In this document: positions 1-20,498 of the stretch, one piece after another
Position numbering within the stretch: the stretch's first letter is position 1
How the letters are laid out: each line of letters opens with the position of its first letter
Origin: a virus
Strand: one strand, 5' to 3'
Virus record (IMG/VR): IMGVR_UViG_3300009034_004109
Span: 1 to 20,498 of that record
DNA: 20,498 nucleotides
The notes under the pieces: model-generated
What the model saw: the letters and a program-made list of their open reading frames with translations, nothing else
What the model was told of the DNA's origin: nothing
Databases searched by the model: none
Position numbers and translations under genes: made by a program

Positions 1-231
1 TTATAAATTATAATAATCATTATATATTTCTTCCATTTCAGATAAATCAATTGATTTATATTTATCTAATAATAGATATAATTCTTTTCTAAAATTTTTC
101 AGTTCTTTTCTATCTGCTTTTTCAATCATTTCATTATATTTTTTATTTATTCTTTGATTTTCAGTTTCTATTCTATTTAATCTTTTTTGATTTTTATATT
201 TTAGATATTTAATAATATCTATTAAAAACAT
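1..231 (-). CDS. Small coiled-coil hypothetical protein (76 aa)
   Basis: Unrecognised small protein. It is rich in Lys, Glu, Asn and Leu, and residues 12-70 look like one long helix or coiled coil with no Cys, signal peptide or membrane segment. The start is supported by an AGAGGT ribosome site inside the end of the upstream glycosyltransferase gene. The start codon shares one base with that gene's stop (TAATG), so the two are probably translationally coupled. Its position at the end of the visible head/neck operon suggests an accessory virion or assembly protein, but nothing in the sequence shows a function. Confidence 0.65.
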   Translation of the reverse strand: MFLIDIIKYLKYKNQKRLNRIETENQRINKKYNEMIEKADRKELKNFRKELYLLLDKYKSIDLSEMEEIYNDYYNL

Positions 232-1994
232 TATATTACCTCTTTTATCAATTTATTAAATCCTTCAATCGTATGTTTAATATCCCATACTTTAGAGCGC
301 TTTTTCGATAAATCACTATAAGCTTTCCTCAAATTTTCATCATACATAACTTTTAAAATCATCTTTTTTAATTCTTCTTTATTTCTAACACATATTCCAG
401 CATTTCCCACAACTTCTTTTACAGCAATTTCATTCAAGTAAATAATAGGTAATCCTGTTGCCATTGCTTCTATTATTGCGTGACTCATAGTTTCCCTAAA
501 AGATCCATTTGCATGAATATAAATACCAAGTTTCTTTAACCAATTTCCTTTAAAATCTGTTATCTTGCATGAATAATCATAAATCATTCTATCATGTTTT
601 AATAGTTGCCGCGATCGCCCCGCCATTTCTATAAACATCATGCATTGCAAATTCTTATCATGATTCAATATTTCCAATACCATTTGATTCCACCATGCCG
701 GTATTTTTCCTGGGCTCCATCTTGTTAGTCTTCCAAATATTTTACAGCTATTATCATATTCTATATTTTCATATGATCTTGTGTCAATTCCACCTGGAAT
801 CATGACAAGATTATTTACATTTTTATTTTGCAACCATCGCATCCACGCATTTGTTAATGCTACATTTTTTAGAAAATTACCGATTGGTATACAATTCATA
901 GAATGTACTATATTTATAGTTTTATTCTTATACGGAAATGATTGTACATATTTATTTGTACTCATAAAATGTTCTATAATATACAAATCAGCTTTAGGTA
1001 TATTATTAAATGTTCTTAAAAAATGATTACCATAGCAATTCTTTATAATTGCCCTTGTAATATCTGCATGTCTATTTATATCATTTGAAAATGATAAATG
1101 TATGATTTTAGGTTCATTTTGTTTTACAATATTTATTCTTTTTTCTTGTATAGAAAATTTTTGTTTAAATGTTTTGAAATCCATCTTTCTAAATTCTGCC
1201 AATGACTCACCTTCTGTTACATGTATTACAGCAGGATACCATTTTTTAAATCGTTCAAAATATTTATATACTTTTTTATATTTCTCAAATTGTAATTTTG
1301 GACGTTGGCCTACGCCTTGATAATTTTCTCTAAAATGAAACAATTTCTGTGTACCATCTTTCCCCATTCCAAATCCTATAAGAAAAATAGGATTTGCACC
1401 TGCTATTATTGCTAAATTTAAAGCAGCCAAACCAGAAAATCTATTTGAAAATAATCCTTTTGTTATATCAGTTGTTGGCCGTGTATTTTGACATTTATAT
1501 CTTATAACATTTTTAAATTTTGATGATATTCCAGTATTATTTTGTGCAAATATTTTACCTTTGAAATCTGGTAAATTATATGTTGTCTTTTTTAAAAAGC
1601 GCCTATCTAAAAATATAAACCATTCAAATCCATCATAACTTTCTATTATATGATTTATCCCTATCGAATGACGACCATTAAAAAAATCAAATCCAATTTG
1701 ATTGATAAATATTTTCAAGTCTGGTCCACTTCCTATTATAAAACATGCTTTTCCAGCCCATCTATTTTTTATCCCCCGGAAGGGGCCTAATGTATATCGT
1801 TTCCCATCTATCCACCCATTATTCATATATATATCCCATGTTTTATTAATATCTCGAGTCGTTATTACATTTTGTTTTGTTTCCATTTTCATTTCTTCTT
1901 TCCATGTAATTTGAATTGTTTCATTTTGTTTTTTAGGTTCAATAGTTGATATATATTCTTTTTTATTTATATTATCTAATGTTATTATACCCAT
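231..1994 (-). CDS. DUF115-like domain fused to GT4-type glycosyltransferase
   Basis: A 587-aa two-domain protein. Residues 81-92 (GKACFIIGSGPD) and the later stretch FSGLAALNLAIIAGANPIFL resemble the Rossmann-like DUF115/MptE-like fold found in carbohydrate-modification proteins. From about residue 295 the protein looks like the C-terminal half of a family 4 (GT-B) glycosyltransferase, with PGGID and an EX7E motif (E501, E509) followed by AMATGLPII, the usual nucleotide-sugar site. It could glycosylate a virion protein or a host surface glycan. The ATG follows directly on the TAG of the Mu gpF-like gene (TAGATG) with only a weak ribosome site. M35 has a better one (GGAAAGAAG), so the true start may be there. 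Fold calls are from motifs only; acceptor and donor are unknown. Confidence 0.75.
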   Translation of the reverse strand: MGIITLDNINKKEYISTIEPKKQNETIQITWKEEMKMETKQNVITTRDINKTWDIYMNNGWIDGKRYTLGPFRGIKNRWAGKACFIIGSGPDLKIFINQIGFDFFNGRHSIGINHIIESYDGFEWFIFLDRRFLKKTTYNLPDFKGKIFAQNNTGISSKFKNVIRYKCQNTRPTTDITKGLFSNRFSGLAALNLAIIAGANPIFLIGFGMGKDGTQKLFHFRENYQGVGQRPKLQFEKYKKVYKYFERFKKWYPAVIHVTEGESLAEFRKMDFKTFKQKFSIQEKRINIVKQNEPKIIHLSFSNDINRHADITRAIIKNCYGNHFLRTFNNIPKADLYIIEHFMSTNKYVQSFPYKNKTINIVHSMNCIPIGNFLKNVALTNAWMRWLQNKNVNNLVMIPGGIDTRSYENIEYDNSCKIFGRLTRWSPGKIPAWWNQMVLEILNHDKNLQCMMFIEMAGRSRQLLKHDRMIYDYSCKITDFKGNWLKKLGIYIHANGSFRETMSHAIIEAMATGLPIIYLNEIAVKEVVGNAGICVRNKEELKKMILKVMYDENLRKAYSDLSKKRSKVWDIKHTIEGFNKLIKEVI

Positions 1995-2924
1995 CTATAC
2001 AATTTTTCTTTCTGCCACAGGTATCCATCCCTTTGCAAAAGGTGGACTTTCAGATCTTCCTTGTGAAAAATCTATATATTGGTCAATACCTCTTCGATAT
2101 AGAGTTTCTATAAATACAACTGATAAACTATGTAAACAATTAGGATGTACAGGAGGGGTTGTTTCTAAAGGTGGGAACATTTGATTTGATCCACTCACGC
2201 TATAAATTTTACCTTCAAACGGAATACATACTTTACAGTCAGTATTATGAATACTATATTGTACTAAATCAGATCCAACTTCGTTTGCAGCTTTTAAAGT
2301 AGCTTGTGTTTGTATTTCTCTTATTGCTGTTCTCATTACCATATTAGCATAATATTTCACATCATAATGTCTTTCACCACCTGATCTTGTATCAACTACA
2401 ATTGTTTTTCCATCTTCTGAATAATCAAGTAATCTATCAATTAATATATTTCTTGCATCCGGATATGATTGTGCTTCTTGTATTATTGTTTCTATTTCAT
2501 CCTCATCAAGAAAAGCTTTTATTTGTGAAATCTGATTGTTTCTTAATTGTATTAATCGGCTTGTTAAATATCGTTCTTTTTTTCCATTTTCTATGGCATT
2601 ATTTACATCATTTATTACACCTAATACATAGGATAAAACATTATCTGTATTGATATCTTTTTCAAATCTCAAATTTTTGAATCGAGTTATTTCTTTTTTA
2701 GCTTTTTCAATATGTTTCCATCGTTCATCAAGATATATTTTTTTATAATTTCTCAATAAATATGTTGACCATACATTTAATATTCTATCATACCGATTAT
2801 TAAGATAATTATTATTCCGTGCAAAATATAAATTTGACATACTTTTTGAAAGCGATATATCTTTGGTTCTATTTCTGATTAGATTATTCTGTTTTGTAAT
2901 TACTTTTCTTAATTGTCTATTCAT
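1995..2924 (-). CDS. Mu gpF / SPP1 gp7-like minor head protein
   Basis: A 309-aa protein with a long charged helical N-terminal region (about 1-215). A C-terminal Cys/His cluster follows: C230 and C233 in DCKVC, then PPVHPNCLHS with H260, C263 and H265. The pattern CxxC...GK...PPxHPNCxH is typical of phage head-morphogenesis (minor capsid) proteins of the Mu gpF/SPP1 gp7 group, which act at the portal vertex or are ejected with DNA. The gene overlaps the preceding 86-aa gene by 8 bases and abuts the glycosyltransferase gene. It lies well downstream of the capsid gene rather than beside the portal, which is unusual but not rare. Confidence 0.75.
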   Translation of the reverse strand: MNRQLRKVITKQNNLIRNRTKDISLSKSMSNLYFARNNNYLNNRYDRILNVWSTYLLRNYKKIYLDERWKHIEKAKKEITRFKNLRFEKDINTDNVLSYVLGVINDVNNAIENGKKERYLTSRLIQLRNNQISQIKAFLDEDEIETIIQEAQSYPDARNILIDRLLDYSEDGKTIVVDTRSGGERHYDVKYYANMVMRTAIREIQTQATLKAANEVGSDLVQYSIHNTDCKVCIPFEGKIYSVSGSNQMFPPLETTPPVHPNCLHSLSVVFIETLYRRGIDQYIDFSQGRSESPPFAKGWIPVAERKIV

Positions 2925-3177
2925 TTATATTTAATACTTTCATTATCTTATTTGCTTGTTCTCTATCGTTATCTTTTTCTTTTTCAGATAATTTATCATA
3001 TTCAGTTTCTATTTGTCTTTGCCATCTTTCGACATATTCATCCGGTATGATACAAAATGTTATACAAGTATTAGGATCTTCACTAAATTCACATATTGAA
3101 AATAAATATTTCATCCAATGTGCCCAAATCTCATGTGATATTTTAGCAAGTTTTTCTTTATATTTATCATCAAACAT
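2917..3177 (-). CDS. Hypothetical protein (86 aa)
   Basis: Unrecognised. The middle has several aromatic residues and two cysteines (SICEFSEDPNTCITFCI), followed by a charged helical C-terminus. An AAGGAAG ribosome site lies upstream of the chosen ATG. The gene overlaps the Mu gpF-like gene by 8 bases, indicating coupled translation. Its position between a head-tail connector candidate and a minor head protein suggests a neck or assembly role, but this is inference from order alone. Confidence 0.65.
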   Translation of the reverse strand: MFDDKYKEKLAKISHEIWAHWMKYLFSICEFSEDPNTCITFCIIPDEYVERWQRQIETEYDKLSEKEKDNDREQANKIMKVLNINE

Positions 3178-3193
3178 TTCTTTTCTTCCTTTC

Positions 3194-3967
3194 TTATTGA
3201 TTCTGTTCTACTTCTCTATCTACTAATGGAAAATATCCTCCTGCATTCATATTATATTCATCAAGTAAATCTTGTACAATATCTGGAAGTTGTGGTTTAT
3301 CCAATTTTTCTGTAAATTTTGATATTCTGAAATCTCTTACACCGGATGCATATAAATCTTGATGTTTTTTATGTGTATCATTATATGTGTAAATATACCA
3401 AGCCAATTCACCTTGTGCATCTTTTAAATTTTGAGTAATAGTACTTATCGTATAATCAGGTAATCTATTAATCCATTTATAAGCACTTATCAATAATCTT
3501 TTTCTTGTTTCATTTGGCAATGTTTCCCATGCTTCTGTTCCATATTTTCCAGAAAAATATGTATTTGCTTCAATTAAAGTAATCCATGTGTTTGTATTTA
3601 CTGTTAATGTAATTATAGTTTCTGCTGTACCAATATAAGTTTCCAGATCAGTAATATCAAATTCAACCTCTGCTTTCCCTGGTAATCCTGTTCCATAAGA
3701 TGAATCGTAATCGTATTCTATTCTCATTACCCGTCTATTATCTCTACCGATAATAGCTAGATCATCACCTTGCAAAACTATATCAATACTTGCGGCCGGA
3801 ATTGCTATTGCTATATTGCTTCTGCCATTAACTATATTATTGCTTGAATCATATAACCACCAATTAATATTATTGGGAACAACAGAATTTCCGTCTTCAT
3901 CGGTGAATGTAGCAGTCACAACATATGTACCTTCTTCAATTCCATTTGTTGTTAATTCAACAGGCAT
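3194..3967 (-). CDS. Ig-like domain plus head-tail connector (DnaT-like adaptor) protein
   Basis: A 257-aa protein that appears to have two parts. Residues 1 to about 120 are beta-rich and Ig-like (GTYVVTATFTDEDGNSVVP and following strands). From about residue 127 (TWITLIEANTYF, then AWETLP, RKRLLISAYKWINRLP) it resembles the helical head-completion adaptors often labelled DnaT-like or gp6-like, which bind under the portal. If so, it joins the capsid vertex to the tail. Its stop precedes a gene coupled to the Mu gpF-like gene, consistent with a neck module. The start follows the upstream TAA directly, with an AAGGAAG site. Fold assignment is by pattern only. Confidence 0.65.
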   Translation of the reverse strand: MPVELTTNGIEEGTYVVTATFTDEDGNSVVPNNINWWLYDSSNNIVNGRSNIAIAIPAASIDIVLQGDDLAIIGRDNRRVMRIEYDYDSSYGTGLPGKAEVEFDITDLETYIGTAETIITLTVNTNTWITLIEANTYFSGKYGTEAWETLPNETRKRLLISAYKWINRLPDYTISTITQNLKDAQGELAWYIYTYNDTHKKHQDLYASGVRDFRISKFTEKLDKPQLPDIVQDLLDEYNMNAGGYFPLVDREVEQNQ

Positions 3968-4393
3968 TTAACTTCCTTTTCCGAAAAAACTAGTTGAGAC
4001 TAATTTTTGATTAAAAACAGTCTCATTTCGTTTTTTATCAAAATTTATTATACACATTTTACTATTAAATTCAATATTATTTATTTTAGAATCAAAATTT
4101 ATTTGACCATTTTTTACATTAAAAGCAATTTCACTTTTCTTACTTCCTGAAATAATGTTAATACTTTTATAATCAAAATTTATGTCACATTTTCTTTTAT
4201 TAAAAAGAATTTTACATTTTTTCCCGTTAAATACTATTTCATTTCTTTTGAAATTAAATAGTATTTCACTTTTTTTACCTTCTGTATCAATTGTGACAAA
4301 ACCTATTACTGTTTCATAAGTTGGCCACCATCCATTAATCCACCACGGATCATAAAACCAACCCTCAGGGAACCAACTACCTCCTAAAAACAT
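3968..4393 (-). CDS. Protein of ten tandem 9-residue repeats with Trp-rich N-terminus
   Basis: A 141-aa protein of unusual design. Residues 5-25 are packed with Trp, Gly and aromatics (GSWFPEGWFYDPWWINGWWP). Residues 42-131 are ten consecutive units of exactly nine residues with pattern x-x-I-x-F-[N/D]-x-K-x, for example NEIVFNGKK, CKILFNKRK, CDINFDYKS and SEIAFNVKN. Only unit five (INIISGSKK) departs strongly from it. Alternating hydrophobic residues with turn-like N/D and Lys suggest stacked short beta strands (solenoid, prism or a trimeric spike stalk). The start shares a base with the preceding stop (TAATG). Position among neck or fibre genes suggests a structural or decoration protein. 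I recognise no family. Confidence 0.7.
   Translation of the reverse strand: MFLGGSWFPEGWFYDPWWINGWWPTYETVIGFVTIDTEGKKSEILFNFKRNEIVFNGKKCKILFNKRKCDINFDYKSINIISGSKKSEIAFNVKNGQINFDSKINNIEFNSKMCIINFDKKRNETVFNQKLVSTSFFGKGS
4001..4270 (-). repeat. Ten 27-bp coding repeats (9 codons each)
   Basis: Within the 141-aa gene, ten tandem 27-base units encode the consensus xxIxF[N/D]xKx with no insertion or deletion between units. Unit length is perfectly kept while the DNA has diverged. That points to selection on protein periodicity rather than a fresh DNA expansion. Confidence 0.85.
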
Positions 4394-4842
4394 TAATCAC
4401 CATCCAATATAATAGATATTCTGTTTTCATTTGCATCAACTGTCATTGTTATCCTTGCTTTTGTATCTGCCAAATCTCTTGACGTAAAAGTCGCAGTGCC
4501 ACCTCCTGTTGTTTTTAATGCTAAAGCTGACAACATTATTCTTAAAAAATTTCTTGCTGTTAAACTTCCCTCAATTGTTTCATCCCATGTATCGTCAATA
4601 ATTCCAAATTGATATCTATCAATATCATTTAACGCAGCACCTCCGTCAACTGTAATCGAATATTCTTTTTTATTATCAAAAGCAATAAAATCATAATAAT
4701 AACAATGCGTCATTGTTGTTAACGCAGTCATAGCAGCACCATTTACAACTAAATTATCTGCTGTAACATCTACAATATCTATTGTAGGATTTAATCCAGG
4801 TTTAAGTGCACCTTGATCTGTAAAAAATGATAATATTAGCAC
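4393..4842 (-). CDS. Phage structural protein with common C-terminal domain (149 aa)
   Basis: A 149-aa protein, beta-rich at the N-terminus. Its C-terminus runs through LTARNFLRIMLSALA, a Gly/Thr-rich loop and ARITMTVDANENRISI. I have seen this helix, glycine loop and final strands in many phage tail or decoration proteins of unknown function, where the loop is followed by a segment like 'R..vTVD..GNR'. No catalytic motif is visible. It overlaps the 81-aa coiled-coil gene by 7 bases and shares one base with the 9-residue-repeat gene, so the three are probably co-translated. A role in the tail or virion surface is inferred. Confidence 0.65.
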   Translation of the reverse strand: MLILSFFTDQGALKPGLNPTIDIVDVTADNLVVNGAAMTALTTMTHCYYYDFIAFDNKKEYSITVDGGAALNDIDRYQFGIIDDTWDETIEGSLTARNFLRIMLSALALKTTGGGTATFTSRDLADTKARITMTVDANENRISIILDGD

Positions 4843-5081
4843 TTCATATCCTTAATTTTTGTTATATCCTTATCTATTTTCTCTAATCTTTTTCGTAAAT
4901 TATTTTTTTCACTTTGAAGTTTTTGTATTACTAAATTTTTTTGCATAGGGATAGGATATGATTGATCTTTTCCCTTAATTGTAATTACACAAAAAAATCC
5001 ATTTTCAATTATTTTATATTCTTCCTCAATTTCTAATCCGAGTAATTGTGCTGCTTGTATTTTTTGATTTATATCATTCAT
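4836..5081 (-). CDS. Small protein with C-terminal coiled coil (81 aa)
   Basis: Unrecognised. A short beta-rich N-terminal half (EEEYKIIENGFFCVITIKG) is followed by a clear coiled coil with heptad-spaced Leu/Ile (LVIQKLQSEKNNLRKRLEKI). It overlaps the upstream 98-aa gene by four bases (ATGA) and the downstream 149-aa gene by seven, so it is tightly coupled within the fibre/neck cluster. It could be a chaperone or linker for the adjacent structural proteins, but this is inferred only from size, coiled coil and place. Confidence 0.65.
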   Translation of the reverse strand: MNDINQKIQAAQLLGLEIEEEYKIIENGFFCVITIKGKDQSYPIPMQKNLVIQKLQSEKNNLRKRLEKIDKDITKIKDMKC

Positions 5082-5374
5082 TTTATTCTTCTTAAAAATT
5101 TTCCATTATCATTTGCTGGTATTGTATTCCCTAGCCAATATTGAAGCAGATTTGAAATTGAATAATCCACGACATTTTTGACATCATTTGAGTCAAATGA
5201 AAATGCCTGGATTATATCATCATTAACATCTAATAATGCGTTATCAAGTCCATTTGCAAATTCTTCATCATAACAATCTTTAATACATTTTCCTTTTGTA
5301 ATACATTGTTCAAGCATTATTGCAAAATTTTTTAATTCTGTAATAAACGATGTATGCCTTAAATTAAGTGCCAT
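5078..5374 (-). CDS. Hypothetical protein (98 aa)
   Basis: Unrecognised, mostly helical and acidic, with three cysteines (two in CITKGKCIKDC). It has an excellent ribosome site (TAGGAGG) that overlaps the TAG stop of the upstream fibre-like gene. That overlap also shows TAG is a true stop codon here. It overlaps the following 81-aa gene by ATGA. Its place directly after the long fibre-like gene suggests a tail-appendage or assembly function. Confidence 0.65.
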   Translation of the reverse strand: MALNLRHTSFITELKNFAIMLEQCITKGKCIKDCYDEEFANGLDNALLDVNDDIIQAFSFDSNDVKNVVDYSISNLLQYWLGNTIPANDNGKFLRRIK

Positions 5375-5382
5375 ATTTCCTC

Positions 5383-6909
5383 CTATGCTGCTATTAAGCC
5401 TAAACTTTTTAAATGTCTCACAATATCACCTATTGTATATGCTATTACTCCTATTCCGCCAGTAAATGTATCAGTTTCCTGTACATTTGTACCACCACCT
5501 ATAGATGTATATCCAGCAGTTTGACCTGTAGATGAGGGTTGTGTAATTGGCGTCGAATTATAAAAAGCTAATTTCTGATTTGGAGCTGTTCCAATTTTAC
5601 TTCCTATTGTAGTTCCAAATATTATATTATTGGCATCCGACAATGTAAATGCCGTTGTAGTAAAATTATATTCTATTACTCCTGTAAAAACAAAATTGAT
5701 ATCTGTTAAAGTTGTACAAGAAACGTCAAAAACTGGAAAATCATTCCCTCCGCTTCCGATATTTAAATCAGTAATATTCGTAGTTTGTGCGAAATCTCTT
5801 ACAACTAACTCTGCGATAGCACCTCTGGCTCCCATAGATAGCCACGCAGTCGCTCCAGTGCTTGAACTATTATATACATTCACATAGCTTGCCGCTGCCG
5901 TACCATTTGGAAACATACCCAGGCATACCGGGAGATTAGTTGTCACGGCATTGATTGTTAGATAATCGAACCAATTCAATCCAAAAAAATTTCCATATGC
6001 TATGAAATTAACACCTGGAACTGCAACCGTACCAAATTGAACCCCGTTATTGATCACCCCGGCTGTTAGTTCGGGTGTTGTGATTCTGTCAGTTACAATA
6101 ATAGTTCCATCGTTTTCAATAGTCAGTTTGTTAACGGTATTAATTCTAAAATCAATTGACCGTCTAAAATCAGAAACAGGAACTTGATTATCAAATATCA
6201 ATGTCTTTGCAAATGATTCTACACCCGTTCTCCGTAATTCAAGACCATACTGAACGTCATTAAAACCTCCGAAAGCGCATACAAACGCATACGTTGCTAT
6301 TCCATTGTAAGCCTGAAAAATCACATCATTTGTAGTGCCTGGCTGAAAAATATCCGGTCTTCCCGGATCAAAAATTATCTGATTTACAGATGTTCCTAAT
6401 GAACTGGCTATATCGTTCATTTTAAATGTGAAGGTCCCACCTTGATTCAAACCACCGACAGCCTGTCCGCCACCGCAGTTAAAAGTGTAATTAGTAGAAC
6501 CGCCCCCTGGCTGTACTGGTTGACATAAAACAACATTCCCTCCGGGATTGCTTAAATATAAAGTTCTGAAAAAATTACTTGAATCCCCGAAATCAATTCC
6601 TCCAGATACCCCGGGGAAAATATGATTATTCATGGTTATATTTGCCGCTGCTGTATATTCATAAATATTGTCAATATATAAATTTCCTAAAATAGATAAA
6701 TCTATTCCAACTGTCAAATCTTTTGATAATTCTAAATCTTCTGTAATCGGATCATTTGAAGCATCAAGTTTAAGGTAGGTTGTAGGAACCGCGGCTATAA
6801 AACTGTCAATATCAGAATGTTGATTGACTAACCCGACAGCATTCAAGAGTAAATCATGATCTATTAACGATTCATCAATCCAGGTTCCACGTGGTTCTGT
6901 TTTTACCAT
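5383..6909 (-). CDS. Tail fibre / appendage-like structural protein (508 aa)
   Basis: A 508-aa, Gly/Thr/Asn-rich, beta-strand-dominated protein. Many repeated motifs of the kind NLYIDNIYEYT, FPGVSGGIDFGDSS and RTLYLSN are typical of phage fibre or receptor-binding proteins that tile shallow beta repeats. The C-terminus (IAYTIGDIVRHLKSLGLIA) is a common end of phage appendage and structural proteins. GC content looks higher than in its neighbours, suggesting separate origin or exchange. No protease, lyase or chaperone domain is obvious. The ATG has no ribosome site. Instead a promoter-like sequence ends 7 bases upstream, so the mRNA may be nearly leaderless. Confidence 0.75.
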   Translation of the reverse strand: MVKTEPRGTWIDESLIDHDLLLNAVGLVNQHSDIDSFIAAVPTTYLKLDASNDPITEDLELSKDLTVGIDLSILGNLYIDNIYEYTAAANITMNNHIFPGVSGGIDFGDSSNFFRTLYLSNPGGNVVLCQPVQPGGGSTNYTFNCGGGQAVGGLNQGGTFTFKMNDIASSLGTSVNQIIFDPGRPDIFQPGTTNDVIFQAYNGIATYAFVCAFGGFNDVQYGLELRRTGVESFAKTLIFDNQVPVSDFRRSIDFRINTVNKLTIENDGTIIVTDRITTPELTAGVINNGVQFGTVAVPGVNFIAYGNFFGLNWFDYLTINAVTTNLPVCLGMFPNGTAAASYVNVYNSSSTGATAWLSMGARGAIAELVVRDFAQTTNITDLNIGSGGNDFPVFDVSCTTLTDINFVFTGVIEYNFTTTAFTLSDANNIIFGTTIGSKIGTAPNQKLAFYNSTPITQPSSTGQTAGYTSIGGGTNVQETDTFTGGIGVIAYTIGDIVRHLKSLGLIAA

Positions 6910-6993
6910 TACTTATATAATAGCATTCTTTTTTATTTATTGCAAGTACAAATTACTCCTTTCTACTACATCGTTGAATATTTTCATAGAGAT
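6910..6993 (-). repeat. Duplicated leader, copy 1
   Basis: This leader aligns with 7369-7464. Shared blocks on the minus strand are ATCTCTATGA(A/G)AATA(T/C)TCA, then TAGTAG, then AAGGAGT(A/G)ATT, then a run of A and the next start codon. A small hairpin in the first block changes from UGAA-AAUA-UUCA here to UGAG-AAUA-CUCA in copy 2. That is a compensatory change and suggests conserved RNA structure. Copy 1 has lost the micro-ORF found in copy 2. Confidence 0.6.
6917..6945 (-). promoter_or_regulatory. Candidate promoter of the fibre gene (near-leaderless)
   Basis: On the minus strand, TTGCAA, a 17-base spacer and TATTAT end just 7 bases before the ATG of the fibre-like gene. Transcription would then start at or next to the start codon. 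The geometry is the same as at the portal promoter. AT-rich DNA gives chance matches, so confidence is moderate. Confidence 0.45.
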
Positions 6994-7152
6994 TTAATAA
7001 TATTTTTATTCACAACTAATTTTATCTCTTTATAATATTCATAATGTTTTATTTCATTGTCAAATACCCGTATAGTATTATTATCTTCATCCTATTTAAT
7101 AATAATAGAAAAACAAAATGAACCAGAATCTATATTTACTAATATTCCCCAT
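6984..7152 (-). pseudogene. Decayed gene remnant downstream of the CxxC protein
   Basis: After the TAG of the 71-aa gene, one reading frame still looks like protein. It reads NRWGILVNIDSGSFCFSIII, an in-frame TAG at the end of an IIIK stretch, then DEDNNTIRVFDNEIKHYEYY and a short tail ending at TGA (6984-6986). It has no start codon and is offset from the upstream gene's frame. It therefore looks like a frameshifted, amber-interrupted remnant, or a sequence with assembly errors. The TAG is unlikely to be recoded, because other genes here end in TAG with the next ribosome site overlapping. No family recognised. Confidence 0.4.
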
Positions 7153-7368
7153 CTATTTGTTTTCCTTAAAAGATATTATTGTATTTTTTATTTTTTCTTC
7201 ATATTTATTATTCAATTCCAATATTTCATCTATATTTTTCTTTTTCAATTTTATTAAATTTCCACCGTTACTTTTACAACAAGGACAATTTAATAAATCA
7301 ATAAAATTATTCTTCATGTAAAAAATAGAAAAAACACAATTACATAATTTACATAAAAAATAAATCAT
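7153..7368 (-). CDS. Small CxxC zinc-ribbon-like protein (71 aa)
   Basis: A 71-aa protein with paired cysteines C6-x-x-C9 and C28-x-x-C31 (CPCCKSNGG), the spacing of a small zinc ribbon, followed by a charged helix to the C-terminus. Such proteins usually bind metal and sometimes nucleic acid; no function can be assigned. Its ATG overlaps the TGA of a 15-aa upstream micro-ORF (ATGA), implying translational coupling. The reading frame directly downstream is protein-like in another frame, so the native protein may once have been longer. Confidence 0.55.
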   Translation of the reverse strand: MIYFLCKLCNCVFSIFYMKNNFIDLLNCPCCKSNGGNLIKLKKKNIDEILELNNKYEEKIKNTIISFKENK

Positions 7369-7412
7369 TTCTTAATAATTCCTTCTTTTTTTAAATAGTT
7401 ATTTGTAATCAT
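7365..7412 (-). CDS. 15-aa micro-ORF coupled to the CxxC gene
   Basis: A 15-codon frame (MITNNYLKKEGIIKK) begins 5 bases after a strong ribosome site, AAGGAGTGATT-ATG, and ends in a TGA overlapping the next gene's ATG. The strong site and overlap suggest it is translated, perhaps as a leader peptide. It lies in leader copy 2; copy 1 keeps the ribosome site but not the ORF. Confidence 0.4.
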   Translation of the reverse strand: MITNNYLKKEGIIKK

Positions 7413-7464
7413 AATCACTCCTTAAAATCCCCCCTACTATACTGGTGAGTATTCTCATAGAGAT
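7369..7464 (-). repeat. Duplicated leader, copy 2
   Basis: Second copy of the leader described at 6910-6993. It has an extra G-run (TAGTAGGGGGG) that can pair with CCCCCC about 40 bases upstream. That would place the ribosome site of the 15-aa ORF directly after a G-C clamp, a possible translation control hairpin. Confidence 0.55.
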
Positions 7465-7590
7465 GAAAGCAGGGGGGAGAAATATTTAATCTTTCTTATT
7501 TGTATTTGTTTGAGACGCTTTAATAATAAATAATATTGCTAATATTTTATCCATGAGTCAATTCTCCTTTCATTATTTAAATACTCACCA
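7443..7590 (-). repeat. 11-bp inverted repeat enclosing the 22-aa micro-ORF
   Basis: TGGTGAGTATT (7443-7453) and AATACTCACCA (7580-7590) are exact reverse complements 126 bases apart. The second arm lies at the predicted 5' end of the transcript from the promoter at 7597-7625. The first lies in leader copy 2 just upstream of the 15-aa ORF. Pairing in the RNA would loop out the 22-aa ORF. Confidence 0.5.
7486..7554 (-). CDS. 22-aa micro-ORF behind a strong ribosome site
   Basis: A frame of 22 codons starts MDKILAILFIIKA and ends in a polar tail. AAAGGAG lies 9 bases upstream of the ATG. The first 12 residues are hydrophobic enough for a short membrane helix. It is the first ORF after the promoter at 7597-7625. 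Function unknown; a membrane microprotein or leader peptide is possible. Confidence 0.45.
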   Translation of the reverse strand: MDKILAILFIIKASQTNTNKKD

Positions 7591-7596
7591 TACTTA

Positions 7597-7625
7597 ATAG
7601 TACTAAAATTGCTGTTTATTGTCAA
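7597..7625 (-). promoter_or_regulatory. Sigma-70-type promoter downstream of the capsid gene
   Basis: Minus strand: perfect -35 TTGACA (7620-7625), 17-base spacer and -10 TACTAT (7597-7602). It lies just after the capsid terminator, so it would restart transcription toward the micro-ORFs, the CxxC gene and the fibre region. Confidence 0.6.
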
Positions 7626-7629
7626 GACA

Positions 7630-7664
7630 TAAAAAAAGAAGTCCAGGCCGTAGCACCGGACTTC
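7630..7664 (-). terminator. Rho-independent terminator after the major capsid gene
   Basis: The minus-strand RNA folds as GAAGUCC, a 13-base loop and GGACUUC, followed directly by a run of seven U. It lies about 30 bases past the capsid gene stop. It would end, or partly attenuate, the capsid transcript. Confidence 0.8.
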
Positions 7665-7692
7665 ACATATTATAAGATCTGTGTCAAGGACT

Positions 7693-8703
7693 TTATTGTA
7701 ATTGGAATTGCTGACACTGGTCAGTGTCTGCGATAATTCCTCCGTAAATCGCCCAAACGCTCTGCACTCTATTAAGTGAAAGTATATCCATCTCTGGCCC
7801 ATAAGTAGTAGGTGCCATACCTTCTGCACGCTGTATTTTGTTTCCACCTAACACAAGACATGGTGATCTGGCTGTAATAAATCTGTTGAATGTTGCAATG
7901 GTTTCGATGTTATAGTTTACGGTATCTCCTGTACGTCCAGCAGTAGCTAATTGAGCAGTTGTTACTGCCATAGCAGCCATAATCCTATTTTTATCACGGG
8001 GATTATAATACATTATAAGCCGTGCATTTGCTGTATCTCCGTATCCTTTGTTTCTACACCTATTTGTCAACTGGAATGCAGCTTCATTAATTGTTTGTAC
8101 ATCACGTTGTAATTGTCCATCTGCTGCCACTCCTTGATAAGCTGTTACATTAAGTGCACACGCAGCAGCTATCAACGCATAGAAATTATCAGCTTTATTC
8201 ACCCAAAATTTATTCCGGAATGTTTCTGCCAGATCTAACATAGCTCCTACTTTTCTATACCGTATCATTTTGTCAGTCCAGCCGATAGCGCCACCATAAT
8301 AATCAACATAAGCCGTTACTTTACTTCCTGTAAAACCTGCAACATCAAGTCTCTGGCCTTCTTCAATCTGAATGAATACAAGCGAATTTGCAGCATTATA
8401 AATTTCCCAAGCATCCTGATTAGGTCCTAATGGAATCTCTCGGAATACCCGTTCATATCCTAAGTCAAAATTTTGACTTTCAATTGTTACATTAAAAGAA
8501 TCTTTTGTGACAATCGGGAAATCACTTGATACTGTTATTCCTGTATGTTGTGCTTGTATTTTTCTCAAAAGACGTCTGGGTTTATTAAGAAAGGCATTCA
8601 TAGCAATTATACATTTTTCAATTTCTGGTTTATTTTTTTCTTTTAAACCTAATTCAAGTTTTTCAAAAAACTTTAAATCATCTTTACAAATTATTTTACT
8701 CAT
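7693..8703 (-). CDS. Putative major capsid protein (336 aa)
   Basis: A 336-aa protein of the size and composition of HK97-fold capsid proteins. It has a charged N-terminal helix (about 1-50), a mixed alpha/beta core with Gly/Tyr turns (AYVDYYGGAIGWTDKMIRY) and a long Ala-rich helix (NFYALIAAACALNVTAY). A C-terminal beta region ends near VQSVWAIYGGIIADTDQCQQ. Strong expression is indicated by an AAAGGAGG ribosome site and a dedicated terminator. It follows a DUF2190-like decoration gene and a protease/scaffold gene, the usual capsid order. Identity is inferred from context, size and composition more than a specific motif. GC is higher than in the small neighbouring genes, as for many conserved structural genes. 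Confidence 0.75.
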   Translation of the reverse strand: MSKIICKDDLKFFEKLELGLKEKNKPEIEKCIIAMNAFLNKPRRLLRKIQAQHTGITVSSDFPIVTKDSFNVTIESQNFDLGYERVFREIPLGPNQDAWEIYNAANSLVFIQIEEGQRLDVAGFTGSKVTAYVDYYGGAIGWTDKMIRYRKVGAMLDLAETFRNKFWVNKADNFYALIAAACALNVTAYQGVAADGQLQRDVQTINEAAFQLTNRCRNKGYGDTANARLIMYYNPRDKNRIMAAMAVTTAQLATAGRTGDTVNYNIETIATFNRFITARSPCLVLGGNKIQRAEGMAPTTYGPEMDILSLNRVQSVWAIYGGIIADTDQCQQFQLQ

Positions 8704-8717
8704 TATTGCCTCCTTTC

Positions 8718-9119
8718 TTAATTATCCCTATCAGCGTGATTATACTCATCACCGATAAACTCTATTAATACTTGATCATCATTTGCGTCTGCATTTCGTT
8801 TTGCAATACCACAAAAATAATAATCAGTTCCTATAGTTCCAGTTGGATTCGCAGTAACAAGACCAGATCCAATATTATAATATACTTCTTGGCCTGCTAA
8901 TATAGCCTCACCACTTCCTATCTCTTTATGAGCCCATACTTGATCACACCAATATACAAATGTTATTTCTTCACCCGCTATAGTTGCTTCCGTTCCTTTG
9001 AAATAATAACCGAAAACATCTTGAACAATAGCAGCTTGTCCTTTTACAACAATAGTAGCAGGAATTATGTCAAATAATTCTCTATAAGACACAGATTGAC
9101 TCTGTGCTTGATAAAACAT
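8718..9119 (-). CDS. DUF2190-like capsid decoration protein (133 aa)
   Basis: A 133-aa all-beta protein. The pattern AGQEVYYNIGSGLVTANPTG, then a GTDYYFCGIA turn and a final QVLIEFIGDE strand, is close to the DUF2190 family of small head-stabilising or decoration proteins. These bind the outside of HK97-type capsids. It sits between the protease/scaffold gene and the capsid gene, where decoration genes usually lie. An AAAGAGG ribosome site precedes the ATG. A second related protein is encoded at 11465-11908. Confidence 0.65.
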   Translation of the reverse strand: MFYQAQSQSVSYRELFDIIPATIVVKGQAAIVQDVFGYYFKGTEATIAGEEITFVYWCDQVWAHKEIGSGEAILAGQEVYYNIGSGLVTANPTGTIGTDYYFCGIAKRNADANDDQVLIEFIGDEYNHADRDN

Positions 9120-9149
9120 AATTTTACCTCTTTAATAAATAAATTGTTT

Positions 9150-10937
9150 CTATTCTACATAATCCTCTTCAAGCAATTCATTATTTTCTGCTTTCGTTAA
9201 ATCTCCCCCTACTCCTTTATTATCCCCATCAACTTGATTTATATCAAAATCAGGATTTGCTATTTTTGCAGCAAATTGAAAATCTTCCGTTTTTTCTGCT
9301 ATATAATCTTGTAATGCTTTTTCAGAAAGATCATCAATTTTGTTTTTTTCTTTTTCAAATTTCTTTGTTATAAATTGTGATATTTCCTTTGGTGTTTTAG
9401 AATCTTTTAATAATTTATCAATCTGTTTTGTTGCAGTTGACAAATTGCTTGCCCGTTCAAACTCTTTAAGTTTTTTAGCTTTTTTTTCATTATCTTCTTT
9501 AAGTAAATTAAGTTCATTAAATAATACACCAAATTCATTATCACGTTGCAAATCATCTTTTGATAAAAATTGACTTGGATAAATTCTCTTACTATTAATT
9601 TCTTTTTGAATTAATTTCACAAATTCATCGAAAGTCAAAGTGATCTCATCAGCTTTACCATATTGAACTTGAAAATTATTTGTTTTTTGCGTTTTTACGA
9701 CAGTATCTTTTCCAGTACTATCATTTGTTTTTCCTTCTCCAGGCATATTATCTTCTCCTAAATTATTATTTTCGTCTTCTCCAGACGATTCAAATGCTTG
9801 TATATATCCTAACCGTTTAGCACCAGAAAATGCAGGCATTTCCTCTTTTGAATTTCCAAGTGCTATCCCGGTCATTTTTTTTATTGTATCTGCAATCAAT
9901 TTTCCAGCTTGACCAAATATAAACCATTCACTTTCTTGACTGCATACATCTAATTCTTTTATATCTTCCCTTACATCAGGTGGATGGTATCCAATTACTA
10001 ATTGATGTAATTTACCTTCTATTTCTTTTTGAAAACTATGTATCACTTTCCCTAATACTTTTCTCCCAGAATGTGAATTATCTTTATTATGACCTCTAAA
10101 AAATTTAATACCTCTCATTATTATATTTTTCATGCTTTGTATTGCACGTTCAGGCCAGCTTATTTTTTTTGACCCTTCTCCTATTACTACAGGTGAACTT
10201 TCACCTGTATGGCAAATTGAATACATAGTAAAAAATGGATGTGGATCCTTTTCTTTTATCTTATTTAATATTTTTTCAGGAATATTTGAAATTATTTCAT
10301 TTTGTGAAAATGCAAACAATCTTTTATTTATAAGTTTAATGCAAAATGCTTGTACTTTTTCTCTTAATTGATCAAATAATTTGCCTGCCGCATTCAATAT
10401 GTTTGTTTGATTTTGCTGTCCTGATCTTGATCGTATTGCTCGCAATGCACTTCTGTATACTTTCCCATTTTTCCCGAATGGATATCTATAATATTGTCTT
10501 GTATCTTTTTCATATTGTGTATCAATTGCAAGATGCCATTTAGAAAATTCATTCCAATTTTCATCAGGTCCTAGTATTTTATTTTTATCCGCTGTTTCAA
10601 AACTCCATTGTGATGTATTATCAATCTTTCCTTGTCCTATTAAACTTTTAGCATTTTTTAAACCTGTAGAATTAACTTTTATTGTATCACTAAAAGCTTC
10701 AATCGCTTTTTCAAAAAGAATAGGTTTTATATTATGATCTTTTAACCATTTTCTGGCTTGTTCTGCCGTATATTTGTCTTTATCGAATCTATAAGCTTGC
10801 GTTGTAGTTGTATCTTGCCCTTTTAATCTTCCAATAATTATGTCTATTCCAGAAGTAATATTTTTCCTTCTAAAACTATCTTTCTGAAATAATGAAGGAT
10901 CCTTCATACGAGCAGCATGTTCGTTTGGATAAGGCAT
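9150..10937 (-). CDS. Prohead protease / scaffold fusion (595 aa)
   Basis: A 595-aa protein in three parts. The N-terminus carries a motif frequent in phage head-assembly proteins: PYPNEHAARMKDPSLF, then QAYRF and ARKWLKDH (residues 2-68). A second conserved block is at about 133-185 (KWHLAID to RSRSGQQN). The middle (about 295-382) has VIHSF, HQLVIGY and ELDVCSQESE (S333), then ALGNS and FSGAKRLGYIQAF, matching the pattern I know from phage prohead proteases; H300 or H311 and S333 are catalytic candidates. After an acidic linker (about 383-425), residues 430-580 are coiled-coil and Lys/Glu-rich, as in scaffolding delta domains. Self-cleavage would release a scaffold. Ribosome site GGGAGG. 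Protease class is not proven from sequence alone. Confidence 0.65.
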   Translation of the reverse strand: MPYPNEHAARMKDPSLFQKDSFRRKNITSGIDIIIGRLKGQDTTTTQAYRFDKDKYTAEQARKWLKDHNIKPILFEKAIEAFSDTIKVNSTGLKNAKSLIGQGKIDNTSQWSFETADKNKILGPDENWNEFSKWHLAIDTQYEKDTRQYYRYPFGKNGKVYRSALRAIRSRSGQQNQTNILNAAGKLFDQLREKVQAFCIKLINKRLFAFSQNEIISNIPEKILNKIKEKDPHPFFTMYSICHTGESSPVVIGEGSKKISWPERAIQSMKNIIMRGIKFFRGHNKDNSHSGRKVLGKVIHSFQKEIEGKLHQLVIGYHPPDVREDIKELDVCSQESEWFIFGQAGKLIADTIKKMTGIALGNSKEEMPAFSGAKRLGYIQAFESSGEDENNNLGEDNMPGEGKTNDSTGKDTVVKTQKTNNFQVQYGKADEITLTFDEFVKLIQKEINSKRIYPSQFLSKDDLQRDNEFGVLFNELNLLKEDNEKKAKKLKEFERASNLSTATKQIDKLLKDSKTPKEISQFITKKFEKEKNKIDDLSEKALQDYIAEKTEDFQFAAKIANPDFDINQVDGDNKGVGGDLTKAENNELLEEDYVE

Positions 10938-10951
10938 ATAAAACCTCCCGA

Positions 10952-11242
10952 TTATGTAACATTCTTTTTCCTTTCTCGGGTAGTTTTCTGTTCTGCCTTA
11001 TTTGTATCTACTTTTTTTTCATTCTTTTGTTTTTCTTTTATATTTGATTTGATATTATCAATTACTCTTTTAATATCCTTTTTTTCAATTGGTCTTTTAT
11101 TGGGTATAATATTATGAGTTGATATTACTTTACTTTGATCTATATCTTTTAATGGAAAATCTTTTAACTCATAATTTTTATCTTTCCCTGTCATTTTTTG
11201 TTTTATATCTTGTGTGTCTACTGTTGTTATTATCTCTGCCAT
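10952..11242 (-). CDS. Charged hypothetical protein (96 aa)
   Basis: Unrecognised. Very rich in Lys (about one fifth), with Thr, Asp and Glu. The C-terminal half looks disordered or helical (KEKQKNEKKVDTNKAEQKTT). It has a GTGAGGT ribosome site. Placed between small virion genes and the protease/scaffold gene, it may bind DNA or act in head assembly, but there is no direct evidence. Confidence 0.6.
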   Translation of the reverse strand: MAEIITTVDTQDIKQKMTGKDKNYELKDFPLKDIDQSKVISTHNIIPNKRPIEKKDIKRVIDNIKSNIKEKQKNEKKVDTNKAEQKTTRERKKNVT

Positions 11243-11253
11243 AAAAACCTCAC

Positions 11254-11454
11254 TTATTCAACATTTACAAATATTTCATTCTCTTTAAAATCTACATTTC
11301 TTACTCTTCTATTCCGACCTTTTACTTTTATATTTATTCCTGGAGTATACATTTTCATATCATGACTGGTAAATTCATCTAACACTTTTCCAGAAACAAT
11401 TCCTTTTTTATTATCTCTTGACATTTTAGCTTCACAAATTTTATAAGTATACAT
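11254..11454 (-). CDS. Hypothetical protein (66 aa)
   Basis: Unrecognised small basic protein, predicted mostly beta (SGKVLDEFTSHDMKMYTPG, then NIKVKGRNRRVRNV). An ideal ribosome site, AAAGGAG, lies upstream of the ATG. It sits directly after the decoration-like gene at 11465-11908. Its small size and arrangement fit an accessory virion protein. Confidence 0.6.
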   Translation of the reverse strand: MYTYKICEAKMSRDNKKGIVSGKVLDEFTSHDMKMYTPGINIKVKGRNRRVRNVDFKENEIFVNVE

Positions 11455-11464
11455 CTTTTCTCCT

Positions 11465-11908
11465 TTAATTAAAATGTACTATTGTTTTCGCCAATCCTGG
11501 TCCTGTTATTGATTCTAGCGGATGACCTATCTCTTGAAAATGTTTATCCGTTGAAAACGGAGGTACTGGCAATGCTTCATTTATGGCTTGTCCATCCGGT
11601 TTTCCTTCTGCTATTGTTGACATTCTTGAAAATGTACCTCTTGCCACATTTGTAGCATAATAAACATCAGTTATACCAGTAATAACAATATACATATATT
11701 CTCCATCTTGTATTCCATCTGTATATACAATTCCGACAGGATCAGGATTACCACCTGGTATATATTTTACACCATTATCTACATTATCATCTATTTTTAC
11801 AATATATCCTTTTTTTGATGGCGCTCCAGTTTTATTAATTACTCTTATTGCAATTCCACCTTCAGGCGTATTAAATACATTTTGTGAATTTAATTTTTCC
11901 CATGCCAT
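11465..11908 (-). CDS. DUF2190-like decoration or spike protein (147 aa)
   Basis: A 147-aa beta protein with a recognisable phage pattern: PEGGIAIRVINKTGAPSKKG, DPVGIVYTDGIQDGEYMYIV, then HFQEIGHPLES and a C-terminal AKTIVHFN. I associate this arrangement (early GG.AIR..N.TG, late EIGH.LE and terminal HFN) with small capsid-surface proteins near DUF2190. It is one of at least two candidate decoration proteins in this operon. The ribosome site is weak (AGGGAA), and the gene follows the 82-aa gene by only a few bases, so re-initiation is likely. Confidence 0.6.
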   Translation of the reverse strand: MAWEKLNSQNVFNTPEGGIAIRVINKTGAPSKKGYIVKIDDNVDNGVKYIPGGNPDPVGIVYTDGIQDGEYMYIVITGITDVYYATNVARGTFSRMSTIAEGKPDGQAINEALPVPPFSTDKHFQEIGHPLESITGPGLAKTIVHFN

Positions 11909-11912
11909 CTCA

Positions 11913-12161
11913 TTATTCCCTGCAAACTAATCTATAAGCTACTGTTGTAGTAACTGTAATCGTATTAAAAAAAACAAAATCATCATCAAACTTTTCATTT
12001 GGTTTTACAGTTATTGTAATATTATTTACTGTAAATGTCAAGTCACTAACACCATCATTTATTATTGCTAATGATATCCAGTTTCCAGAACTTTTATTAT
12101 ACGTATTTGTTGTATTGTCTGAATAATAATTTACAACATTTCCGCTTGGTTTAGGTGTCAT
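11913..12161 (-). CDS. Small beta-rich virion protein candidate (82 aa)
   Basis: An 82-aa Asn/Thr-rich protein of alternating strands (WISLAIINDGVSDLTFTVNN, ITITVKPNEKFDDDF, ITVTTTVAYRLV). It resembles many small phage surface or head-fibre-base proteins that contain the phrase 'N.G...LTFT.N..TITV.P.E.F'. It has a CAGGAG ribosome site and overlaps the preceding gene by 11 bases. Function inferred from pattern and its place beside the decoration-like gene. Confidence 0.6.
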   Translation of the reverse strand: MTPKPSGNVVNYYSDNTTNTYNKSSGNWISLAIINDGVSDLTFTVNNITITVKPNEKFDDDFVFFNTITVTTTVAYRLVCRE

Positions 12162-12333
12162 TTATTACTCCTGATTTAATATTTATTTTATCTTTTTTAA
12201 ATTCACATTTATTATATTCCCACATTTCACAATTTTCTTTTTGACATTTAATTTCGATCAATTTCCAATATTTTCCATGTTCATCTTCTAAAAATATTAC
12301 TGTTGATAATAATGGACATAATTTCTTACTCAT
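12151..12333 (-). CDS. Cys-rich small protein, possible metal binder (60 aa)
   Basis: A 60-aa protein with four cysteines. They lie in CPLLS near the N-terminus and in CQKENCEMWEYNKC near the middle, the last with a Trp between Cys residues. The C...C.x4.C.x6-7.C layout resembles small phage proteins with a CxWW-like cluster thought to bind zinc or an Fe-S centre. It overlaps both neighbours (8 and 11 bases). The ribosome site is GAGGAT. No function known to me. Confidence 0.6.
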   Translation of the reverse strand: MSKKLCPLLSTVIFLEDEHGKYWKLIEIKCQKENCEMWEYNKCEFKKDKINIKSGVINDT

Positions 12334-12889
12334 TTATTATCCTCACAATCCATGATGTATCTTGAAATATTTTCTGTGGTTTCCCAAATATTTTGTTAAC
12401 TGCTTTTACAACTCCTGGGAATCGTTTTTCATAATCATGTCCACAAATAAATCTTTTAGGAATATCTTTCCAAGTTAATATATCTTCTAAAGCATCATTA
12501 AATAAATGTTTTGCATCGATATATATAATATCTGGAAAAATATCATCATTTATCTTTTCATTCGATCCATGATCTTGATATATTTTTGCAGCTTCAATAC
12601 TGCTCATTTTACTTTTACATATTACACCATGATATTTTTTTTGTCTACTATCAAATATCTTTTCTACTTCTTTCATATCATATTTATCTGTTATACCGCC
12701 TATATTATTTTTCCACATATCAACACAAATAACTTTATTGAATCGTTTTGCGAATATTTCGGAAGCACATCCGGTCCATACTCCTATCTCAATTATTTTC
12801 ATCATACGTACAGGTGAAAATTTATCTATCCATTCTATCATATCTATAAGACCTTGTTTATATTTTTCTGTACGTTCTGGTATCTTCAT
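12326..12889 (-). CDS. Class I SAM-dependent methyltransferase-like protein
   Basis: A 187-aa protein. Residues about 30-60 form a Rossmann motif I and acidic strand two (IIEIGVWTGCASEIFAKRF, then VICVDMW), as in Methyltransf_24-like enzymes. A later DIIYIDAKHLFNDALEDI matches the motif IV/V region (Y-I-D-x-x-H) common in sugar or small-molecule methyltransferases. It may act with the glycosyltransferase fusion at 231-1994 to modify a glycan or virion protein; that link is inference. It overlaps the 89-aa gene by four bases and has a weak ribosome site, so it is probably translated by coupling. Confidence 0.7.
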   Translation of the reverse strand: MKIPERTEKYKQGLIDMIEWIDKFSPVRMMKIIEIGVWTGCASEIFAKRFNKVICVDMWKNNIGGITDKYDMKEVEKIFDSRQKKYHGVICKSKMSSIEAAKIYQDHGSNEKINDDIFPDIIYIDAKHLFNDALEDILTWKDIPKRFICGHDYEKRFPGVVKAVNKIFGKPQKIFQDTSWIVRIINE

Positions 12890-13155
12890 ATATTTATTTT
12901 ATCAAATTCAAGTCTCTGGTCTTCTTCAATTTCTTTAAATTTTAATGAAGATCTTAATCTTCCTGTTATTACAGGTTTTATATTTATATAATCTAATGTC
13001 CCTTTTTGTTTATATACAATCTCTTTAGCAGCCATAATTATCTTTCTTGGTATTGGCGCAGGCGGTATAATAGATAATTGATATTCTCTATACGCTTCTC
13101 TATATAATTTGTCATTTCGCATACACCATTCATGATTTTCTCCAAAGTTATTCAT
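12886..13155 (-). CDS. Hypothetical protein (89 aa)
   Basis: Unrecognised. The N-terminus is rich in Glu, Tyr and Arg (WCMRNDKLYREAYREYQ), then a PPAPIPRK proline segment and a basic C-terminal half. It overlaps the portal stop by 8 bases and has its own AAGGAAAAG site. Directly downstream of the portal gene, it may be a portal-linked accessory protein; no motif supports a precise role. Confidence 0.6.
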   Translation of the reverse strand: MNNFGENHEWCMRNDKLYREAYREYQLSIIPPAPIPRKIIMAAKEIVYKQKGTLDYINIKPVITGRLRSSLKFKEIEEDQRLEFDKINI

Positions 13156-14533
13156 TCTTTTCCTTCATATCTTTATCACTTTCATCTCCATATTCATCTT
13201 TATCAAATTCATTACCAAATTTGTTCATTATATTTTCTGCTGCTTTTTGTTTTTCGGCTTCAATCAATTGTTTTTCAAATAATGGATTTATCCCTGGTAC
13301 TTTATTTCTTACACTATCTTTTGAAATATAATTCATTTCTGCTAATGGTATCCATGTTTCTTGTAATTGCTTTAAAGCCGCATAAGAAATCAAAGGTAAT
13401 CGTATTTCAAATTCTTCATTATCTAAATTTATTGTTTTCCAATTTTCATATCCCAATTTATAACCAATTCTACCGGCTTTTAATACTAATTCCGTAAATG
13501 CTTCTTTCCAAATTTCACGTTCCTGAATTGTTGCTGCATTTATAGTTTCTGCCATATTCTCGGCAGTTGCACGATTACTTAATAATTCAGGCCATGCAAG
13601 CCAGTGAACAGGTATGCCGGTATTGATAGATATTATTCTACATGCTATAATCAATTCTGTTTTTAGTTGATCGCTTGCTCCCGTAGGAGGTCCTATCAAA
13701 GATAAATCAGCAGTCCCAGCATAAGATGTACCAATTTTCCAATTTGCAGCAACTAATAATTTATTCAATGCTGATGCTTCCGCTTTGGTTGCGGTTTTAA
13801 ACCATGCCATTATTTTAGCCCACAAATGATTATTCCATCTCAAATCATATTTTATACGGCTTGCATTTTCAATATCAGTGAGACAATTGCCTATGACTGG
13901 CATTGTATTATTTATTTTATCAGGTGTACCACCAAGTTTTACATATACTAAATTTTTCATTGCTGCGATTGCTTGATCTTTCTTTTCATTTTCAGATTTG
14001 TATGTAACTTGTTTTATAACTTGATTATCATTTTCTTTCATTTCAACATTATAAGGATTTGAAACGCAATAGAAATTTCTTACTTGTATTGTTTCTGTTT
14101 TATTATCTGGCTTTAAGACCATAAGATCTTTACCTTCTAATTCTCCTATTTTAATATTTTCAAATAATTTACTTCCTTCTAATAATTTATTAGCTTTTAA
14201 AAAATTATTTATAGCTTCTGCCACTTTTTCTTTTTTTGCTATTACTGTGATGCCACCACCACAAATAAATGATATTCTTGTACGAACAACATTTCTTAGA
14301 AATTCACCACCATAATCTTTACTATTATTATACATATCATATATGGCTTGAACAGTTGCTTTATAAGTTTTGTAACTATTTCTTTTTAAAGTTGTATCAG
14401 TTACATTTGTACCGGTAATTGTAGTACTTAACAAATCATCTCTACTACCTTCGGTAGATGCTTGTATTTTTTTTAACTTTGCTTGATCTTTCTTTATCCG
14501 CTTTTTTAACTTTTCTATTTGTTTATCATTCAT
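13148..14533 (-). CDS. Portal protein
   Basis: A 461-aa portal protein. Residues 1-25 are a Lys-rich helix. Around residues 80-100 FLRNVVRTRISFICGGG matches the early portal wing region. Residues about 306-345 contain the family hallmark: ISINTGIPVHWLAWPELLS, NRATAENMAE and a following helix, the clip/stem area of many siphophage and myophage portals. The C-terminus is acidic and charged, as usual. The protein forms the ring through which DNA is packaged and released. It lies downstream of terminase but is separated from it by the Ro60/Y-RNA insert. The ATG lacks a ribosome site and overlaps a 36-aa leader ORF by 8 bases. Confidence 0.85.
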   Translation of the reverse strand: MNDKQIEKLKKRIKKDQAKLKKIQASTEGSRDDLLSTTITGTNVTDTTLKRNSYKTYKATVQAIYDMYNNSKDYGGEFLRNVVRTRISFICGGGITVIAKKEKVAEAINNFLKANKLLEGSKLFENIKIGELEGKDLMVLKPDNKTETIQVRNFYCVSNPYNVEMKENDNQVIKQVTYKSENEKKDQAIAAMKNLVYVKLGGTPDKINNTMPVIGNCLTDIENASRIKYDLRWNNHLWAKIMAWFKTATKAEASALNKLLVAANWKIGTSYAGTADLSLIGPPTGASDQLKTELIIACRIISINTGIPVHWLAWPELLSNRATAENMAETINAATIQEREIWKEAFTELVLKAGRIGYKLGYENWKTINLDNEEFEIRLPLISYAALKQLQETWIPLAEMNYISKDSVRNKVPGINPLFEKQLIEAEKQKAAENIMNKFGNEFDKDEYGDESDKDMKEKNE

Positions 14534-14636
14534 ATTTATAATTTATTGGTATTATATAACATATTTCCCATTCTTCATAACATCCCAATAAGCCTTTATT
14601 TTCCGGTTTGGTTTGATATCTTTTTAAGAAATCCAT
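14526..14636 (-). CDS. 36-aa leader ORF overlapping the portal start
   Basis: A frame beginning MDFLKRYQTKPENKG and ending in NYKYE overlaps the portal ATG by 8 bases. It has no ribosome site. A strong promoter ends 7 bases before its ATG, so it would be read from a near-leaderless mRNA. Since the portal ATG itself lacks a ribosome site, translation of this ORF may deliver ribosomes to the portal. It is acidic-aromatic in its second half (CYEEWEICYIIP). No family known. Confidence 0.45.
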   Translation of the reverse strand: MDFLKRYQTKPENKGLLGCYEEWEICYIIPINYKYE

Positions 14637-14643
14637 TATTATT

Positions 14644-14672
14644 ATTTTAACAGTTTTTTTATTTACTGTCAA
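14644..14672 (-). promoter_or_regulatory. Strong promoter for the portal/head operon
   Basis: Minus strand: perfect -35 TTGACA (14667-14672), 17-base spacer, extended TGT and -10 TAAAAT (14644-14649), five of six consensus. An imperfect palindrome, ACAGT-N10-ACTGT, runs from inside the -35 hexamer through the spacer and could be a repressor site. The predicted start lies at or next to the ATG of the 36-aa leader ORF. Confidence 0.75.
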
Positions 14673-14721
14673 TAAAATAATAATCCTTTCTTATAGTAAT
14701 TAAACTCATATTTCAAACTTC

Positions 14722-14949
14722 TTATCTTTTTTCATCAATATCAATAGAATCTACTAACTTTTTTATATTCTTAAGCTGTTTTAATAAAGAATAAGTTCTG
14801 CCCGCATGAATCATTATCCAATCTTTATTATCCTTTACTTTCACTGTTAAATTTATTGTACCTGTTACATATGGTATAGTAATTTTACATAAATAAGCTA
14901 TTTTTTCAAGTATCTTTAGTCTTTCTTGTTCATTCTTGCTTTTCTTCAA
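14722..14949 (-). CDS. Hypothetical protein (75 aa)
   Basis: Unrecognised. Charged N-terminal helix (MKKSKNEQERLKILEKIAYL), then a short beta region (TGTINLTVKVKDNKDWIMIH) and a Leu/Lys-rich helix. It overlaps the upstream 76-aa gene by 20 bases. It is the last gene before the portal promoter. An early or regulatory function is possible, but nothing in the sequence shows it. Confidence 0.55.
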   Translation of the reverse strand: MKKSKNEQERLKILEKIAYLCKITIPYVTGTINLTVKVKDNKDWIMIHAGRTYSLLKQLKNIKKLVDSIDIDEKR

Positions 14950-15160
14950 TTTCTATATCCTCAAATGGTAAAACAAAAATGCCTTTATTAATGTTTATAT
15001 AAGACTCTGTAAGATTATAATCTTTATATTTCTTATTCAATTCATCCCATACTTTTTCTTCTTTTTTTTCTATTAAAGTAAGTAATTCTAAAACTTTTCT
15101 TGTCTGTTGTGCGTATTCTTTAAATCTTTCTAAAATTTCCTTATCAAGTGTAATTTTCAT
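14930..15160 (-). CDS. Hypothetical helical protein (76 aa)
   Basis: Unrecognised. Mostly helical and highly charged (ILERFKEYAQQTRKVLELLT), with an acidic C-terminus. An ideal ribosome site, AAAGGAGGATTTA-ATG, decides the start. A 9-bp inverted repeat that can fold in the mRNA ends just before this site. The gene overlaps the next by 20 bases. Function unknown. Confidence 0.6.
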   Translation of the reverse strand: MKITLDKEILERFKEYAQQTRKVLELLTLIEKKEEKVWDELNKKYKDYNLTESYININKGIFVLPFEDIEIEEKQE

Positions 15161-15178
15161 TAAATCCTCCTTTATTAA

Positions 15179-15230
15179 AATAACATAGTTAAGATTCCCC
15201 GTCCTTACCAGTATTTTGTCTTATGTTATT
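15179..15230 (-). repeat. 9-bp inverted repeat in the leader of the 76-aa gene
   Basis: AATAACATA (15179-15187) and TATGTTATT (15222-15230) are perfect complements enclosing a 34-base loop. On the minus-strand RNA the 3' arm is followed by UUAAUAAAGGAGG, the ribosome site of the 76-aa gene. The enclosed sequence is G-rich (GGTAAGGACGGGG), unlike the surroundings, and AAGA/UCUU can extend the stem. It could be a translation control element or small riboregulator. I do not recognise a known riboswitch. Confidence 0.45.
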
Positions 15231-15362
15231 CTTCATAAAATTTCTTTGCTTCTGGATAAGAATTTACTTCCTTCTCTTTTCCTTCTTTTACACATATACA
15301 GAACCGCTGCTACTGCATAAAAAGAATTCCATTGCTTCTTTTATACTATTAACCTTCTTCAT
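15226..15362 (-). pseudogene. 45-aa small gene split by a -1 frameshift
   Basis: A perfect ribosome site (TAAGGAGGATTTG-ATG) starts a frame reading MKKVNSIKEAMEFFLC to SSSGSVYV before a TAA. If one base is regained at GTGTAAAAG (reading GTG-GTA-AAA), translation continues as VKEGKEKEVNSYPEAKKFYE to the TAA at 15226. That gives a coherent 45-aa acidic protein. It is either a recent inactivation, a programmed -1 shift or a one-base sequence error (a missing G). No family known. Confidence 0.5.
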
Positions 15363-15372
15363 CAAATCCTCC

Positions 15373-15429
15373 TTATCTTAAACTTATCCCGGTTTTTAGG
15401 TACTTACTTATTATCAAATATGTTTTCAT
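15373..15429 (-). CDS. 18-aa micro-ORF
   Basis: The frame MKTYLIISKYLKTGISLR follows a good ribosome site (AAGGAAGGAAATAGA-ATG). Its ATG overlaps the TGA of the coiled-coil tail reconstructed upstream (ATGA). Its TAA overlaps the ribosome site of the next small gene. The packing suggests real translation, perhaps only as a coupling ORF. Confidence 0.35.
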   Translation of the reverse strand: MKTYLIISKYLKTGISLR

Positions 15430-15802
15430 TCTATTTCCTTCCTTTTTTGTTTTAATTGCTTTATTCTACTTTTTAAACTATCTAAATCACTTTCAATTAT
15501 TCTTTTACATTCTTCTAATATTCAATATATCCATCATCAATCCTATCTATTCCTATTCCCTTATAAGATTCTCTTGTAACGTCTTTCCATGTATTTCCAT
15601 GAACAACTATAACTCTTGAATTATCTGCATGTTTATATCCTAAAGATTTTATATAATTACAATATCCAGCAATAGAAATATTTTTTTCTTTATTTAGTAA
15701 ACAAGCATAATATATCTTTTCACATATTTCCTTTTGCAATTTTTTGTTTTTAAAAATATGCACACAATCATTATGAATCAAAATAGGTGTTAAAAATCCC
15801 AT
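15426..15802 (-). CDS. Common phage hypothetical protein, apparently frameshifted near its C-terminus
   Basis: The intact frame (15515-15802) gives 95 aa beginning MGFLTPILIHNDCVHIF. This start is typical of a widespread unnamed phage family (MGF.T...I.ND.LH...). It ends at TAG after DDGYIEY. Read one base back at TATTAG, the protein continues LEECKRIIESDLDSLKSRIK and a further Lys-rich stretch to a TGA at 15426, a clean coiled coil with no start codon of its own. The likely native product is about 125 aa. The missing base in a T run could be a sequence error, a mutation or a programmed -1 shift. Ribosome site TAAGGAG. Function of the family unknown to me. Confidence 0.55.
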
Positions 15803-15811
15803 ATTTTCTCC

Positions 15812-15874
15812 TTACCACTTTATAAAAGCAATTATTATAACAACAAAAAACACAATACCGATTAAAACACTCAT
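15812..15874 (-). CDS. 20-aa single-span membrane microprotein
   Basis: The frame MSVLIGIVFFVVIIIAFIKW is almost entirely one hydrophobic helix with a Lys-Trp end, the profile of a small inner-membrane peptide. An AAGAAG stretch lies upstream. Its TAA overlaps the TAAGGAG ribosome site of the next gene. Phages encode such peptides as holin- or toxin-like factors, but no specific claim can be made. It lies in the 112-base gap between the 270-aa and 95-aa genes. Confidence 0.5.
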   Translation of the reverse strand: MSVLIGIVFFVVIIIAFIKW

Positions 15875-15914
15875 TAAGCTTCTTTATTATTTTATTTAAA
15901 TCTTTCTTCATCTT

Positions 15915-16727
15915 TCACTCCCTTGTCTTATAAATTAATCCATCCTTATCATAATCCTTAGCAAGTAATACCAGAGAATGTATATTGTGTTTAAAATCTT
16001 GACCGCTCATACAATATCCTGCTTCCAAAACTCGAAATGTCTCACTATCTATCACTGAATTGAATTCTTGCCTCCCTATTCTCCAATCCGCAATTATCCT
16101 ATTACCAGTAATCGAATATTGTATAAGTTCGGCCCCTACCCTACGAAAAGCTAAAATCAATCTTCCATGCATTGTTTTTCTTAGCTTTTCGGCTTCCTGT
16201 TCTGCCTTCAATTCCTCAAGCTGCTGCTTTTCAAGTTCATAGAATAAACAAAGTGTTCTTAATTCAGGAGTAAGGCCTTTTAATCCCTTAATATCTCCAT
16301 CTGATTCTATTATATTTTTTACTGTATAGATGAATGAATCCCGGTAATTAGGTTGATAATAATAAAGTTTTCCATCTTCCCAAATTACCGCTATGATAGA
16401 TGAAAAAGAAGGACACATGTTTAAATAAATATCCGTCATTATTTCTCTGCCTGTCCTTCTTTTTCCCACATCAAAATTCTGAAAAATAAATTGTTCATTA
16501 AACACGTATCCTCTTATTGTATTTAATTTTTCTTTATAATCAATCATAACTGTTTGGCTTATTTTCCTACAATCATTTCCTTTTATTTCTACTTCATACC
16601 ATCCAGATTCAGAAAAAGATATATTATATTTTTTCCCTTTGTATTTAAAAGTACCACTTATAATAGGTACAATCGTATTTATAACATTTGCATATTTTTC
16701 TAAATTTATCAAACCGCTTCCCACCAT
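15915..16727 (-). CDS. Unknown protein coupled to Ro60 (270 aa)
   Basis: Not recognised. The N-terminal part is beta-rich (INTIVPIISGTFKYKGKKYN, then GWYEVEIKG). The middle has CPSFSSIIAVIWEDGKLYYY. Residues about 164-190 form a Glu/Lys coiled coil (LEKQQLEELKAEQEAEKLRK). The C-terminal segment (IADWRIGRQEFNSVIDSETF, then EAGYCMSGQDFKHNIHSL) looks conserved. The start lies inside the last codons of the Ro60 gene (19-base overlap) without a clear ribosome site, so the two proteins are probably made together. That makes this a candidate partner of the phage Ro60 particle, for example an RNA-handling or regulatory subunit. M1 could also be replaced by a later start. Confidence 0.6.
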   Translation of the reverse strand: MVGSGLINLEKYANVINTIVPIISGTFKYKGKKYNISFSESGWYEVEIKGNDCRKISQTVMIDYKEKLNTIRGYVFNEQFIFQNFDVGKRRTGREIMTDIYLNMCPSFSSIIAVIWEDGKLYYYQPNYRDSFIYTVKNIIESDGDIKGLKGLTPELRTLCLFYELEKQQLEELKAEQEAEKLRKTMHGRLILAFRRVGAELIQYSITGNRIIADWRIGRQEFNSVIDSETFRVLEAGYCMSGQDFKHNIHSLVLLAKDYDKDGLIYKTRE

Positions 16728-18277
16728 TCAGGTAATTTTAACAATGGTGTCTGCATAATCTCATCAATAATTGCAATTGCTCCTATTGCTGCTGTTTTAA
16801 TTGTCTGTACCACCAATGCTGATTCTATTAATGTCTCAGGTTTTATAATTGAAACTGGTATATCATTACGTGTAAATGCTTTAAATAAATCTCCATATTT
16901 CCCATTACCAAAATCAATAATTATAACAACTTTAGATTTTCCATATTCAATTATATATTTATTGATATTACCTCTATTATGTTCTTGATCCGTCACGTAT
17001 ATATCAACATCACAATTTAATTCCCGGGCTTTTTGATAACATGCTAAACAATCAGTCCATCCATCTGCTTTTATGCCGTAAAGTTTTTGCATAAAAGCAC
17101 CTTGTGTAAATGTATCCGGTTTTTCAAGTAAATATCCATTCTGATTAAAACATCCCCAATGAAAATTTTCTTTAGGATTTTTTACACATTCTGCAATTAT
17201 AGCGCCTTTCTCTTTTGCAAATTCTATCGCAGGTTGCATGGAAGAAGAAATATCTATATGGAGAAATATTTTACCTATTTCCCCAAACTCTTCTTTTCTT
17301 TTTTTAGATTTTGCTTTCTTTAATGCTTTTTCAACTTTTTCACTTGTTACTGTATTCATTCTCTCAACCCGGTTAAGCGCATCTTTGGCTATATTAAGCT
17401 TTTGCTCAAACAATTCTATAATTTCATTATGTCTCAACAATCCCTGTCTTTCAAATAAAGATTTTAAAATCACTGTTTGATTTCCTGTTGCTTGTTCAAG
17501 AATTGCCACAGCTATCACAGGAGATATCTTTTCAGGTAATGCACCCACGGCAACCATAGAATTTATCTTTTCTTTTCTGATCTTTTTTGCTATATCAATG
17601 TCTTTCATTCCCTTGAAAGACAAAGCCTGTTCTTTTTTGATTTCCCTACCGTCTTTCTGTTCCCATCTTAAAATCCCTGCCACTTCCATTGATGGTGCTA
17701 TTCTTGCCATTCTGTATAGATTCATCAATATTTTACGTAATCCTGCTTTCTTAATTCCTTTTACAATATATAAATTATTTTCTCGATATCTTAAATATTT
17801 TATTAAAGCTTTCTTTAAAGACTTAGGGAAGTGTGTACCTTCTCTATATTTATTACTATAAGCTATTTTAAGATTAGCTAATTGTATCACTCTTAATGCA
17901 AGTTTAGGTTCAAGCATTTGAAATCCTGCTTGTGTTATCATGCGTAAATTAGGTTTATTATATTCAGATTTTATTACTTTCCCTTCTTTGTTCGTTTCAA
18001 TGAATGGTGTGCCATCTGCATCCGATAAAGCATTTGCAAATACCGATACAACTTTCAAGTCTTTGCTGTCAAGTTTAGTAACTGCATAACTTGTAAAGTG
18101 AACAAGGAAATATGGATCTTTTTCAGCAAGATTTATAAATGTAGATATAATCGATTTGTATTTATCTAATTGCAATTTTCCTTTTGACCATAAATGTATA
18201 CATCCACTTGTAATTATTTCATATGCTTTAAATCTGTCATTATCATCCATGTAGGATAATTGAAATTCATTCATCAT
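16709..18277 (-). CDS. rsr: Ro60/Rsr homologue (TROVE + vWA domains)
   Basis: A 522-aa protein, close to the usual 520-540 aa of Ro60. Residues 1 to about 335 are the helical-repeat TROVE ring: DRFKAYEIITSGCIHLWSKG at the start, then LAEKDPYFLVHFTSYAV and the basic KSLKKALIKYLRYREN. Residues about 336-522 are a von Willebrand A domain. It has a complete metal site: DISSSM (D342, S344, S346), T408 in GWTD and D430 in VTDQEHN. Ro60 binds Y RNAs on its outer surface and misfolded RNA ends in its central hole. Bacterial Rsr works with exoribonucleases such as PNPase. Here the gene lies directly downstream of Y-RNA-like elements. A tandem ATGATG start follows an AAGGAAG site. Confidence 0.93.
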   Translation of the reverse strand: MMNEFQLSYMDDNDRFKAYEIITSGCIHLWSKGKLQLDKYKSIISTFINLAEKDPYFLVHFTSYAVTKLDSKDLKVVSVFANALSDADGTPFIETNKEGKVIKSEYNKPNLRMITQAGFQMLEPKLALRVIQLANLKIAYSNKYREGTHFPKSLKKALIKYLRYRENNLYIVKGIKKAGLRKILMNLYRMARIAPSMEVAGILRWEQKDGREIKKEQALSFKGMKDIDIAKKIRKEKINSMVAVGALPEKISPVIAVAILEQATGNQTVILKSLFERQGLLRHNEIIELFEQKLNIAKDALNRVERMNTVTSEKVEKALKKAKSKKRKEEFGEIGKIFLHIDISSSMQPAIEFAKEKGAIIAECVKNPKENFHWGCFNQNGYLLEKPDTFTQGAFMQKLYGIKADGWTDCLACYQKARELNCDVDIYVTDQEHNRGNINKYIIEYGKSKVVIIIDFGNGKYGDLFKAFTRNDIPVSIIKPETLIESALVVQTIKTAAIGAIAIIDEIMQTPLLKLPEWWEAV

Positions 18278-18305
18278 TCTTTTCTTCCTTTCTCTATAAT
18301 AAAAT

Positions 18306-18385
18306 AGCGGTTCAAGTTAAATAAGCATATCATGCTAAATTGATTTACAGTCAATATGCTTGTAAGCCTATTCTGTGGAACCGCT
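18306..18385 (-). ncRNA. Y-RNA-like element A, upstream of Ro60
   Basis: Minus-strand RNA with an 8-bp closing stem AGCGGUUC/GAACCGCU, a bulged C, then AAUAGGC/GCUUAUU with one G-U pair. It carries the shared signatures UUCCA, UUACAAGC and ACUUGAA, matching the form of Ro60 sites in Y RNAs. The loop holds AUUGA-CUGUAAA-UCAAU (18339-18355), whose loop is identical in type to a tRNA-Tyr(GUA) anticodon loop, and a second small AGCAU-GAU-AUGCU hairpin. The stem is followed by UAUUUUAUUAU, so it may also cause partial termination. It ends about 30 bases before the Ro60 start and could bind Ro60 as an autoregulatory element. Confidence 0.75.
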
Positions 18386-18398
18386 TATTATTTTGCAT

Positions 18399-18665
18399 TT
18401 ATCCAGCAGTTGAATTTGGAAAACAAAATATATTTTGATTATCAACTGCTTTACGTACTTTGTATAACCCGGTTATATCAATATCTTTTTGTTCCTGAAC
18501 AATCGGTATGACTTTATCCATTATCTCGTTTTCTGAAGAATCAAAAGTCAAATCTAATGAAGCATAATCAAGTTGTATTTCTTCTCCTTCAATTACTATA
18601 AATAGTTTATTTTTTACTGAATCATTTAAATTAAGCGGAATGACATTTGAATTTATATCAGACAT
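18399..18665 (-). CDS. Small acidic protein within the Y-RNA array (88 aa)
   Basis: Not recognised. A beta-type N-terminal half (NKLFIVIEGEEIQLDYASLD) and an acidic helix (SSENEIMDKVIPIVQEQKDI) are followed by a C-terminus YKVRKAVDNQNIFCFPNST-AG. The size, early beta hairpin and short flexible Gly-ending tail loosely resemble small ubiquitin-like proteins, but the resemblance is weak and not a call. It has a clear AAAAGGAG ribosome site. It lies between Y-RNA elements B and A and upstream of Ro60, so it is likely on the same transcript and may belong to the same system. Confidence 0.6.
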   Translation of the reverse strand: MSDINSNVIPLNLNDSVKNKLFIVIEGEEIQLDYASLDLTFDSSENEIMDKVIPIVQEQKDIDITGLYKVRKAVDNQNIFCFPNSTAG

Positions 18666-18687
18666 ATTATTCTCCTTTTCTATAAAT

Positions 18688-18790
18688 AAATAAGTTCAAG
18701 TGAATTTGATTGTTTTACTTATGATAGACTGTCTTACGCCCTACAGTCTGGAGGGTTATGCTTGTAAATCAAATCCGTTGGAACTTATCT
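18688..18790 (-). ncRNA. Y-RNA-like element B
   Basis: Closing stem AGAUAAGUUC/GAACUUAUUU (10 pairs, one G-U), bulged C, internal loop, then an AUUUGAUU/AAUCAAAU helix of 8 pairs. It has the shared UUCCA, UUACAAGC and ACUUGAA boxes. The loop carries one strong hairpin, AGACUGU, a 10-base loop and ACAGUCU (7 pairs). Its 5' end lies one base past the tRNA-Arg discriminator, so 3' processing of the tRNA would also free this RNA. Confidence 0.78.
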
Positions 18791-18791
18791 A

Positions 18792-18928
18792 CGGGGCGAG
18801 AAGGATTCGAACCTCCACATAAGCTTGTAAAATAATTTAGTGGAACTATTATATAATAGTTCAAGTTAAATTATTTTCTGCAAAATACAGTTCCGTATAC
18901 TGCTACCCTTCCATTGGGTAATCGCCCC
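18792..18928 (-). tRNA. tRNA-Arg(ACG) with a Y-RNA stem in its variable region
   Basis: On the minus strand all parts of a class I tRNA are present. Acceptor is GGGGCGA/UCGCCCC (7 perfect pairs, discriminator G). D arm is ACCC-AAUGGAA-GGGU. Anticodon arm is GCAGU-AUACGGA-ACUGU with anticodon ACG. T arm is GGAGG-UUCGAAU-CCUUC. Instead of about 5 bases, the variable region is 70 bases (18817-18886). It holds a long hairpin with the Ro60-site boxes in permuted order: ACUUGAA first, UUCCA second, then UUACAAGC. No CCA is encoded. It could be a charged tRNA tethered to Ro60, or a Y RNA built on a tRNA. An intron is unlikely, as the insert is not in the anticodon loop. Confidence 0.88.
18829..18877 (-). 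ncRNA. Permuted Ro60-binding stem (element C) inside tRNA-Arg
   Basis: Minus-strand hairpin: AAAAUAAUUUA pairs with UAAAUUAUUUU (11 pairs), then an asymmetric ACUU/CAC internal loop, then the palindrome whose DNA is GAACTATTATATAATAGTTC. The boxes and spacing match elements A, B, D and E. Here the end that is open in the other four is closed by a short loop, and the usual loop position is occupied by the tRNA. Confidence 0.8.
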
Positions 18929-18938
18929 AATATATATA

Positions 18939-19030
18939 AACCAGGTTCAAGTTATAGTAAGCGTTTCAGTTACGCCCAATCATCATGTGAATGGGAATTT
19001 GCTTGTAAGCTTACCTAATGGAACCCGGTT
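18939..19030 (-). ncRNA. Y-RNA-like element D
   Basis: Closing stem AACCGGGUUC/GAACCUGGUU (10 pairs, one G-U), bulged C, then GUAAGC/GCUUAC. UUCCA, UUACAAGC and ACUUGAA boxes are present. The loop has two arms: CCCA-U-UCA-CAUGA-UGA-U-UGGG, and GCGU-AACUGAA-ACGC with a 7-base loop like a T arm. Two arms within a Y stem recall the tRNA-like module of bacterial YrlA RNAs. It lies between tRNA-Arg and element E. Confidence 0.78.
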
Positions 19031-19043
19031 AATTTACAATATA

Positions 19044-19173
19044 GAGTGATTCAAGTTTATAAGACACATCATTTGCTGCAAAGACGGGTTTGAACCATCG
19101 ACCTATAGTTTATGAAACTATTGCTCTAACCACTGAGCTAATCTGCATGTAAGTCTCATAGTTGGAATCACTC
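19044..19173 (-). ncRNA. Y-RNA-like element E enclosing a tRNA
   Basis: Closing stem GAGUGAUUC/GAAUCACUC (9 perfect pairs), bulged C, A-A paired with U-U, a small internal loop, then AUGAGAC/GUCUUAU (7 pairs, one G-U). It has UUCCA, UUACAUGC (one change from the other copies) and ACUUGAA boxes. The loop is a nearly complete tRNA with anticodon CAU. It is the first element after the promoter. Confidence 0.8.
19076..19148 (-). tRNA. tRNA with CAU anticodon nested in Y-RNA element E
   Basis: Minus strand: D arm GCUC-AGUGGUUA-GAGC, anticodon arm AUAGU-UUCAUAA-ACUAU (anticodon CAU), variable AGGUC and T arm GAUGG-UUCAAAC-CCGUC are all canonical. The acceptor is odd. UGCAGA/UUUGCA gives six pairs, the 1-72 pair would be A against G, and three bases (UUA) rather than two link the acceptor to the D arm. 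CCA is not encoded. It could be tRNA-Met, a tRNA-Ile read through lysidine modification, or a non-charged tRNA mimic used by Ro60. It lacks the three G-C pairs of an initiator anticodon stem. Confidence 0.72.
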
Positions 19174-19188
19174 ATTATTCTACTCCTC

Positions 19189-19243
19189 GCTCGGAAAGTA
19201 TAGGTTGAGAAATAGAATTGTTTCAATATTAGGCTTTCCGAGC
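19189..19243 (-). ncRNA. 5' hairpin of the RNA-array transcript
   Basis: GCUCGGAAAG and CUUUCCGAGC form ten perfect pairs around a 35-base loop that contains AUUG-AAA-CAAU. It starts about five bases after the predicted transcription start. It lacks the Y boxes. It may protect the 5' end or be a processing signal. Confidence 0.6.
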
Positions 19244-19254
19244 TTCATGTACAT

Positions 19255-19283
19255 AGTATCGCAAAAAAAATCATTTATGTCAA
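19255..19283 (-). promoter_or_regulatory. Promoter of the Y-RNA/tRNA/Ro60 array
   Basis: Minus strand: perfect -35 TTGACA (19278-19283), 17-base spacer, TGC extension and -10 GATACT (19255-19260). Start predicted near 19248, just before the 5' hairpin. It lies in the gap after terminase, so the RNA array can be expressed independently of it. The stretch 19284-19328 is A/T-rich with nothing else I can support. Confidence 0.78.
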
Positions 19284-19328
19284 TACTTTTATAGAAAAAT
19301 TAAAAAAATATTTAAAAAGTGTCACAAC

Positions 19329-20498
19329 TTATTTTAAGATAAAATGACCACCTGTATTTATATTATTGTCCATGAGCCACCCATGAATGGCATAACGTGA
19401 AGCATCACTATTTTTAACAAGTATATTATTTGCAAAGTATTCATGAGCATTCTCAACAGAAATACTATATACTTTTTTCATTCCTTTGTATTTCATATTG
19501 TCACATGTAGTATATCCATGTATTCCATTTATGATAATATAAAATTGATCATACATTTGAAATGTATTAATTTCTTTATATTTATTTTCATTTATACAAT
19601 AAAATTTATGATTATTTGTACAAATTATTTTATTTGTACCAATTTCATATTCAAATACATCTTTTATTCCTGTCATATATTTATTATAAACTCTTTTATA
19701 TCCCTGTCTAGTTAAAACCATATCTCCTATTTTTATATTTTTTATCTTAACCTGTCCCTTATCAGTCAATATCAATGTATCACCAGCTAAACATTCGTGA
19801 TCATTCTCTTTTACATGGTTCCCATACAGAAAACCTTGACCGCTTGGATCTTCTTGATTAGTAAGATTTACCATACTCTGGAATGTATGTTTACATTTTA
19901 CGTCAAAAAACAATTCACAACTATTCACACTCGAATCTCCGGCCCCAATTTCTTTGTATGCAGGTTTTGCTGCATATCCTGCATTTTCAAGTACTTTTAT
20001 TCTGTCCGGTTCGTGATCACAATAGCAAATATGATTCTCTTGTTTTATTCCATATATTTTGTCAAGTATTTTTACCAGATCTTCTGTTATTCCATCTAAT
20101 ATTATAATTTCATGAATACAATATGCTTGCACAATTTTTTTTGTTCTCTTAAATCCCCATACAATCGCACACATATAATAACCCCAGTCTATCCCTACTG
20201 CAATATCATCATAGAAATGATATATATTTTTTTCACATTCTATTTTATTTTTTTCTTTGACATTTTTATAGACTGCCCCTGGAAGATATGTCCATTCACC
20301 CTTAAAAAATCTTGCCTGTTTATCTTTTGGTAATTTCATTAATATATTTTCAATATATCCAGGTGGTAAATTTTCTTTATTATCATCCGGTAAGAACTTT
20401 AATACTCCTCTACTTTCAATTTTATCTATATAGAATTCTTTAAATAAATAATGATAAGGTTGTCGTGGATTACAATCATAAATTATAAAATTAGAAAA
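19329..20498 (-). CDS. Terminase large subunit, C-terminal part, with intein
   Basis: The frame runs off the right edge, so the N-terminal ATPase half is outside; the ATG at 20337-20339 is internal. What is seen is the motor-nuclease linker (CNPRQPYHYLFKEF, then LPKDKQARFFKGEW). The RuvC-like nuclease follows: VGIDWG with the first Asp, DHEPDR as second acidic motif, and after splicing NDHE-SDASRYAIHGW with the third. The enzyme cuts concatemeric phage DNA and pumps it through the portal. An intein interrupts the last motif, so splicing is required for nuclease activity. The short C-terminus ends in GGHFILK. The pattern fits a PBSX/T4-like terminase. Confidence 0.88.
   Translation of the reverse strand, partial: FSNFIIYDCNPRQPYHYLFKEFYIDKIESRGVLKFLPDDNKENLPPGYIENILMKLPKDKQARFFKGEWTYLPGAVYKNVKEKNKIECEKNIYHFYDDIAVGIDWGYYMCAIVWGFKRTKKIVQAYCIHEIIILDGITEDLVKILDKIYGIKQENHICYCDHEPDRIKVLENAGYAAKPAYKEIGAGDSSVNSCELFFDVKCKHTFQSMVNLTNQEDPSGQGFLYGNHVKENDHECLAGDTLILTDKGQVKIKNIKIGDMVLTRQGYKRVYNKYMTGIKDVFEYEIGTNKIICTNNHKFYCINENKYKEINTFQMYDQFYIIINGIHGYTTCDNMKYKGMKKVYSISVENAHEYFANNILVKNSDASRYAIHGWLMDNNINTGGHFILK
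19410..19793 (-). other. Mini-intein in the terminase nuclease motif (128 aa)
   Basis: The segment begins CLAGDTLILTDKG (block A, Cys1), has CTNNH (block B, TxxH) at about residues 58-62, and ends VYSISVENAHEYFANNILVK-N (blocks F and G). Ser is the first extein residue (SDASRYA). Removing it restores the terminase motif. There is no homing-endonuclease domain. The penultimate residue is Lys instead of the usual His, a deviation seen in some inteins that still splice. Confidence 0.88.

Follow-up and report, generated by a model that had tools for sequence, protein, structure and literature searches.

Animal Y RNAs are bound by Ro60 at their lower stem, a helix with a small internal loop that has a C(C)A-like motif on its 5' side and ACUU|G on its 3' side; the ACUUG strand was used in the stem comparison made here. 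The same comparison made use of the conserved GGUCCGA of these RNAs (PMC11277228). Earlier work describes the YrlA RNAs as mimics of tRNA. In their Rfam consensus (RF02553), two Y strands enclose the T arm, acceptor and D arm, in this order and with no anticodon arm, and a Ro60 relative accompanies these RNAs. In Deinococcus, a Y RNA serves as the tether between Rsr and PNPase (PMC7790460), and PMC8394870 places the Salmonella rsr-yrlBA genes with rtcBA. Phages also encode a Ro60 fold, as exemplified by the TROVE/Ro60 proteins in PMC7824862 and the Ro60 of Thermus phage phiLo (PDB 9l5y). Circularly permuted tRNA genes from other sources are processed through circles, as stated in PMC10085705.

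The window, that is, the whole stretch of DNA that was analysed, is a 20.5-kb fragment of a phage genome (20,498 nucleotides). It contains an RNA gene, here called C3, in which a Y-type stem extends from the variable region of a tRNA-Arg. C3 lies amid four canonical Y-like RNAs (C1, C2, C4 and C5), all on the same strand; a divergent Ro60 gene comes directly downstream of this group.

The tRNA body of C3 and the stem in its variable region

18792..18928, minus strand: C3, tRNA-Arg(ACG) with a permuted Y-type stem in a 70-nt variable region (arms, Rfam, folding, ARAGORN)
18928-18922/18799-18793, minus strand: acceptor, 7 bp, GGGGCGA/UCGCCCC
18919-18905, minus strand: D arm, ACCC-AAUGGAA-GGGU
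18903-18887, minus strand: anticodon arm, GCAGU-AUACGGA-ACUGU
18892..18898, minus strand: anticodon loop AUACGGA, with anticodon ACG at 18896-18894 and U33 present
18886-18817, minus strand: variable region, 70 nt
18823..18878, minus strand: permuted Y-type element (folding, hairpin/motif search, conserved motif)
18877-18867/18839-18829, minus strand: stem2 of this element, 11 bp
18862-18855/18850-18843, minus strand: stem1 of this element, 8 bp with a 4-nt closing loop
18816-18800, minus strand: T arm, GGAGG-UUCGAAU-CCUUC
18792, minus strand: discriminator G

The acceptor, D, anticodon and T arms are all of standard tRNA size, in agreement with the first-pass annotation, which had read this gene as an intact four-arm tRNA-Arg with a variable region of 70 bases. 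The Rfam tRNA model (RF00005) aligned over 18927-18794 around the long insert with 27.7 bits (E 0.002 in a short search). This is below the gathering score of 29 bits, the insert being penalised; relatives with the same insert score 43-53 bits. ARAGORN, which had been proposed as a check, made no call on the full-length gene and recognised tRNA-Arg(acg) once the insert was left out. Folding of the whole gene gave a z of -5.3 in comparison to 200 shuffles. An extra stem in the variable region is also a feature of class II tRNAs, which tolerate long variable arms. However, the 70-nt arm of C3 is to our knowledge far above any known class II arm, and it carries a conserved motif of a protein-docking type that is unrelated to tRNA identity.

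From 5' to 3', the insert folds as GAAAAUAAUUUA-ACUU-GAACUAUU-AUAU-AAUAGUUC-CAC-UAAAUUAUUUU-ACAAGC. The internal loop ACUU/CAC separates the 11-bp and 8-bp stems, and the conserved UUACAAGC is found on the 3' side of the element. The boxes appear as ACUUGAA...UUCCA, which is the reverse of their order in the four canonical copies of the window: the parts are the same, but the strands are swapped and the end of stem1 is closed by a loop. The reversed order and the tight closing loop had already been noted in the annotation. Its further proposal, a Y-type stem in the variable region that is permuted in such a way that the tRNA body becomes the Y loop, is supported, and a Ro60-fold gene adjoins C3. 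The stem resembles the lower stem of animal Y RNAs in its helix, small internal loop and strand motifs, while in contrast to these RNAs it ends in a hairpin loop and a tRNA occupies the place of the Y loop.

A combined hairpin and motif search of 159 loci found stems of 8+11 bp at the C3 site only, with 6+7 as the best chance match, and the pattern of element plus T arm had 0 matches in dinucleotide shuffles of the window. The core of the Y stem, including the internal loop, is common to the five copies in the window and to many relatives, and it covaries. None of the Y elements reached the gathering score of the Rfam Y or YrlA models, and direct DNA searches yielded no close relatives of the element; a broad pattern scan for relatives was dropped, ordinary tRNAs having swamped its output. 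The putative identity as a Y stem is based on the resemblance to GGUCCGA/ACUUG-type motifs and on the adjoining Ro60-fold gene, without an Rfam match.

The Ro60-like protein and the canonical Y-like RNAs

15915..16727, minus strand: conserved partner gene, 270 aa, near the Ro60 gene in relatives (comparison with relatives)
16709..18277, minus strand: Ro60-like protein, 522 aa, predicted helical ring and vWA domain (Foldseek, MIDAS residues)
18306..18385, minus strand: C1, canonical Y-like RNA with a short hairpin loop (folding, motif boxes)
about 18686..18790, minus strand: C2, canonical Y-like RNA with a pseudoknot-like loop (folding, motif boxes)
18939..19030, minus strand: C4, canonical Y-like RNA with a pseudoknot-like loop (folding, motif boxes)
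19044..19173, minus strand: C5, canonical Y-like RNA with a complete tRNA-Met(CAU) as its loop, at 19075-19148 (RF00005 55.6 bits)

The Ro60-like protein has no match to Pfam TROVE (PF05731) and was left unnamed by sequence searches of Pfam, PHROGs and the PDB. Relatives were collected from jumbo phages. A single-sequence structure model was set aside because of its poor fold, so that an alignment of 31 sequences was needed, and the model based on it has a mean pLDDT of 75. Its best 11 Foldseek matches are all Ro60/TROVE proteins (E 3e-7 to 2e-5) and include 1yvp (Ro60 solved with RNAs), 2nvo (Deinococcus Rsr) and the Thermus phage Ro60 9l5y. Since the global TM between the model and Ro60 is low (0.3-0.4), the fold assignment rests on these E-values and on their consistency. 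The residues of the vWA MIDAS (DxSxS...T...D), D342, S344, S346, T408 and D430, are invariant in the 31 relatives. As modelled, the 522-aa protein has the helical ring and vWA fold of Ro60/TROVE. This fold is shared with the phage proteins mentioned above; unlike those, the branch in the window has diverged too far to be recognised by Pfam TROVE, and it is found beside arrays of Y-tRNA chimeras. The same Ro60-like gene is also present in eight contigs of bacterial MAGs (L250-L257), which are probably phage contigs that were binned with their hosts.

In C1, C2, C4 and C5, the UUCCA box is on the 5' strand and ACUUGAA on the 3' strand, with UUACAAGC or UUACAUGC coming after the second stem's 5' strand. 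An H-type pseudoknot is possible in the loops of C2 and C4, which have the linker GGGCGUAA in common. The arrangement of C5, with tRNA-Met(CAU) in the Y loop, is seen again in another phage contig (L026 9274-9407). Just upstream of C5, a perfect 10-bp inverted repeat, GCTCGGAAAG/CTTTCCGAGC, surrounds 35 nt (19189-19243, minus strand) and is possibly another small RNA. An ORF at 19329-20339 (minus strand), probably a large terminase, contains a Hint/intein-like domain. The 88-aa ORF between C2 and C1 has no clear relative in LR756511.1, a phage of 595 kb.

Recurrence in jumbo phages and the ring order of YrlA

The first-pass annotation had been aware of no described tRNA of this form. C3 has many counterparts, however, and the large class that they form has at least five attachment points for the Y stem: across phages, this stem is found in the variable region, in the D loop, at position 26, in the anticodon loop and at the acceptor end. 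Long tRNAs were searched for in 2.09 Mb as a 7-bp acceptor and a T arm at a distance of 98-190 nt, with ACAAG immediately ahead of the T stem; there were 69 candidates, compared to 0 in the reversed control. Inspection by eye identified a few of these as chance matches or overlapping ordinary tRNAs; in the majority, a tRNA carries a Y hairpin in its variable region, at the same place as in C3. They mostly originate from jumbo-phage contigs, and the variable-region class comprises loci L008, L015-L017, L019, L020, L022, L026, L029, L033-L035, L038 and contigs found by the RNA pattern only. In other phage copies, Y RNAs enclose a circularly permuted tRNA. Of the 17 contigs that came from the RNA pattern and were regarded as containing a validated chimera, 15 have a Ro60 homolog (10 of 12 after exclusion of those that the protein search had already yielded); the 41 control contigs, which are smaller on average, have none. 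One Y-tRNA array contains an SRP RNA-like sequence (L020 10565-10650, plus strand; RF00169 34.1 bits over a truncated stretch).

The closest relative found is a 252.9-kb contig (L201/L248), with 47% identity for Ro60 and 44% for the partner gene. As in C3, the variable region of three of its tRNAs (in L201) contains the element ACUUGAAC...GUUCC...UUACAAGC, a motif that in these three regions can also be written AACUUGAAC...GUUCC...UACAAGC. Unrelated variable arms in related phages had been named as an observation that would speak against the annotation; given the shared element in this relative, that objection falls away. At L248 14990-14855 (minus strand; RF00005 49 bits, 68-nt insert), the Y element is located inside the anticodon loop, and this tRNA therefore has no anticodon. 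The contig also has several canonical Y RNAs, one of them around a circularly permuted tRNA.

In LR756511.1, canonical Y RNAs lie upstream of a Ro60 homolog, with tRNA-Thr(UGU) in the loop of one and a tRNA (CGA) in that of another, and permuted Y elements, mostly closed by GAAA loops, lie inside tRNAs. Some are grafted in the D loop, for example at 21438-21312 (RF00005 50.6 bits, 55-nt insert), and one is placed between the D and anticodon arms (19259-19135). Covariation is seen among seven permuted copies, in which paired cells make up 92.3%, compared with 32-55% in slid controls. A covariance model made from the copies of this phage has strong matches there only in the 4 kb beside the Ro60 gene and weaker sites in a few other phages, and C3 was not found by it. 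Free-standing Y RNAs with the same core and without any tRNA are present in locus L159, as is the case for C1, C2 and C4 of the window. Other structures on the minus strand of L159 are a run of three permuted Y hairpins in which no tRNA is recognisable (19647-19338), possibly one larger RNA; a tRNA with a GAAA-closed hairpin replacing the anticodon loop (20690-20616); a tRNA with a long anticodon-loop insert without a Y motif (18303-18202); and a Y 5' half followed by ACGGUCAUAAGGUAGCG (20540-20200). We take ACGGUCAUAAGGUAGCG to resemble 23S rRNA near helix 69; blastn of this stretch against E. coli genomes gave no match.

At ten further places, a canonical Y-like context surrounds, in this order, the T arm, the acceptor 3' strand, a short linker, the acceptor 5' strand, the D arm and the anticodon arm. 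The reversed control of this search gave 0, and a looser set of 35 includes probable false positives from tandem tRNAs. When rotated, all ten elements are called tRNA by ARAGORN, some of them without an assigned identity. The order of T arm, acceptor, D and anticodon is that of the circularly permuted tRNA genes of algae. Unlike the algal cases, however, the permuted tRNAs of phages reside inside Y RNAs, and in C3 it is the Y element that is permuted and not the tRNA.

The YrlA model RF02553 aligns with the T arm, closed acceptor and D arm of a phage permuted-tRNA Y RNA (28.1 bits, E 5e-4). Its gathering score (69 bits) was not reached: C3 had no match, and 28.1 bits is the best score of a phage relative. 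Read against the consensus, the arms of C3 follow the ring order of YrlA, which leads from the Y 5' strand through the T arm, an acceptor-like stem and the D arm to the Y 3' strand. On account of this shared order, C3 can be considered a YrlA ring that is opened at the acceptor and has kept its anticodon arm. In contrast to YrlA, the ring of C3 is closed at the Y stem, and C3 scores as a tRNA. The shared ring order is the strongest tie of C3 to a known family. For the suggested evolutionary step between tRNA and YrlA, this provides the structural link and not the direction of evolution, as the likeness is one of common architecture and not of direction of descent.

Possible roles of the tRNA bodies

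It seems fairly probable that C3 is a Ro60-tethered tRNA chimera, from a class in which tRNA bodies are predicted to serve as mimics or decoys, or as recruiters. Observed for this proposal are the architecture and its recurrence, the presence of a Ro60 gene alongside, and a ring order in common with YrlA. The Y-type stem would bind to the Ro60-like ring that the phage itself encodes, with the complete tRNA body held at the opposite end of the stem, in the position of the tRNA-like module of YrlA RNAs. Within the class, the site at which the Y stem is grafted onto the tRNA varies, and the ring is opened either at the tRNA acceptor, as in C3, or at the Y stem, as in YrlA-like forms. The tRNA bodies may mainly be mimics or decoys, for instance for host tRNA-cleaving defence enzymes, which is less certain than the binding to Ro60; alternatively, they could be displayed for the recruitment of tRNA-binding proteins, rather than for decoding.

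C3 itself may be a working tRNA-Arg, since it has kept a canonical anticodon loop: with ACG, U33 and a 7-bp acceptor, charging could be possible, ARAGORN recognises the gene without the insert, canonical loops occur in some relatives too, and class II tRNAs also bear long variable arms. It is nevertheless unlikely that C3 is simply an aminoacylated tRNA for CGN codons, with a Ro60 tag merely for stability or quality control. Its arm exceeds those of the known class II tRNAs. Moreover, a canonical 7-nt anticodon loop with U33 is found in 14 of 32 variable-region chimeras versus 112 of 128 ordinary tRNAs from the same loci, analysed with the same script (Fisher p = 7e-7, an optimistic value because the chimeras are phylogenetically related and the items not independent). 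The other 18 have an 8-nt loop, no U33 or no anticodon arm, so that many chimeras are probably not decoders. Some permuted relatives have GCAA or UUCG as a short loop that seals the acceptor, while others keep CCA-like linkers. With altered anticodon loops, a Y stem in place of the anticodon at L248 and sealed acceptors, decoding does not account for the whole class.

Excision of the Y stem as a tRNA intron or another processed insert, leaving an ordinary tRNA, would fit with the several insertion positions, including the anticodon loop, with the normal tRNA that results from removal, and with the circular processing of permuted tRNA genes cited above. This is highly improbable, given that the same core exists in tRNA-free Y RNAs (C1, C2 and C4 in the window, and in L159) and co-occurs with a Ro60-fold gene; non-canonical anticodon loops would persist in many chimeras after removal, and no known self-splicing family gave a convincing score. 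The tRNA body could also be a handle that brings PNPase, another RNase or an enzyme of RNA repair to Ro60, reminiscent of RYPER and rtcB operons and in line with the Deinococcus tether and the Salmonella gene neighbourhood. We regard this as quite unlikely: of the 27 records of these phages, only 11 encode RtcB, which is absent from LR756511.1 and from the closest relative of the window, and a single handle leaves the variety of tRNA identities unexplained. An extension of the tethered-chimera proposal, conceivable though on balance doubtful, is a modular RNP of jumbo phages in which Ro60 displays a panel of complete tRNA bodies as decoys against host defences aimed at tRNAs and from which cellular YrlA descends. 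Each tRNA body would then be attached wherever the needed face stays free, and YrlA would be the same ring re-opened at the Y stem, with loss of the anticodon arm.

An entire class of phage genes escapes the standard tRNA finders; C3, unreported by ARAGORN, is an example. These chimeras provide defined substrates for studying Ro60 binding, recruitment or decoy action through a tRNA face, and new cut sites in the tRNA ring. Intermediates between tRNA and YrlA are seen here beside a Ro60 gene: tRNAs with a Y stem, and Y RNAs with an entire tRNA, which in some of them is permuted. The class thus suggests a non-decoding use of tRNA bodies and ties ordinary tRNAs to the YrlA RNAs.

What the first reader, a model, noticed from the sequence alone, without database searches (positions are those of the whole stretch)
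19044..19173. A CAU-anticodon tRNA nested inside a Y-RNA loop
Element E has the outer Ro60-type stem (9 + 7 pairs) and inside it near-canonical D, anticodon, variable and T arms. The acceptor has only six pairs, a 1-72 mismatch and one extra linker base. This is the opposite topology to element C (tRNA inside Y rather than Y inside tRNA). The two together argue that joining tRNA and Ro60 site is selected, not accidental.
Basis: partly seen in the sequence, partly recalled or inferred. Interest (0 to 1): 0.85.

Follow-up and report, generated by a model that had tools for sequence, protein, structure and literature searches.

The report
tRNA nested inside phage Y RNA
This phage RNA is a tRNA cloverleaf held inside the stem that the RNA-quality-control protein Ro60 grips, and the same fusion recurs near Ro60-like genes in many giant phages and some myxobacteria, so it is a real RNA class and probably a tRNA mimic rather than a working tRNA.

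Summary
Element E is real. A covariance model built only from relatives, without E, finds E as the sole hit in the window (69.9 bits, E 8.5e-19). It folds as described: outer 9 bp, AACUU internal loop, inner 8 bp, UUACAUGC joiner, then a CAU tRNA with six acceptor pairs, an A1-G72 mismatch and a three-base linker.

The neighbouring 522-aa ORF is a divergent Ro60 (TROVE-vWA): Foldseek's top 12 hits are all Ro60 or TROVE chains. The same tRNA-in-Y RNA occurs in 23 of 28 phage records with a related gene, 0 of 4 control phages, and in myxobacterial contigs. Outer stems stay paired despite different sequences. Related loci also hold Y RNAs with circularly permuted complete tRNAs, and tRNAs carrying a Y hairpin, like element C.

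Nested tRNAs have weakened acceptors (7/7 pairs in 2/31 versus 283/314 ordinary) and odd A34 anticodons (11/31 versus 15/314). So most look like tRNA mimics, not decoders.

Y RNAs with tRNA-like modules (YrlA) are known. In Rfam's YrlA model, however, the module is permuted and lacks the anticodon arm, and E does not match it. Verdict: new variant of a known kind. No binding, processing or function was tested.

The parts
19165..19173 (-). E, outer Y stem, 5' arm GAGUGAUUC (9 bp with 19044-19052)
   Evidence: fold; outer stems 8/8 or 7/8 paired in all 31 family members
19161..19164 (-). E, 5' side of internal loop, CAAC
19153..19160 (-). E, inner Y stem, 5' arm UAUGAGAC (8 bp with 19058-19065)
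19145..19152 (-). E, joiner UUACAUGC (family consensus [UC]ACA[AC]GC), overlapping the tRNA 5' end
   Evidence: alignments A3 and A4
19075..19148 (-). E, nested tRNA cloverleaf, anticodon CAU at 19114-19112; acceptor six pairs, A1-G72 mismatch, no CCA
   Evidence: ARAGORN, Rfam
19058..19065 (-). E, inner Y stem, 3' arm GUCUUAUA
19053..19057 (-). E, 3' internal loop AACUU (family AACU[UC]G; Rfam YrlA consensus AcUuG at the same place)
19044..19052 (-). E, outer Y stem, 3' arm GAAUCACUC
18939..19030 (-). D, sister Y-like RNA (GUUCCA..UUACAAGC / AACUUGAAC) with a short non-tRNA interior
18793..18928 (-). C, tRNA-Arg(ACG)-like cloverleaf with 7-bp acceptor GGGGCGA/UCGCCCC and a Y hairpin in its variable loop
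   Evidence: Rfam 27.7 bits with a 90-nt insert; ARAGORN calls tRNA-Arg(acg) once the Y hairpin is left out
18823..18877 (-). Y hairpin of C, inverted order (inner 3' arm, ACUU, outer stem closed by a loop, outer 5' arm, inner 5' arm, ACAAGC)
   Evidence: scan
18686..18792 (-). B, sister Y-like RNA
18306..18385 (-). A, sister Y-like RNA, just upstream of the Ro60-like gene
16709..18277 (-). divergent Ro60-like protein, 522 aa, helical repeats plus vWA domain with MIDAS DISSSM
   Evidence: no Pfam TROVE hit; Foldseek top 12 all Ro60/TROVE; VIA 386 residues on 9kop; family profile vs canonical Rsr E 6.8e-8 over 373 columns

Best explanation
E is a Y RNA for the phage's own divergent Ro60. Ro60 grips the outer stem, the AACUU internal loop and the inner stem; the module at the other end is a near-complete tRNA cloverleaf in natural order. 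The tRNA part most likely works as a tRNA mimic that stays attached: it brings tRNA-binding factors of the host or phage (exoribonuclease, tRNA modification or repair enzymes, tRNA-cleaving defence nucleases) to the Ro60 ring, or occupies them, as YrlA brings PNPase to Rsr. Shown here: the anatomy of E, membership of a covarying RNA family, a Ro60-like gene next door, recurrence with such genes. Inferred: Ro60 binding, that the fusion is the mature RNA, and the mimic role.
For: Model R1 built without E finds E at 69.9 bits and 30 other elements at 72-112 bits, against at most about 62 for ordinary tRNAs. Found in 23 of 28 Ro60-gene phage records and 0 of 4 controls. Outer stems, not modelled as pairs in R1, pair 8/8 in 13 of 15 elements outside the training set; swapped partners give 8/8 in 5%. 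19 of 22 modelled pairs show two-sided changes. The 522-aa neighbour is a Ro60 by fold and profile. The AACUU loop matches Rfam's YrlA consensus AcUuG. Acceptor 7/7 in 2/31 nested versus 283/314 ordinary tRNAs, p 3e-23; A34 in 11/31 versus 15/314, p 1.6e-6. Two permuted relatives have the acceptor closed by CUUCGG.
Against: No binding or expression data. E's own acceptor is fairly good (6 of 7) and its CAU anticodon is ordinary. Several relatives encode CCA or ACCA at the tRNA 3' end (W01 Thr, L064 Arg, L032 Asp), as a functional tRNA would. Two nested tRNAs have full 7-bp acceptors. Which factor the tRNA module recruits is unknown.
Confidence: 0.66

Rival explanations
1. Precursor reading: the Y stem is a clamp on a tRNA precursor. 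RNase P and a 3' processing enzyme cut the tRNA out, CCA is added, and the tRNA decodes AUG or (as tRNA-Ile2) AUA; the Y stem only protects or delays maturation.
For: ARAGORN and Rfam accept E as a tRNA. D and T arms nearly match ordinary phage tRNAs, 52 of 74 positions identical to YerA41 tRNA-Met. Several relatives carry an encoded CCA.
Against: E has no CCA, an A1-G72 mismatch and a three-base linker; the family's acceptors are weak and share GC(A) whatever the anticodon. A34 anticodons are strongly over-represented. In G001 the Ile(GAU) and CAU fusions duplicate free tRNAs with those anticodons in the same phage.
Confidence: 0.2
2. Bait reading: the nested tRNA presents an anticodon loop to host tRNA-cleaving defence nucleases, and the Ro60 ring holds or decays the cut RNA, so that the infected cell keeps its real tRNAs.
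For: Phage tRNAs are reported to counter tRNA-targeting defences (PMC10264068, PMC11555353; abstracts). A competitor role against an anticodon nuclease was suggested for YrlA (PMC7790460). The family keeps an anticodon arm, which Rfam's YrlA model lacks.
Against: No defence nuclease or cleavage data here. The elements also occur in myxobacterial contigs next to the same gene, where a phage counter-defence role is not obvious. Compatible with the best explanation rather than exclusive.
Confidence: 0.1
3. Chance: a tRNA gene happens to sit between two complementary stretches.
For: None beyond AT-rich sequence, which makes short helices easy.
Against: 1 of 3,000 flank shuffles; relatives-only model E 8.5e-19; recurrence and compensation.
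Confidence: 0.01

Closest known systems
YrlA (Rfam RF02553), the bacterial Y RNA with a tRNA-like domain; in the reviews it tethers Rsr to PNPase (PMC8394870, citing Chen 2013, Chen 2014, Wang 2018)
   Same: Ro60-binding stem with internal loop; AcUuG in the 3' loop; tRNA-like module at the other end; gene next to a Ro60 gene.
   Different: In the Rfam model and in the Paraliomyxa example the module runs T-arm, acceptor hairpin, D-arm (permuted) with no anticodon arm, so the Y stem sits where the anticodon arm would be. E runs D, anticodon, variable, T in natural order with the Y stem beyond the acceptor. E does not match RF02553.
Vertebrate Y RNA
   Same: Long terminal stem with a conserved internal loop; from memory hY3 also has CUUGA in its 3' arm.
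   Different: No tRNA in the loop; no Rfam Y RNA match.
Permuted tRNA genes of algae and archaea (own knowledge)
   Same: Relatives L069 9069, G007 126327, G011 92477 and others have T-arm plus acceptor 3' before acceptor 5', D and anticodon arm; some with CCA.
   Different: Here the outer ends are a Ro60-type stem; E itself is not permuted.
Phage Ro60 proteins, e.g. Thermus phage phiLo (PDB 9l5y), jumbo-phage TROVE proteins (PMC7824862, PMC7765460)
   Same: Fold: TROVE plus vWA.
   Different: The window's family is not recognised by Pfam TROVE.

Membership tests
tRNA (Rfam RF00005) | covariance score over the gathering cut-off, cloverleaf with D, anticodon and T arms | tested here: met
   55.6 bits vs 29; ARAGORN
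functional decoding tRNA | 7-bp acceptor, mature ends, CCA, aminoacylation | tested here: inconclusive
   six acceptor pairs, A1-G72 mismatch, no encoded CCA; ends and charging not testable
Y RNA bound by Ro60 | terminal stem, internal loop, inner stem, next to a Ro60 gene | tested here: met
   Ro60-like gene 16709-18277
Y RNA bound by Ro60 | binding to Ro60 | not testable with these tools
   needs pull-down
YrlA (Rfam RF02553) | score over the gathering cut-off, permuted tRNA-like module without anticodon arm | tested here: not met
   no RF02553 match in the window at E up to 10; none of seven related records over the cut-off; module order differs
Ro60 / TROVE (Pfam PF05731) for the 522-aa ORF | Pfam TROVE match | tested here: not met
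Ro60 / TROVE (Pfam PF05731) for the 522-aa ORF | Ro60 fold over most of the length and profile homology to a canonical Rsr | tested here: met
   Foldseek top 12; VIA Z 14.6 over 386 residues; hhalign 94.6%, E 6.8e-8; model mean pLDDT 71.5

The most novel reading that the evidence does not exclude
A broad class of Ro60-associated tRNA chimeras exists in giant phages and myxobacteria, in which a complete tRNA is wired to a Ro60 stem in several ways (stem at the acceptor end as in E; permuted tRNA with the stem at the variable loop; Y hairpin inserted in the variable or D loop as in C). These stay fused in the mature RNA, so that Ro60 carries a tRNA body; YrlA, which is permuted and lacks the anticodon arm, would be a reduced descendant.
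Probability: 0.45. Interest if true: 0.9.

Novelty: new variant of a known kind. Interest (0 to 1): 0.8.

Why it matters
It is not known why bacterial Y RNAs mimic tRNAs. A family in which the mimic is still a recognisable tRNA with an anticodon, in several joining topologies and in a named isolate (Paraliomyxa miuraensis), makes the origin of the mimic and the partner of its tRNA end testable. It also gives phage tRNA arrays a possible second role besides decoding, and shows that standard annotation reports such RNAs as plain tRNAs or misses them.

Tried and rejected
The exact DNA pattern of the window's Y motif in IMG/VR found nothing, and P0001 alone found no viral relatives; a three-sequence alignment did. 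Pfam, NCBIfam and PHROGs do not name the 522-aa ORF, nor does a single-sequence PDB search. VIA-align lists mostly vWA domains, because one domain fills the list; among the rows shown only TROVE/Ro60 chains align over most of the model. The idea that all permuted modules are simply YrlA was dropped: RF02553 matched one permuted element only partly and below its cut-off (G002 367526-367595, 26 bits), and these modules keep an anticodon arm. Leu/Ser anticodons without a long variable arm looked telling, but 10 of 42 free Leu/Ser tRNAs are short too, so this is not used. Two of ten permuted candidates (G002 367494, L065 16790) were not confirmed by ARAGORN after rotation, and the W01 D-loop C-type was not confirmed after hairpin removal; these rest on reading by eye. 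Sigma-70 promoter and terminator scans of the region are at chance level.

Full report
What is in the window. The window is a 20,498-base IMG/VR viral fragment with head and packaging genes. On the minus strand, between an ORF with intein-like (HINT) signals and a weak terminase match (19329-20339) and a 522-aa ORF (16709-18277), lie five Y-like elements. ARAGORN sees one tRNA, 19148-19075, anticodon CAU; Rfam gives it 55.6 bits and gives 27.7 bits to a second tRNA, 18927-18794, that holds a 90-base insert. Repeats show the shared arms, GUUCCA..UUACAAGC on one side and AACUUGAAC on the other.

Element E. On the minus strand 19173-19044 reads GAGUGAUUC-CAAC-UAUGAGAC-UUACAUGC, then the tRNA, then GUCUUAUA-AACUU-GAAUCACUC. 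The fold has the 9-bp outer and 8-bp inner stems, z -3.2. Only 1 of 3,000 flank shuffles gives flanking helices as good.

The protein next door. No Pfam TROVE hit. tblastn links it to phage Rctr197k and to a 595-kb phage; in both the gene lies next to tRNA genes. An alignment search gives 18 IMG/VR loci, many in tRNA arrays. AlphaFold2 with 16 sequences gives mean pLDDT 71.5. Foldseek's first 12 PDB hits are all Ro60 or TROVE, E 6e-9 to 5e-6, including Ro60 of Thermus phage phiLo; VIA aligns 386 residues to 9kop and 315 to 1yvp. In Paraliomyxa a canonical Rsr (Pfam vWA_Ro60 2e-19, TROVE 7e-8) sits just before a YrlA; the profile of the window family matches it over 373 columns, E 6.8e-8. So the neighbour is a divergent Ro60.

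Relatives have the same RNA. A scan for two helices with the UACA joiner and a CU[UC] loop in 866 kb from these records (window included) finds 29 elements with the loop motif against 2 in a shuffle, and in 15 further loci again many against 1; four phage tRNA arrays from records not known to carry the gene gave none with the loop motif. Sixteen tRNA-in-Y elements without E were aligned; 19 of 22 predicted pairs have two-sided changes. Model R1 from these hits the window once, at E, 69.9 bits. Over 1.14 Mb it gives E and 30 others at 72-112 bits plus one YrlA-like element at 69; ordinary tRNAs reach 60.7 there, 57.4 in the control arrays; the best lower hit in whole records is 61.8. Whole-record search: 23 of 28 records with the Ro60-like gene have a hit of 67 bits or more, 0 of 4 controls. 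About half of those records contributed to the model; 12 did not, nor did the window.

The outer stem is a clean test because R1 holds no pairs there. In the 15 elements not used for the model, 13 pair 8 of 8 and two 7 of 8; with partners swapped between phages the mean is 5.6 and 8 of 8 occurs in 5%.

Other wirings. Ten elements look permuted: T-arm and acceptor 3' strand come before acceptor 5' strand, D and anticodon arm. ARAGORN calls a tRNA in 8 of 10 after rotation and in 0 of 200 shuffled interiors. L069, G007 and G011 encode CCA; G001 140209 and L070 6170 close the acceptor with CUUCGG and could not be charged without cutting. Four tRNAs carry an inverted Y hairpin: window C, G001 140690-140835, L067 near 8085 and W01 288600-288830. 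C becomes tRNA-Arg(ACG) for ARAGORN when the hairpin is left out. Permuted and C-type RNAs with the Y stem at the variable loop are circular permutations of each other; E is a third wiring.

Decoder or mimic. Against 314 free tRNAs of the same loci, the 31 nested ones have 7/7 acceptor pairs in 2 cases versus 283 (p 3e-23) and A34 in 11 versus 15 (p 1.6e-6). The acceptor 5' end belongs to the shared joiner ([UC]ACA[AC]GCA) whatever the anticodon. In G001 the nested or permuted Ile(GAU) and CAU duplicate free tRNAs. This fits a mimic. E is a mild case: six pairs, CAU. Its D and T arms match ordinary phage tRNAs closely while the acceptor differs.

Cellular occurrence. The gene subfamily is in myxobacterial contigs, including the Paraliomyxa miuraensis isolate, Polyangia, Sorangium and Kofleriaceae MAGs, with R1 hits of 68-88 bits, three in one Polyangia contig. 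Some contigs may be prophage or mis-binned phage; the Paraliomyxa scaffold is 799 kb.

Known versus new. YrlA is a Y RNA with a tRNA-like domain that tethers Rsr to PNPase and is modified by tRNA enzymes (PMC8394870); a competitor role against an anticodon nuclease has been suggested (PMC7790460); jumbo phages carry TROVE proteins (PMC7824862). The Rfam YrlA model is itself T-arm, acceptor, D-arm with no anticodon arm. The tRNA-in-Y elements tested are not hit by it above its cut-off. The primary YrlA papers were not held; from memory, Chen 2014 reported Y RNAs near Ro60 in more than 250 bacterial and phage species with a tRNA-like domain, so some of these loci may already have been listed there. 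I found no description of natural-order complete tRNAs, complete permuted tRNAs or Y hairpins inside tRNAs.

Limits. No expression, binding or processing data. The scan was designed after seeing the first examples; the relatives-only model and the outer-stem test are the independent checks. Controls are four phages. Host of the window's phage is unknown.

Noticed in passing
window 18793-18928 (-): Element C: tRNA-Arg(ACG)-like with intact 7-bp acceptor and a Y hairpin in the variable loop; C-type copies also in G001 140690-140835, L067 near 8085 and (D-loop, by eye) W01 288600-288830.
   Followed up: partly
L004 11051-11183; L070 6170-6309: Y RNAs with a circularly permuted complete tRNA whose acceptor is sealed by CUUCGG, so it cannot be charged without cutting.
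   Followed up: partly
L069 9069-9209; L013 10912-11065; L020 10920-11060: Permuted tRNAs inside Y stems that encode CCA after the acceptor 3' strand, with short linkers to the acceptor 5' strand.
   Followed up: partly
L101 7084-9067 (Paraliomyxa genome): Canonical Rsr gene followed by a YrlA; Rfam's YrlA layout is T-arm, acceptor, D-arm, i.e. a permuted tRNA without anticodon arm.
   Followed up: yes
nested elements of A4; L063 14330, G010 66097, L067 8085: A34 anticodons are common in nested tRNAs (AUC, AAC, AUU, AUG, AAU, ACU), and some permuted or C-type ones show four-base anticodon calls, i.e. 8-base loops.
   Followed up: partly
window 18306-18385, 18686-18792, 18939-19030 (-): Y-like RNAs A, B, D without a tRNA; B and D share GGGCGUAA in the interior, function unknown.
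   Followed up: no
window 19329-20339 (-): ORF with intein N- and C-terminal signals (HINT) and a weak terminase match, next to the RNA cluster.
   Followed up: no
window 19180-19250: 10-bp inverted repeat GCUCGGAAAG/CUUUCCGAGC with a long loop just upstream of E, perhaps a sixth structured element.
   Followed up: no
L014 11865-12243; L048 12390-12745: Phage-encoded tmRNA genes inside the tRNA arrays of Ro60-carrying phages.
   Followed up: no
window 231-1994 (-): Large glycosyltransferase with a sialyltransferase-like N-terminal part (PHROG 4603).
   Followed up: no
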